Shown piece after piece: positions 1-64,000 of a DNA stretch of 64,000 bases. Position 1 is the stretch's first letter, and each line of letters starts with the position of its first letter. The notes below the pieces were generated by a model. It was not told the origin of the DNA and did not search any database. It worked only from the letters and a program-made list of their open reading frames with translations. The DNA is from Chloropicon primus (lineage: Eukaryota; Chlorophyta; Chloropicophyceae; Chloropicales; Chloropicaceae). A program made the position numbers and the translations under genes. Location: assembly GCA_023205875.1 (NCBI GenBank), contig CP060763.1, positions 682,001 to 746,000 of the forward strand. Direction: 5' to 3'.

Positions 1-2169
1 TCCAGCTGCCACCAGGCTCAACCCGGCTTCTGTTTCCTTGAAGCACAGCACGGGCAAAGGCGCATGGTGGATGGGCGCGTAAAGCGAGAACGTGCAGCTC
101 TCTCCGGAGCGCATGAACTTCTGGTTCTTGTGCTTGTCCACGTTTGGCGCGCTGTCTGAGATGATGGGCCGCCCTCTGAACATTCGAATCCCGGTGTAGA
201 ACACGAGGTCATCCTTGTTCGCGAGGGGCTCTTCGTACGAGGAGGACTTGTGCACCGCGAAATTCACCATAGACATCTTGGTCTCGTGCTGCAGGAGCCC
301 GAAGATGACGTAAGGAGTGGAGCCCCGAGACCCCTGGAAGGCTTCCAGCAAGGCCTCGGCCTTTTCTGGCGGAATTCCAGTGAAAACAAGCTTAACGTGC
401 TCCCCCTTTGTGACCAGATCCGGCCTCCTGCTCGCGAACCCCGCCGCAGGCGCCCTAAGCTTGGCCTTTGCCTGCTTCTGAGCTTTGACCGGGTTCTCGA
501 AGGCGTATATCTTGGCATACTCCATCGGCAGGCTCTCCTTGGGATCCCAAGGAGACGTTCTGAAACTTTTCAGGCCCCTGTACTTCAAGAACCTCTCCCT
601 GGCCGGCTTGTCCAGGGGGACCTCCACCTCATCAGGGAACTCCAGGTCCTCGTTCTCGGCATCCTTCCTCGACTTCCTCTCTCTCTCGTAGTTGTCGACA
701 TAGTCATCCATGTTCTCGTACTCGTCCTCTTCCTCGCCGACATCCCCTTCGTCCTCCGACATGATCTCGATCTCCCCGTGGTGATCCCCAAGATTGTCCG
801 CGGGGTGCTTGAAATGGCTCGCACCCGGGTCGTTTCCCTCGTCCTCTTCGTCGGTCGTGTCCTCGAACTCCATCTCGTCCGAGAAATCGTCGTCCTCCTC
901 GTCGATCCAAGCGGACTGGTACTCGCTGAAGCCCTTTGGGACGCTCCTTGACGAAAGCCTGTGAGTCTTGGTGGCCTGCAGCTGCATCTCCTCCGCCTCC
1001 CGCATCTCCTCCTCTGTCGGCCAGGTCTGCTCGCCAGCCAAGGGGTCGGGAACGTTCTCCCTCGCCAAGCTCTCCAGCTGGGACTTGTCCGCAACCACCA
1101 GAGTCTTGGTGTCCTCGTCCATCAGGGACGCGCCTTCCGCCTTTCCCTTTTTCCTTGCCTTGGTGAAAGGGTCGTCTTCCTGGTCGATCCTTTCTACGTG
1201 GTACTCTCCTATCCCAGGAAGCAAAAACGCCTGGTTTGCGGACAAGTTTTGGCCCCTGACGTACCCGGTGAGAGACACTCGGACCTGGTTTCCGTTAGGG
1301 AAAACCTCGCAACCTTCGGTGATCAAGTAAGGCCTCTGCTTCCTCCACACGGGAACGATCTGCTTGTGCTCCTTGAGCATTCTGAAGAGGTGCAGGCAGT
1401 CCTGGTTCGAGTCCAGGGGCAAGCAGTTCACGCTATCCCTGACCTGCTCGGTGAAGACTTTTGTGGCTCTCTTCTTCTCTCTCGCCTTCTCCGAGAGCCC
1501 GAGCCCCGCCATGCCCTGCACGCAGCAATACACGTTCGGCAAGCTGAACGCCCGGAGCGCCTCGCACATCGAGAGCGCGAGGGGGTCCATCACCTCCGCC
1601 TCCTCTTCCTTCCCGCTGCCACCTGCCTTGGTCACAAACAGCACGATGTCCGCTATCTTAATGTAGTCCAGGAGCCTGATGAGGGTGGCAGACCGGAGGG
1701 CTCCGCGCTCCGAAGCCCTCTGGAACGGGGGCAAGATCCTCACCCGGACTTTGACGTCAGGAACGCAGAAGGTCTCCTCCCCCGAGTGCTCCACTTTGGT
1801 GCCCATGAAAGCATCCCCGTTGTTGTCCTCCATCCTTGCTCCCACGGTGGCGGCCGTCCTCAGGAGCTCGTGAGCCTCCTCCAGGTTCACTTGGTCGGTG
1901 CATGGTATAATCGCGATCACCTTGGGCGGTCCGTGTGTCGACAACCTCTTCTCCCTCAGGGTCTTCTCCCTCAACTTTTCGCGGTGACTCTTCGCGGCCT
2001 GCAGCCTCGCCCTCCTCGTTCCCTGCACGTTGCTGCCATGCCTGTTGGCCGTGTTTTGTTTTATCCCCATCCGCCTCGGGGCCTCATCGTTGTTCCTGTG
2101 TCTCTTCCTCCCGCCCTTGTGAACCTTGTGCGTCTGGCCCGCTTGCCCTGCACCTCCGTGGCGAGCCAT
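1..2169 (-). CDS. TSR1: Pre-rRNA-processing protein TSR1 (3' part cut by window edge)
   Basis: Tsr1 is a GTPase-like but GTP-independent assembly factor of the 40S ribosomal subunit, acting in nucleolus and cytoplasm. An uninterrupted frame of 723 codons starts at the ATG at 2169 and runs off the left edge. Family proteins are about 790-800 residues, so roughly the last 70-90 are missing. Visible marks are a basic N-terminus with ANRHGSNVQGTRR at residues 41-53, a Bms1/Tsr1-type segment SLTGYVRGQ near 300, an acidic stretch near 410-480, and the Tsr1 signatures EFPDEVEVP near 510 and KSFRTSPWDPKESLP near 536. No intron is seen. The 5' spacer (2170-2545) carries direct repeats. Residues 41-73 recur almost unchanged in the neighbouring TIC20 gene. 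Identity is from recalled family motifs and is strong. Confidence 0.93.
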   Translation of the reverse strand, partial: MARHGGAGQAGQTHKVHKGGRKRHRNNDEAPRRMGIKQNTANRHGSNVQGTRRARLQAAKSHREKLREKTLREKRLSTHGPPKVIAIIPCTDQVNLEEAHELLRTAATVGARMEDNNGDAFMGTKVEHSGEETFCVPDVKVRVRILPPFQRASERGALRSATLIRLLDYIKIADIVLFVTKAGGSGKEEEAEVMDPLALSMCEALRAFSLPNVYCCVQGMAGLGLSEKAREKKRATKVFTEQVRDSVNCLPLDSNQDCLHLFRMLKEHKQIVPVWRKQRPYLITEGCEVFPNGNQVRVSLTGYVRGQNLSANQAFLLPGIGEYHVERIDQEDDPFTKARKKGKAEGASLMDEDTKTLVVADKSQLESLARENVPDPLAGEQTWPTEEEMREAEEMQLQATKTHRLSSRSVPKGFSEYQSAWIDEEDDDFSDEMEFEDTTDEEDEGNDPGASHFKHPADNLGDHHGEIEIMSEDEGDVGEEEDEYENMDDYVDNYERERKSRKDAENEDLEFPDEVEVPLDKPARERFLKYRGLKSFRTSPWDPKESLPMEYAKIYAFENPVKAQKQAKAKLRAPAAGFASRRPDLVTKGEHVKLVFTGIPPEKAEALLEAFQGSRGSTPYVIFGLLQHETKMSMVNFAVHKSSSYEEPLANKDDLVFYTGIRMFRGRPIISDSAPNVDKHKNQKFMRSGESCTFSLYAPIHHAPLPVLCFKETEAGLSLVAAG
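1951..2050. repeat. Source copy of a 100-bp segment shared by TSR1 and TIC20
   Basis: This 100-bp stretch, coding TSR1 residues 41-73, matches 3195-3294 with four mismatches by eye, in the same orientation and reading frame. It is conserved in sequence among TSR1 proteins, so this copy is presumably the donor. Confidence 0.95.
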
Positions 2170-2545
2170 CGTGAACGAAAACTGGCGGCTCCTCTCTCTT
2201 CTCTGCAGATCGGATCGGGATCGAGAGGAGGAGGAGGGAGGAAAGGAGAGGAGAGAGGAGGGGGATGACTTTGATGGGAAGGGGAAGAGGGGAGGGTTTG
2301 ATCTTGGTCCCTGGCGGATCCAACGCTGGTCTGCTGATCTCCTTCTTGACCCCCCCTGCCTGCCTGGAGAGAGAAGAGGAGAGAGGAGGGGGATGATGAA
2401 TGGATGGATGGGAAGGAGTGTGGAGTGGAGGGTTGGGACACGGTGGATCGAGAAGGGTTTGATCTTGGTCCCTGGCGGATCCAACGCTGCTGGGCTTGGT
2501 GGGAAGGGTCTGAGGGTTGAAACATGCACACGGCGGATTCATGGA
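2170..2545. repeat. TSR1 upstream spacer with nested direct repeats
   Basis: A perfect 36-bp direct repeat lies at 2293-2328 and 2454-2489. A second purine-rich repeat of about 20 bp (core GAGAGGAGGGGGATGA) occurs near 2256-2278 and 2377-2397. The spacer must hold the TSR1 promoter and the TIC20 3' end. I see no gene in it. Confidence 0.85.
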
Positions 2546-3446
2546 TTACATGACTTGCCTGTCTGCCGCGTCCGCGACTCCGGGCAGTCTTGCTTGCTCC
2601 CCCGCTAGACTCGCGGCGACGCCGTACAGGAAGCAGACCGCCACGTACAAGAACACGAAGTTGTAACTCGTGATGAGGAACTGCAGGTAGGCTCCAGATT
2701 TCGGGACGTCCCGAAGCAAAAAGTTTTCGAGCAGGCTGGGAACTGAAGAGAGTCGACACGGCAGAACGAACGAAGAATCAATGCAAGTCAGCCTCCCACT
2801 CGTGCCATCATGGGAGAGAGAGCGCACACGTACCTATGAGCAAAATGTCCAGGAGAATGGTTTGCATCGCCTGGAACCTAATGAAGCGCGAGAAGTTGTA
2901 GTTCTGTACAATCCCGTAGTACAGCCCGAAGAAGACGACCAAGGAGGCGAACGGCAAGGTGTAGTACGCCTTGATGAGTGGCTGAAGCGGTGCAAGGAGG
3001 ACGTACGCCTGGGGGAACTCCATGAAAAAGAATTTGCCATAGCGCAGTCCGTCAAGAAGAGGGAGGAGGTAAGGGACGCACGCAATGATGCGGTCCCCGA
3101 AATCGGGCTTGGCCTGCGCAACGACGCCCCCTCGCTTCCTCGGCGACGAGCCGATGCCACCTGCCCCTGAGCCACCTCCACAAAAAAAGCTTGACTCCCT
3201 CAGGGTCCTCTCTCTCAACTTCTCGCGGTGACTCTTCGCGGCCTGCAGCCTCGTCCTCCTCGTTCCCTGCACGTTGCTGCCATGCCTGTTGGCCCTCCCC
3301 AAATGTACCAAGTTCCCCGGCCTCGCAGGGAGCGCCGCCTTCGCCCTGACGATTCCTGCAGCTCCCCTCTTCCGCTCGCCCCTCCCTTGGCCCCTCCTGG
3401 CCGTCCCGAGGGACCTCGTCCTCGACACAGGGGACACAGACTCCAT
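2546..3446 (-). CDS. TIC20: Tic20-family plastid inner-envelope import protein
   Basis: Tic20 is a four-helix channel component of the plastid inner-envelope translocon. Two exons, 3446-2834 and 2742-2546, are joined by a 91-bp GTACG...CAG intron; the product is 269 residues. The core from about residue 118 (DRIIACVPYLLPLLDGLRYG) through the LLDILLIVPSLLENFL segment across the splice to the C-terminal helix matches the family. Residues 1-115 are Arg/Ser/Gly-rich and look like a transit peptide without a signal peptide. Residues 52-84 of that presequence are a near copy of TSR1 residues 41-73. The only in-frame Met before the core is at 3446, so translation should pass through the captured piece, unless an unseen intron removes it. 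Confidence 0.9.
3195..3294. repeat. TSR1-derived 100-bp segment inside the TIC20 presequence
   Basis: Compared with 1951-2050 there are four differences. Two are synonymous and two change residues (Ala to Thr, Lys to Arg). The frame is kept, giving ANRHGSNVQGTRRTRLQAAK and the following 13 residues inside the TIC20 N-terminus. Confidence 0.95.
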
Positions 3447-3564
3447 GGCGCTGGCAGCTTTCTCTTATCCGCTCGACGCGCGACGGGGATATGGATATGG
3501 ATATGAGGGTGAGGGCGGAGGGAGAGAAGAACTCGGCTGTAATGGATGGGTGCGTGCCTTAGAC

Positions 3565-5940
3565 TTAGAATTTGATGTTGTTAGATTTGATGGCCACGCT
3601 GATCTCCTCCAGGATGGTCGTGATAGCGTTGTAGTTTTCTGTGATCTCAAACTCGGGAGCTGCCTTTGGAGTCGGAGGTGCGGGAAGGGAGTGAAACATC
3701 TCCAGCTGAGAGGTCAATTCCTTGAGCTCTTGGTTGGACTGCTGAATCTCCTGCATCATCCTCATCTTCTTTTGGTCTTGATCGGACTCCGCCATTTTCT
3801 TCCTTTCCTCCTGCGTCGTTTTCAAAGGCTCCGCAGCTCGGCGCTCCTGCTTCTCCTCCGCGACCACCGCAACCGGACCCTTCTCCTGCGGCTGGTCCGA
3901 AGAAGCCAGAGCCTTCCTCAGCAGCTGGCAGCCAGGGAATCGCAAGATCTTGTACTTGAGCAAGTCCTTGGGCTCCTCCGCCTCCAAGGGCTGGTAGCCC
4001 TTGTGCTGCCAGAACTCCTTGATCTCCCCGAGCGCGGGCAGCACGAGGTGCGACACCCCCAGCTCCCTCAAGTGGCTCTCCAGCTCCCTCATCGTGCGCG
4101 TCGAGTACCCCTTGCCCCTGTGGGCGAACGGAACGGCAATGAAGGGCATCTCGCAGAAACGAGAACCCAGTATGCGGACCGTGGCGACACAGAGGACCTC
4201 CGCCTCCGAGCTGACGAGGGCGAAGCACACGAAGCCGCTGAAGTCGTGCAGCCCGCAGCTCTTCCCCCTGACGATCAGGGGGAGGAGGTTCTTCTGCGTC
4301 CTCGCGTCTTTCATGGGCAAGAAACACTCGGAAATCACGTTGGCGCACCTCCTCAGCAGTTTCCTTTTCAACTCCATCTCCTCCGTGGTCCTCTTCACCT
4401 TCCTGTCCTCGCGGTTGTCCAAGAACATGGTGAGGTGCTCCTCCCCACCCAAGCTTGTGGTGGCCCTCATCACCCTCGTTTGACCCGTTCGGCACAAGGA
4501 AGCCACCTTGTCGCTGAGGTCCTTGCACTCCTTGCCGCAGAACCAGTCCCCCTTGGGCAGCTGCTTCATGTCCTTGTCCACGCAGCCCGCGTGGAACTCC
4601 CTCTGGCACTGGTCGCAGATCATCATGGTGTGGGGGTCCAGCCTCGTCTTCCCGAAGCTTGACACGCCGTGGCCGTACAGGGCGCCCCCGGTGTGGCTGG
4701 GCTCCCCGGGCTTGACGTCTTGCGCCCCCGGCGCCGTATGACCGCCCGCCCCCCCCACGAGGAGCGGGTCGGTCGAGTTCACGTGAGACTTTTGGCACAC
4801 GCAGCACCTGCAGGACGGGCAGAACCAGTCGCCCTCGGGGATCGAATCCAAGCCGACGCACTTTATGTGGAAAGCCCCCGGGCAACCCTCGCAGCAGATG
4901 AGCTCTCCCCCATCGCAGCAGACCCTGCACAAGTCGTCGTTCCAATCCAAAGTCATCTGCATGTGGCTGACGGGCCTCGAGAGGCACTCGAACTGCCTCC
5001 TCTTGTAGCTGGGCTTCCTGTTCCTCTTGCCCAGGACGACGTTCGTGGGTGGGTTCGTGGGGTGGGAGGCCACCACGCTCGCGGCTCCCGAGGAGCTCGC
5101 CGCCGTCGCCGACCCACCCCTGGCGGGGGGCTGGCCCTCCAGCAGAAGGCTCAGCGCCATCAGGTTGCTCCCGTCCGCCTTGTACATGTGGTAGCACGGC
5201 TTCTTCGCGCCACTCCCCGCGTTCTTCTCAAATTTTTGGTCGTTGACGTACTTGCTCGTCTTCGCGCAGAGGATCAGGCCGGACTGGCCGTCGACCTTCC
5301 CGACGTTCAGGACCTCGAAGTTGGACCTGGAGCGGTAGAAGACCACCTCCCCGTCCTTCAGGGCGCCGGCCTTGATCAGCCGAGTGAACCTGGAGTTCAC
5401 CATGGGCACCCTCGGCTTCTTGGGTTGCTTGCCCAGCAGCAGCGCGCCCCCGAGGATCCCCCCGGAGCCGTTCGCCAGCGAGGTCGAGGGAGCTCCGCTG
5501 GCGGGCCCCCTCGACGACGGTCCCCTCCCCTCCTCCGTCAGCTTCACCTTCTTCGTGGTGCCGTTCCCCAGGTTGCTCGTCAGGTGGTCCGTCTTCGTCG
5601 CCGCGAGCACGACCCCGTCCCCGATGCAGTTCCCCTCCCTGTCCCTCTTGGTCTTGATCGTCCCGTTCTGCCTCTTGAGCGTGGCCTCGTGGTCGCAGCA
5701 CGACGCCTCCACCAACGTCCCCCGCTTCGTCACACGCATGACCTTCCTCTCCCCACTACTCGTGTTTTTGTTTTTGTTTTTGTTGTTGTTTCGGTCCTTC
5801 TCCTTCTCCTTCTCCTTCTCCTTCTCCTTCTCCTTCTCCTCCGCCTCCCGCCCCAGCGTCCCTCCCCCCTCCTCCACGCGCATCGCCATGGCCTCCTCCG
5901 CTCTGCACTGAGGGGACCCCTTCGTTCTCGCGCTCCGCAT
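3565..5940 (-). CDS. PHD-finger / GNAT chromatin regulator, IDM1-like
   Basis: A 791-residue intronless protein with the layout of plant IDM1/ROS4-type nuclear regulators. It has an N-terminal (EK)n and NNNKNKNKN low-complexity stretch (about 33-60), a TDBD-like domain (about 186-265, with FEKNAGSGAKKPCYHMY), a first PHD finger (about 337-377, CRVCCDGGELICCEGCPGAFH), a second Cys-rich PHD-like segment (about 378-473) and a GNAT acetyltransferase fold (about 565-670) with the acetyl-CoA loop AHRGKGYS. The C-terminus (700-791) is charged and probably coiled. In plants such proteins acetylate histone H3 and counter DNA methylation; that role here is inferred. The start is the first ATG at 5940; a second in-frame ATG lies 17 codons on. 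Confidence 0.85.
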   Translation of the reverse strand: MRSARTKGSPQCRAEEAMAMRVEEGGGTLGREAEEKEKEKEKEKEKEKDRNNNKNKNKNTSSGERKVMRVTKRGTLVEASCCDHEATLKRQNGTIKTKRDREGNCIGDGVVLAATKTDHLTSNLGNGTTKKVKLTEEGRGPSSRGPASGAPSTSLANGSGGILGGALLLGKQPKKPRVPMVNSRFTRLIKAGALKDGEVVFYRSRSNFEVLNVGKVDGQSGLILCAKTSKYVNDQKFEKNAGSGAKKPCYHMYKADGSNLMALSLLLEGQPPARGGSATAASSSGAASVVASHPTNPPTNVVLGKRNRKPSYKRRQFECLSRPVSHMQMTLDWNDDLCRVCCDGGELICCEGCPGAFHIKCVGLDSIPEGDWFCPSCRCCVCQKSHVNSTDPLLVGGAGGHTAPGAQDVKPGEPSHTGGALYGHGVSSFGKTRLDPHTMMICDQCQREFHAGCVDKDMKQLPKGDWFCGKECKDLSDKVASLCRTGQTRVMRATTSLGGEEHLTMFLDNREDRKVKRTTEEMELKRKLLRRCANVISECFLPMKDARTQKNLLPLIVRGKSCGLHDFSGFVCFALVSSEAEVLCVATVRILGSRFCEMPFIAVPFAHRGKGYSTRTMRELESHLRELGVSHLVLPALGEIKEFWQHKGYQPLEAEEPKDLLKYKILRFPGCQLLRKALASSDQPQEKGPVAVVAEEKQERRAAEPLKTTQEERKKMAESDQDQKKMRMMQEIQQSNQELKELTSQLEMFHSLPAPPTPKAAPEFEITENYNAITTILEEISVAIKSNNIKF

Positions 5941-6590
5941 CTGGTGATTTCAGACCCTAGGAGAATGAACGTGATGGGGAGAATTCCTGACGAATCTCTA
6001 GGAGAACGAACGTCACGAAGAGATGATTCAAAACGAGCCCTGGCGCCAAGGGGAAAACCGGAGCGGGGCCAAGGCGACGCCTTGGAGGAAGGGAGGAGAC
6101 CACCTTGGCTTGGCTTGGCTTGGGGACGAGGAAGAGGAAGAGGAAGAGGAAGACAACTGCCTTGGACCAAAGGAGGGGAGAAGGAGACACCAACACCAAC
6201 GAAGGACAGGGAGTCACGGGGGTGCCTTTTGGGGTGGGGTTGGGGTTGTTTGGAGGGGGAAGGAGGCCTGGCTTGAGAGGAGAGGAGAGGGGAGGGGAGG
6301 CACAACAGGAGGAGGGACGACGGGACTGGAATCGTGAGTGAGTGAGTGGTTTTTTTTTGTTGTTTCTGGTGGATTGATTCGAACGAGAGAGAGGAAGGCT
6401 GAGTCCCAGGGAAGAAGAAGAGTTCGTCCTCCTTGCGGAGGGGCAACGGGCTGAGGATCTTGGTTTTTGTGTCGCCACCACCGCCTCGGAGGGAAACGGT
6501 GGCAAAGAGGGGCTCGCTCCAGCGCGCTCCAGCTTGCTCGGCGTGAGCTTTTCCGAAGGAAGTGAAGAGGAAGAGGACGACGCGGACCAG
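5941..6590. other. Divergent spacer between PHD/GNAT gene and TPT-family gene
   Basis: About 650 bp with purine-rich runs (GAGGAAGAGGAAGAGG near 6129-6150) and a T run near 6351. It should hold two divergent promoters. No gene is seen. Confidence 0.6.
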
Positions 6591-7664
6591 ATGACCACGC
6601 CAACCCACCACCGCACGAACAGCAAGTACCTGCCCAAGGACTGGCTCGTTCCGGGTCTGGAGGGTCCGCAGACGCAGAAGGCGAAGAAGGTCGTGACGAT
6701 CGTGGTATGCGTGCTCTGGTACACGACGAACATAAGCGTCGTGCTGTTGAACAAGGCGCTCCTGACGACGTTCGAGTTCAAGAAGCCCGTGATCCTGACG
6801 CTGTGCCACATGCTGACATGCTCGATACTGAGCTACTTTATGAGCCTGACGAAGATCTTCCCGAGGCAGTACGTCCAGACTAGATCACAATTCATAAAGA
6901 TATGCACGTTGGCTGGGGTCTTCGTGACTTCCATTGTGCTGGGAAACGTGTCGCTGAGGTACATCCCCGTGTCCTTCAACCAGGCGATCGGGGCGACGAC
7001 GCCTTTTTTCACCGCCATGCTCGCCGCGATCATCCAGGCGAAGTTCGAGTCCAAGGTGACGTACATCTCCCTCATACCGGTGGTGGTTGGGATCATCATC
7101 ACCACGGGGGGGGAGCCCTCCTTCCATACGTTTGGGTTCCTGGCTTGCGTAGCGGGGACGTTCTGCCGCGGGCTCAAGTCCGTCATGCAAGCGGTCTTGC
7201 TCTCCTCGGAGAACGAGAAGATGAGCTCCATGAACTTGCTCATGTACATGTCACCGGTGGCCGTCCTCATCCTGATATTCGTGGCCGCGATCGTGGAGCC
7301 CACGGGCGTGTACGACACGATCGAGCTGATCAAGAACCCGTTCTTCTGCTTCATCCTGTGGGCGAACTGCGTTTTGGCCTACTGCTTGAACTTGCTGAAC
7401 TTTCTGGTCACGAGGTACACGAGCGCCCTGACTCTGCAGGTCCTGGGCAACGGCAAGGGTGTCGTTGCTGCCGCCGTCTCGATCATGATCTTCAAGAACC
7501 CAGTGACCTTGATGGGAATGATCGGCTACTTCATCACGATCTCTGGGGTAGTCGCGTACAGTGAGTCCAAGAAGAGGAGCAACAGGCCGAGGAGCCTCAG
7601 CAGGGGAGAGGGGGTAATGAAGGACACGCGACCCATCCTCAACCAGCCCAAGGTCCCGTGCTGA
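6591..7664 (+). CDS. Triose-phosphate-translocator-family sugar-phosphate/nucleotide-sugar carrier
   Basis: A drug/metabolite-transporter-superfamily carrier of the TPT family, 357 residues from the ATG at 6591; the open frame upstream begins only with TTG. About ten hydrophobic segments are visible. Family-typical stretches include LWYTTNISVVLLNKALL near residues 38-54, GNVSLRYIPVSFNQAIGATTP near 120-140 and LTLQVLGNGKGVVAAAVSI near the end. The short hydrophilic N-terminus carries no clear plastid presequence, which favours an endomembrane (Golgi or ER) member over the plastid triose-phosphate exchanger; the substrate cannot be read from sequence. An AATAAA at about 7697, 33 bp after the stop, may be the poly(A) signal. 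Confidence 0.88.
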   Translation: MTTPTHHRTNSKYLPKDWLVPGLEGPQTQKAKKVVTIVVCVLWYTTNISVVLLNKALLTTFEFKKPVILTLCHMLTCSILSYFMSLTKIFPRQYVQTRSQFIKICTLAGVFVTSIVLGNVSLRYIPVSFNQAIGATTPFFTAMLAAIIQAKFESKVTYISLIPVVVGIIITTGGEPSFHTFGFLACVAGTFCRGLKSVMQAVLLSSENEKMSSMNLLMYMSPVAVLILIFVAAIVEPTGVYDTIELIKNPFFCFILWANCVLAYCLNLLNFLVTRYTSALTLQVLGNGKGVVAAAVSIMIFKNPVTLMGMIGYFITISGVVAYSESKKRSNRPRSLSRGEGVMKDTRPILNQPKVPC

Positions 7665-7939
7665 TGGGCCGCGAGAAAGACTCAGGCGGGTCGAGCAATA
7701 AAAAAGAGAGATGAAGGCAAAGGAACTTGGTGGCCGAGACAAAAACCTAAACCTAAACAACCAGCAGTGGGTGGGGCGCACACCCTCAGTTCCTCCTTTG
7801 AAACAACAATAACAACATAACAACATCTATTTTACAGGACAAGAAAGAAAGAAAGTTCTACTCTTGTACTAGGGTTTTTACTCGCCGCATGCTTGGTCCA
7901 CCCTAAACTCGATAACACTCAACTCCAAGAGTCTCCGCC
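7665..7939. other. Convergent 3' spacer
   Basis: AT-richer than the genes, with an AATAAA near 7697 and short A-rich runs. It holds the 3' ends of the TPT-family and ORMDL genes; nothing else is seen. Confidence 0.6.
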
Positions 7940-8632
7940 TCACTTGTTGATGCCAAAGATTCTCACCGTGTGCATCTGTGGCATCTTTGCGATAAGGACA
8001 GCAAGCAGCGACATCACGTTCAGAAGCAGGGGCTGCTCCCTGAAGTCCGACGAGTTGGTCGCGATGATGAAACTGCACCACCAACAACAACAAGGAAGAC
8101 GAATATGTGCCTTGGTCAGTTCGCAAGTCAAGAACCAGGTGGGCAGAGTCCCCGTCGTCGAGGGGCGGTCTCCCTGGGTGGGGTTCCGAAAGACTTACAT
8201 AGCTATGGGAATGATTGTGAAGAACTTCTTGTTGTCTGTGAACTGAGACCCGCCGTCCACTTGTTCCCAGAACGTCAGGTGGTCATACTTTCCCTGGTCG
8301 TAGTACACGGGCGTCCCTTTCTTCCAATGTAGCAAGTAGAACGTTACCGAGTTGTGAATCAAGTTGACGTAGGTCCAAGCCAACCCGATAGGGACGGCGG
8401 TGGACACCATGAGCCACAGCACCAAGACAATGGTGACATAGAAAGTCCAGAACGCTGAAGCACAGACAGACGAGAAACAAAGGTGGCGTGTCAGCTTTCC
8501 AAAAGCCAAAGGAAAAGTCCAAAACTCGTCGTGTTCTTTTTAGGAAGCAGGCCGTGTGAAACACCTACATTTTCGATTGACCCACTCCACATTCGCGTTC
8601 AGCTGGGGGCTGCTTTCGATTCTTTTTATCAT
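7940..8632 (-). CDS. ORMDL: ORMDL-family ER sphingolipid regulator
   Basis: ORM/ORMDL proteins sit in the ER membrane and restrain serine palmitoyltransferase, the first step of sphingolipid synthesis. Three exons (8632-8569, 8454-8199, 8072-7940) with GTAGG and GTAAG donors and CAG acceptors give 150 residues, matching the usual ~153. Marks are NVEWVNRK at the N-terminus, two hydrophobic spans, YVNLIHNSVTFYLLHWKKGT and YDHLTFWEQVDGGSQFT in the middle, and the C-terminal PQMHTVRIFGINK ending. Exon phases join cleanly (AAA-T/CG and AT/T). The upstream 1.2 kb is empty of genes. Confidence 0.93.
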
Positions 8633-9843
8633 CCTGACCGGCACAAAGTCTTTTTTCTCTCTCGTCCCTTGCGCGCTTCGCTTCAACCACCTCGCTTCAA
8701 CCCCCGCCCCCCACGCGGTTCGGTTCGCCCTCGACCTCCTTCCAATGTTCCGTCCTGTTGGTTCGGAACGCGGCGTCAGTCGTGAGTCGTCAGTCGTCAG
8801 TCGTGAGTCGTCTCCCTTCCTTGTCTGGCGCGAGTTGTCTGCGACGGGTTGTCTCCGGCAATGCTTTCCGCAAGCGCGTGCGAAGAGACCCAAGACCTCG
8901 AGCGTCCTTACCTTGTCACGATGCAGCTTGAGCGTTTTCGTCGTTTGTCTGTACGCTACGACACGTGTGCTGAGACAAACGCCTTGTCCTTGTATGGTGT
9001 GTGTGTCGTGGCGCACAACCCCTGGCCTCCTCGTTCGTCACGGTCTTCCGTCGTCACCAAGCTTGGTCAAGGTCTTGGGTGAACGAAGGACAAAGAAGAG
9101 TGAGGGGTTGAGTTACGTTCGTTCCCCTGGGGTTCCTACACCAGAAAGCTTCTTGAGGGGGGACAGGAAAGAGGGAACCAGGCCAGGACCCCAAGAAAAG
9201 GTCGCCCACAGCCCAAAGGTGGAGTCTTGGGATGGGATCCACAATCCACTCCCACTCCCACTCCTTGAGTCAATTATCCAATCTTGTTCTGTTCTTGTTC
9301 TTGTTCTCAGAAAAGAAAAGAAAAAGAAAAGAAGCGTCGTGGAAAGGAATAGGAAGAGGAAGAGGGAGGGATTGCCTTAATGCTTTTGGACGACAGCACA
9401 AGTGCAAACCCACACTTCTTCTTCTTCCTCCTCCTCCTCCTCCCTTTCCCTTTCCCTTTCCCTCGTCCCTCTGGCTTTTCCTTGGAAGATCCTCAAAGCT
9501 GGAGTTCAAGGGGTGAACTGGAGACAGGAGACAGCCAAGGCCAAGGCCAAGGCCAAGGCAGGACGGCAGAGACGACGAGTGCTGCGCAAAAGGTTGCGTC
9601 TCAAGAGCGACTTGCATTGCCACCCTTGCTCGAACCTTCGGGTGCCTCGGGGGAGGGACAAGGTCCGAAACGAGAGAGAGAGAGAGAGAGGTGGTGGTGG
9701 TGGTGGTGGTGTGCAGGAGGGGGGGACAAGATCTGGGGGAGCGGTGGCACCCGAGGCGTGGTCGAGGCGGTGCGGGCCTGGGAGAATGTGCGGGTAGAAA
9801 GGGCAGGAGAAGCGTAAGGTCTGAAGAGAGTCTGTGAAAGGTA
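8633..9843. other. Divergent spacer between ORMDL and GT29 genes
   Basis: About 1.2 kb without a credible gene. It holds short tandem runs: GTCGTCAGTC-type repeats (8777-8812), a CCTCCTCCT/CCCTTT run (9424-9463), CCAAGG repeats (9535-9558), and GA then GGT runs (9674-9710). It should contain both promoters. Confidence 0.6.
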
Positions 9844-11196
9844 ATGTATTCCGGAAGGCACCAGGGACACCACCACGGTCGAGGGAGGAAGCAAAGGAGG
9901 GACTGGAACGCGGGCAACGTAGTCTTCGTGGTTCTCCTTCTCGTGGCGGGCTTCGTCCTCCTCGATATTGCGTCACTGCACGAGGGGACCATCATCTTGG
10001 GAGGTGCTTCGAACGTTGGACGGGTTACGCTCCAGGACCCCAGGACCACCCCGGACATACGAAGGTCGCCGGCGGAGGTCGATATCGTGCGCCAGGAGCC
10101 TCTTGGACCGCCCGAGGGCAGCAGCAACGGAGGGTGGTCCCTCGACTCAGGAGAAGAAGACGCTGGTCCGGAGACCTCGACAGAACGTCATCCCAAGAGC
10201 GAGGGGGAGCACTCGACGACGGCAGATGTTAAGACCACCGAGAGCACGAAACGAGGGGCTCCGCCTGCGCGGACTGGATCCTCCAAGCAGGCAGCCAGCA
10301 GGGGAAGCGAGAAGAGAGAGGACGACAGGATTAAGGTGGATCGCCTGACCGCGAGGCTGAGCAGCACAAAGGTCGTCCTCGGAAAGGAGAGGACGGTGAC
10401 GAATTCTCGTTTGACGTGTGGCGGCTCCCACACCGTTCAGTGGCGGTCGTACAGGGAGCTCAGGGACAGTTTCATTGACAAGAATAAGCTGTACAGGCAC
10501 CTCCCGCCAAAGAGCGTTTCCCTTCTGGACTTTGCGAAAGCAGTGGACGAGTCCCCGTGCTTCAAGAGCCACCGCTACAATTACAAGCACAACAACTGCA
10601 CGTTTGTGCCGCCTGCGGAGGAGCAGGGTGCCAACCAGCAGGCTGAACTCTGCGCGGTTGTTGGCAACGGGGGAAGGCTGAGGCAGGAATTCCACCAGGA
10701 CGCGATAGACTCTGCGGACATCGTGATTCGATTCAACCAGGGCGTGACCCAAGGCTTCGAGAAGCACGTGGGCACCAAGAGCACGATCAGGATGTACAAC
10801 GGCCCTTACATCTCGCCCAAGCAGCCCGGGGAGATCACCATCGCCCAGATCCGCGAGATGGCGATACGGGCGTGGGTGAAGCAGGCCCAGAAGCACGAGC
10901 AGGAGCACCTCGCTTTCATGTTCGATCCGGACTTCATCTGCCACGCTTGGGACTGGGTGGACAGGAAGGGGGAAAAGCCGTCGAGTGGGTTGGTGGGCAT
11001 CATCCTTTCCCTCAGGCTCTGCAAGCACACCAACGTGTACGGGTTCCAGTTTGACGAGTACTTTAACACCTCGATAAGGCCGCACTACTACAATTGGGAG
11101 AGGCCCAAGCCCGGGAGGGAGAACGTCCACCCCTTTGCGGAGGAGAAGAGGTTGTACAAAATGTTGGAGAAGGAAGGGAGGCTGACGCTGTTCTAG
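9844..11196 (+). CDS. GT29 sialyltransferase-like Golgi glycosyltransferase
   Basis: A 450-residue type II membrane protein: a short basic cytosolic tail, one transmembrane anchor (about 25-42), a low-complexity stem to about 190, then a GT29 catalytic domain. Sialylmotif L starts near residue 266 (CAVVGNGGRLRQ, then IDSADIVIRFNQG), motif S lies near 379-400 (PSSGLVGIILSLRLC, NVYGF), motif III is HYYNW near 413, and motif VS has its His in HPFAEE near 429. All four motifs are recognisable, so it is probably active. GT29 enzymes use CMP-sialic acid or CMP-Kdo-like donors; the true donor in an alga is unknown. Intronless. The ATG at 9844 fits the short cytosolic tail. Confidence 0.88.
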   Translation: MYSGRHQGHHHGRGRKQRRDWNAGNVVFVVLLLVAGFVLLDIASLHEGTIILGGASNVGRVTLQDPRTTPDIRRSPAEVDIVRQEPLGPPEGSSNGGWSLDSGEEDAGPETSTERHPKSEGEHSTTADVKTTESTKRGAPPARTGSSKQAASRGSEKREDDRIKVDRLTARLSSTKVVLGKERTVTNSRLTCGGSHTVQWRSYRELRDSFIDKNKLYRHLPPKSVSLLDFAKAVDESPCFKSHRYNYKHNNCTFVPPAEEQGANQQAELCAVVGNGGRLRQEFHQDAIDSADIVIRFNQGVTQGFEKHVGTKSTIRMYNGPYISPKQPGEITIAQIREMAIRAWVKQAQKHEQEHLAFMFDPDFICHAWDWVDRKGEKPSSGLVGIILSLRLCKHTNVYGFQFDEYFNTSIRPHYYNWERPKPGRENVHPFAEEKRLYKMLEKEGRLTLF

Positions 11197-11314
11197 TAGG
11201 CAGCCCTGTATCCATCCAAACATGTTTCAAAATTGTTGTTATGTATTGTATTGTTTCTCTTATAACATTGTTGTTGTTTCTTGATTGATTGAATAATTGA
11301 TTGAATGATGATAC

Positions 11315-12733
11315 TTACTTCTTGTTCTCACTCACAGCGTTTACAGCTTTGTACATGTTGTGCTCCACTCGAAGCTGGTTGAGGTACGGCAACGCCTGGG
11401 GAGCAACGCAAGAGAGAAAGAGGGGGGGGAGGGAAGAGGAATTTATTTTTTCGGGGTCAGTCGACAGGAGTCCACGAGCACTGGTGGCAAAGGGGGAGCC
11501 CGAACACTTACCGCCTCCATGGTCCACTCGAGCTTCGCTGTGGTCGACTTGGACGTGAGCAGAGCCAAGCTCTCGGACATGCTTTCGGCGACCAGCAAGG
11601 CTGCCGCGTAGGCAAAGAGCTCCTGCCTGAGGGAGGATTCCTCCAAGAGGTGGTCATACGCCCCTCTGCACCCACTTCCCTTGGACTTCACCGCTGTCGG
11701 AGCTCTTGGCTTCACCACTTCCCCGCGCCAGATGGCCGCCTGGTGCTCATGCCTGTGCGCAAAGAAGGCGGTGCGCTCCTCTCGCGGCGGGGCTACCCGG
11801 ATCAAGGACATGGGCAAGCTTGAGAGGGGGAAAAGGAGGAGTCAGCACGCGTCGCGGTTGCGGCCCAGGTTTCGCGGCCGGCGGCTCCGAACCAGCGAAC
11901 GATCACTTCTTCTTCTGTACGATGCTCACCTCGCGTTGGGTCGTCCCAAGGCCTTCTCCAGCTTCTCGATCTCCGAGATGGTCTTCCACAGCTCCCTCTC
12001 CAGGCTCTTCATCGGCTCGCCGATGCTGGGCTCGTCGTGGAGAGGCGTCGTCTTGGAGAGGTGGCCCATGGCTCCGCTGATGCAGACCCTCTGCAGGCAC
12101 TCGTAGTGGACCTCTATCTCACCCTGCTTGACGTGGAGCGTCGGGCCCGGGACAATCTTCGTCACGCAGTTGAGCGTTCCGACGGAGATGCCCTTTCCGA
12201 GGACCTTCACCTCCAGGCCCTCCTGCGAGAACTTCCCCGCCTTGATCGTCTCGGGGGCCGAGTTGGAGCTTGAGACAGCGAAAAGAAGAGCGAGAGCGTG
12301 TCAGTCGAAGGGAAGGGCGGGAGCGTCAGGATCTCTCGTCGTCGACTCACCTCAAGGATTGGGCGAACATCCCTCCCTCCCCCAACTCACGAAACGCTTC
12401 CAAGTACTTTTGCTCGTAGATTCGCAGCACACCGGTTGCCGTCGGCAAGAGCACCGAGCCCGTGTATATCGTCGGCACCCCCCACATCTCCTTCTTCTTG
12501 TCCAGCCCCTGGGGGAGCGTGGGTGACCCCTCGACGGAGTCCCCGCTCGTGGCGCGCCACGACCACGACGACGACCCGAGAGGGCGAGATGTCTTCCTTG
12601 CGTCCAGCAGCGTGTTCGGCATCCTCCGCTGGCTCGAGCGCCTCCTGCTCTGCCCGCTTAATCTCCTCACGAGTCCCTCGCTCCTCCCCACCCTACTCGA
12701 GTGGCACACACCACCCCTCACCACCCCCGTCAT
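11315..12733 (-). CDS. Lon N-terminal-domain protein without protease domain
   Basis: Four exons (12733-12351, 12268-11930, 11818-11512, 11395-11315) joined by 82-, 111- and 116-bp introns give 369 residues. A basic Arg/Ser-rich N-terminus (1-40) looks like an organelle presequence. The LON substrate-binding domain spans about 85-190, with PTIYTGSVLLPTATGVLRIY, then IKAGKFSQEG and VGTLNCVTKIV on the next exon. A helical, probably coiled region follows (SLERELWKTISEIEKLEKAL) and a helical tail. No AAA or Ser-Lys protease domain follows, so this is the LON-domain-only type known in plants and bacteria; function unknown. The first ATG giving a presequence is at 12733; one further in-frame ATG is at about 12622. 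Confidence 0.82.
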
Positions 12734-13627
12734 GACCCTACCAATGAATGAGTGACTGAAGAATGAATGAATTCTTCCCCCCTCTCTCTGTCTGTCTCTG
12801 TGGAGGACGAAGGCACCGGCACGCACCAAGGAATGAAGGCCAGAATAAGGTATAGTCCTTGCTCGTCCACTGTCGTCGTCGTCGTAGACCTCGAGAGAAG
12901 AGAAGAGAGAACCTCTGCCACGTCAGAGCGGCATCAGGCATAAAAATCTCCAGATGAAAAAGTGAGACTGCAGATCTCGTTTTTTGGATAAAGCCAAGCC
13001 AGGGGATCAAGACGAGGCAAGGACGAGGACAACGGGCCACGAGGACGAGGACAACGGGCAAGAGGGGGGGGGGGCAGTCAGGGATCCGCCCAGGAGGCCT
13101 TTACACAACGCGCATCGGGCGCGGGGGGTCAACGGATGATACCCTAAATCAGAGGAAGGTCTCCAGAAAGGGACATAGGGGTAGGAAGGGGGGGGAGGAG
13201 AGAAAAGGTGTTCCGAGGAAGCGAGCCAAAGCAAAGAGGGTATTGGCGAGGTCCTCAGGGAATCTCTAGAGATCATCGCACGTCTCCCGGCAGACTCCGC
13301 ATCGCCATGGCATCACCACCACCACCAGGCAGAGGGGCAGAGGGACGACGACGAGGAGGAGATGGACATCTTTTACGTACATTCATCTTTGTCGTAACGC
13401 CCCTCCATACCAATCCATGACGAGAACAAGAACGAGAACGAGTGCGATGCTTCCAAAGAGGGATCCATCGCAATCCCCCGGAAGCGAAGAGAGACAAGAA
13501 TCCCCTGACCTCTCCCTCCCTCCCCCCCAAAAGAAAAAGTTTTCCCTTTTAGACGTTGACTCCGCTCCGATCATGTGACACTGTCTGACGGAGCGCGGTC
13601 GTGGCGAGAGGACGTTTTCTTCTTCTT

Positions 13628-13658
<31 letters not shown>

Positions 13659-13985
13659 TTCTTCGTGAACCTCGGTCGAGGGAAGGGAAAGTCTAAACCC
13701 TTCTCTGCTTCGCCTCGGGGCCGCAACACTTGGAGGGTTTGGATTCGTCGGGACTCGCCGTGCAAAAGGACGTCGTCACCATCCACATCACATCATCATC
13801 CATCAACTTCGTCAGCGAAACGCGATACGATACGGTTTGACCCTGGATCGGGAGAAGATCGGGGCGGCGCCAGAGCGGACGCACGGTCTCCCCTTCGCTT
13901 CGATTGTTTTTGTTTGTTTGTTTGTTTGTTTGTTTGTTTGTTTGTTTGATTGATTGATTGGGAAGGGCGAGGGACGCTGTCGGTG
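12734..13985. other. Divergent spacer between LON-domain gene and malic enzyme gene
   Basis: About 1.25 kb with no credible gene. It contains a C/T repeat of unit CTTCTTCGC (13618-13666) and a TTTG microsatellite of about ten units (about 13908-13948) followed by GATT units. Both promoters should lie here. Confidence 0.65.
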
Positions 13986-15908
13986 ATGATGATGTTGATG
14001 ATGATGATTGCAAATCGAATGCAGAGGAAGACGTCGTCGTCGTTGTTGGGTTTGGTGGGCAGGGGGGGGGTGTACGGGAGGTCTTGCCCCCACCGAAGCC
14101 TCGTCGCGACGACCGGGTCCTCGGAGGAGGTCGAGCCCCCGCCGTACAACCCGGACGTGAAGGACAGGTCGGTGATCGTGCGCAAGAAGGGCGTGGAGGT
14201 GCTTCACGACCCGTGGTGGAACAAGGGAACGAGCTTCAACTACGTGGAGAGGGACGCGCTCAGCCTCAGGGGCCTCCTGCCCCCTTGCGAGATCCCCTTC
14301 AGCAAGCAGATCGAGCGATTCATGAAGGAGTACCAACACGGCATCGCGCACGTGGCCCCAAAGGACGAGACGGTGACGCCGGAGAACATCCGAAAGTGGA
14401 AAGCCCTCGAGTCCCTGCAGAACAGGAACGAGGTCCTGTTCTACAAGATTCTCCTGGACAACTTCGAGGACATGGCCCCCATCGTGTACACCCCAACTGT
14501 CGGGTGGTGCTGCCAGAACTTTCACCTCATCTACAGGCAAGCGAGGGGCCTGTTCATCAGCGAGAGGGACAGGGGGATGATGTCGAGCCTGGTCTATAAC
14601 TGGCCCGCTAGCAAAATCCACGCCATCGTGGTCACGGACGGCTCGAGGGTCCTGGGGCTCGGGGACCTCGGGGTCAACGGCTTGGGGATCTCCATAGGAA
14701 AGCTGGACATCTACTGCGCCGGAGCGGGGTTCCACCCCTCCAGGGTCATGCCCGTGGTGATCGACGTGGGAACGAACAACGAGTCCCTCCTCAACCACCC
14801 GCTCTACTTTGGCCTCAGGCGCCGGCGGCTCGAAGGGGACGAGTACTACGAGCTGATCGACGAGTTCATGCGCGCCGTCTTGGCCCGGTACCCGAACGTC
14901 CTCATCCAGTTCGAGGACTTCAGCACCAACCACGCTCAGGCCTTGCTGGACCGGTACAGGGAGCACCACTTGGTGTTCAACGACGACATCCAGGGGACGG
15001 CGACGACGGTCTTGGGAGGAATCTACGGAGCTCTCGCGGTGAAGGGCTCTCAGGCCAAGGACATCACCGAGCAGACGATCGTTGTCTGTGGCGCCGGGAG
15101 CGCCGGAATGGGGGTGGTCCAGTTCCTGGCCAAGGCGATGACAAAGCACGGGCTGAGCGAGGAGGAGGCCCGAGAAAGGTTCTGGATTCTCGATGAGGAC
15201 GGTCTGATCACCCGAGGCAGGCCAGGGAACGTGCCCAGCTTCGTAAAGCCTTTCTCCAGGAAGGACGCGGGGATGGAGGGGCAAGACCTCCTTTCGACGA
15301 TCAGGGAGGCCAAGCCGACGATCCTGATCGGGGCCAGCACAGTTGGGGGCCTGTTCACCTCCGAGCACCTGGAGGCCATGTCAGAGTCCTGCGACAGGCC
15401 GTTGGTCATGCCCCTGTCCAACCCGACCTCCAAGCTCGAGTGCACCTCCGAGCAGTCTGCTCAGTGGACCAAGGGAAAGGGAATCTTCGCTGCGGGGTCC
15501 CCTCAACCGAATTGCGTGTACGACGGGCAAGAGATAGCCTCCTCGCAGGCGAACAACATGTACATCTTCCCTGGTCTCGCGCTCGGCGCGTCCGTGGGCA
15601 AGTGCAAAATCATTACCGATAACATGCTCATGAGCGCCTCGGAGTCCCTGGTGAACTGCATCACTCAGGAAGATCTCAGGAAGGGGAGCATCTACCCCAA
15701 GCTATCGATGATAAGGGACATAAGCTTGGAGATCGCGTGCTCGGTGATAGAGCAAGCGGTGGTGGACAAGGTCGTCAAGGCAGACTCGAGGGCAGCGGAG
15801 GTCCTCGAGGAGCAGGGAAGGGAAGGCCTCAAGAGCTTCGTCAAGTCGAGGATGTTCCAGCCCAACTACGACCCACTCGTCTACCTCCCGCCAGGAATCG
15901 GAGAGTAG
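13986..15908 (+). CDS. NAD(P)-dependent malic enzyme, probably organellar
   Basis: Oxidatively decarboxylates malate to pyruvate and CO2, making NAD(P)H. It is 640 residues from the first ATG at 13986. A second candidate at 14019 (MQRKTSSSLLGLVGRGG) gives a cleaner mitochondrial-type presequence and avoids the ATG-rich run that precedes it. The catalytic domain is complete: PIVYTPTVG with the active-site Tyr near 171, metal ligands in QFEDFST and FNDDIQGTA, the Rossmann loop VVCGAGSAGMG, and SNPTSKLECT late in the protein. It ends in a normal C-terminus. Intronless. Cofactor choice (NAD or NADP) cannot be set from sequence alone. Confidence 0.95.
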   Translation: MMMLMMMIANRMQRKTSSSLLGLVGRGGVYGRSCPHRSLVATTGSSEEVEPPPYNPDVKDRSVIVRKKGVEVLHDPWWNKGTSFNYVERDALSLRGLLPPCEIPFSKQIERFMKEYQHGIAHVAPKDETVTPENIRKWKALESLQNRNEVLFYKILLDNFEDMAPIVYTPTVGWCCQNFHLIYRQARGLFISERDRGMMSSLVYNWPASKIHAIVVTDGSRVLGLGDLGVNGLGISIGKLDIYCAGAGFHPSRVMPVVIDVGTNNESLLNHPLYFGLRRRRLEGDEYYELIDEFMRAVLARYPNVLIQFEDFSTNHAQALLDRYREHHLVFNDDIQGTATTVLGGIYGALAVKGSQAKDITEQTIVVCGAGSAGMGVVQFLAKAMTKHGLSEEEARERFWILDEDGLITRGRPGNVPSFVKPFSRKDAGMEGQDLLSTIREAKPTILIGASTVGGLFTSEHLEAMSESCDRPLVMPLSNPTSKLECTSEQSAQWTKGKGIFAAGSPQPNCVYDGQEIASSQANNMYIFPGLALGASVGKCKIITDNMLMSASESLVNCITQEDLRKGSIYPKLSMIRDISLEIACSVIEQAVVDKVVKADSRAAEVLEEQGREGLKSFVKSRMFQPNYDPLVYLPPGIGE

Positions 15909-16120
15909 AAGTCAGCGCCCGAGACGAGCTGCAGGGGCTCTAAGCAGCTTCACGTCCAGCTCCACGGCGGCAAGGAGGTGAGGAGACGCGCGGCAGCAGC
16001 AGCAAAAGTGGTGGGTGAAGGGGCCCACGACGTTAACAACAACACAGAAAATATAGAATATATAGGATATCACATCTCTATAGAATACACACTCTGCAAG
16101 CTGACCTTGCCCCTGCAATT

Positions 16121-16266
16121 CTAATTCTGCTTGAAGTCAGGCAGCACAACCTTGTTGGCCTCGAGGTATTCGTACGTCCTCTGCGAGACGGCAAAGAAGA
16201 AAGTGAAAACGAGGGTCAGTGCTCGTCCGTACACGGGGCGGAGACCAATCTCACGGTAGCGCAAGC

Positions 16267-16297
<31 letters not shown>

Positions 16298-16477
16298 CTC
16301 TGGACCAAGCCAAGCCAAGGCCAAGCCGAGGCGAGGCGAGTCACTTACGTATAAAAAGTATTTGCACAAGATGTAGAAGACCCCCGCGAAGGCGACGAAG
16401 AGTATCTCGAACTCGGCGTTCTTGCAGGCTCTCTTCAGCCTCCCCAGAAGGGTCCTGTCCCGTCTCGCTCGAACCAT
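16121..16477 (-). CDS. Small basic single-pass membrane protein, unknown
   Basis: Two exons (16477-16349 and 16180-16121) with a GTAAGT...CAG intron of 168 bp give 62 residues. The N-terminus is strongly basic (MVRARRDRTLLGRLKRACKN), one transmembrane helix spans about 24-43 (EILFVAFAGVFYILCKYFLY), and the tail is RTYEYLEANKVVLPDFKQN. The charge pattern suggests the N-terminus faces the cytosol or matrix. I do not recognise the family. Clean splice sites, exact phase and a balanced protein-like composition favour a real gene. Confidence 0.6.
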
Positions 16478-16808
16478 GCTATGCTCGCCCAAGCCACCAA
16501 GCACGCGATCACCAGGTTTGGTTTGGTCACCAATCCAATCCCATGGAGGAGAGATAGAGATTGAAGGAGAAAGAGGAGAGGAGGGGAGAGAGAAGGGAGA
16601 GGAGAGGAGGAGAGGATGGTGAGGGGGTGGGCCGAGAGATGGTGTAGTAGATGGATTCGGACACAAGATTCTCTCCGGATGTCTTGTGCCGCTCCTGCAC
16701 TCATGGCTTCTCTCTGACCCATCAACAAGGCACAAAAAGGAGGTAGGTAGGTTGTTTCATACTAAGTCGTCTGTTATTTTTTCGTACTTTAACCAGGATG
16801 GCGATAGG

Positions 16809-16843
<35 letters not shown>

Positions 16844-16888
16844 GTTTATGATGTTGTTGTTGTTAATCAGAGACTATGAGTTTGGGTT
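16478..16888. other. Spacer with GT microsatellite
   Basis: About 410 bp between two minus-strand genes. A (GT)n run lies at about 16812-16842 and a GA-rich run at about 16550-16620. It holds the CDPK 3' UTR and the small-protein promoter. Confidence 0.6.
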
Positions 16889-18403
16889 TTACACGATTTG
16901 CTTGGATATTGAGTTCCTCTTTTTCAGGCTCAATGGGTTAGGACCCTCAGCAGGCATCTCCTCCCTCTTGCCTCCCAAACCTCCGCCCATGTTCATCATG
17001 TGAGCAAACTCGTCATAACTAATCTTACCATCCGAGTTCTGGTCACACTCCTTGATGATCTGCACAATCTCAGCCGCCTCGTGGTCGAAACCGTAGTCCT
17101 TGAGACACTTCTCTATTTCATCTTCTGTGATATATCCACTGTTGTCCTTGTCAATGGTCTTGAAGGCCTTGAGGAGGGCCTCCGACTGGTTGAGCATCTG
17201 GACGTTCACCGTGGCAGCGATGAACTCGTCCCAGTCAACCGTTCCGTTGCCATCAAGATCCATCTGCTCCATCATGTCCATGATCTCGTTCTCTGCTCCC
17301 GAAAAGCCTTGCTGCTTCAGCCCCTTCCTCAGCTCGTCAAATGTTATACACCCGCTGCCGTCTTTGTCCATCGTCCCGAACATCTTCTTCAGACCCTCGA
17401 CCTCGTTCGACGTGAGGGAGGCGGCCATTATCTTCAAAGCTGCCTTTTTCAGCTTGTTCATCGCAGCAAACTGCTTAATTCTCTTGGCCACAGCGTTGTC
17501 AAGTGGCGTGTCTGGAGCGCTGTCGTTCATCCAGGGGTGGGTCAGGATCTCCTGGCAGGTCGCCCTCTTCGAGGGATCCCTCACAAGCATTCTATTTACA
17601 CAGTCCTTGGCTCCCTCTGAGATCGCTGGCCAAGGATCAGACACGAAGTCTATCGGCGCCTTGAGGATGTTGTTGAAGATCTCCTTCTCCGTCTCTCCGT
17701 TGAATGGCGGCCAGCCACACAAAAGAATGTACATAATAACCCCGATGCTCCAGACATCGATCTCGTTGCTATAGTTGTTCAAAAGCACCTCAGGAGCGAT
17801 GTAATAGGCGCTACCAATGACCTCGGAGAAGCGCTCGCCTTCCTTGAAGAAGGCGGAGAGACCAAAGTCAGTGGCCTTGAGCTCAGCGTCAGAGCCCTTC
17901 GAAGAGAGCAAAAAGTTCTCAGGCTTGAGATCCCTGTGCACAACACCCAAGTCATGCATCTGCTTCACCACCAAGAGCATCGTCTGCAGGTTCTTTGCGG
18001 CCTTCTTCTCACTGTAGTGCCCGGCCTCGATGATACTGTCGTACAGCTCGCCGCCTTCGCAGAGCTCCATCACAATATGGACGTTCCTGATGTCCTCGTA
18101 CGCGCCGTAGAACTGGACGACGTTGTTGGTGCCGGAAAGGTGGCGGAGGATCTGAATCTCTCTCTTGATGTCCTGGATGTCCGCCTCGGTGACGAGCTTG
18201 AGCTTCGATATCGTCTTGCAAGCGCACCTCGAGTTGTCCGTCTTCTTCTTCGCGAGGGTCGTCACACCAAACTGCCCCTGGCCCAAGATCCTTCCAATCA
18301 AGTAGTCGTCCTCCACATTCGCCGTGGGATCGTCCACAATCATTGTACGCATCGCGATCTCCTTGGTCTGCTTGGCAGACTCTTTCGACATGCAACCACC
18401 CAT
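16889..18403 (-). CDS. Calcium-dependent protein kinase (CDPK)
   Basis: Ser/Thr kinase directly switched by Ca2+. It is 504 residues and intronless. The N-terminus MGGCMSKE has Gly2 for myristoylation and Cys4 for palmitoylation, so membrane attachment is likely. The kinase domain (about 35-295) has the Gly loop GQGQFGV, Lys in CACKTISK, the catalytic loop VVHRDLKPEN, TDFGLS and the activation segment GSAYYIAPEVL. A junction autoinhibitory segment follows (about 305-345). Four complete EF-hands follow: DKDGSGCITFDE, DLDGNGTVDWDE, DKDNSGYITEDE, DQNSDGKISYDE. All key residues are present. Confidence 0.96.
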   Translation of the reverse strand: MGGCMSKESAKQTKEIAMRTMIVDDPTANVEDDYLIGRILGQGQFGVTTLAKKKTDNSRCACKTISKLKLVTEADIQDIKREIQILRHLSGTNNVVQFYGAYEDIRNVHIVMELCEGGELYDSIIEAGHYSEKKAAKNLQTMLLVVKQMHDLGVVHRDLKPENFLLSSKGSDAELKATDFGLSAFFKEGERFSEVIGSAYYIAPEVLLNNYSNEIDVWSIGVIMYILLCGWPPFNGETEKEIFNNILKAPIDFVSDPWPAISEGAKDCVNRMLVRDPSKRATCQEILTHPWMNDSAPDTPLDNAVAKRIKQFAAMNKLKKAALKIMAASLTSNEVEGLKKMFGTMDKDGSGCITFDELRKGLKQQGFSGAENEIMDMMEQMDLDGNGTVDWDEFIAATVNVQMLNQSEALLKAFKTIDKDNSGYITEDEIEKCLKDYGFDHEAAEIVQIIKECDQNSDGKISYDEFAHMMNMGGGLGGKREEMPAEGPNPLSLKKRNSISKQIV

Positions 18404-19191
18404 TATACGCTTTGGTGAGTGAATTCTGCCGCAGCAAGGAAAAGGTTTGTCCTACAGTGGTTGGTTGGCCCTGCCCTCACTCCGGTAAATAAGCAGTTGT
18501 TCCTTTCGTTACAGTTCTGACCAATGCCCTAGTTTAGCAACCTTGATACATGCTAGTATGAACCAACCAAAGGAAGAGTGTCCAAACCAAAACACACGCA
18601 CACGCAAAAGCTTGGTTTGTCGGTGGCGCCCCAATGTACCAAAGTGCCAAGCGCTCGGTTCGGTTCGTCTTACGCGTTCGTCAAGGTTCGCGATATGAAC
18701 TTTGAGGGATCCCAAAGTACTCTTGGCCTTTCCCTCCTCTTTGATAGGACGAGTGCGTGGGTCGGTCACACAAACCGCAACAAGTGGGTCAGGGTCTTCG
18801 CTCGCTCTTCGCTCTCTCCTCGGGAAACGAAAAAAAAACAAGAAAAAAACCCAGTGACCGAAAAACTTCACTTGACAGAGAGAGAGAGAGAGAGAGGAGG
18901 GGTCCACACAGAGAGGAGGCGTCTTGGGTTTTTGGGAAGTGGAAGCAAGCTCTACTCTTGTAGTATTCGGGTGTCTTTGATTCTTTCGACAGGCCTCGAG
19001 TCGTAGGTGGATTAGAAATACCTAGGGTGGGAAGGACATCAGGGTAGAGGATTCTTCGCAGTAGTATTCCCTTGCTCCTCCAGACCTTGACCGAGGCAGC
19101 AAGGAGGTGGGGTCGGGTGTGTTCACATCGCCTTGCTCGACATCGCCCTGCTCGGAAGAAAAAAAATCCCCAATCCCAAGCAGGGACGACG

Positions 19192-19235
<44 letters not shown>

Positions 19236-19688
19236 TGATGATATTAATATTATCATTAGTCCTCCTCGTCCTCCTCGTGGTGTGATGTTGTTGCGTTTGG
19301 ATACTGAAATAGGCCGGATGAAAAAGGAAAGGCTTTTCTTCCAAACTTTCCTGTCCTTGTCCTGGATGGGGTGGCCAACTCATTTCCTTTGGACGACCCG
19401 ACCCGACCTCAAGAAGAAGAAGAAGAAGAGAGACCTCCCCCATCTCTTCCTCTCGTCGTCCTCCTCCTCCCAAGATCCTCCTGTCTCTCTCTGTCTGTCT
19501 GTCTCTCTCTGTCTGTCTTCTCGTTCCGTTCTCGTTCGGGAGAGAAACCAAAATCCCCAGGATTCCCCAGGATCGCGCGAGGCAGAGGTGGCTGGCCGGC
19601 AGGATAGAGGAGGAGAGGAGGATTGAACTGAACCTGTTCAACCCCCCCCAGAACGCAACGCATAGGAAGGAAGAAACGCGACACAGAT
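18404..19688. other. Divergent spacer between CDPK and DUF212 genes
   Basis: About 1.28 kb without a credible gene. It holds a GA run (18875-18895), a GAC microsatellite (about 19192-19235) and CTGT/CT repeats (19480-19520). It should contain both promoters. Confidence 0.65.
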
Positions 19689-20707
19689 ATGCCCATCTTC
19701 ACCAACCGGTAAGTACACGCGCACGCACGCACACACACACACACACACACACTCTCTCTCTCTCTCTTCAGCTTCGGAGGAGGAGGGGGATCGTGTTTCG
19801 CGTCTCGTACTCGTGGCTCTCGGCGGTCTGTTGTTGTGCACGGTACGGTGTTTCTGATTCGACCGAGCTTGGTGTCGACCAGTCCTTTGGTGGCCGCTCT
19901 TTTGTCCTTCTTCTTCGCGCAGGTGGCCAAGGTGTTCACGACATGGTAAGTGTTTTGGTGTGTGCGAACGAACGAACGAATAGTACGAGGGAAGAGAAGA
20001 GGAGAAAGAATTGTGATTGCCACAGGGGAACAACGCATTCGTTTGTCGTCGACACCCCCAACTCTAACTCTCTTTTGTCTGTCTGTGTGTCGTGATGACG
20101 CAGGTACCTCGATAGGAAGTGGGACCTGACCCGGCTCGTGGGCTCGGGGGGGATGCCTTCCTCGCACTCGGCCTTCGTAAGTGAAGAGAGCAAAGGTCCC
20201 CCGTCCCTCCATCCGTCACTGGTGGTGCTTTCCGCTGACGACAACAACAACATTGGGGTTGCTCTCTCTCTCTCTCTCTCGTTCGTGGTGGGACGACTGG
20301 AAAAAAAAAAAAAAGGTGGTGGGACTGTGCACGGCAGTCGGGTTCGCGAGCGGGACCAGCTCGGTGGAGTTTGCCGTGTGCTTCGTGTTCTCCGCAATCG
20401 TAAGTAGCAGCAGAACTCGGTCTGGCGAACTTGATCTGGGTTTAGAGGGTGGAACTTGATTGACTGACTGACTTGACTGACTGACTGACGGGATCATCGC
20501 CAGGTGATGTACGACGCGTCCGGAGTCCGGCAGCACGCGGGAAAGCAGGCGAACGTCCTGAATCAGATCATTTCGGAGCTCCCCCCGGAGCACCCCGTGA
20601 GCGACGTCAGGCCCCTCAAGGACACCTTGGGCCACACCCCGACCCAGGTCTTCGCGGGGGCGTGCACCGGAGTCATCGTGGGCTCCCTGTACATGGCCTC
20701 GTACTAG
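19689..20707 (+). CDS. DUF212 / divergent PAP2-family membrane protein
   Basis: Small membrane protein of the DUF212 (acid-phosphatase/vanadium-haloperoxidase-related) family, common in cyanobacteria and plastid-bearing eukaryotes. Exons: 19689-19708, about 19868-19945, 20104-20176, 20316-20399, 20504-20707; product about 152 residues. Marks are LVAALLSFFFAQVAKVFTTW, VGSGGMPSSHSAFV, VMYDASGVRQHAGKQANVLN and LGHTPTQVFAGACTG. The exon 2 acceptor is uncertain: 19868 keeps phase and gives TNRLVSTSPLVAALL; an acceptor at 19882 also keeps phase. The third intron ends in a run of 14 A before the AG, an odd 3' splice site. Function of the family is unknown. Confidence 0.85.
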
Positions 20708-21008
20708 TGGAGGAGGAGGAGGGGGGAGCTTGTTTTTGTGGGAGTGTAGACTATGCGCGTGGCGCGTGTGTTGGAAGGGAAGGGCGGGTTTGGGAAGGGA
20801 CGATCGGCGACGGCGACGATGATTCATTCATTCATTCATTCATGTACAACAACAAAAGCAACGGCGACGACGAGCGGCGCGAGGGCGTGCGTCGTCAGTC
20901 GTCGTCAGTCGTCGATTCAATTTAGAAACTATTATTTTATTAGTGGAAGGGGACATATTTTATTACTATTAGATCCGGCTGCGACAGGAGAACTCGATCC
21001 TCCTAAAG
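20708..21008. other. 3' spacer after DUF212 gene
   Basis: About 300 bp, with ATTC repeats (20820-20843) and an AT-rich segment (about 20920-20970). No gene is seen; it should hold the DUF212 3' UTR. Confidence 0.5.
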
Positions 21009-21300
21009 CTAAAAAACCATGTCGTTGTTGTCTGTGGTGTTGGAATCCTCCTCATTGAGGTTGTCGGCGGTTGATCGATTCAAGGATTCAGGGGCAATGG
21101 CATATGTTCCCGGGGCAGTGCGAACAAAGCGGGGGCTCTTTCTACACGCAGCACTGACAGTTCTCCGCCTCACCTCATCATCAGTAGAAAAATCCTTGCG
21201 CCTGAACACATACAACTTCTTGGCCCGGATCCGGCCAAGGATCTCTTTGACGTCAAGCTCCCTCCCGCAATCTTGAAGACCGAAATAAATTCTATTTGTA
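21009..21300 (-). CDS. Orphan exon encoding a HARE-HTH-like domain (5' part not found)
   Basis: The minus-strand frame ending at the TAG at 21009 reads IYFGLQDCGRELDVKEILGR, continues through RRRTVSAACRKSPRFVRTAP and GTYAIAPESL, then an acidic Asn-rich tail. The pattern matches the winged-helix HARE-HTH domain (helix, ...VKEI..., TVSAA.., PRFVR..PGTYA). The frame stays open to about 21480 but begins there only with TTG, and there is no in-frame ATG upstream. A 5' exon must therefore lie elsewhere, or this is a gene remnant. A possible acceptor is the CAAG near 21271 or the ATAG near 21290. The bZIP gene starts 16 bp beyond the open frame on the other strand, leaving no room for a promoter nearby. 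Confidence 0.42.
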
Positions 21301-21495
21301 TTCCCCGTCTTCTTTTTTTTTGTTTTTAAGAAGTTAGCAAATTCGCGGTTCTGGTGCCTCCCCCGAGAGCTGAGCTGGCACGTTTTAAGATAAGGATGAA
21401 AAGTGAGAGGGAGAAAAAACCAATCCAATCCACAGGACGGGGAAGGGCGACGAAGACCAAGTCGAAGACGAAGACCCAAGACCCAAGACCCGAGA

Positions 21496-22230
21496 ATGGT
21501 GCCGCCAGCAACCGTTGGAGCGGCGAACCTCCGCTCCGCCCAGCCCGCCGCGCCCTTCGCGCCCTACCCGTACCCGTTGGTCAACCCGATGATGCAGGCC
21601 AACCCTATGGTGCAGCAGTTCGCCGCGCCGTTCAGCAACCTTCCGTACGTGGGCACCTTCGCGAGTCCCTCGGTTCCTTGGTCCCCGAGGGGGGCCGCCA
21701 AGGGCGTCGTCCCCGAGGCCCAGAGGCCCCTGAGCGAGAAGGAGGCCAAGGAGCTGAAGAGGAAGAAGGCGAACAGAGAGAGCGCGAGGAGGTCCAAGCT
21801 CCGGAAGAAGGAGGAGTTCGAGAGCCTGGCCAAGAAGGTGGAGGAGCTCTCCCAGAAGGGTCTCGCCCTCCGCACGGAGATTGCCAAGATGGAGGGCGTC
21901 CTCGAGACCCTGACGAGCCAGAACCAGTCGCTGAGGAAGGAGGTCCTGGCCGCGCACGGCAGCCTGGAGTGCCTCAAGGACCTGGAGGACGAGGCCAAGG
22001 ACGACGCCAGCGGCAAGGGGAAGAGCGGAAGCAGCCTCGTCGCCCCGGAGGGCAAGAAGGGGGAGGGGGAGTCGGGAAACTCCCAGTCCACGGCAACGGA
22101 CTTGACCTCGTCCGACTGCACCAACCAGATCCGCGCGACGACGCAGCAGAAGGACCTCGAGAGGGACACCCGGCGAAGCGACTCGGGAGGAGAGAGCGAC
22201 GAGATGAACTGTACAGTACGAATCAAGTGA
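21496..22230 (+). CDS. bZIP transcription factor, plant G-box-binding-factor type
   Basis: A 244-residue intronless nuclear DNA-binding protein. The N-terminus is Pro/Ala-rich (FAPYPYPLVNPMMQANPM). The basic region near 93-112 is KRKKANRESARRSKLRKKEE, with the invariant Asn and a Lys at the usual Arg position after seven residues. A leucine-zipper-like heptad array follows (about 115-160) and then an acidic, Ser-rich tail. The basic region resembles plant GBF-type bZIPs that bind ACGT cores. The start at 21496 is the first in-frame ATG. Confidence 0.88.
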   Translation: MVPPATVGAANLRSAQPAAPFAPYPYPLVNPMMQANPMVQQFAAPFSNLPYVGTFASPSVPWSPRGAAKGVVPEAQRPLSEKEAKELKRKKANRESARRSKLRKKEEFESLAKKVEELSQKGLALRTEIAKMEGVLETLTSQNQSLRKEVLAAHGSLECLKDLEDEAKDDASGKGKSGSSLVAPEGKKGEGESGNSQSTATDLTSSDCTNQIRATTQQKDLERDTRRSDSGGESDEMNCTVRIK

Positions 22231-22325
22231 GGGGGGGAGAGCGGGGGGTGGGGGTGGAAGCCGCGGCCGCGGCCGAGAAAATCTGTAAACAATCAATCCA
22301 ACCAACCATAGTAGATCACGCAAGC

Positions 22326-22326
<1 letters not shown>

Positions 22327-22356
<30 letters not shown>
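22327..22356. repeat. GAT trinucleotide microsatellite
   Basis: About ten GAT units in the 286-bp convergent spacer (22231-22516) between the bZIP and DUF455 genes. No gene is seen there. Confidence 0.8.
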
Positions 22357-22359
<3 letters not shown>

Positions 22360-22516
22360 TCCAACAACAGCAATGGAAAACGGCGACCCGGAGAAGGAGA
22401 CGACAGAGCAAAAGAGCCTTCCTCCTCTAATTTGTATGTTACATCACATCATATACATATCCATCCGAAAGATCCCCCCGATCATCCCCCCGTCCCGTCC
22501 CGAAGAATCATCATCA

Positions 22517-23701
22517 TCATCTCCCTCGCTCCGTCGTATTCGTCGTCGTATTCGTCGTCGCGGCCAGGGGGAGGAACCAATCCTTTGGGAGGCCGACCAG
22601 CTCCCGCGTCTCCAAGTCGAACGGCCCTCTGATCATGTCCCTGGCGTGCGAAGCGGCGATCCTCTGAAACTCCTCCGCGATCGCCTCCTCCCCGAGGACC
22701 CCCTTCTCCCGGCAAAAGTAGTGGAACCAGTACACGCCGACCGCGACGTGGGCCCTCTCCTCGAAGGCGATCTTCTCCACGATGTCAGCGGAGCGAGAAT
22801 CCGCGGCGCCCCTGAGCTTTGCGACCAGCCTCGGCCCCGCGTCCAGCCCCCTGGCCTCCTGCACCATGGGGATCGCGACCAACCGAGCCAGGAGGTCCGC
22901 CCTGGTGGCCTTGCCCGCCTGCCACAGCAGGTCGTGGGCCGGCATCGCGCCGTAGAAGGAGTCCAGCTCCTCCAGGCGCTGCAGGCACCACCTCAAGTGC
23001 CTCGACTCGTCGTCCGCCACGCGGAGAAAGTCGTGGTAGAAATCCACGGGAAGTTCGAGCCCGGAAAAGCTCACGACGGTGTCCCACGCCAAGTCGATGG
23101 CGTTGAGCTCGATGTGCGCTGCGGCGGCAGCAGCAAGAATGATGCATTGAGGGCCAGTCACCCAGTCAGTCAGTCAGTCGAGAGAACTGGAAGTGAGCGC
23201 CCACTTACCGAGGTTGTGCAGCATGTAGCTCGAGAGGCAGAGCCCGGATCTCTTTGGGCTTGGGCACTCCCTCGGCGGCACGAGCCGCGGCAGGCGCGGT
23301 CTCCCCGGCTGGTCCGGCCCCCGAGCCCTCCCGACGGGGATACGCGAGCGAGCGAAAGCCTTGTACGCCCCGTGCGTGAGAACCGCCTTCTCGAGGACGT
23401 CCGTCGTCTCCAACACCCGTTTCCCGAGTTCGGACAAGGACACGCCGTCCCCCGGGCTCAGCTCCAGGTCCCCGACCTCCAGGTCCCCGACCTCCAGGTC
23501 CCCGACGGCGCTGCCCGCCTCGCCCCACTCCACGTCATCACGAACGGGAGCGGTCCTCCAGTCCCCAAACCCGTCCCACGTGAGCGCGAGCGCCTCGCGA
23601 GACGACGAGGGACACCGCGCCACGACGGCGACGCGACGACTCCTCGATGGCGCGGGACCCCCGAGTCCTCTCGGCCTCAAGACGAGGCTCTTCTCCAGCA
23701 T
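22517..23701 (-). CDS. DUF455 ferritin-like protein, probably plastid or mitochondrial
   Basis: Two exons (23701-23209, 23118-22517) with a 90-bp GTAAGT...CAG intron give 364 residues. The N-terminus (MLEKSLVLRPRGLGG...SRSRRVAVVARC) looks like an organelle presequence. The core is a four-helix ferritin-like fold with candidate metal ligands in AHIELNAIDLAW (across the splice), DDESRHLRW and FEERAHVAVGVYWF. DUF455 proteins occur in bacteria and algae; their reaction is unknown. Residues near 76-90 are a threefold VGDLE repeat made by a 15-bp tandem duplication. A basic segment (RIPVGRARGPDQPGRPRLPR) precedes the splice. Confidence 0.83.
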
Positions 23702-24240
23702 GCCGAGCCGAGAGAGAGAGCCGGCGAGCCGGCGAAGACGACGCCGATCCTCCTCCTCCTCCTCGTCGTCGTCGTCAGTTCGTTCCGGATAAGGTTTCGG
23801 ATGATGTTCCTACAAACAGCAAAGAGCAAACGCGTCAAACCGACGACGCCAAACGGGTCAAGCTTGGTGTCAAACGAAAGACCATGAGCTCTACTTTTGC
23901 ATGAGATACATCCCGACGGACCGCACACACTCGCTCGGTCGTGCCCTTGGATTGGATAGACTTGTGAATCGCGCTCCCCCTCTCTCTCGGCCACAGGGTT
24001 GATTTCCAAAAATGGATTCGTGTCCATGGGATGAAGGTCCCACTCGGGATTAACGCCCGAGCACAGGGGTGGCATGACGATACGTTCGAGGACGACTCGG
24101 CGAGGATTACGAGGACCGAGTCCCTTGACGATGACACCGAGCGAGTCCTCCGCGACATCAATAGGCTTCGCACACGGGCGACGAAGGCCATCGAAGAGCG
24201 AGCGAGAGAGCGAGCGAGAGAGGCGCGGATTGACTGTGCG
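23702..24240. other. Divergent spacer between DUF455 and secreted-orphan genes
   Basis: About 540 bp. An open frame continues upstream of 24241 to 24031, but it is hydrophilic and would bury the signal peptide, so I treat it as leader. GAGCGAGC repeats lie at 24197-24224. No gene is seen. Confidence 0.55.
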
Positions 24241-25332
24241 ATGTTTACGACGAAGAAGGTTTTGGTGGCGGCCGCGATAGCCGCCGTGGTGGGCGGTGGT
24301 GGAGCGAGGGCCGAGCCGGAGACGACGGTGCTCGACGGGGGGGTGCTCGAGCCTCACGTGAGCGTCGGGCTGGGCGGGGACATCCCGGCGGAGATGATGG
24401 CGGAGCTCAGCAAGCACGTGAGCGACTTCCTGGACGAGATCCGCCCCGGCATCACGGAGGAGCTCCAGAAGGAGATCATGGAGTTCAAGGTCGCGCCCGA
24501 GCTGGAGGCGCTCACCGTGGCCCAGCACTACTTTGAGAACCCCGAGACCTCCGTGCTCGCCGAGAGGATGCTTTCGGTGTGCGAGAGCGACATGAAGAAC
24601 TGCCCTCTGCTGCAGCACATCCCGGAGGAGGAGAGGGTCGGGAGCCAGATCGTCTTCGCCACCGAGGAGGAGGGCGAGGAGGCCGGCCTCAACGGCAGGA
24701 AGTTGCAGCAGGAGAAGGTCCCGGTGTCCGGCAACCCGGACACCAAGGTTCCGTTCTTGAACGTGCCAAACCCGCCGATCAGCTTCGGGGCCGTGTCGAG
24801 CTTCCAGTTCTACAGGGACCTGTACTGCACTCCGCCGATCGTCAACCCGGCGGAATTTGACTTCATCAGCGAGACCTCGTTCGAGGGCGTGACCTACGCC
24901 TTTGCAGTGCTCGGTGGGGGTGCCCGTTGGGATCCCAAGACCCAGCAGCTCACCGTGAACAAGCCGCAGGTCGTGTACTCCAAGAGGCCCTCGAGCTGGT
25001 CCAAGTCCGGGGGGAGCACCACCAAGGGAAGCGCCACCGAGAAGTCCTGCGACTTCAGCTCCGCCATTCAGAAGAAGTCTGGCGAGGGAATCGGCTACTC
25101 CCAGGTCTTGGGTATCGAGGAGCAGTTCTTCAAGCCAACCGCGAACACTCCGATCTACATCGATGCCCTCAAGCCCGACACCTACCCATCCCTCAGAGGG
25201 TGGTTCAGGTGCTGGATCGACCAGCAGCACCCAGAGTGCACGCCGCCTGACATCGCGCTGAGCCCACTCCTGTTGAACTTGCCACTTCAGATCTTGTCCT
25301 TCTTGCCCGGACTTGGAATCCTCGGAAAGTAA
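24241..25332 (+). CDS. Secreted or lumenal orphan protein
   Basis: A 363-residue intronless protein that I do not recognise. The ATG at 24241 gives a classic signal peptide (MFTTKKVLVAAAIAAVVGGG, cleavage probably after GARA). The mature part has an acidic N-terminal third (DIPAEMMAELSKHVSDFLDE), then an acidic linker, then a core with YCTPPIVNPAEFDF, VTYAFAVLGGGARWDP and WFRCWIDQQHPEC. It ends in a hydrophobic LLLNLPLQILSFLPGLGILG tail, which could be a membrane- or GPI-type anchor signal. Six or more Cys suggest disulfides. Codon use matches its neighbours. A longer form from 24031 is possible but would put 70 charged residues before the signal peptide. Confidence 0.7.
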   Translation: MFTTKKVLVAAAIAAVVGGGGARAEPETTVLDGGVLEPHVSVGLGGDIPAEMMAELSKHVSDFLDEIRPGITEELQKEIMEFKVAPELEALTVAQHYFENPETSVLAERMLSVCESDMKNCPLLQHIPEEERVGSQIVFATEEEGEEAGLNGRKLQQEKVPVSGNPDTKVPFLNVPNPPISFGAVSSFQFYRDLYCTPPIVNPAEFDFISETSFEGVTYAFAVLGGGARWDPKTQQLTVNKPQVVYSKRPSSWSKSGGSTTKGSATEKSCDFSSAIQKKSGEGIGYSQVLGIEEQFFKPTANTPIYIDALKPDTYPSLRGWFRCWIDQQHPECTPPDIALSPLLLNLPLQILSFLPGLGILGK

Positions 25333-25589
25333 GCCCGAGGGAAATCAGGGGAAGCCTGGCACTGGTGGAACGGAGAGTGCTGTAGACGGGCGTGGACGAC
25401 GACGGTGGAGTAACCAAAAAAAGCAAAACCCGTTATCTTACTTCGCAACATTTTAATATATTTATTTTTTGATCACTGCTTTGTTTTCTGATCCTTATAT
25501 ATCGCGACGGCGAGGACGACGACGAGGACGAGGGCATACTCAGATAGATATAGTTATAACATATACATTACAACGACCCTTCTCCTCTC

Positions 25590-27197
25590 TCAAAGGCCCG
25601 GCTCTTGGATCGGAGAGTGCTCTGAGAGGTACAGCCTGAAACTGCTGAAAAGGATTCTCCCCATCGTAAGAATTTTGACGCACAGCCACACGTGAAGCAG
25701 TGTGTAGGGCAGCGCAAAGGTTTTGGTCATCAGGTACAGCGCCAGGAAGCAGGTCAGAGACGTTGCAATCACACTGCGAGAGATGTAGGCGTGCTCCCTC
25801 GCGCCCAGCAACACCCCCTCCTGGGCCAGCATCAGGGCATCCAGAGGCTGGAAGAGGGCGACCACCCCGATCACCGTGAAGGTTATTCCGATGACGTTGT
25901 CCTCCTTGGTGAACACGTGGACAATCTTTGGGCCGAGAAACTTGATCATCAGCCCCAGGATCGCGCCCAGCGACACGGCAAGCTGGACCAGCCTGTAAGC
26001 GATCATCCTCGCCTGCTTGACCTCCTTCTTCCCCAAGCATTCCGCCACCAGGCTCTGGCCCGCCACCGACAAGGGCTCGACCGCGATGTAGCAGAAGAAG
26101 AAGAGCTGCTTTATGATCTCATGCGCGGCGAGGGACACCGCGCCGAGCTGCGCAATGGCCTGGGACGCCAGCCCCACCGTGTACATGGTGACCATGCTCT
26201 TGGTGGACAGGGCGATGCCCGCCGAGAGCACCGGCATCGCTTCCGTGAGGCCTGGCGGCCGGAAGAGGTCCTTTGGAACGAGCTTCTTGGTCTTCAGCAG
26301 GGCGGAAAGGAGCAAGAAGCAGGACAAAGTCGTGGAGATCGAGGATGAAGCAGCCGCGCCCGTGACTCCCCAGCCGAACTTGAAGACGAACAGGCAGTCC
26401 AAGCAGCAGTTCAAAGCATTGGCCACGACGGTTGCGTACAGTATCTTCTTCGTGTTTTTGAGCCCCCTGAGCGCCCCGATGCAGACCAGCTGCAGCAGGG
26501 TGGCGTGCACGGAGAAAATGCGGGCGTCGAGGTACTTCATGGAGTTGGAAACCACCTCGCTCGAGCTGGTGAACACGTTCTGCAAAAACCACTCCGCGCC
26601 CACGTACTTGAGCACGAACAGGACCGTGCCTATCGACGCGGCCAGCCACAGCCCCGTGCATATCGTCCTGCTGACGGCCTCGTCGTCCCCCCTCGCGTTC
26701 GCCCCGCTCACGAGGGGGGTGATCGCCGTGGCCAGGAACTGAAACAGCGCCACGGTGAACGTCGCCCAAAGCAGACCGGCCAGCCCCGTCCCCGCGAGCT
26801 CGTTCACCCCGATCCTTCCTATGATCGCAGTGTCCACTATGCTCATCAGCGGGTCGATCAGAACCGACAGCAGGGCCGGGAGCGCCAGCTTGAATATCTC
26901 CCCATCGTAAGGCGACCTCGACCACGGCCTGAAGAGGTTCGTGGTCGCGACCTCGGAACCTCGCTCTCCTTGCAATTTCGCCTCGCTCGTTCCCGCCTCC
27001 TGGCCGCGACCCACGTCGTGCCCCGCCCGCAGAGCGAGGCTTCTGCGTTCTCCCTCCTTCCTCTCCCTCCTCTGCTGCTGCACCCTCCACTTCTTCCGAG
27101 ACACGAGTCTCGACGCGAGGGGACCATTCCACCGCGACGACGGAGGTGCGGATCCTCTCGCCCCACGCGCGGACCCAGTCACCCTCGCCGCCCTCAT
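25590..27197 (-). CDS. MATE-family efflux transporter, DinF/EDS5 type
   Basis: A 535-residue intronless multidrug-and-toxin-extrusion carrier. About 85-95 hydrophilic, Arg-rich residues come first and suit a plastid presequence. Twelve hydrophobic spans follow from EIFKLALPALLSVLIDPLMS. Typical marks are SIVDTAIIGRIGVNELAGTG, NALNCCLDCLFVFKFGWGVTGAA and the second-half GQSLVAECLGKK. The DinF branch includes the plant plastid-envelope protein EDS5 (salicylate export). Substrate here is unknown. The first true ATG is at 27197; three codons of open frame upstream begin with TTG. Confidence 0.92.
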   Translation of the reverse strand: MRAARVTGSARGARGSAPPSSRWNGPLASRLVSRKKWRVQQQRRERKEGERRSLALRAGHDVGRGQEAGTSEAKLQGERGSEVATTNLFRPWSRSPYDGEIFKLALPALLSVLIDPLMSIVDTAIIGRIGVNELAGTGLAGLLWATFTVALFQFLATAITPLVSGANARGDDEAVSRTICTGLWLAASIGTVLFVLKYVGAEWFLQNVFTSSSEVVSNSMKYLDARIFSVHATLLQLVCIGALRGLKNTKKILYATVVANALNCCLDCLFVFKFGWGVTGAAASSSISTTLSCFLLLSALLKTKKLVPKDLFRPPGLTEAMPVLSAGIALSTKSMVTMYTVGLASQAIAQLGAVSLAAHEIIKQLFFFCYIAVEPLSVAGQSLVAECLGKKEVKQARMIAYRLVQLAVSLGAILGLMIKFLGPKIVHVFTKEDNVIGITFTVIGVVALFQPLDALMLAQEGVLLGAREHAYISRSVIATSLTCFLALYLMTKTFALPYTLLHVWLCVKILTMGRILFSSFRLYLSEHSPIQEPGL

Positions 27198-27776
27198 CCC
27201 TAACAACCCCTCGCCCCTTCCCCTCGTTTGTCCTAAAATATCTTGGCTGGATGGCTGGATGGCTGGATGGCTAGGATGGATGTGTGCCCCCGAACGAATC
27301 GAACCAGAGCTCCCACCGAGGAGCCGATCGCCTCACCGGAAGCGAAGGCGTGTCTCGCGCCGTGGCCCTCCGCTCTTCGTCTCGTCTCCGTCCCTCGTCC
27401 TCGTCCTCCGCGCAATGCAATGGCGTCGAGTCGAGGCCTCCTCCCGCTCGACCAATGACGGATCTCTGATCTCCTCGATCTCTCGGGGGCGGTGAACCCA
27501 AGGAAAGGGACGCCCGGACTGGAACTTGGAACTTGGAACTTGGAGGACGCGACCCTTGGCGACTGGACGAGGGAGAGGGAGGGGAGCCAAGGCCGGGAGA
27601 CCAGGAAGGAAGTCTCATTGATACGCTCACTTCGGTGTCCTGCCTCGGACGATACCTTGGGTCAGGGTTCAGCGGACGGAAAGGGTGGTCTGTGTCTCAC
27701 CTTGGGAGTATTGTATTGTATTCACTAGTATTGTATTGTTTGATTGCGGTTGGCAAGACAATGATGCGGTGAAGCA
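27198..27776. other. Divergent spacer between MATE and TH1 genes
   Basis: About 580 bp with a GGCTGGAT tandem repeat (about 27245-27270) and a GGAACTT repeat (27520-27542). No gene is seen; it should hold both promoters. Confidence 0.6.
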
Positions 27777-28499
27777 ATGGCTGGGGGAGGCGAGGAAGAA
27801 GGCGTTAAGATGGGGGAGAACCGGGGGGCTTACGAGAACAACCCGAGGCGAACTCCTGTCCGACTCCTGCCTCTGCACGGGGTGAAGAAGCGGAGGGACT
27901 CGAGCCCGAACAAGAGGTGCTCGGGGGACCACGCCAAACTCGGGGCGAACCCAAAGGTTTTGCGGATGCTGGCCAAGCACGACGAGTCCAGGATTTTGTT
28001 CACGGGGGCCGTGCTCAAAGTCAATCGGGAGGGGAGGCCGAAGGAGAGGGTCCTCCTTCTTTCGGGCAACGCGATATACGTCCTCAAGCCGGGGACGTTC
28101 AAGTGCGGCAGCAGGATAGAGATCAGGGCGGTGTCCAAGCTCACGCTCAGCACCCTGGCGGATAACTTCTGCCTCGTGAGCGGGGCCGGCGAGGGCGACG
28201 CTGGGAACGACCTCCTGTTCAGCTGCTCCCACAAGACAGAGTTCGTGAGCACCGTGCAGCAAGCCGCCTCGGACTTGCTCGGTCTGCACCTGCCCCTGGA
28301 GTTCGCAAACGAGATGACGCACAGGTTCAACTGCGTGTACGAGAGGAAGGTCACGTTCCTGGAGGACGCGAGGAGCAAGAACACCGTGCACACCAAGCTG
28401 TCAGAGCCCGTGCTGCGGCGGGAACAACGCGGGGTGGAGGGAAAGCTCTCCTCCTCGCAAGACGCGGAGAGTGTCTTTGAGGGGGGCGACGACGCGTGA
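27777..28499 (+). CDS. Free-standing myosin TH1-like (PH-fold) domain protein
   Basis: A 240-residue intronless protein. From about residue 60 to 190 it resembles the tail-homology-1 domain of class I myosins: ILFTGAVLKVNREGRPKERV, LLLSGNAIYVLKPGTFKCGS, RIEIRAVSKLTLSTLADNFCL, then a segment aligned with the end of the domain (LLFSCSHKTEFVSTVQQA). In myosin-I this domain binds acidic phospholipids. No motor, IQ or SH3 part is present, and the flanking genes leave no room for one. The N-terminus (1-50) is basic and the C-terminus acidic. Role inferred: membrane binding or adaptor. Confidence 0.75.
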   Translation: MAGGGEEEGVKMGENRGAYENNPRRTPVRLLPLHGVKKRRDSSPNKRCSGDHAKLGANPKVLRMLAKHDESRILFTGAVLKVNREGRPKERVLLLSGNAIYVLKPGTFKCGSRIEIRAVSKLTLSTLADNFCLVSGAGEGDAGNDLLFSCSHKTEFVSTVQQAASDLLGLHLPLEFANEMTHRFNCVYERKVTFLEDARSKNTVHTKLSEPVLRREQRGVEGKLSSSQDAESVFEGGDDA

Positions 28500-28637
28500 T
28501 AAAAAATAATGAATCCTTTTTACAGTTCGTTCGAAAGAAATTGCCGCATCGGATTCCCGTCTGTATTCTACACTTCTAACGAGGCGCCGCTCGAGCTCGA
28601 GTCTCTCCACGTTCGGGGGGGCTTGTGCTTCTCCTCG

Positions 28638-29000
28638 CTAACCGGGACCGACTTTCGGAATGTCGTAGTGCTCGGAGAGGTTGGCGAGCTTCTCGTTAAA
28701 CTCCTTCACCCTCTCCCTGTGCGTCATCTTCGCGGCCTTGGCGATCTCCTCCTCCTCCCTCTTGGCCAGCTTTTGCTCGAACTTCTTCTCCGCCGTGGTC
28801 CTCCTGTCCGCGGGACCCTCGTCCCTTATCGCGTAGCCCAACGTCGTTTCCCTCTCTCCGCCGTCCTGCTGGCCCGAACCAACGACCGCCTCCTCGTTCT
28901 TCGAACCCTTCCCCTTCTTCTTCTTCTTCTTCTTCTTCTTCCTCACGACGCCCACGTCTCCCACGCCCTTGAGCTTCAGCTTCCCCCCCACGAACGACAT
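28638..29000 (-). CDS. FAM32A: FAM32A-family nuclear protein
   Basis: A small (120-residue) conserved eukaryotic protein; human FAM32A is a component of the catalytic spliceosome. Marks are the N-terminal GGKLKLKGVGDVGV, a Lys run (RKKKKKKKKKGKG) and the C-terminal KMTHRERVKEFNEKLANLSE followed by HYDIPKVGPG. Length matches the family (about 112-120). The ATG at 29000 is the first in frame. Intronless. The (TTC)n run at about 28910-28940 encodes the Lys stretch. Confidence 0.9.
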   Translation of the reverse strand: MSFVGGKLKLKGVGDVGVVRKKKKKKKKKGKGSKNEEAVVGSGQQDGGERETTLGYAIRDEGPADRRTTAEKKFEQKLAKREEEEIAKAAKMTHRERVKEFNEKLANLSEHYDIPKVGPG

Positions 29001-29422
29001 CGTGGCCTTCCTCGACCGACCGTCGTTGTCGCCGGCCAAAGCCTGACCCAATCCCCTCAACCAAGGTACCACCCACCGAAATCCCTCCAGACGCGCGCAG
29101 TCCCTCCCCCTCTCCTCCCTCCGTCCCTAAGTCTCCTCCCCTCTCCTCCCTCCCCCTCCCTCTGTTGCTGTTGCTGTTTGCTGTTGCGTTCTCCCCCTTC
29201 TCGCTTGTCGAGTCCCGACCGAAACCCGTCAACCTTGATACCGACCGAAAGCCCTGGAGACGTACTTGATCCCTGTCCCCCTGTGTCCCCCTCCCTCTCC
29301 GCCCTCCGTCCCCCGCGTCGTCCTCCAGCGCCTTGCCTCCCCTCGCCTCGCGCGCTCCAGATCTGATCCAGAACTCCAGAACTTTAGCGGCGCGAAGGCG
29401 AAGGCGAAGGCGAAGGCAGAGG
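29001..29422. other. Divergent spacer between FAM32A and ClpR genes
   Basis: About 420 bp, C/T-rich on the plus strand, with a TGTTGC repeat (29162-29184) and GGCGAA repeats (29388-29418). No gene is seen. Confidence 0.55.
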
Positions 29423-30549
29423 ATGGCGCTGGGGATGAGTCTCAAGGGGAGGAGACCTCCGTCGCGGGGGGTGAGGGAAGAGGGCGCAACGCAAACCCTG
29501 CTGCGTCCTGCGCTCAGTGGGCAGACGAGATGGACGAGACTGAGGAGTGGGAAGGAACACCAACACGGTTTCGGTTTGCCTTGTGCATCCAAGGAGAGGT
29601 GCGTTCGGACGAGGGTTATTCCTTCTCTGATAGGGGACGCGGCGACGCAGCCTCCGCCGGACCTCCCGTCCTTCCTGTTCAAGGAGAGGATCGTTTACCT
29701 TGGCATGACTCTCGTGCCCTCCGTCACCGAGCTCCTCGTCGCTCAGTTCTTGTACTTGCAGTTCGAGGACCCTCAGAAGCCCATCTACTTTTACATCAAC
29801 TCCACGGGAACCACCAAGGAGGACGACAGGTAAGAAGAAGAAAAGGAAGAGCACGGTGAGAATGCGCGCATTGCACGTGGCGCCCTTGCTTCCGGGAGCA
29901 ACCAAGAAGCGGGAGAAGACCAAGGCGAAGGGAGGAAGGAAACGATTCCACGATTCACGTCACGTGAAAGTGTTCCCTCTCTTCGCCTTCCTCAAGGGGG
30001 CCGGACCGCGACGCCGGTCTCTCTGTCGTCTCTCTCTGTCGTCTCTCTCTCTGTCGTCTCTCTTGTGTGTGCGTGCGCGCGCGTGTGTGTGCCTGGTGCG
30101 GACTTCTGAAGCGAGGACGTTTGCTTTTTTGCTTCTTCTTTGTTGTTGCTGCTCCCAGGCTTGCGTACGACGCCGAGGCGTTCGCTATTCTTGACACCCT
30201 GAACTACATAAAGAATCCGGTGTACACCGTTTGCGTTGGCACGGCTTGGGGTGAAGCCGCCATGCTCCTGGCCGCCGGTGAGAAGGGCCACCGCGCTGCC
30301 CTTCCCTCGTCCACGATCATGATCAAGGAGCCCGTGGCCCTCAAGCGCGGGCAGGCGAGCGACTTAGACCTGGCCAGGCTCGAGCTCAGGGAAGTGAGGG
30401 ACGAGGTGGTCAAGACCTTGGCCAAGTACACGGAGAGGACCGTCGAGCAAGTTTCGGAGGACATCAGGAGGCCGGTCTACATGAAGCCGGAGAGAGCGAT
30501 AGAGTACGGGCTCATCGACAAGATCCTCGAGGAGAGCGCGCTCCAATAA
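29423..30549 (+). CDS. CLPR: ClpR: non-catalytic Clp protease subunit, plastid
   Basis: Two exons (29423-29829, 30159-30549), intron 329 bp, product 265 residues. About 70 Arg/Ser-rich residues form a likely transit peptide. The ClpP fold follows: RIVYLGMTLVPSVTELLVAQ, IYFYINSTGTT, AEAFAILDTLNYIKNPVYTV. The nucleophile site reads VGTAWGEAAMLLAAG, where active ClpP has Ser in a VG.A.SMGA context, so the Ser is lost. The His site reads LPSSTIMIKEP, with Lys for His. Both catalytic residues missing marks it as ClpR, the structural partner of ClpP in the plastid Clp core. The STGTT stretch is typical of ClpR3/ClpR4. The first true ATG is at 29423; the frame above it opens with TTG. Confidence 0.9.
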
Positions 30550-30729
30550 TAGCGCGCCCGCAGTAAAGTGTTTTTCTTTTTGCTGCTGCTGTAAAGAAAG
30601 GTCACAGAACGTTCTTTCGTTTCGCTCCTCTCTCTGGATGATACACACAATCGTTCGATTTACATTACACACAACGCTCTGCTATTGCGCGCGCCACTAC
30701 GGCTGTTGTCCAAATAGTCTTTTAGTTTC

Positions 30730-31623
30730 TCAAGTCACAGAGCGGGCGTACGGCACGAAGGCCCGCATCTCCAAGAGCTCCGCGGCCTCCACGACCCGCT
30801 CCTTCCGAGCCCTGGAGGAGTGGTTGCCCGCCTCGGAGCCCTCGAGCACCGACGGCGGGGAGAAGTGGGTGGTCACCCCCGCGCCGCACTGGCCCTGCTG
30901 CTGCTTGCTCCTCAGCTTGTTGAACTTGTACATGTGCTTGCTCCCCCCGGAGCACAGCTCCTGCTGCTGCCGCGCCGGCACAGGCTGCAGGGCTGCGTCG
31001 ACGACCCAGGGGCCGAGGAAGTAGTCCATCGACAGGGTCGTCGAGGCCAGGGGCCTCCGGCGCTTGCAGCTGCTGGTGGTGGTGGTGGAGAAGAAGTCCT
31101 CCGAGGCATAGACCCTCGGCGCGCTCGCCACCGGAATGATTTTGGACCCCCGCTTCAAGTCCACGTTCGTGCACTTCCTCGGCAGCTGGAGCAGGCTCAG
31201 GCAGGCGAGGCGCCTCCTCAGCCTCAGGGGGCTCGGCGCCACGTCCTGGGACCCCAGAAGCGAGCGGTACTCCACGCCGCACATGAAGTGCCTCTTGTTG
31301 TAGTTGCTCCGGCTCCACTCGTCCCCGAGGCCGTACCCCACCATCGCCCGCCTCGCCCTGTTCCTGGCGTCCAGGCTCTTCAGCGAGAGGGGCAGCTCCA
31401 GCACGGCCGGCGCCATCAGCTGCTCACGCAGAACCTTGCCGTCGCAGCACTCGATGCAGTGCCCACAGCCACGAGATTGGCGGGAGGTGCGGAGGGTCCA
31501 CGAGGAGGAGTCATCCACCCGAGCGGCGAAACCCATGGCGAAACCACAGCGGTCGGCTTCGACGTCGTCGCGATGGGGAGCAGCGTCGCTTCTGTCCTTG
31601 TTCTCGGTCGTGATCGGCGGCAT
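30730..31623 (-). CDS. Unknown Cys-rich/basic protein
   Basis: A 297-residue intronless reading frame from the ATG at 31623 to the stop at 30730. I do not recognise it. A cysteine cluster CGHCIECCDG lies near residue 53, followed by a helical segment (VLELPLSLKSLDARNRARRA), a central basic part with LRLRRRLACLSLLQLPRKC, and a C-terminal part with MYKFNKLRSKQQQGQCG and RARKERVVEAAELLEMRAF. Composition is varied and protein-like, and codon use matches neighbours. An alternative ATG near MGFAARVDD would remove 28 residues. Nuclear location is possible from the basic clusters. Confidence 0.55.
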   Translation of the reverse strand: MPPITTENKDRSDAAPHRDDVEADRCGFAMGFAARVDDSSSWTLRTSRQSRGCGHCIECCDGKVLREQLMAPAVLELPLSLKSLDARNRARRAMVGYGLGDEWSRSNYNKRHFMCGVEYRSLLGSQDVAPSPLRLRRRLACLSLLQLPRKCTNVDLKRGSKIIPVASAPRVYASEDFFSTTTTSSCKRRRPLASTTLSMDYFLGPWVVDAALQPVPARQQQELCSGGSKHMYKFNKLRSKQQQGQCGAGVTTHFSPPSVLEGSEAGNHSSRARKERVVEAAELLEMRAFVPYARSVT

Positions 31624-32377
31624 CTCTCGTCTCTCGTCTCTCGTATTGTTTCTCCTCCGGTGGTTATCGTGTTTTGGTCGCCAAGGGTCTTTTGGTCGCC
31701 AAGGTCTGTGGGGGTCCTGTCCCTCCAGAGTTCGCGTCCCCTCGTGCGCGTCCTTTGGCTTCACCCGATCGTCCTCCTCTTCCTGGGTGGTCCCTTGGAG
31801 TCCTCGTCTTGTCTTGCGTCGTTCCCCTTCCTGGTCTTGTGGTCGTGTTTCGTGATCGTGATCGTGTTCGTCCTGGTTCGATCGATCGATCGATCGTCCT
31901 CTGGACGTCCTCTCGCTCTCCTCCTCTCGTCCCGAGGATTTCGCTTTTATTGGCTCCGCTGGACCTTGATTTTGCCCCAAGAACAAAGAGAGTAGAAATC
32001 CCTTCTCGAGGGAAGAAAAAATACAACCTTGAGAGGCACGTGCCCTCCTCGATTGAGGATCACAGGTTGTTCCCCTCACCAATCCAAGGGACAACTGACA
32101 ATGCAGGGAAGGGAGAGGGAAAGGAAAGGAACACGGTGGCACATCCTCCTACCTCCTCTTCTTCTTCTCCTTTCTCCCTGCATGCCATGGCACCTATCTC
32201 TCTTATCTCTTCTTTCGTTCGTTCGTTCGTTCGTTGCTGGGTGCGCTGGACTTGGGGGAATACTGGAAAGGCGTTCACCTTTCCAAAATACTTGTGTGAG
32301 GTCCTCCTCCTTCACCGACTCAACCGCACATCCAAGGCAGCCATCCGACCATCCTCCTCTTGCCCTCTGCTCTGTCC

Positions 32378-32414
<37 letters not shown>

Positions 32415-32617
32415 CACAAGCACACGCAAACACACACACACACACACACAAGCACAAGCAGCTCGTCCCGTAACACAACAACAACTCGTTCGCTCTTTCC
32501 TTGCCCTCGTTCATATTCATGCTCCTGCTCCTGTTCATGTTCTATCGACCCTCCTCCCTTAACTCTATACGACCTTCTTCTTCTTCTTCTTCTGTTTATT
32601 ATTGGTTAGGTCGATTA
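31624..32617. other. Spacer rich in simple repeats
   Basis: About 1 kb between two minus-strand genes. It holds GATC repeats (31880-31896), GTTC repeats (32217-32236), a CT run (32380-32412) and a CA run (32428-32451). Reading frames across it are low complexity; no gene is seen. Confidence 0.65.
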
Positions 32618-33139
32618 TTATTCCTCCGGGATGCTCTCCTTCTTGCCGTCGCCCTCCTCCTCCTCCTCCTCCTCCTCCGGCTCGGGGTTCATGGGGTCGT
32701 CAGGGTCGACCTCCGGGTCGGGCTTGGTCTCCTCCTCCTCGGCCTCGTTGGGCTGCTCCGGGTCCCCGGGCATCGGGTTGGGCAGGGGCGTCTCCATGGG
32801 CTCGAACTCCGGCCAGATGTCCGGCCTCTTGCTCGGCGGGGGCACCGACCACTCGGCGGGGTAGTCCAAGGGGTTCTTCTCCACCTCCGTCTCCTGCTCC
32901 CCGGGGCCTCCGCGAGCAGCCCTGGGGACCACCACGGAAGCAGCCAGAGCGCTCAGGCCCCGCCCTCGGCACCGGACCCCGTGCCCCCCGCCCCCCTCCA
33001 GCACCCTCCCCGTCGCCACCGAGGCCCTGGCCCCGCCGCCGCAGCAGCACAGCCTCGACACCACCGCAACCCTCGCCCTCTCCCCCCCCGTCGATGCCCC
33101 CATTCTTCCCATCCCCTCTCTCCCTCGCATTCTTCTCAT
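32618..33139 (-). CDS. Acidic plastid-like protein, conserved core unknown
   Basis: A 173-residue intronless protein from the ATG at 33139; the longer frame begins with TTG. The first ~85 residues are Arg/Gly/Ala-rich with few acidic residues and look like a transit peptide. A conserved-looking core follows (NPLDYPAEWSVPPPSKRPDI, then WPEFEPMETPLPNPMPGDP). The C-terminus is a long Glu/Pro tail (EEEEEEEEGDGKKES). The core resembles small plant and algal plastid proteins of unknown role, but I cannot name a family with certainty. Confidence 0.62.
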   Translation of the reverse strand: MRRMRGREGMGRMGASTGGERARVAVVSRLCCCGGGARASVATGRVLEGGGGHGVRCRGRGLSALAASVVVPRAARGGPGEQETEVEKNPLDYPAEWSVPPPSKRPDIWPEFEPMETPLPNPMPGDPEQPNEAEEEETKPDPEVDPDDPMNPEPEEEEEEEEGDGKKESIPEE

Positions 33140-33143
33140 CCCC

Positions 33144-33389
33144 TCACGAGCCGAGCCTAAAACCAAACCTCGCGCCGTCCACCGTGGCAACCTGGCCCTC
33201 GCCCTCGCCCTCGCCCTCGCCGTGCGCTCGCACGCTCCTTGGGTTCCAGTTCCTCCGCGGAGCCGGTTTCGGATAAGGAAAGCGCAACGCGACGCGTCCG
33301 TCCGTGGTTCTATTTTTTTCGAGCTGAAAGATTACAAGTTTTTGGATGCTGTTCTCAAGGAGGTCCTCCGGATCATCCGCTGAACCCAT
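33144..33389 (-). other. Upstream open reading frame, 81 codons, in leader of the acidic-protein gene
   Basis: The ATG at 33389 opens an 81-codon frame (MGSADDPEDLLENSIQKLVI...) that ends with TGA at 33146-33144, four bases before the main ATG at 33139. The last third is a GE repeat made by GAGGGC units. It could be a uORF, a separate small gene, or chance. It begins 91 bp from the oppositely oriented Rab GGTase gene. Confidence 0.35.
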
Positions 33390-33480
33390 ACGTTCGTTCG
33401 TTCCGTTCCTTCCACTCCTCTAGCGCGAGGCGCCTCGTGAAGAGGAAGAGAGTCTCCGACTGCACACCACTCCTACCACC

Positions 33481-34584
33481 ATGCACGGGAGGAAGAGGGA
33501 GGCGAAGGAGGTGAAGCACTCCTCGGCGAGGGTGGAGGCCCGGAGGAGGAAGGCCAAGCTGTACGCGGAGCTGAGCAGGGAATGCTTCGCGAGGAGGAAC
33601 CAGAAGAGGTACGACGAGGAGACCCTCGCCTTGTGCCAGAAGCTCCTGGAGATGAACTGCGAGCTGTACACGCTGTGGAACCACAGGAAGGAGTACCTGG
33701 AGCCCATCCTGCTGGGCTCGTCGTCCGACGCCAAGGGAGCGGCGGAGAAGGAGCTCAAGCTCATCGAGGCGTGCCTCCAGAGGAACCCCAAGTCGTACTG
33801 CTGCTGGCAGCACAGGAAGTGGGTGGTGGACCTGGCCAACCGACTGCCGAACGCCGAGGAAGCCGCCCTGGACAGGGAGCTGGGCCTTTGCGACCTCCTC
33901 CTCTCCGTGGACGAGAGGAACTTCCACTGCTGGTCCTACAGGAGGTTCGTGTGCTCCCTGCACAAGGCGAGGGAGCCGGAGGTGGAGCTGGACTTCACCA
34001 CGGACAAGATCTCGCAAAACTTCTCCAACTACTCCTCCTGGCACTACAGGAGCGCCCTGCTGCCGGAGATCAACAAGGTGACCAGCTTCGAGGACCTCGT
34101 CAGGGGGGGCGGCGGCGAGAACACGACGACGACGACGTCGTCCTCGTCGGTGGGGGTAAAGAGGGTCCTGCCCCCTCACGTCCTCGACGAGGAGTTCGGC
34201 CTGGTGAAGCAGGCCTTCTTCACCGAGCCGGAGGACCAGAGCTCGTGGCTGTACCACGCCTGGCTCATCAACCACCTCGTGGAGAACGAAAAAAAGTTTG
34301 GCTCGTACGGCGACGAGAGGGTGGGGGAGAGGCTGGAGCAGGAAGTCGAGACCTGCAACGAGATATTGGAGATCGAGCCGGAGAGCAAGTGGCCCCTCCT
34401 CACCCTGGCGAGGCTCCTGGAGGCGCAAGCGGCTCGGGCGGGCGGGGAGGGCTCGGAATCCTCGGCTGCCGGGCTCCACAACAAGATGAGGCAGCTGTAC
34501 CGCAAGCTGGAAGGGATCGACCCGATGAGAAGGGGGTACTACTTGGACGCCATCGCTGCCGTCGGGAATGAGGAAGGGGGATGA
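33481..34584 (+). CDS. RABGGTA: Rab geranylgeranyltransferase alpha subunit
   Basis: Alpha subunit of protein geranylgeranyltransferase II, which with the beta subunit and REP prenylates Rab GTPases in the cytosol. It is 367 residues and intronless. The start MHGRKREAKEVKHSSARVEA is the family's conserved N-terminus. Prenyltransferase-alpha repeats are visible at CELYTLWNHRKEYLEP, PKSYCCWQHRKWVVDLA, NFHCWSYRRFVC, YSSWHYRSALLPE and SSWLYHAWLINH. The Ser/Thr run (TTTTTSSSS, near 215) lies in a loop. The C-terminal Ig-like and LRR domains of animal forms are absent, as in yeast and many protists. Confidence 0.94.
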   Translation: MHGRKREAKEVKHSSARVEARRRKAKLYAELSRECFARRNQKRYDEETLALCQKLLEMNCELYTLWNHRKEYLEPILLGSSSDAKGAAEKELKLIEACLQRNPKSYCCWQHRKWVVDLANRLPNAEEAALDRELGLCDLLLSVDERNFHCWSYRRFVCSLHKAREPEVELDFTTDKISQNFSNYSSWHYRSALLPEINKVTSFEDLVRGGGGENTTTTTSSSSVGVKRVLPPHVLDEEFGLVKQAFFTEPEDQSSWLYHAWLINHLVENEKKFGSYGDERVGERLEQEVETCNEILEIEPESKWPLLTLARLLEAQAARAGGEGSESSAAGLHNKMRQLYRKLEGIDPMRRGYYLDAIAAVGNEEGG

Positions 34585-34663
34585 CTAATTGTCGGATATT
34601 GGTGTAGTAAGATGTTGGCAGGCCGCGTGGTACCTGGAAAGAGCTCCACACGCCGTCGCTTCG

Positions 34664-35485
34664 CTACTTGCTGTGCTTGTTGACATAAGCCTCCACGCTC
34701 CTCTTTATCTCCTTTCTCGTCTCGTCCGTCAGCGGCCTCTCCGCAAACGCTTCCACCACCTTCTTGCATATCGCCTTGTAGCTCTCCTTCGACAGCTTGT
34801 TGGTCTTCCAGGGCTCCCTCAAGTAGTGCTTCACCACCTTGACAACCGCTTCCTTGTCCACCTTACCGGGCGCCACACTTCGCTTGGGGGATGGCCGAGG
34901 AGGACGCACGGGGTCGGGATCCTCCCGCCTGGGCTCGGGTGCTGGTGGCGCTTGGCCCACCGCCGTCGGCCGGTGGCTCCCTTCCCCCAGAGCCGCTTCT
35001 CGAGCGAAGGACATCTTCTCCGACAATGGGACTGGGGCGCGCGAGCAAGAGAGCGCGTCGTCAGGAGCTGAAGGAGACCCACGCACGCACGCACGCACAC
35101 ACAAAATCGTTCGTTCACCACCTCACTCACCTTGCTTCATGGCTCCTAGGAGAAGCTCGCTCGCTTTCGCCGTTTCTAGCTTGGCCAGCAGCTGCGCCAC
35201 CCCACCCGCGCCTCCAGGGCCCGCGCTTGTCGTCGTCGCCGTCATCATCCTCGCCGTGGTCGCACTGGCGTTCGAGGCCTGCCTCTTCAAAGCCTCGTAG
35301 TACTCCTGGCCCGCCCCACCGTGGAGGAACGAGAACTTGTCGTTGCCCACGTTCTTGCTCCTTGCCATGACCTCGAAAGTCTCGCCGTTCTTCGCCACGT
35401 ACCGCGCCAGGGTCTCCGCATTCTTCTTCACCTCCGGGTCCAGGAGGACGCCAGCACCAGCACCGCTCGAGCCCTCCATCACCAT
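34664..35485 (-). CDS. SURP-domain protein with C-terminal SRI-like domain
   Basis: Two exons (35485-35131, 35031-34664) with a 99-bp GTGAGT...CAG intron give 240 residues. An N-terminal SURP (SWAP) module spans about 15-70: LDPEVKKNAETLARYVAKNG, NDKFSFLHGGAGQEYYEALK. SURP modules are found in splicing factors. A Pro-rich linker follows. The last 65 residues (EAVVKVVKHYLREPWKTNKL, then YKAICKKVVEAF and KRSVEAYVNK) resemble the SRI domain, which binds the phosphorylated CTD of RNA polymerase II. The protein likely couples transcription and splicing; that is inference. The CAA-G/TC join keeps phase. Confidence 0.78.
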
Positions 35486-35721
35486 CGCCTTGGCCTCCCT
35501 CTGCCTCGCTCGCTCTGATCCGCCCTGAATCCTCCAGGAGGGAGGGAGGAGGGAGGAAGGAGAGGAGAAGAGAGGGGAGGATCAGAGGATGTCCTTGGAT
35601 CGGTGGAAGGGTTTGTGATCTTTAATGTATTGTTACGAGGTTGTTGGTCCTTAAAGACACAGTGTCATCGTTAATCGGTGATGACCGCAAAATGATGCTT
35701 CCGCTTTCAAGCATCTTTGTT

Positions 35722-38700
35722 CTATTCTTGGGCCTCGGCGCCGTTACCCTCGTCCTTGCTCGGCTCCTCGGCCAGCAAAGGCTTGGCGGCCTCCTCGAGT
35801 TTGGACTTGAGGTCGGCAATCTCCCTGTCCTTCTGCTTGATGAGGTCCTCGTAGTGGGAGGTCGTATCGCTCGTGGTGGTCACGTTCGAGGTGTGGATGG
35901 TGGCGAGGCCTCCCGCGGTTGCGCCCGGGCTCACCTGCTTGGAGACCATCGTCTGCGCGATCGTGGAAGCGTCCTGGGCCTGGTCACCCCTCAAAATGTG
36001 GAGGAGTTTCGGGAAGATGACAAGGGCCGTGGCGCCGTTGAAGGCGTACAAGATTCCGCAGCAGACTATGATGAACCTCACGTCCCTGTCCAAATCCAGG
36101 TAAAAGTACATCGGGATCACCACGATAACCGCCAAGGCCGTGTTGTACGCACCCATCACAACAACCTTAACCTCCTGGTAATCAGCAGGGGCGTTCCTGA
36201 CTCGGAATCCGAGGACGAGGCCGTACAGCAGGAGCAAGATCTTCATGAAGATAAGAACGATTCCGATGGGGCTTCCGCCGCTCGACTTGCATTCGAAGTA
36301 CGGAATCAGCGCTCCCTTGACGGTCTCGTGGACGAAACCGGCCCTGAGATCATCCACGAAGATGAAGAGCAAGAGCACGAGCAACTCCGCAGCCATGACG
36401 AGGGAGAGGATAAACATCATCTGCCTCACGCCCATTGTCACGACCTTCATGTACTTGTTGTTGAAGAGGACGTGGACGCGGTACATCTTCAGAGCCAAAG
36501 AGGCGTACATCAGAGTGAAGCCGAGGGTGAGCAAGGCAGGAACAGTCCTGCAGGTCTCGTCGCTCCTCTTGCCCAAAAGCACGAAAATCGACGCGATTCC
36601 CATGATGGCTCCGATGATGGACAGGGCCATCATGGTGGGCTGGGATCGCCTCATGAAGGGGTTGTTCCTGTACATAATCACGGCGACAAGCAAAGCCAAC
36701 TGGAAGGCAATCGAAAGGATCGCCAGGGCGAGGAAGGCCTGCCCCACAGGGGAGTCCTGGTGCACGTAGTCGCACTCGACGTTGATTGGGGCCGGAAGTG
36801 GCAGGCCAGTTGGGCACAAGTCGCCAAAGTTGTCCTCGTTGCAGCAACTCTGCGATCCATTCTTGTAAGTGTAGACACCAACCCTCTCGTTGTCCGTGCT
36901 GCATTTGGAGACCGTGAAGTCAAAGTGACTGGCGGTGCAAGGCGCGGGCATGATCACCTCGCAATTTGCTCCACCGTAACCAACAGGGCACATGCAGACA
37001 CCCGCCCCAAAGTCGCACGTTCCTCTGCCCGAGCAGTACGACGTGATCTGAGAGTTCAGGAGGCAGGTTCCGTCGGTCGGGGCGGTAGACCTCGCGCCCG
37101 GGAAGATCACGTCTCTTGAGAACGTCACATTGTCGCCTTCCAAGAGACCCACCGTGTAATCGTCGCTGCGCCTGTTGAAAAGGGTGTACCTGGAACCTCT
37201 GCGGTCCAAGTTCTCATCGAAACTCACTTTACCAGAGAGACCCTCGAACTCAACCTTCTTCAAGGCTTCAAGCAATTTCTCGCCATCCGTGGGGTCGTTG
37301 CCGGCCTCAATGACGTCGTGAATGGCAAGAGCCACCGCTGTGGCAGCATCGAAACTGGGTGGACCGTAAGGGTGGACCGTCTTCCTGTCCCCATCTCCGT
37401 CGGCCCAGCCCAAGTCGTCTCCGTTGTCGATGAAGAACTGGTTCGCGATGTCCTGGTTCACCGTGTCAAAGGCGTACCTCGCGTTCTTTGGCTCCCAGAT
37501 CGTGTCGATGTAGTTCTGGAGAAGAGGCCCAAAGGTCGACTGAGCCAAGCCCACCGTGCCTAACATGGTGGCTTCCAGATTCTCCAGGGTTGGTGGAGGC
37601 AGTCTGGTCCAAACTTCACCGTCCGCCCAGGTAATCGTATCCTGCCCTCCGGCCGTGGAGACTGTTCCGGTGCCACGACCCCCAAGAGAGACGGAAGCTC
37701 CGGACCTCGTACCAGTGACCTTGAGGCAGTTGGACTGCGGGTTCGCGCTCTCCAAGTCACCAGTGCTCGATTCAAAGAGCGGGATGATGTCACCGCCGGC
37801 GCTCGAGCGGTAGTAGCCTCCCAAGGTGCCGGCCCTTGGCTTGTACCACCACGAGCCGATGTCTCCGTCCAAAATCTGCATCGCTTGGTTGTTGGACCAA
37901 CTGTCTGGAGCGTAGTACATGTACTCTGGTCCCTTGAGGTAGCCGCTCTGGAAGACAGTGGCCGCGAAATACTGAGCATCCTGGGTCTGAAGAGCTCCGA
38001 AGACGTGCCTGACGCCCTCCCCAGCAAGGTCTCTTACTTTGCAAATCATGGCGAGGTCGACCTTTGCTTCCTTTCCAGCTCCGGTATCCACTTCGCTGTA
38101 CTTCGAGACGGTCTTGTACGCGCTAGCCGGCTGATCGATCGATTCGGCTGCTGCCTGAGACCTGAACTGATCGGCGAGACCGATGCCGTAGGCGCCATCG
38201 CTCGCCACGACACCAACGCGCTTCACACCAAAGTGCTTGGCCAAAGTAGCAATACCCTTGCCCTGAGCAAGGTCGCTTGGAACCGTCCTCAAGAAGTACG
38301 GGTACAAGGTCTTGTCCGACAAGTCAGGCGAGGTCGCGGAGTAGCTCACCATTGGAATCTTGTAGAGCTTGAGCAAGTCCTGGGCAGACATGGAAGCTCC
38401 CTGCGTGTGGGTGAGAAGGAAGTGGTGAGGGAGTGGTCAGTTTCAAATTGCGCCCTCAAACAACAAGAATGTCAAAGACGAACGTACCGAGCAAGTGGCT
38501 CCCACCGTGGCCACAACGGGCTGGCTCGTGGAGCCCGACATGCAGGGCGTGCCCTGCTTGGCAGCGCCTTCGAGTGCAACACTTCTGGAGCAACCACTGT
38601 TGTCCACGACGTATCTAATTTGGGTGCTCGGCAAGATGTCGTCGAACCACCCGTCCGTCTTGTCGTTAATCATGTCGAGAGCAAGCCTGAAGTGGGACGC

Positions 38701-38829
38701 TCTCTCCCTGACGTTCCCGTAGGCAACCGCATAGAGCCCTCCAACGTGGACTTCAGCTGGCGCCTGCCCTTGAGTCGTATGGATTAGCTGGACAACTGTC
38801 AAGGCCAAGATAACCCCAATTGCTTTCAT
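35722..38829 (-). CDS. Class C (GABA-B/metabotropic-like) G-protein-coupled receptor with EGF-like module
   Basis: Two exons (38829-38488, 38400-35722) with an 87-bp intron give 1006 residues. A signal peptide (MKAIGVILALTVVQLIHTTQ) is followed by a bilobed ligand-binding domain of the ANF-receptor/LIVBP type (about 28-515; TVGATCSGASMSAQDLLK across the splice). A Cys-rich stretch with an EGF-like motif (CSGRGTCDFGAGVCMCPVGY, about 565-595) comes next, then seven transmembrane helices (about 665-915). The tail has a short coiled coil (HYEDLIKQKDREIADLKSKL) as in GABA-B receptors. Such receptors sense small extracellular ligands; ligand and G protein are unknown. A start eight codons upstream (38853) is also possible but lengthens the signal-peptide n-region. 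Confidence 0.9.
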
Positions 38830-39284
38830 CTTTCGTGTGGTCGCACCCTTCATCTTGGTCCCCTCCCTTCGTGTGGTCGCAAAGGCCTTGGTCCCTTTCA
38901 AGGTCACCCAAGGTCACTCCCACGACCTCCACCGTCCTTGTGGCTGGGTCTCTTTGGGTCGTTGGACTCCTTCTCCCTTCGCCGCAACCGGCAACCACAG
39001 GAACAGGAAGAGGAAGAGGAAGAGGAAGAGAAAGAGAAAAGAGAAAAGAGAGGATTGAATAGTCTATTGACACTTGTCACAATCCAGCGTAGACGAAGTC
39101 CTTCTTCTTTGGGACAAGAAGTTCCCTATTTTTTTCGGAAGAAAACGAAGCGTCAATCAATCTGATCTGAGGATGGATGTAGAGAGCATCAAGATTGCGG
39201 GGATGGGGAACCGAAAGAACAGCGAAAGAGGAGAGGGATCTCTCGAGGAAAGGAACAACCGGAATCATTGCTACACAGCATTCT
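38830..39284. other. Spacer upstream of class C receptor gene
   Basis: About 455 bp with a repeated TCGTGTGGTCGCA unit (38832, 38868) and a GGAAGA run (39004-39050). It holds the receptor promoter and the CysRS 3' UTR. No gene is seen. Confidence 0.55.
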
Positions 39285-41066
39285 TTACTGGATGCTCACA
39301 GGTTGCCACACGGTGCCCTGCGGAGAGTCTAATAGGGCGATGCCGTCGTTCACGAGCTCGTCCCTTAACCGGTCAGACAACTCAAAGTCCTTGTTTTTCC
39401 TCGCCTCCTGCCTTCTTTTTATCATGCCCTCCACCTCCTCGGCACTTCTTCCGCACCTACGGAGCGCGCACTCTTTCATTCCCTGCAAGACGTCCTTGTA
39501 GTCAGCACAAGCCAGGCCCAGCACCTGCATGATTTCGGTAACGCCGGCGTAGTAACCCCTGAGCTGCTTCTCCCTTTCAGGGTTTTTCCTTCCCTTCTTC
39601 GTATGGAGCAGCTCGTTCATGCTCTTCAGGACGGGGGACAAGACGGAGAGGGTTTGCTGCGTGCCCAAGTCATCGCTCATGGCTCTCATGCAGTCCTCCA
39701 GCATGACTTTCGACCCCTCGAAGGTAGCGCAGCAGTCCTCCGCCGTCGCTTCGGTTCCCTCGCCCTCGAAAAGGAGGTCCTCGCAGTCCGCGAGGGTCTG
39801 GTAAAGGTAGTAAGACCTCGCCGAGGCCTCGTTCAACATGCCGTCGCTGAAATTGATGGCACTCCTGTAATGGGTGTTGAGCAAGAAGAATCTCAGCGCC
39901 TTGGGGTGGTACCGTTCCAAAATTTCCCGAATTGTGAAGAAGTTCCCCAACGACTTGGACATCTTCTCCGTGTTCACGTTCACAAAACCGTTGTGCATCC
40001 AGAACCTCGAGAACTGGTCCGAGCACTGCTTGCAAGAAGCCATGGACTGGGCCAGCTCGTTCTCATGGTGGGGGAAGGTGAGGTCCAGCCCACCCCCGTG
40101 GATGTCGATCTCCGTGCCCAGCAGCTTGTGGATCATCGCACTGCACTCGATGTGCCACCCGGGTCGTCCCTGCCCCCACGGGCTCTCCCAGAAGGGCTCT
40201 CCCTCCTTCTTGGCCTTCCACAGCGCAAAGTCGGCCGGATCCCTCTTCCTCTCGTCCACCGTCACCCTCTCCCCCGCCCTGTTGTCGTCCTGCTTGCGGC
40301 CGCTCAGGCTCCCGTAATCGCCCAGCGATGGGACTGAGAAGTAGACATCGCCATCCACGACGTAGCCGTGGCCGTTGTCGATGATTCTGCTGATCTGCTC
40401 GATCATGGCGTCGATGTGCTCCGTCGCTCTGGGCTCCAGCGTCGGACTCAAGTTTCCCAGGGACGCCATGTCGGTGTGGAACTCGTCTATGAACTTGTCC
40501 GTGATCGCATTGCAGTCCTGCCCCACCTCCTGAGCGCGCTTGATGATCTTGTCGTCAATGTCGGTGAAGTTCCTGCAGTACACGACGTCGTACCCTCTCC
40601 ACCGAAGGAACCTGTACAGCACGTCGAAGACGGTATAAACCCGGGCGTGGCCGATGTGGCTAAAGTCGTACACCGTGACGCCGCAGACGTACATCGTGAC
40701 GGACCTCGTTTGGGGGTCCCGCGCCTCGAACTCCTGCTTCTTTCGCGCCTTCGTGTTGTACAGCACCACCTGAGGCCCGGTGCCCGTGGCCTCCCTGGCT
40801 CGACTCGTCTCCGCCTCTCCGGCGAGCGTCGAGCACAGAGCGGAGGGAGCCGACCTCGTCGTCGACCTCCTCGCGCTCTCCCCCGCCACACCTCCCAGGG
40901 TCGCCAGGGCCCGCCTTCTTCCCTCCCTGCTCGCCCTCCATGACGGCGCCACTCGGAGTGCCTTGGAGGAGACGGAGACCCGGGGCCTCGCGCCGCCCCT
41001 CCAACACAGCACACAGCGCGCGGATGCCGCAGCGTACGAGTGAAGGGGCACGATCAAATTCATCAT
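39285..41066 (-). CDS. CARS: Cysteinyl-tRNA synthetase (bacterial/organellar type)
   Basis: Charges tRNA-Cys. It is 593 residues and intronless. The N-terminus (1-100) is Arg/Ser/Ala-rich without an obvious signal peptide, consistent with targeting to mitochondrion and/or plastid. The class I core has MYVCGVTVYDFSHIGHARVY near 128-147 with an exact HIGH motif, YCRNFTDIDDKIIKRA, a zinc-site segment with HIECSAMIHKLLG and FPHHENELAQS, and KMSKSLGNF near 370. A DALR-like helical domain ends the protein. The nearby eukaryote-type cytosolic enzyme is not in this window. Confidence 0.95.
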   Translation of the reverse strand: MMNLIVPLHSYAAASARCVLCWRGGARPRVSVSSKALRVAPSWRASREGRRRALATLGGVAGESARRSTTRSAPSALCSTLAGEAETSRAREATGTGPQVVLYNTKARKKQEFEARDPQTRSVTMYVCGVTVYDFSHIGHARVYTVFDVLYRFLRWRGYDVVYCRNFTDIDDKIIKRAQEVGQDCNAITDKFIDEFHTDMASLGNLSPTLEPRATEHIDAMIEQISRIIDNGHGYVVDGDVYFSVPSLGDYGSLSGRKQDDNRAGERVTVDERKRDPADFALWKAKKEGEPFWESPWGQGRPGWHIECSAMIHKLLGTEIDIHGGGLDLTFPHHENELAQSMASCKQCSDQFSRFWMHNGFVNVNTEKMSKSLGNFFTIREILERYHPKALRFFLLNTHYRSAINFSDGMLNEASARSYYLYQTLADCEDLLFEGEGTEATAEDCCATFEGSKVMLEDCMRAMSDDLGTQQTLSVLSPVLKSMNELLHTKKGRKNPEREKQLRGYYAGVTEIMQVLGLACADYKDVLQGMKECALRRCGRSAEEVEGMIKRRQEARKNKDFELSDRLRDELVNDGIALLDSPQGTVWQPVSIQ

Positions 41067-41344
41067 TCAACCCAACCCTACGCCCCTCCCTGTCCCCTGT
41101 CCCCTGTCTCTCTCTCTCTCCCTTCGATCGGTTCCGTCCCGCCCTCCAGACTGGAGCCTTATCCGGATGAGAGGGCCAGGTCGAGGATTGGGAAGGTTCA
41201 TGGAGGAAGGAGGACATGGCAAGGAGTCGTACGGACGTGTGTGAGTGTGACACAAAAGTATTTCCATATGTGTATATGTCTATGTTTATGTACAGATAGA
41301 TAGGATTGGCGACGACTCGAGGTGGTTGTGATGACGGTGGTGAC

Positions 41345-42847
41345 TCAGAACCTCTTCATGTCTTTGGGGGGCTTGAAGCGGACGGGGTGGGTCTCCGGCG
41401 TGGCCTCCAGGTCCTCCTTGTAGAACTTGATGGTCTTGTCCGCCTCGCAAGTGAGCAGCCGGGTGCCGGTGACGTCGAAGGACGAGGCGAAGATGCCGTT
41501 CTCGCTGTCGAGGGATCCGGGCTGGACCTGGGTCTCGATCTCCTGGAATCGGTTGCCGCTCTGCCAGTCCCAGAGCCAGACGTTGCCGTTGTCCGCGCCC
41601 GTGACCATCACGCCATCGTCGTTGCACGCGATCGTGTTGACGATGGACCTCTGCTGCTGGATGGTGTTGTGCATGAACTTTCCCGAGGGCAGGGCGAACT
41701 TCTTTATCCTGTCGCTGCTCGCGGAGCAGAACGAGTACTCCTTGGGGTGCATGCCCAAGCAGCGGACGCTCTTTTTGTGGTGGGTCAGGGTCGTCATGGG
41801 CTTGGCCGCCACCAGGTCCCACAGCTTGATCTGGCTGTCGTGAGACCCGGTGATCACCTGGGGATCCGTCCCTTGGGACAGGATGGAGCAGACCGTGTTG
41901 TCGTGGCCCGTCAGCACGTGGACCTGGGCCTTGGTTCTCATGTCCCAAACCCTGCAAGTGCAGTCCCTCCCTCCCGTGAACAGCAGGTCCAGCGTGGGGT
42001 GGAGCTGGAGGGCGTAAATTCCGCTCAGGTGGCCGTGGTAGTGCCTTATCACCTTGTTGTACTCCAAATCCCAGCACTTGATCTGCTTGTCCAGGCCGCA
42101 GCTGAACATGTACGGGTGCCTGGGGCTCACGGCCAGCCCCGTGACCTGCTCGATGTGACCCGTCAAAGTCAGCTTGAGCCTCCCCGAGGCCAGGTCCCAG
42201 ACCTTTATCGTGCGGTCGGCCGACCCCGTGACGAACCAAGAGTTCGAGGGGTCGAAGGCAACGCTCCGAACCCAGCCCATGTGGCCGCTCACGACGCGGT
42301 ACAGCTTCCAAGGCGCGTGCCACACCGGTTTGGGCCACTTGCTGGCCTGCCTCCTGATCACGCTGGCGCTGTACTCGTGCGTGGAAGCAGAGGGCGCGGA
42401 GAACGTCGAGAGGGAAGTGGACGCGGCCCCTGCCTCCCTCGCACCGCCGTCGGGCTTGGACGCCGGGGGCAGAGCGAGGGCGAGCCCCGAGGCCTTCTTC
42501 CCCTTCCCCTTCTCCCCGGGCCTGCTTCCCGAGGACGACGACGGTCCAGCCGCAGCCGCCTCGACGGAAGCAGAAGCAGAAGCAGAAGCAGAAGCAGGAT
42601 CAGACCCCCCTCCCCCGTCCCTCCTCGCCTCCGCCACGCTGGCCGCGTACTCGTACTCCTCCCTCCACTTGGCCTTTGCCCTGACACTCCCCTCGTTCCG
42701 TTCTCCTCCCTCTTTCTCCTCCCTTGCACGCTTCAAGTGTTCGAGTCCCACCTTGCCGTGTTCCTCGTTCCCCTTCCCTCCCCTCGGAAAGAGCGCCCTC
42801 GTCCTCGTCCTCCTCTCCTCCACATGCCTCCTCCCCTCGGCCGTCAT
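41345..42847 (-). CDS. PRL1: PRL1/PLRG1 WD40 splicing factor
   Basis: A 500-residue component of the Prp19 (NineTeen) complex, needed for spliceosome activation; Arabidopsis PRL1 is 486 residues. The variable N-terminus contains low-complexity Ala/Glu repeats ([11 protein letters not shown]). Seven WD40 repeats run from about residue 178 ([20 protein letters not shown]) to the end, with [60 protein letters not shown]. The last residues [13 protein letters not shown] match the family. The start chosen is the ATG at 42847; the frame stays open beyond it and into the divergent NOG2 gene, which is chance. Confidence 0.94.
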
Positions 42848-43085
42848 CCTCGTCCTCGCCTCGTGCTCGTGCGCCGATCGATCGCGCGCGCGGAACGAGG
42901 CTCCAGGCGGCGCCAAAGGGGGAAGAAGAAGAAGAAGAAGCGACGACGCGACGCGACGCGACGACCGACAAGAGGGAGAGGGAGAGGGAGAGGGAGAGAG
43001 GCGGACGTGCGTGCGGCGGCTTGGTTTCTTTTTATTTTTATTTTTGGTATTTTTGTGACGGGAGGGGAGGGGAGGGGAAAGGAGG
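42848..43085. promoter_or_regulatory. Compact divergent promoter of PRL1 and NOG2
   Basis: Only 238 bp separate the two start codons. It contains GAAGAA, CGACG and GGGAGA repeats and a T-rich stretch (43024-43056). Both promoters must be packed here, so shared control is likely but not shown. Confidence 0.55.
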
Positions 43086-44849
43086 ATGCCTAAGACATTT
43101 AAGAAGAAGGGGGACAAGAAGGGGGAGCCGAAGCATGCGCAGGATGCGAACAGGTCAAACAAGACGAAGCCCGGGGCCCACTCCATACGTAGTGCGGCCA
43201 CGGTGCGACGGCTTAACATGTACAACGACAAGGCGAAGAGGGACAAGAAGGGAAAGTTCATCTCCCAGTCTTTCCAGTCCAAGGAGCTGCCGAACAGCAG
43301 GATTCAGCCGGACAGGAGGTGGTTCGGGAACACGAGGGTCATTGGGCAGCAGCAGCTGCAGAGGTTCCGGGAGGAGCTCGGGGCGAAGCTGAAGTCCCCC
43401 TTCAACGTGCTTCTCAAGGAAAGGAAGCTGCCCATGTCGCTCCTGAACGAGGGGGAGAGCAGCAAGCAGGCAAAGGTGGACCTCCTCAAGGTGCAGGGCT
43501 ACCAGGACACTTTCGGGCCCAAGAGCCAGCGCAAGAGGCCAAGGATGCTGGCCAACGACCTGGAGTCCCTCGTGAAGAAGGTGAAGAAGAGCGACGCGGA
43601 GTACGAGGAGAGGGTCACCACGGGGAGAGGCGACTCCTCGGCGGTGAAGGACAACATGGAGGCCAGGGACCTCGTGAAGGACAAGCTCTTCGAGAAGGGC
43701 CAGTCCAAGAGAATCTGGGGCGAGCTTTACAAGGTCATAGACTCCTCTGATGTGATCATCCAGGTTCTGGACGCGAGGGACCCCATCGGGACGAGGTGCC
43801 AGCACGTGGAGAGGCACCTGAAGAAGAACGCCAGGCACAAGCACATGCTGTTGCTCCTCAACAAGTGCGACTTGGTTCCCGCCTGGGTCACCAAGAGGTA
43901 CCTGCACATGCTCTCCAAGGACTACCCGACCTTGGCCTTCCACGCGAGCATCACCAACCCCTTCGGCAAGGGCTCTCTCATCTCTTTGCTGAGGCAGATT
44001 GCCAGGCTGCACAGTGACAAGCAGGCCATCTCCATTGGGTTCGTGGGCTACCCAAACGTGGGGAAGAGCTCCGTGATCAACACCCTGAGAACCAAAAAGG
44101 TGTGCAACGTCGCTCCGGTTCCGGGTGAGACCAAAGTGTGGCAGTACATCACTCTGACCAAGAGGATCTTCCTGATCGATTGCCCTGGGGTGGTGTACAA
44201 CAGCACGAGCGACACGGAGACGGACAGCGTTCTCAAGGGCGTTGTGAGGGTGGAAAGGCTGGAGGACGCCACGGAGCACATCCCTGCCGTCCTCTCCAGG
44301 GTGAAGAGGAAGTACATCTCCCAAGCCTACAAGGTCAGCAAGTGGAAAGATCCCACTGACTTTTTGGAGCAGCTCGCCAGGAGGATGGGAAAGATGCTCA
44401 AGGGAGGGGAGCCGGACCTCAACACTGCGGCGAGGATGATGCTCCAGGACTGGCAGAGGGGAAAGATCCCTTTCTTCGTGAATCCACCGGAGCACGTCGA
44501 GGAGCTGGGGCCAGCGGAGGAGGAGAGCGACGACGAGGAGAGCGAGGAGAGCCAGGGGGAGGAGAAGCCCACCGACGAGAAGCTCGAGCAGATCGCGAAG
44601 GAGTCGCTCAAGGCGGCGGAGGAGGCCCAGCGGAAGCAGGAGAAGGAAAAGTTCCCGACCAAGGCTGACTTTTTTGATAAGGAAGAGCAGGGCTCCGACC
44701 AAGACCAGGAGGAGGAGGAGGAGGCCCGCGGCAAACCCGATGGAGGAAAGGGCAGTGGGGACAACGACGGGAGCTCTGACAGCGAGGACAGCCATGGTTA
44801 CGGCGACAAGGGCCTGTCATGGGAGGCAGTCATGCAATATGTGAAGTAA
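43086..44849 (+). CDS. NOG2: Nucleolar GTPase 2 (NOG2/GNL2)
   Basis: A circularly permuted GTPase needed for late nuclear maturation of the 60S subunit. It is 587 residues and intronless. The NGP1NT domain spans about 30-160 ([14 protein letters not shown]). The permuted G motifs run G4 LLNKCDLVP (about 258), G1 [12 protein letters not shown] (about 320), G3 DCPGVVY (about 365). The C-terminus is acidic with EES and DQEEEEEA stretches. Start [15 protein letters not shown] has the basic nucleolar-type N-terminus expected for the family. Confidence 0.95.
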
Positions 44850-45011
44850 AGACGCTCTCTTTTTTTTCTCTTGTAAAACATTGTGTGGACCAAGCTCACA
44901 AGAATCGAAGTTTTCTTTTACACGTGTGCGCTTTTTTTTTTTACATATGCCCTTGCCCATGGAGTCTTTGTCGTCATTGTGTTGTTGTTGTTCGCGAATC
45001 GTTCCACTACT

Positions 45012-46400
45012 CTAAGACCCACTCGGGTACAGGGAGTTATAATGAACCTCGGCCCAGAAACTGAGCCACAGGACGCGCGGGTGCAACGTCTCCTGGGGCT
45101 TGATGTCGATGATGAAAGAGGTCTTGTAGGAGCTCAGGATGCAAATCCTTCTGCCATAAACGTCCGCGGCAGCCTGAAGGGTCACGTGGTCGCCCCACTC
45201 CCCGTCCTTGGCCATCGTGTTGACGTACTCGTCATACTCCTCTGGCACATAAGGTTTGTAAAGGTCGCTGTGGTTCCTGAGCTGGCCGATTGCCATCTTC
45301 CTCACCTCCTCGTGGCGATCCATGGTGCCAAACAGCTGGTCCGCCAGTGACCTGAACTGGCAGTTCCCGTCCCCCTTCACCTTCTTCTCCTTCAACCCGT
45401 AGTGCTTGAGCCGGTCCGCCAGATTCATGTAGTCCATATCGGCGACTTCCTTTGTGGGCACGTTCTCCACGACCTTGGGCAGGTGGGCGGTCATCCGGGG
45501 CTCCTCCAAGTAGTCAGCGGGCGGTGGGGGCGGGGGGAGGAGGTCCAGTGCCACCGCTCCGTTCGAGGGCGGTGGGGGCGGCGGTGGCATCTGCATCGCC
45601 CCGTTCGAGGGGGGCGGGGGCGGGGGCCCGGGCCCCGCTCCCGCCATCTGGGGCGCGCTCGGGGGGCCTGTCGGGGGGATTGTCACCGGCATTGCCACCT
45701 CCGGCACCACTGGGGCGGCCGCAGAGAGAATTCTGGCCGAGTCCATGCTCGGGTAGGACACCACGCTCCCCGACGCCGGGGAGCCGTCCGGCCGGCGGGG
45801 CTTCCCTTGCGTCCCCCTCGCCGCCGCGAGGAGGTCCGCGCTCGTCCCGCTCAGCAGATCCACCGGACCTCCGGCCCCGGGGCCAGCCCCCCCCAACTTT
45901 TGCTCCCCTCCCTCTCCCTGCGCGGAGCCCTCCCCCCTGATGCACAGGTCGTCCAGTGGCAGGACGCCGCCCGCCCCGCTGGCTCCAGCCGCGCCCCCCG
46001 TGTCCTCCCTCTTGGCCACGGGCTCCCCAGCCCTCGCCGCCCCCCGGCCAACCTTCTCCTTCTCCTTCTTCCCCTGGTCGCCGCCCTGGTCGAGAGTCTT
46101 CGTCAGGGACTCCAGCTCGCTTATCGCCCTGCACAGGGGCTCGTTCAGCTTCTTATACCTCTCCCTGTTCGCGGGCTTGTGCTTGAACTCCTGGTGCTTG
46201 GGTATCGTGTCCAGCAGCAGGGATGAGAACCGAGCTTGGATCACGAACAGGTTGAAGTGGTCCATGCTCGCCCTGTATATCATGGCTTGCCTCATCAGCC
46301 TCTCCGCCCTATCGTAGTACTCCTCGATGGGAAACCGCGAGTTCACCGGAATGCACGGCGCCTGCTTCATCAGAAGCTGGCTCGTCTTGGGCTTCTTCAT
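45012..46400 (-). CDS. OTU deubiquitinase with AMSH/USP8-type N-terminal domain
   Basis: A 462-residue intronless protein with two recognisable ends. Residues about 15-95 (IPVNSRFPIEEYYDRAERLM, YRASMDHFNLFVIQARFSSL, TIPKHQEF) match the USP8_dimer/MIT-like domain that starts AMSH and USP8 and binds ESCRT-III. A middle region of about 200 residues is Pro/Gly/Ala-rich, with several PPPPPP runs. The last 135 residues are an OTU cysteine protease of the plant OTU9-12 type: KVKGDGNCQFRSLADQLFG with the catalytic Cys near 345, SGEWGDHVTLQ-like DGEWGDHVTLQAAADVYG, and FWAEVHYNSLYP with the catalytic His near 453. All catalytic residues are present. A role in endosomal ubiquitin removal is inferred. 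Confidence 0.9.
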   Translation of the reverse strand: MKKPKTSQLLMKQAPCIPVNSRFPIEEYYDRAERLMRQAMIYRASMDHFNLFVIQARFSSLLLDTIPKHQEFKHKPANRERYKKLNEPLCRAISELESLTKTLDQGGDQGKKEKEKVGRGAARAGEPVAKREDTGGAAGASGAGGVLPLDDLCIRGEGSAQGEGGEQKLGGAGPGAGGPVDLLSGTSADLLAAARGTQGKPRRPDGSPASGSVVSYPSMDSARILSAAAPVVPEVAMPVTIPPTGPPSAPQMAGAGPGPPPPPPSNGAMQMPPPPPPPSNGAVALDLLPPPPPPADYLEEPRMTAHLPKVVENVPTKEVADMDYMNLADRLKHYGLKEKKVKGDGNCQFRSLADQLFGTMDRHEEVRKMAIGQLRNHSDLYKPYVPEEYDEYVNTMAKDGEWGDHVTLQAAADVYGRRICILSSYKTSFIIDIKPQETLHPRVLWLSFWAEVHYNSLYPSGS

Positions 46401-47023
46401 CTTCAGTGCTCAAGGCTAACGCGTCTCCTCGTCGTCCGCGTCTCCTCCTCCTCCTCTCCTCGTCGCTCGTCGTCTCCTCTCTCTAGGAGGCCGGAGCCAT
46501 CCTCGTTCTGTCTCGGACAAGCGAGAGACCGCGGGGTGATGGAGGAGAGGAGGAGGCTTTGGAGGAGAGGGAGGGTGCAGGAGGAGGGGAGGAGAGAGGA
46601 GGATGGATGCAGGAGGGAGGATGCAGGAGGCTGGGGCCCACAAGATGGGTGGGTGGAAGGGGGGACCACGGGAGGATGCAGGAAGGAGGGTACAGAAGGA
46701 TGGATGCAGGAAGGAGGGTGCAGGAGGATGGACGAGGGAGGAGGATGGATGCAGGAGGGAGGATGCAGGAGGATGGGGCCCACAAGATGGGTGGGTGGAA
46801 GGGGGGAGGAGGGAGGGAGGGGTCGTGGCGTGCTGTGGCTTGGAAGAGTGAGGGTGGTTTCAAGCATAAACGAATAAACATCGAATAAAAAATCTTTAGG
46901 GTGTTGTTTTCTAAGGGACCGGAGGAGGATGTGTGTGTCTGTGTGGGGGGGGGGGTCACGGAGGGCCGGGGCCATCCATCGAGCGAATGGCGATTCCGCG
47001 CGCTCCCCCCCCTCCCCCTCGTG
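46401..47023. repeat. Spacer with GGATGCAGGA minisatellite and 66-bp duplicated unit
   Basis: Upstream of the OTU gene. A 66-bp unit at 46599-46664 recurs at 46741-46806 with one mismatch, and shorter GGATGCAGGAGG-like copies lie between. No gene is seen. Confidence 0.8.
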
Positions 47024-47776
47024 TCAGGCTCGGACGGAGGAGAGGCCCCCGTCCACGGCGAGGACCTGGCCCGTGATGTACGAGTTGGCCGGATCGAGGA
47101 GGAATGCGAGGGCGCTGGCCACGTCCTCCGGCTCGCCGATGCGGCCCAGGGCGTGCATCTTGACGGAGGCCGCGAGGGCGACCTCGTTCCCCGTGATCCT
47201 TTCCGTCATGGGCGTCCTCGTCAGCCCCGGGGCCACGCAGTTGACCCTTATCCCGCTCGGCCCGTACGTGCAGGCCGCGGAGAGGGCGAGGCCCTGGACG
47301 CCGCCCTTGGCCGCCGCGATGGCCTCGTGGTTGGCCACGCCGTGGCCCGCCACCGCGCTCGAGCACAGGGCGATGCTCCCGCCCCCCGACCGGCGCATCT
47401 CCTTGGCGCTCCCCCTCAGGATGTTGAAGGACGTCACCAGGTTCGTCTGCAGGCAGTCCAAAAAGTCCTTGTCGGACGTCGTGTGCGCGGGCTTGAGGAC
47501 CACGGAGCCGATGCAGTTGGCCACCCCGTCCAGGGCCCCGTACTCCTTCTTGGTCATCTTGATCACCCTCTCGACCTCCTTCCCGTCGAGGGCGTCCACC
47601 TCCACGACTTGGGCCCTCTCCGGCTCCGCCAAGGTCGACCTGATTCCCTCCGCCTTGTCCGTCGCCCGGGCGGCGAGGACCACGATGTCCCCCCTCGCGC
47701 TGAGCGCCCTGCACAGGGCCTGCCCGATCCCCCCCGTCGCGCCGAACACGACTTGAATCCCTCGACGGGTGCCCAT
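47024..47776 (-). CDS. Short-chain dehydrogenase/reductase lacking the catalytic Tyr
   Basis: A 250-residue intronless classical SDR. The nucleotide-binding motif is [15 protein letters not shown] near residue 10, with VEVDALDG for the DxxD segment and ANCIGSVV in place of NNAG. The catalytic Ser is in ALCSSAVAG, but the YxxxK motif reads IAAAK: the Lys is kept and Tyr is replaced by Ile. The family continues with [20 protein letters not shown] and ends [15 protein letters not shown]. This NHEAIAAAK variant resembles a subgroup I recall from cyanobacteria, so a plastid origin is possible. No clear presequence. Start at the ATG at 47776; the frame above it is low complexity. Confidence 0.85.
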
Positions 47777-48252
47777 CCCTTCGCTCGCACGATGGATACC
47801 TTGATTGCTTACTCCCTTGATTGCTTGCTCCCTTGGGAAGGTGGTGGGCGGTTCGAGTTTGCGTTTGCGCTTGCGTTTGCCTTGGATATCTCGATTCGAT
47901 TCTCGCTCCAGTGCATCCAACACCCCGTACCAGTGTCCTCCAACCCCCCGTGCGAACCCTGTGTCGCCCTCCTCGCCCCTTCTTGCGCCCCCCTGCTCCC
48001 CTCCTCATCCCTCGTTCCCTTTTGTTTCCGTTTTTGTGACTCTCAACACCGCCACGTGTCACCGTTTACACCCATTTGTGGCCTTAAAATTTCTCCGCCT
48101 TATCGAGATGGAGATTGTAGAAGGGGAACAACAACTCGACAGGGAGGACGAGGACGAGGACCCGAACCCAACACCAACACCAACACCAACACCAACACGA
48201 ACCCCCCGCCCCGCCCCGTCCACCAAAACAACGACGACGACGACGACGACGA

Positions 48253-48291
<39 letters not shown>

Positions 48292-48545
48292 GGGCGGGAA
48301 GACTCGAGTCTGGAGTCTGCAGAGAAAGAACGAGGCAACGCAACGCCCTGCTGCTGCTGGTCTCTCTTGAGGGGGGGTTGGTGGGGTTTGACCAGACTGG
48401 AACGCCTTCACACACACACACACACACAGAGACACACCGGCAGCACAACTGTCGCTGCTCATCGTTTGATTTGATTTGATTTGTTTTGTTTTGTTTTGTT
48501 TTGTTTTGTTGTGATTGATCCCTTGCTCCAGACCCGACGCGCGCC
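47777..48545. other. Divergent spacer with several microsatellites
   Basis: About 770 bp between SDR and DCAF1. It holds ACCAAC repeats (48165-48200), GAC/GAG repeats (about 48233-48292), a CA run (48411-48428) and a TTTGT pentanucleotide run (about 48470-48510). No gene is seen. Confidence 0.65.
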
Positions 48546-51500
48546 ATGTCAGCTGCTGCTGCTGCTGCCGCCGCGGAGGCGATGGACACGCTGGCGAGGA
48601 CGCTGGACAGCGCCGCGACCTCCTCCGCCGGGCCTGATGACCACGCCCTCTCGCCGCCGAGCTTCGAGGTCGTCGTCGCGGTGGGCGACGCCTTCGAGGT
48701 GCTGAGCCGGGCCCTGGAGGAGGGCGACGACGACCTCGAGGCGCCGCGAAGGGGCTTCGTGGCCCGATTCGCCAGGGAGAGGGCCCAGGAGTGCCTCTGG
48801 GTCGTGGCGGACGCCCTCAGCAACGACGAGGTCCTGGACGAGTTCGTGAGGACCGGCGTCGCGGCAAGGCTCGTGAGCAGCCTGCGGGAGGGCATCCTGG
48901 AGAGGCCGGGCCAGACGTCGTCCTCCTCGTCCTCCTCATCGCCCAAGGCGCAGGACGTCAACCCGTACCACCTGTACTGCGTGCAGTGCCTCGCGTGCAT
49001 GGGGGAGTACGTGGAGTGCCTCGGCCCCATCCTGAAGGACAAGGGGGTGGAGGTGAGCGTCGAGCTGCTGAGGCGGTGGAGGGACCGGCCCGACGCCCTG
49101 GGCGTCCTGCTGCACCTCATCTGCTCCCTCCTGGCGCACAAGAAGTACGCCCAGCTTTTCGTGGACCACGGCGGGGTGGGCCTGCTCCTGGACCTCGGCA
49201 GAACGAGCGACGTCTCCATGTGCCTCTTCGGGATCTCCTCCATCCCGGAGGCCCTGGAGCAGGCGTGCAACCTGGGCCAGGGCGTGTGCGAGAGGATGGC
49301 CAAGGTGGCCCTGGACCAGATGAGCAGCGGGATCGATCCGGCAAGGAAGAACTCCGCCCTCTTCCTTGCGGAGGCCCTCAAGTACCAGCCCGTCGTGGAG
49401 TGCTTCGACGACCGCAACGGCCTGCGGGCGACGCTGAACTTGCTGAGGGCGAGCCAGAAGTTCGAGTCCACGAGAACGGAGGCCATCATCGCCTACCACC
49501 TGCTTTCCGTGCTGAGAGCGTACTTCAGGGCCAAGCTCGGCGTCCTGGTGTCCGGCATCCAACCCGCCAAGCTCCCGCTGAATAGGGCCAAGGCCGTCGA
49601 CATGAGTTCGGACTCCTTGGGCTTCATCATGTCCCTGGCGAAGAGCGACAAGGCCATAAGCCTCTGGTTCGCGTGCGAGGTGTGGCCCCCCGCCAAAAAC
49701 TTCCTCGAGTCGAGCGGGGTGGAGACCATGCTTCACTTTGTTCAGCCGCACGCCATCGGAAAGTACCACTCCGAGACGGTGATCTCCGTCTTCGAGATCA
49801 TGCAGGTCGTCACCCTCTCTCACGAGTTCCACGTCAAGCTGGAGAGCTCCACGATCCCAACGGGAGCTGGAAGCAGGCGGAGCACCGTGGAGATCCTGTT
49901 GACGGCGGCCACCAAGTACAGGTCTTACCCGGATCCCCAAGTGGCCGTCAGGGCCCTCGAGGTCATTGTCAACCTCGTGTGCCTGCCGGAAGCCCTGGTG
50001 GACTTGGTGGTGGATCCGGGCGTGCAGCCAATGAAGCACCACAGCAACTGCTGCCACGCCTGCGGTCACGGCCAGGGCCTCAAAGGGGCGCTCGTGGAGT
50101 CTCTCAGAAAGACTTACGAGGAATCCAGGATGCTCGTGAGGGCCAACAACGGGATCAAAGTACTGCTGGATCTCCTGCGCAACAGGTGCCACGATCTTCA
50201 GAACTCAGAGACTATGAGTTTACTCAGTCTCCAGGCTCTCTTGGGCTTGGCCCAGGATCCCTCGATCGCCCAAGTCCTGAGCAAGCTGCAGCTCCCGCAC
50301 CTCCTGTCGGAGATGCTGAGGGATCCGAACTCGGGGCACGGGAGAACGAGCAGGTACTCCAAGGCATCGCCGAGCCTGTTCGTGCAGAACTTCCGACGAG
50401 CTGCCTTAAAGCTGATATCCGTGTTAACGGGCTCGGACCTCGCGGACACCATCTCCACGAGCGAGGCGACGACATCGGCCCTGCAAAAGATAGAGAAATC
50501 GTCCATCGTGGCGTCCACGGAGATCAGTTACCCACAGAGGGAGCTCTTCCAGTTGATCCACGACCATCTCGTTGCGGCTGGCATGGAGGCCACCGCCAAG
50601 AGCCTGGAAATGGAGGCCAAGTTGGTCGAAGGCAAGGAAGACGAGAAGGGCCTGATGAACACGCTCACCTTTCCCGACAAGCACGGAGTCATGGTGAGCG
50701 TGAAGGCAAAGCCAGAGAAGATCAGGCTGCACTTGAAGCCCAGACCGAGGAAGGGCGGCTCCGGCAAGAGAGGCTTGGATAATGAGCCCCGGGCGGACAC
50801 CGGGATGGACGACAGCAGAGAGGTCAAGAGGGCCAAACAACCAAAGCGTCACGAGGCGGCGGAAGTTTCCGGGGGGAAGAAGAACAGCCGCGTCAAAAGC
50901 AAGCTGGATTCGATCATCATGTCACACCTGAAGCACCAGCACTGTGAATGCGAGAACCCGATCTCTGTTTTGCCGCCCTTCTCCTTGATGGAGCCCCACG
51001 TGTGCCCCACGGCCAAATTCAAAGAGGCCGTCGAGAACACCAGGCCAAACGTGACATGCAGGTTGCTGAACATGCAGTCTCAGGCTCACCCCTGGGACCA
51101 AAAGTGCCTGGACAGGAAGCTCAATAAGCACTTTGTGCACTCTAGATTCAGGCACATGAGGACCGTGAAGGACGACACCGCCTTCACCGCTTGCAGCTTT
51201 ATGGGAAACTGCCAGCAGCTGGTCGTCGGCACGGATTCCGGTGACCTGCGTCTCTTGGACACCTTCTCCGGGGAGGTGGTGGACTGCTTCGATTCGCATT
51301 CCTCTGCGATCCATTCGTTGTGCACGATGCAACCCCAGGCTCAGAACGGCTGGCAGCCCCTGTTGCTCTCCTCGGCGAGCAACGAGGTTGTGCTCTGGGA
51401 CACCGTTGAGCTGAAGAGCCAAACAACGTTTCAGCACGTGTACGACGGGAGCTTTGACAGCTTCGGGACGAGAATCGTCTGCCCCAGCTCAAACAGAAAG

Positions 51501-52238
51501 CTGGCCAAGCTCTTCATCTTCGATGTCTGCAGTGGTCGGTCCTCTCCCGTGCAGAGCCTGGAGGACCCGGCCAGGAATGGCTGCGGGCGTTACAACGCTG
51601 ATCTGCACGGGAGAAACGCCGCCCACTTTGGCCACGAGGACAAGCTCGTCTTGTGGGGGAGCCTTCTCTGGGACCTTCGAATGTCCACGCCAATTCACCG
51701 TTACGATCGGTTCACGGACGGGGGCCGGAGTCAGTTTCACCCGAACGGCTTGGAAATCGTACTCAACAGCGAGGTGTGGGATCTTCGTACTCACAAGCTC
51801 CTGAGGAGCGTCCCGTCCTTGGACGGTGCGAACTTTGTGTTCAACCACACTGGTGACGTCGTCTATTCGTGGCACACGGGAGCCGCAGCCACGGAGGAGG
51901 CTTTCCCTGGGCTTCCCAGCCTCGGGAGGCACCCCATCCAGACCGCGTTCAAGGTCCTTGACGCGCATGATTACAGAGACATCTCCACGATCAATATCGA
52001 GAGGAATGTGGTGGATCTGTCCATTGCGCCAGAGGACAACGTCCTTGCAACCATATCCATCGACCCGATGGACCAGTATGCGAGCTCCTGCGCGGTCAGG
52101 ACGTACGAAATAGGCAGGAGGAAGCCCCAGGATTGCGACTCGGACCTCGAAGACGACGACGACGACGACGATGATGATGACTCGGAGGACGAGGAGGAAG
52201 AGGAGGAGGAGGAGGAGGAGGAAGAGGAAGAGGAGGAG

Positions 52239-52271
<33 letters not shown>

Positions 52272-52397
52272 ATGGAAGGCTCGGATCTGGAGGAGGACGA
52301 GGAGGAGGAGATTGAGGACGAGGAACTCGAGGATGATTTGGAGGAAATCGAAATGGAAATGGACCACGGAGAGGGACGACGGGAAGACGTGTCTTGA
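48546..52397 (+). CDS. DCAF1: DCAF1 (VprBP) CUL4-DDB1 substrate receptor
   Basis: A 1283-residue intronless protein, substrate receptor of the CUL4-DDB1 ubiquitin ligase. The N-terminal two-thirds is an armadillo-like helical region. A LisH motif lies near 661-695 (LFQLIHDHLVAAGMEATAKS). A WD40 propeller follows (about 870-1190) with FRHMRTVKDDTAFTACSFMG, VVGTDSGDLRLLDTFSGEV, and the DDB1-binding WDxR-type boxes LLWDLRMSTPIHRYDRF and EVWDLRTHKLLRSVPSLDG. The C-terminus (about 1205-1283) is a long Asp/Glu tail, as in animal and plant DCAF1. Length is a little shorter than the 1500-1900 of animals and plants. A Cys/His cluster (HHSNCCHACGHG) sits near 500. Confidence 0.94.
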
Positions 52398-52475
52398 TAG
52401 TATCTCGGCCGAAAAATGAAAATAATAAAATGAACGACCAAATATTTGTTGTATATACAAACACGCGCGCGTCCT

Positions 52476-53797
52476 TTAGTACGGCACATTTCGTGGAAGC
52501 TTGTTGATCACTGCGTTCTGGATACCCGAGTGGAGCTTCAGCTCCATTTGGTGATCCCTTCGCTTGTTCTCGCTGTCGTTCATCACCGCCAGGTTCTTGA
52601 TGGCGTCCTCGTGCTTGAGAAGCCCAAGCATCCTGTACCTGGCCACGATCTTGTTCGCAAGGACACTCTGCCTCTGGTCCAAAGGCCTGTGGCTCTGCTT
52701 GTAATACTTTGAGAGGCTCCTGCTGCCCAAAACTTTCGAGGTCTTGCCCTTTTTCGGAAGGAAGAGCTCGTACCCGTTGCTCACGGCAACCTGGCCGACC
52801 GAGGACGATTCCGCGAGCTGCAGGGATCCCATTCTCTCCTCCAGCGCCGCCTCCATGGCGGAGTAATCATAAAAGTCCTCGTACTCTTCCTCGTTGTCCT
52901 CGTAAAGCATCCTCGTCTTCCCCGTGTCCACCATGTGCCTCTGCACGGCGTGCACGCTACCAAACGTCTTTGCCTCCGGGTCGAGACCCGAGCTGTAAAG
53001 GGGAATGAAGCCCTGGCCCACCTTCGCGCCAAGGTACACGATCAGGCCCTCCGGGTCGGCCAGGTACTCCACGTCAGGGATGGAGAAACCAAAGTTCTTC
53101 CACATGTACTCGATGTTGTCCTCCACGTTCTTGCTCTTGTGGTTGTCGAACAAACTGACGCAAGGATCCCAAGGCTCGAAGTCCTCTTCGTCCTCGCTTG
53201 CCGTCTCCCAGCTGTCGCTGTGCTCCTCCTCCTCCCCCCTCTCCTGAGCCTCCACTCGCATCGCCGAGGACTCCGCCCCATCGGTGGACTCCCCGTCCGC
53301 CTGCCTGCCTGCCTCGTCTGCTGGTGCTGGGTTCCTTTGCTTCGTCTTGAGAACGGCTTCGGGCCTCACGCCGCCGTTCGCCTTGACGAGTTTCTGCAGC
53401 AGCAGCAGGACAAGAAGAAGAGCAAGAGGGAGCGGTTCAGTCAGTCTCCCTCGTCCGACCCACGCCAACCACCGCGTCGCCCACTCCTTACCTTGTACTT
53501 GTTTGAGTTGATGAACTCTTGGTACTTGGCCTCCGTGTTGAAGTGCTTCCTGGAGAGCGGGTCGAAGTACACGACCTGCTTCGCGTCCTCCTCCTCCTTT
53601 TGCTGGCTCCTTCCCAGCACAAGCTTATCCCTGTGAGTATCGAACCACTCCTTGGTTACCGGACCGAGGCCCGCCACGCGTCGCTTCAAGTTGTACCTGT
53701 GAAACGCCGACCTGTAGTGCTCGTGGAGTTCCTCCTCCGTTCGGAAGGGAACATTGCTCGTTGCGGAGAAGTACTCTCGCCCCCCACCGCCCTCCAT
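52476..53797 (-). CDS. REI1: REI1/ZNF622-like 60S maturation factor with degenerate zinc fingers
   Basis: Rei1 proofreads the exit tunnel of cytoplasmic pre-60S subunits. Two exons (53797-53492, 53393-52476) with a 98-bp intron give 407 residues. The family core is clear: HRYNLKRRVAGLGPVTKEWF after finger 1, SLFDNHKSKNVEDNIEYMWK, FGFSIPDVEYLADPEGLIVY, and RRDHQMELKLHSGIQNAVIN near the end. Finger 1 reads YFSATSNVPF where relatives have CxxC, with its two His kept. Finger 2 reads VYFDPLSRKHF and later YQEFINSNKYK, so both Cys and both His are gone. The splice join AAG/AAA keeps phase. Loss of zinc binding is inferred from alignment by eye. Confidence 0.9.
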
Positions 53798-54211
53798 GCT
53801 GCCCCTCTGCCTCCTCCACGCAACACCCACACCCACACCGACACGGCACGCACGCACTCTGTCTGTGTCTGTGCCGCCACCAGCGAGAGCGCGCAGTCTG
53901 CAGGGAGAGCGGGGAGCGGAGACGAGGAACGAGGAGGAGGAGGGGGGGGCGGGAGGAGCACAAGACATGGAGGGGGAACAAAGGAGGAAAGAGGACAAAA
54001 CAAAACAAAAGAAACGCGTATAGTATTACAAGCACAGGGAGAGAAAGAGGCAAAGGGAGAAGGGGACCGCGAGCGGCCGTGCTACGGTTCGCCTCGTGCG
54101 GACCGCACAAGCGCAAGCCGAGCCAAGCGCACGTCCCGGACCCCTCGCCGAGCGGAAGCCAACAAGAATTTTTTGGTGCCCCGTGGCCTCTTCCCCCCGC
54201 CCGCCGCTGTT
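53798..54211. other. Spacer between two minus-strand genes
   Basis: About 414 bp with ACACCC repeats (53823-53845) and an A-rich stretch (53985-54012). It holds the REI1 promoter and the 3' UTR of the coiled-coil gene. No gene is seen. Confidence 0.5.
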
Positions 54212-54838
54212 CTAGAAGATGTCCCTGTTCGGTTGCGTGGTTGGGGAGAGCGTGGCGCAGCTGTTCATCTGCTTCAGGTGGACCTTGAGAGAGTAGTTCT
54301 CGATCTCCAGCTGCCTGGCTTGCTCCTGCGCGTGCGAGAGAGCCACCCTGAGGGCCTGGTTCTCCTCCTTGGCCCTCAGGAGGTGCCTCACCTGCTGCTG
54401 GGCGGCCGCGAGGGCCTCCCTCAAGCCGGCGGTGGACTCCTTCTCCGTCCGGAGCTTCTCGTTCTGGATCGCCACGGCCTTCTTCAGAATTTGGTTCTCC
54501 TTCTGGAACTCCCCCGCGTGCGACGGCTGCTTCTGAGCCTCTATGAACTTGTACTCGTGCTCGTGGTCCGCCGCCGCCACGTGGTCCACTCTTCCGCGCT
54601 TGAACGTCTGCTGGTGCGGCGAGTGGCTCGCCGCGATGCAGTTTGCGCGGAGGTCGAGGTCGTGCGCCTGGAGCGGCGCCCTTCCTCTCTTGAACCCGAC
54701 CCTCTGCTGTGTTTGGTGCTGGTGCTGCATCCCCTGGCACTCGCACGCGCTCGTTCCGGCCTCCGTCTGTCCTTGCTGAGCCAACCCAAGCCCCAGTCCT
54801 CCCGTCCTCCCGAACGGGTACTCGAGAACTTCCGCCAT
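54212..54838 (-). CDS. Plant-type conserved coiled-coil protein
   Basis: A 208-residue intronless protein. Start MAEVLEYPFGRTGGLGLGLA at the ATG at 54838. The C-terminal half is a coiled coil of about 85 residues with ENQILKKAVAIQNEKLRTEK, KEENQALRVALSHAQEQARQ and LEIENYSLKVHLKQMNSC, then PTTQPNRDIF at the very end. The ENQILK(K/R)AVAIQ core, the LE.(E/N)NY.L..HL(K/R)Q motif and the terminal D(I/V)F resemble a plant family annotated as Cue-type ubiquitin-system components. The CUE part itself is not evident here. Central basic motifs (FKRGR twice) suggest nuclear location. Function unknown. Confidence 0.72.
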   Translation of the reverse strand: MAEVLEYPFGRTGGLGLGLAQQGQTEAGTSACECQGMQHQHQTQQRVGFKRGRAPLQAHDLDLRANCIAASHSPHQQTFKRGRVDHVAAADHEHEYKFIEAQKQPSHAGEFQKENQILKKAVAIQNEKLRTEKESTAGLREALAAAQQQVRHLLRAKEENQALRVALSHAQEQARQLEIENYSLKVHLKQMNSCATLSPTTQPNRDIF

Positions 54839-55412
54839 GCTTCTCCTCAAAACCGTCGCCGTCCGGTCTTCCTTCCTTCCTGTCTGTCTCACGCGCGTGC
54901 GCGCCTTCTACCCCCCGCTCCTCGCGTGCGTTGAGACCCGTATCCCCCACGACCAAACACACACAACACAACACAAAGCAAAGGTGTCCTCCGGTTTAGG
55001 GTTCCTCGCCACCGCGGAGCCTGCTAAGGTTCACACGCACGCACGTGTTTTGTTTTTCGTAGTTCGTTTCTTTCTTTTCCTCACGCGTCGCGTCGTGTCG
55101 CGTCGTGTCGTGTCGTGTCGCGCGTCGTGTGTGTTGTGTTCTTCCGTCCCCTTCCCCTCCCTCTCCCTCGTGTGTGTCGTGTGTTGTGTTCTTGTTGTGT
55201 TGTTGTATGTTGTCGCGCGTCGCGTCGCGTCGCGTCGCGTTCGCCCTCTGCTCTTGCTCCCCCCTCCCCTCGTCCCTCTCCGTAACACAGATCCCAGTGT
55301 TTGAACCCCAACCCCAACCCCGACGAATGGCGACGAAAATGGGAGACGAGGACGAGAACGACCCCAGGGGAAGGCATCCCAAGGAAAAGATAAAGAAGCC
55401 CAAGACCAAGAC

Positions 55413-55447
<35 letters not shown>

Positions 55448-56105
55448 GGGATCCAAGAACCAAAACCAAAAGACCAGCAGACCCGGAGGGATCGCCCCCT
55501 CGCCCCTTCCCCTCCCCCGAAACCGAAAGAAGGAAGAAGGATCCTGGAAGGGATCGGCCGAATCCTCCTCCTCCTCCTCCTTTTGGAGAAGAAGAAGAAT
55601 TGCTTTATTCTTATTCCGACTCGAGGAAGACGAGGGCCTCTCTTGTTTGGGTGTTGGGTGGATTGGATTCAAAAGTCAGTGTTCGGGTGGATTCGTTGGA
55701 GACGCAGACCCAGGATCCTGGCTCTCGGGCTCTGTCCAGGAGGAGGCGAGGCTCCAGCAGGTGACCAGGGGGCACACCAAGACATTACACTGACAGACGA
55801 CAACACATAACAACACACACACACACACACACACACAACACATACACACACATACACAACAACACACACAACAACAAAGACGCCATCCAACAGACGCGGA
55901 ACTCAAGCGGAACTCGAACGATGGGTATGGGTATGGGATGAGGCGAACTCGCATGCAGGCACGATAATCGAGGTTGGTGTTGAAACCTACAATGGCGGCG
56001 GTTCGCTGCGCGTCTTTGTAGGCGGAGCGTAGGTAGAGGAAGGCGGCTCGAGGGAGGCTTGGCCGACCAGGGCTTTGCTCGGCTAGCGCGTTGACCTCGG
56101 CGAGC
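54839..56105. other. Divergent spacer rich in simple repeats
   Basis: About 1.27 kb between the coiled-coil gene and the CNB gene. It holds CGTCGTGT repeats (55084-55133), a GAGGAC run (55417-55446), a TCCTCC run (55565-55582) and a CA run (55813-55850). Several low-complexity frames cross it; none is a credible gene. Confidence 0.65.
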
Positions 56106-59100
56106 ATGAGCGGCAAACCAATGAAGCCGTTCCCTCCTTGGGTTGCAGCGGACGAGACGATGAGACTGAATGGAGAGGACTCGGACGAGTATGAGCACCA
56201 GGCCATCCAGGAGATCGTCCTGGACGAGAGGGAGGAGCTCCTCAAGGAGTGCCAGCTCATGTCGCCCTACTGGCGAGGCTTCAAGTCCTCGGAGATATCC
56301 CTGCTGGCAGATAAGATTGACCTGCTCAAGCTCGGGGAGGGGGAGTACCTCGCCAGGAACAGGGAGCAGGCCTGCTTCTTCGGGGTGTACCTCAAGGGCC
56401 ACGCCGAGGTGACCAACGAGAGGAAGCAGAAGATAGGTCAGCTCTCGGCCGGAGATATTCTTGGAGAATTCACCTTCTTTGGCGGGGGGTTCAGGGGGGC
56501 GGACATCGTGACAAGGAGCAGGGAGAACATCGTGGCGATCTTCCCGTTCCAGGACTTTATCTCTCTCTACATGAACATGCCCAAAATCGCGTCGAAGATC
56601 ATTTATGTCCTGAATTGGACGGGTTTCAGTAGGATTGTGCAGGGGGCCAACAAGAAGAACCCAAAGGAGGACATCAAGGTGTCCAAGAAGCAGCAGCCCA
56701 AGGAGGAGAGGAAGCAGATTTTGGCCAACGCCATCGAGAAGTCGGTATTCTTCGAGCGGGACCACATCTCGCTCTCGGGCTCAGCGGCCCTCGACGTCAT
56801 TCTGCCGTACTGCCTCTTCGAGAGGTACACGCTCCCCGGCCACGAGGTCTTCAAGGAGAAGCAAAAGTCGAACATCGTTCTGATGACGGTGGCCGGGTCC
56901 ATGGACGAGGGCGGGCGGGAGATTCCGGTCGGCAACTTCCTGGGCGAGAGCTCCCTCCTGCAGGACAACATCGAGTGGTCCTTCAGGAGGCAGGAGGCGA
57001 GGAACAAGTCCATGGGACATATTATCGGGCTCAGAGTTTCGGACATCCACGAGCTCATCTCGACGCACGTGCAGATCGGCCTCACCCTTTACGTGAACAT
57101 CGCCAGGAGCTGGCTGCTCAAGTACAAGAAGGAGGGAACCCAAAAGAGCGACTTGAGTGACGAGGAGATGTACACGAAAGGGTATTTCTTTGACATCGGG
57201 CACATCGTGCCCACGGAGGGCAAGGTCGAGAAAATGATCGAAGCCGTGCTGGAGTCCCAGGCCACGGAGAGGGAGAAGGCGGCGAGGCTGGAGAGGGAAA
57301 AGATCAGGAAGAAGAGGCAGGTGGGAAGGAGGACGTCCTTGATGGTGGCGGACTTGTCCCCGTACAAGAAGGATGACGAGAAAAAGGACGACGAGGATCA
57401 AGGGGAAGAACAATCGGTGATGATTCTCAAGGACCTGGACTTCAATGCGGACATGCTGCACAGTTGCTTGTGCTACAGCAGGTACCTCCTCGGGTTCAAG
57501 CAGAGGCAGATCGACGTGCTGTCCTCTGTCATGACTTTTGTGAAGGTCAGGAGCGGGGAGACCATCACTCAGGCTGGGGAGTTTGCGTCGTACGTGGGGT
57601 TCATCGTCTCGGGTGGTGCTGAAGGGCAGTCCCCCGAGGGGAAGATTCTGAGGGAATTGGCGGTGGGCGATGTCATCGGAGAGTTCGAGTTGTTCCTGGG
57701 AGGAACCAGGAGTGAAACAATTCTCAGCGCCAGCGACAACACTGTTGTGGCCTACATGACGTTCAAACAGCTGCTGGAGATCGCTACGAGGCACGCCAAG
57801 CTGTGCATCAAGCTCTTGAACAGTCTGCTGAATGCCGCAGTCAGTCGGAGCAGGCACGAGTCGTACAGCCTGACCGATCCGCCCAAATCGAATATTTCGC
57901 AAAAGGACAAAGCAAAGGTCTTGGACTACCACAAGCTGGAAGGCCTTGGAAAGTTGTTCAAGCCCTTCGTGGACGAGAAGAGGTTCCAGAGTTACCTGGA
58001 GAGGGCAACCATGCTGAGGATACCAAAGCGAAGCGCGGGGATGGCGGACCTGCTCTTGTTGCCAAACTCCGTCTATGTCTCCGAGGGCACGGTCGAAATC
58101 AAGATAGCGGGCGTGGACAAAGTGCAGGGGATCACCCAGTCTTTCATACCCGACTTCAGGTTGCTGAAATCCGACAGTATCTACCACATCCAAGGTGCGG
58201 AGGCTGTTACTCCTTGCACGCTCATACTCTTTGAGCACAAGCTCATCAAAGAAATGAGGAGAGATTACCCACTCTTGTCCATTGCCTTCCAACTCCACCT
58301 GTCCAAGCTCAACCTTGGCAGTGCTGGGTACAAGGTGGAGAGCTCGGGGGCCGTGACCAAGTCGATGAGGGTCGGGGAGAAGGCGATGACGAAGACGGAG
58401 AAGCTTCGGATGGAAAGCATCATGGCCAAGAAAAAGGAGCAGTACAAGGAGGAGCTGAAGAAGGCGCAAATGAAGAAGAGGCTGAAGAAGAAGAACGCCA
58501 GGATACTCAAGAAGAAGCAAACTCTGGGAACGGCCGTGAAGGATGCAGCGAAACTGAAAGAGACAGAAAAGCAACTCGCGAATTTGAGGGCCCAGAACGA
58601 GCTCTTCAGGTACTTGGACAACATTCAGTTCCACAGCAAGTGCTTCAGGCAGTTCACCACAGAGGAAATCAAGACGATCGGGTCTGTTATGTCGATGGTA
58701 CCCTACAAGACGGGGGAAACCATCATCAAGAAAGGAGACGAGTCTTCCTTTGTTGTGTTCATGCTGGCGGGGAAGGCGAGCATCAACATCAAGAACGACA
58801 AGGGGAAGACCGTCAGCAAGATTGACTTGATGGTCGGCGATATTCTTGGCGAGATGGCCCTGTTTGAAGGCGGCGTCCGATCAGCAGATGTGGTGAGCGC
58901 GAGCGATTCTACTGTGGTGGGTCTCTTGGAATTTACCGGCGTTGTGATGTGTCACTCGCGACATCCCAAGATTGGCTTGAAGCTTATCTCGTGTTTCGTA
59001 CAAAGCGCCGTGACGAAGCTGAGGTCGTTTTACTTGAAACAAAACAGCAAACCAGAAGTTTACCCCAAGGAGCACAAGCTTGAATGCACGGAAGAGCACA

Positions 59101-61892
59101 TAAACGAATCTGGCATTTTCTCGTCCCTCCTCACACCGGAGGAGGTGGGGGTACTCTGCAAGCAGATGTTCTTGGTAAAGTACAAGGCAGGAGAAAAAAT
59201 CATTGTTCAGGGAACACTGTCGACCATGATATGTATCGTGGTCTCTGGAACAGTCCTGACCGGTTCAAGCAACAGCGCGGCGAGAATTGAGCACAATAAG
59301 GGCTACTTCCTCGGTGCCGACATCATTAGGCCGGAAACCCTGGTACGTTACTACTCGGGATACTCGGAGGAAGAATGCACCATAGCAGTAATGGAGTACG
59401 ACAAGTTCATGAAGCTCAACAAGGAGGTTCCCAAGTTGGCATTCAAGCTTTTGGCCAGGATGGCGCAGGAGATCGTGTGGATCGAGAACAACATCCTGCG
59501 GCAGAAGATTCACGAAGAGGAAGAGAATGAATCTGACATGGAAGGCGCCAATCGCTTCAAGGACTGGACGCAGACGGACGCCAATGCAGTCAATGAAACC
59601 CTCCTGAACGTCATCGCAGAAGACCCTGATCGGTACGAGTACAAGGATCCGATCGAAAATTTGCTGAAAGACTGCCAGAAGAACAGTCGCCACTTCCACG
59701 GGTTTGAGGAGGCAGAGATCCAGTACCTGGCGAAGAAGCTGAAGGTCGTCGTCCTGCAGCTTGATGAATGTATTGTAAAGGGTGGGGACGACGCCTGTTT
59801 TGTGTGTTTGATATTGAGGGGCACGGCCAGAGTTCTAGACAAGGGCGAGAAAATCGGGGAGTTGGAGTCTGGTGACGTCCTAGGAGAGCTTTCGTTGTTT
59901 GACCAATTTTCAAGGGGGGCAGACGTTCTCGTGGACTCTTCCACTTGCATGGTTGCCATCTTCAATTTCCAAGACCTGAGAGAGATCCACGAGGAAAACC
60001 CCATGCTGGGCTTGAAGGTTCTACGCATCTTCACGAACGCAGCTTGCAACAAGCTCAGGAGGAGGTGCTTGAACAACCTGAAGCCAGAATCTCCCAACAT
60101 CAGCCCCTGTTCAAACGACAGGCTCTACCTTCTTCTTCACAGGTGCCACAAGAAAAACAAGGGGCTTGGGGATGAGATGGACATGTCGTCTGTCCAGTAC
60201 CTCGCGGAAAGGATGTGCCTCCTGGAATTCGAGTCAGGGGACTTGATCTTGCGTCGTGGCCAGCGAGCGTCTTACATCTTCTTTATCCTCGAAGGTGTGA
60301 CTGGGGTCCGCATTAATGGCAACATAGTGGCGCGGAGGGTAGCAGGAAATTTTATCGGGGAGACGGCGTTCTTCCAAGGTTTCAAGGAGGATGGATCCGA
60401 GCGAGATTACTCTGAACGTACAGCGGATGTCGTTGCCGAAGGGAAAGTGCTGATAGCGGCAGTGTCTTACAGGCAATTGAAAGAGCTGAATGAGAGGCAC
60501 CCACTTGTTGCTCTGCTCCTCTTCAGCAGGATAGGAGAGCTGCAGGTCCAGCTGTTGCGTGGCCAGACAACCGTCAAGAGCGAAGGGAGCGACTCCGACT
60601 CTGATTCTGACCTCGAAGAGGAAGAGGTATTAGAAAAGGAGGAGGAAGCTCCATCAGCGAAAGCGAAGACCCCGGCACCCCCGGGGAAACGAAGATCGAG
60701 CTCCAAAGCTCCAGCCCTCGGAGAGATTCGAGAGGAGGAGGAGGAGGACGAGGGCGAGGGCGTGATGTTGGAAGAAAGGGCCGAGAAGATCAAAACGTTG
60801 AGAAGCAAGATGAAAGAAAGGAAAGTTGCCGAGATGGCAATGAAGTGGCACACTATCACAAAGGAGAGCAATTCCCTCGTCACGCCCGCAAATGGAATCT
60901 CCGGTGGAGACATTGACGAGGTCGTTTCCAGGCGAATTGATGCAGTGATTGCTCGAAGGCAATCGATAAGGGACCAGGCAAGAAGGCAGAGCATGATGTC
61001 GAGGAGCTCAATCGTGTCCATACAGCCAGAGGCTCAACAGGAGAAGGAGAATGGCGTCGGGGGCAAGAAGCTTGTTTTTGCCGCGAGCGAACTTTCTGAG
61101 ATGGTCATGCGCTGCAAGTCGTTGCTGGACCTGGACATGACAGAATTCGCGGATCCTTCAAAGGAAGAAGTGCTGACGATCTTCGAGGAGGTGATGCCCA
61201 AAATGGGGATGATTGAAGAGGAAAGGAAGGACATTATTGTCACCACGTTCAAGTACGAGAGCAAAATCAGAAAGCTGGAAACGGAGAACGTGTTGCTCAA
61301 GGAGGAGATGGATGTGAAGGAGACAGACCTTTCGAATATTTACACCCAGCCCCACGTGCTGGATTTTTTTGAGAAGAGGTTGGAGAGACTCCAAAAAAGC
61401 CTTGGGGACAAGGTGAGGGACTGGCAGGAAGAGAAGGAGAGGGCGGACACGCTGTCAGAGCTGCTGAACAACACGAGGTCAGAGCTCCGAGGCAGGGAGG
61501 AGACCGTCAAAAACTTGAAAGAGGAGCTGCAACGGTTGAACGAGGCCTTTGGGAGCATGACCAAGAAGGAAGGCCCCCGAGCAGAGAGGGTTCCGAGGCA
61601 CATCGAAACGCTGCGCAGGTCAAGGTCTCAGTCCCCTAGCAAAAGGCAGTTGTTCTCTCCCAGCAAGGGAGACCTCAATGGTGGAAGGAGCGCGAACGAT
61701 TTCCACCCATCTCTGAGCCAGCGCTTGCTCCTGTCTCGCCAGAGGGCTGCGACGGCTCAGCTCACACCTGTGACCAAGAACAAGTCGTACGGCAATCTCA
61801 ATGACAGGCCGAGCACGCAGTACTCTGTTCAATATTCTGCGGACCTTCTTGACGTCAGATCGTCCCCGCACCTTTCCTTTGACAAACTTTAA
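56106..61892 (+). CDS. Large protein with eight cyclic-nucleotide-binding-like domains
   Basis: A 1928-residue intronless protein from the ATG at 56106; the frame above starts with TTG. Eight CNB-like units lie in tandem near nt 56340, 56790, 57490, 57960, 58640, 59130, 59690 and 60170. They form four pairs with a period of about 1.05-1.2 kb. The odd units keep a phosphate-binding-cassette-like stretch with Glu and Arg (GDILGEFTFFGGGFRGAD, GDVIGEFELFLGGTRSE, GDILGEMALFEGGVRSAD, GDVLGELSLFDQFSRGAD). The even units are degenerate, except that unit 8 keeps GE and an ERTADVV end. Basic coiled segments lie at 57260-57320 and 58380-58600. The C-terminal third is a coiled coil (61180-61560) followed by a Ser/Arg-rich tail. 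No kinase, channel or other effector domain is seen. Confidence 0.9.
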   Translation: MSGKPMKPFPPWVAADETMRLNGEDSDEYEHQAIQEIVLDEREELLKECQLMSPYWRGFKSSEISLLADKIDLLKLGEGEYLARNREQACFFGVYLKGHAEVTNERKQKIGQLSAGDILGEFTFFGGGFRGADIVTRSRENIVAIFPFQDFISLYMNMPKIASKIIYVLNWTGFSRIVQGANKKNPKEDIKVSKKQQPKEERKQILANAIEKSVFFERDHISLSGSAALDVILPYCLFERYTLPGHEVFKEKQKSNIVLMTVAGSMDEGGREIPVGNFLGESSLLQDNIEWSFRRQEARNKSMGHIIGLRVSDIHELISTHVQIGLTLYVNIARSWLLKYKKEGTQKSDLSDEEMYTKGYFFDIGHIVPTEGKVEKMIEAVLESQATEREKAARLEREKIRKKRQVGRRTSLMVADLSPYKKDDEKKDDEDQGEEQSVMILKDLDFNADMLHSCLCYSRYLLGFKQRQIDVLSSVMTFVKVRSGETITQAGEFASYVGFIVSGGAEGQSPEGKILRELAVGDVIGEFELFLGGTRSETILSASDNTVVAYMTFKQLLEIATRHAKLCIKLLNSLLNAAVSRSRHESYSLTDPPKSNISQKDKAKVLDYHKLEGLGKLFKPFVDEKRFQSYLERATMLRIPKRSAGMADLLLLPNSVYVSEGTVEIKIAGVDKVQGITQSFIPDFRLLKSDSIYHIQGAEAVTPCTLILFEHKLIKEMRRDYPLLSIAFQLHLSKLNLGSAGYKVESSGAVTKSMRVGEKAMTKTEKLRMESIMAKKKEQYKEELKKAQMKKRLKKKNARILKKKQTLGTAVKDAAKLKETEKQLANLRAQNELFRYLDNIQFHSKCFRQFTTEEIKTIGSVMSMVPYKTGETIIKKGDESSFVVFMLAGKASINIKNDKGKTVSKIDLMVGDILGEMALFEGGVRSADVVSASDSTVVGLLEFTGVVMCHSRHPKIGLKLISCFVQSAVTKLRSFYLKQNSKPEVYPKEHKLECTEEHINESGIFSSLLTPEEVGVLCKQMFLVKYKAGEKIIVQGTLSTMICIVVSGTVLTGSSNSAARIEHNKGYFLGADIIRPETLVRYYSGYSEEECTIAVMEYDKFMKLNKEVPKLAFKLLARMAQEIVWIENNILRQKIHEEEENESDMEGANRFKDWTQTDANAVNETLLNVIAEDPDRYEYKDPIENLLKDCQKNSRHFHGFEEAEIQYLAKKLKVVVLQLDECIVKGGDDACFVCLILRGTARVLDKGEKIGELESGDVLGELSLFDQFSRGADVLVDSSTCMVAIFNFQDLREIHEENPMLGLKVLRIFTNAACNKLRRRCLNNLKPESPNISPCSNDRLYLLLHRCHKKNKGLGDEMDMSSVQYLAERMCLLEFESGDLILRRGQRASYIFFILEGVTGVRINGNIVARRVAGNFIGETAFFQGFKEDGSERDYSERTADVVAEGKVLIAAVSYRQLKELNERHPLVALLLFSRIGELQVQLLRGQTTVKSEGSDSDSDSDLEEEEVLEKEEEAPSAKAKTPAPPGKRRSSSKAPALGEIREEEEEDEGEGVMLEERAEKIKTLRSKMKERKVAEMAMKWHTITKESNSLVTPANGISGGDIDEVVSRRIDAVIARRQSIRDQARRQSMMSRSSIVSIQPEAQQEKENGVGGKKLVFAASELSEMVMRCKSLLDLDMTEFADPSKEEVLTIFEEVMPKMGMIEEERKDIIVTTFKYESKIRKLETENVLLKEEMDVKETDLSNIYTQPHVLDFFEKRLERLQKSLGDKVRDWQEEKERADTLSELLNNTRSELRGREETVKNLKEELQRLNEAFGSMTKKEGPRAERVPRHIETLRRSRSQSPSKRQLFSPSKGDLNGGRSANDFHPSLSQRLLLSRQRAATAQLTPVTKNKSYGNLNDRPSTQYSVQYSADLLDVRSSPHLSFDKL

Positions 61893-61946
61893 TAACAGTA
61901 ATTGTATTTTACACACTACACGTACGTTACAACTTTCAAGCCTCCC
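61893..61946. other. Very short convergent spacer
   Basis: Only 54 bp separate the stops of the CNB and GnT-I genes, so the 3' UTRs very probably overlap. Confidence 0.7.
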
Positions 61947-63368
61947 CTACGCCTCGTCTTGCTCGCCTTGTCCTCCCGCTCCCTGCGCTTGGACAGCGCT
62001 CGAGTCCTTGGGATGGTCCGAGGGAGCGATGTAAATCATGTGGGAACGCTTGCTGTTTGGGTTTCTTATCATCGTGATTCCCTCGAAAGACCCTCTCGGC
62101 GGATACTGGAGCTCAAAGTAAGTTTGCAAAATTTCTTCCTCTTCTTCCTGTGTCCCATAGTACAAGACCAGGTCTTGCTCACCCGCGAGGTCATTGATAT
62201 TATCCTTGCTGTCAACGGTTCTGCTCTTGCGCACCTTTTCCCACATATCGAGTTTAAAACGATCGAGTTCCAAGTAAGAAAGGTCTTCTTCCGCAAAGGG
62301 CACGTAAACGGAGTTGCTCACTATTCTTTCTATGCCCATCTCGAAGAAATCGTCCGGATTCGAGGTCCCTCTCTCCCCAAAGTTATGGTTCCGGCTGACC
62401 TCGGGGACAATGGTCTGGCGACCCTGCCTCTGCTTGTCTTGCCTCATGTAGTCGTCCCAGAACGCTGCAGGCCAGCCCGCCTTTAGCTCGTCCCAGAGCC
62501 CCCTGGTGAGCATCCATCCGAGTCCTCCGAAGAAATCCGTGCGTCTCAAAGCACGGGGATCGCTGGCGTAGCTTCCATAACCATTGTCGTTCCAGGAGCT
62601 GACGGCGTAAAGGGAAGGGTCCTTATCCAGCAGACGTGCCGTGCCTTCGAAGAACTGAAAGAAATCCACAGAGACTTCCATGTCGTCCTCCACTATGATT
62701 GCTTTTGGGTGCTTCATGCAGTCGAAGATCTGTCCCAGCGCCCACTTGTAGTGGGCGGACAGGTAGTAGTAGCCCCTCAAGCGAGGCTTCACCCCCTCCA
62801 GCCCCCCTTCCTCCCCCCGGGGATGCACGAGGTGACCCGCGACGAGCGAAGGGAAGGACTCGATCACTTTGCTCACGTCTGCGTTGTCTCCGTCCTGAGA
62901 TACGAAGACGGGGAACTTTCTGGACACGCTCCTCGCCTTTAGGCGCTCTCGTATCGCCCCTAGAGTGGTGTTGAGATATCTTGGCCGGTTGTAGCTGAGG
63001 ACGAGAACCGCTGCCACCTGTCCCCGTCCCTCCACGAATGTCTCTTGAGAAGGCGAGCAGAACGAGGAGTTCAGAAGACCAGTGGCAACGCGGTCCACCC
63101 CCGCACTCGCGGTGCTCCCAAACGCACCCACCGCCCCGACCTCCTCTGTCTTGTGCCACGCTTCTGTCTCGACCACAAGTCCACCCTCCTTCTTCGCTCT
63201 GTCGCTGTCCGCGCCTGTCTGTTGCAATCTCAAAGTCACGTCCGTCCGAAGCGACATGGACGAGAGCAGGGCGTGCACGAGGCACAGGGTAAGGACCGAG
63301 CAAACCATCGCCTCCACACTCACCCGCCACCTTGCCCTCGTTGTCCTTTGGGCCCTCAGCACCACCAT
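61947..63368 (-). CDS. MGAT1: Alpha-1,3-mannosyl-glycoprotein 2-beta-GlcNAc transferase (GnT-I)
   Basis: GT13 enzyme of the Golgi that starts complex/hybrid N-glycans by adding GlcNAc to Man5. It is 473 residues, intronless and type II: basic tail, transmembrane anchor (about 17-38), stem to about 110. The catalytic domain has VAAVLVLSYNRPRYLNTTLG near 117, FPVFVSQDGDN, AHYKWALGQIFDC, the metal-binding EDD in IIVEDDMEVS near 226, SSWNDNGYGSY, RRTDFFGGLGWMLTR, AAFWDDYMRQ and SRNHNFGERGTS. All match the family, so it should be active. The C-terminal 25 residues are low complexity. It is the second Golgi glycosyltransferase in the window, after the GT29 gene at 9844. Confidence 0.94.
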   Translation of the reverse strand: MVVLRAQRTTRARWRVSVEAMVCSVLTLCLVHALLSSMSLRTDVTLRLQQTGADSDRAKKEGGLVVETEAWHKTEEVGAVGAFGSTASAGVDRVATGLLNSSFCSPSQETFVEGRGQVAAVLVLSYNRPRYLNTTLGAIRERLKARSVSRKFPVFVSQDGDNADVSKVIESFPSLVAGHLVHPRGEEGGLEGVKPRLRGYYYLSAHYKWALGQIFDCMKHPKAIIVEDDMEVSVDFFQFFEGTARLLDKDPSLYAVSSWNDNGYGSYASDPRALRRTDFFGGLGWMLTRGLWDELKAGWPAAFWDDYMRQDKQRQGRQTIVPEVSRNHNFGERGTSNPDDFFEMGIERIVSNSVYVPFAEEDLSYLELDRFKLDMWEKVRKSRTVDSKDNINDLAGEQDLVLYYGTQEEEEEILQTYFELQYPPRGSFEGITMIRNPNSKRSHMIYIAPSDHPKDSSAVQAQGAGGQGEQDEA

Positions 63369-63656
63369 AATCTCATCTCATCTCTCTCTAGGCAGAGCAG
63401 AGCAGAGCAGAGCAGAGCAGAACACAATGCGGCTCCCTCCAGCAAGACGAATCTATGTCCTTGGCCTTCATCGTCCCCTCGTGAACTTTCCTGTGTTCCC
63501 CCTCGCCTCCTCCTCCTCATCATCTTGTTCTTGTGTTGTCCCCCTCCTGTCCTGTCTTGTCCCGTTCTTGCCTTCCCACCGCTCCTGGTCCTGGTCCTGG
63601 CTTGAGTCCAAAGATGGCGCCTTGGCCCTGCCTCCAGGTTTCTCTCTCTCTCTCTC

Positions 63657-63689
<33 letters not shown>

Positions 63690-63923
63690 CAGGGGACTGC
63701 AAATCAGTCCCGTGCCGGCGTTCTTGCCCCCCTCGTTTCCTGTCTTGCCTTCCCACCGCTCCTGGTCCTGGTCCTGGCTTGAGTCCAAAGATGGCGCCTT
63801 GGCTTGCAGGGTTTGGCTCCTTCCCTTCCCTTTCCCTTCACTTTGGCGGAGGCGAGGGGAGGGGAGGAAGGCGACGAGAGAGGCGAGGACGAGGGAGGAG
63901 GGAGGAGGGAGGAGGGTTTCAGG
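63369..63923. other. Divergent spacer at right end
   Basis: About 555 bp between GnT-I and the last gene. It holds an AGAGC tandem run (about 63392-63421), CT and GT runs (63640-63688) and a 61-bp perfect direct repeat listed separately. Confidence 0.65.
63566..63803. repeat. 61-bp perfect direct repeat flanking CT/GT runs
   Basis: Copies at 63566-63626 and 63743-63803 (offset 177 bp) are identical by eye. Each ends in the core AAGATGGCGCCTTGGC. The stretch between them is a CT run, a GT run and unique sequence. Confidence 0.92.
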
Positions 63924-64000
63924 ATGGACGCGCAGGAGGAGGAGCGACACGCGGCGGAGAACATACTCCGTGCGTTTCGTAACTACGACAAGGAGGGACT
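63924..64000 (+). CDS. 5' end of an unidentified gene, cut by window edge
   Basis: An ATG at 63924 opens a frame MDAQEEERHAAENILRAFRN followed by YDKEG that runs off the right edge. The segment is amphipathic and helical; RAFRNYDKEG could begin an EF-hand-like or helical dimerisation region. Too short to identify. Confidence 0.45.
   Translation, partial: MDAQEEERHAAENILRAFRNYDKEG

Follow-up and report, generated by a model that had tools for sequence, protein, structure and literature searches.

The window analysed here comprises 64,000 bases of the Chloropicon primus genome (C10:682001-746000). It contains, near its start, TSR1 and an adjoining TIC20-family gene, both read from the reverse strand (Table 1). 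The neighbouring gene (3565-5949, reverse strand) codes for a protein that has a PHD finger, a C-terminal IDM1 domain and a run of KE repeats, the last encoded by a hexamer array near 5797-5840.

Table 1. Features of the TSR1/TIC20-family locus, with positions in the window
Feature	Position	Strand	Basis
TSR1 (pre-rRNA processing); start codon at 2169, 3' end outside the window	1-2169	-	Domains and homology
Donor copy within TSR1, a ribosome-biogenesis factor: codons 41-73, a basic N-terminal stretch	1951-2050	-	Repeat and genome searches, TSR1 alignments
Exon 2 of the TIC20-family gene, including the stop codon	2546-2742	-	Comparison with relatives
Predicted intron of the TIC20-family gene, 91 bp, GTACGT...CAG	2743-2833	-	Gene model, comparison with relatives
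Exon 1 of the TIC20-family gene, coding for the presequence (residues 1-112) and the beginning of the Tic20 domain	2834-3446	-	Self-trained gene model, domain search
Recipient copy within the TIC20-family gene: codons 52-84, 96/100 bases identical	3195-3294	-	Repeat and genome searches
5-bp direct repeat flanking the insert: GGGAG immediately upstream, found again as its last five bases (3195-3199)	3295-3299	-	Junction comparison

The TSR1 protein scored above the cut-off for PF04950 and PF08142, and below its cut-off for PF22298. It matched human TSR1 (chain 6g18_u) with an E-value of 3.4e-78, with only weak likeness across the stretch under study.

The second gene belongs to the Tic20 family, with PF16166 on residues 111-204 of its protein (82.5 bits against a Pfam gathering cut-off of 28.6); this domain is shared with TIC20 in the solved structures (7xzi chain B, 7vcf chain W and 8z9y chain B). 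The initial annotation had called the gene TIC20. The family assignment holds, but the genome has a second PF16166 gene (L026, C7:449356-449808), which is far closer to the TIC20 of the Chlamydomonas translocon (7xzi_B; 83 bits versus 36 for the full protein from the window). On 8z9y_B (TIC 20-I), the full protein from the window was slightly closer, at 42.7 bits versus 36.2. Its E-values were 5.8e-10 for 8z9y_B and 6.3e-8 for 7xzi_B. We use the name TIC20-family gene because the two structures favour different genes of the genome, either of which may be the core translocon subunit. A search with exon 1 alone had suggested that the gene in the window was not the core TIC20; this reading was dropped, as the full protein outscores the C7 gene on 8z9y_B. 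Both genes fell far short of the NCBIfam TIGR00994 cut-off of 341.15, with 35.6 bits for exon 1 of the gene in the window and 45.1 for the C7 gene. The N-terminal part of the C7 protein is glycine-rich. A literature search returned no published Tic20-II/Tic20-V phylogeny. The plastid location of the protein from the window is predicted from its family and presequence.

Removal of the predicted intron yields the sequence found in relatives, LLDILLI-VPSL, with the junction at the hyphen. Apparent read-through of an intron was seen at the C. primus position in the relative P0012 and approximately eleven residues later in P0013, which suggests that the intron position differs among TIC20 relatives.

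The repeat and its donor

The two copies are 100 nt long, lie on the same strand and are spaced 1,244 bp from start to start. The repeat covers whole codons of both genes in a common frame. The four differences are all transitions (in TSR1 numbering, A54T, K69R and synonymous changes at E64 and R67), and they leave identical runs of 40 and 31 bases. The borders are sharp, with adjacent bases differing immediately on both sides. A DNA search of the whole genome (17,584,162 bases in 20 contigs, simple repeats skipped) matched the two copies alone, with E-values of 5.7e-46 and 1.5e-40. No third copy or repeat family was found in the genome by this search or by a six-frame protein search up to an E-value of 10. 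Chance similarity is ruled out by the E-values, since both genome searches return just these two places. Recomputation and the genome-wide search thus bear out the repeat as first described, with four mismatches, two of them synonymous, in the same strand and frame.

The direction of copying was determined by comparison with relatives, as the initial annotation had proposed for the TIC20 N-termini. The stretch aligns in all five green TSR1 proteins (local alignment z of 11-28), one of which, P0089, is presumably a second C. primus sequence. It was absent from the N-termini of all 80 testable TIC20-family relatives, with a best z of 2.8; a relative was considered testable with at least 20 N-terminal residues, and seven of the 87 (P0002-P0088) were too short. 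As the stretch is present in 5/5 green TSR1 proteins and in 0/80 testable TIC20 relatives, TSR1 is the donor on these alignments. The proposal that a segment of TSR1 was duplicated locally and in frame into the N-terminal extension of the adjoining gene is therefore supported.

The presequence of the TIC20-family protein

Presequence length was measured in 12 relatives (P0002 to P0014, minus P0005, which is without its N-terminus), with K/R-P-D/E-x-G-D-R as the domain start. The number of residues before the domain was 85-104 in six relatives and 40-73 in the other six, although several of these sequences, taken as reading frames from short metagenome contigs, may be incomplete. The stretch was present in none of them. 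The C. primus presequence is comprised of 112 residues with the stretch, and 79 without it. An alanine or serine directly precedes the domain start in 10 of the 12 relatives. The residues before KPDFGD in C. primus are VVAQA, and the relatives have VVTKA, VARA and LVPRA. These endings, partly like that of C. primus, are consistent with one processing site.

Because the relatives carry presequences without the stretch, the copy entered a pre-existing presequence and lengthened it. The duplication had been proposed to supply the presequence and to offer a snapshot of one being made. Neither claim survives the comparison, since the presequence predates the insertion and C. primus would keep 79 residues without the copy. 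Exon shuffling would likewise involve a presequence that was absent before the event, whereas the 12 measured relatives have 40-104 residues without the stretch. A plastid-targeted donor is also unexpected, as the donor is, by domains and homology, the ribosome-biogenesis factor TSR1.

The stretch had been characterised as basic and acid-poor. It is basic, with 10 lysine or arginine residues in 33. It is not acid-poor, since it holds three acidic residues in 33, as against two in the remaining 79 residues, and thus three of the five in the presequence.

Age of the copy and alternative readings

The average nucleotide identity is 99.91% between two C. primus strains (0.09% apart) and 77.88% between C. 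primus and C. roscoffensis (approximately 22% apart), according to PMC12301720. The divergence of four in 100 between the copies is approximately 44-fold that between the strains, and approximately 12-fold at the lower 95% Poisson bound (1.1 per 100); the estimate is based on 100 bp, and gene conversion would make the event look younger. The insert is therefore not a population-level novelty. If substitutions are clock-like, the copying would long predate the divergence of the two sequenced strains but postdate that of the species. The earlier view of the copy as young thus applies relative to other species, but on the same clock the event would predate the two-strain split.

The stretch is very probably retained in the mRNA of the TIC20-family gene. 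The self-trained gene model keeps exon 1 as a single exon, with the intron placed downstream of it. As the model fused the TIC20-family gene and TSR1 via two introns taken as spurious, only its calls of exon 1 and of the 2743-2833 intron were used. Downstream of residue 1, the first in-frame ATG encodes M142, which lies within the Tic20 domain, so a start beyond the stretch would cost the first part of the domain. The database protein P0001 (212 aa) contains the stretch; however, it also reads through the predicted intron and is thus no proof of the mRNA. C. primus RCC138 has few introns, reported as 0.54 per gene in PMC12301720. Splice sites were evaluated with the gene model and a strict filter, which replaced simple scoring that had yielded four introns and then a large set with apparent antisense contamination. 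The strict set comprised 18 calls, of which one was an artefact without GT and one was the TIC20-family intron itself; 11 of its 17 GT donors were GTRAG. The alternative that the stretch is part of an intron, and so absent from the protein, is unlikely. Several in-frame GT...AG pairs span it, and with the broad splice model 3350 to 3107 (71st percentile) and 3350 to 3113 (60th) rate as ordinary, with 3350 to 3017 at the 82nd percentile. The residues that follow the stretch (85-112) also have no codon bias (-4.6 bits, with +14.5 for residues 1-51 and +17.0 for the stretch). Against this, eight GT sites lie between the start codon and the stretch, and the GTRAG form is seen in none; the highest-scoring one, GTCAGGGC at 3350, was outscored by 13 of the 17 strict-set donors. 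The single exon of the gene model and the preserved TSR1 frame also argue for retention, as does, weakly, the resemblance to relatives just before KPDFGD.

Within a retained exon, the stretch could have been recruited as basic sequence that contributes to import as part of the plastid transit peptide. This is quite unlikely, and it is more doubtful still that the stretch, recruited by one local copying event, now alters the site or efficiency of delivery of the protein. If so, presequences could grow via in-frame patches of neighbouring coding DNA. Its favour lies in the frame, the basic composition, the position inside the presequence and the lack of a stop codon after four substitutions. PMC12531127 also mentions that plastid presequences in Chlamydomonas may need to be longer in general. 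However, the testable relatives manage without the stretch, and it carries most of the acidic residues of the presequence. In addition, it lies at residues 52-84, whereas the reporter variants described in PMC12531127 were altered in the first 20 residues, and the Chlamydomonas version failed to reach the plastid. A different history, in which an older duplication was kept alike via gene conversion between the two genes, is highly improbable. The 96% identity and the two long identical runs could be read in this way, as could residue 46 of TSR1, which is asparagine in P0089 and serine in both copies in the window. P0089 and the TSR1 from the window differ at three positions over 723 residues, and one mutation in one strain accounts for S46N. 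Moreover, no older copy was seen in the 80 testable relatives, and the four differences persist. A length of 100 bp is short for efficient gene conversion. Conversion, raised as an option in the initial annotation, is neither demonstrated nor required.

Templated insertion as the favoured explanation

The probable explanation, and the one we favour, is that a templated break-repair patch entered the pre-existing presequence, where it would be retained in the precursor, cleaved and near-neutral. The donor is intact, the copy is short and its borders are sharp, as in a templated insertion. The GGGAG repeat flanks the insert; a match of at least 5 bp occurred in 0.27% of 100,000 random pairs of site and donor, although GGGAG was picked out post hoc. 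No matching bases were seen in the three remaining comparisons of the junctions. The coding part upstream is 152 bp, so that removing all 100 bp would break the frame, and since the shared 100 bp are not a multiple of three, the net in-frame insertion is 99 bp or another multiple of three. The probable figure is 99 bp, a single base being shared at the 5' border.

In the proposed sequence of events, approximately 100 bp of TSR1 coding DNA would have been copied into exon 1 of the adjoining gene while a break was repaired or DNA replicated in the C. primus lineage, the donor lying approximately 1.1 kb downstream in the direction of transcription. The patch would have closed via the 5-bp microhomology GGGAG. 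The net insertion would have kept the frame at a site between the N-terminal part of the presequence and the sequence just before KPDFGD, where a basic, loosely constrained sequence may be tolerated. The part of the precursor that precedes the Tic20 domain would thereby have grown from approximately 79 to 112 residues. Most likely, the stretch is translated and then lost when the presequence is cleaved off, and function would be little affected.

Comparable events have been described in rice. In the review PMC7407515, break repair involves template switches with 2-5 bp, and the insertions of 10-1000 bp include short duplications from ectopic donors. The C. primus patch resembles these duplications in its short length, intact donor, sharp borders and possible junction microhomology. 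It differs in that coding DNA was copied into coding DNA with preservation of the frame, and in distance: the donor lies approximately 1.1 kb away, whereas the nearby non-tandem donors described in the review lie within 200 bp of the break. A further parallel is provided by PMC8018952, in which the presequence of a presumed plastid protein also took up DNA from another nuclear gene. The donor in that case was already plastid-targeted and contributed a working transit peptide, whereas the C. primus donor acts in ribosome biogenesis and its copy entered a presequence that was already present.

The copy has the look of a minor DNA-repair accident rather than of a new targeting signal arising. A known process, seen here in a small and well-defined case, happened by chance on a presequence. 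Its donor is known, its age can be bounded against the strain and species splits, and the insert occupies a region of the plastid precursor under loose constraint. The locus is a clean natural example of a presequence that tolerates an in-frame patch and lengthens, and does not illustrate presequence origin. A literature search on presequence origin, exon shuffling, acquisition from neighbouring genes and coding insertion into transit peptides, the last judged by title, returned no such case, although one may exist in print.

A self-comparison of 256 kb around the repeat gave 29 pairs, six of them more than 1 kb apart. Among these six, the TSR1/TIC20-family pair alone exceeds 83% identity, and the other five have 72-82%. 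It is also the only pair more than 1 kb apart among the seven of 60-400 nt with at least 88% identity. As the self-comparison holds one such pair, near-identical non-tandem copies are rare within the 256 kb. The longest local repeat of 60-400 nt in this region is a near-tandem 387-bp repeat with 98% identity (C10:526522-527412). The spacer between the TIC20-family gene and TSR1 is itself partially duplicated, at 2241-2268/2369-2396 (28 bp, 93%, offset 128 bp) and at 2293-2328/2454-2489 (36 bp, 100%, offset 161 bp); other local duplications have therefore occurred in the neighbourhood of the repeat.
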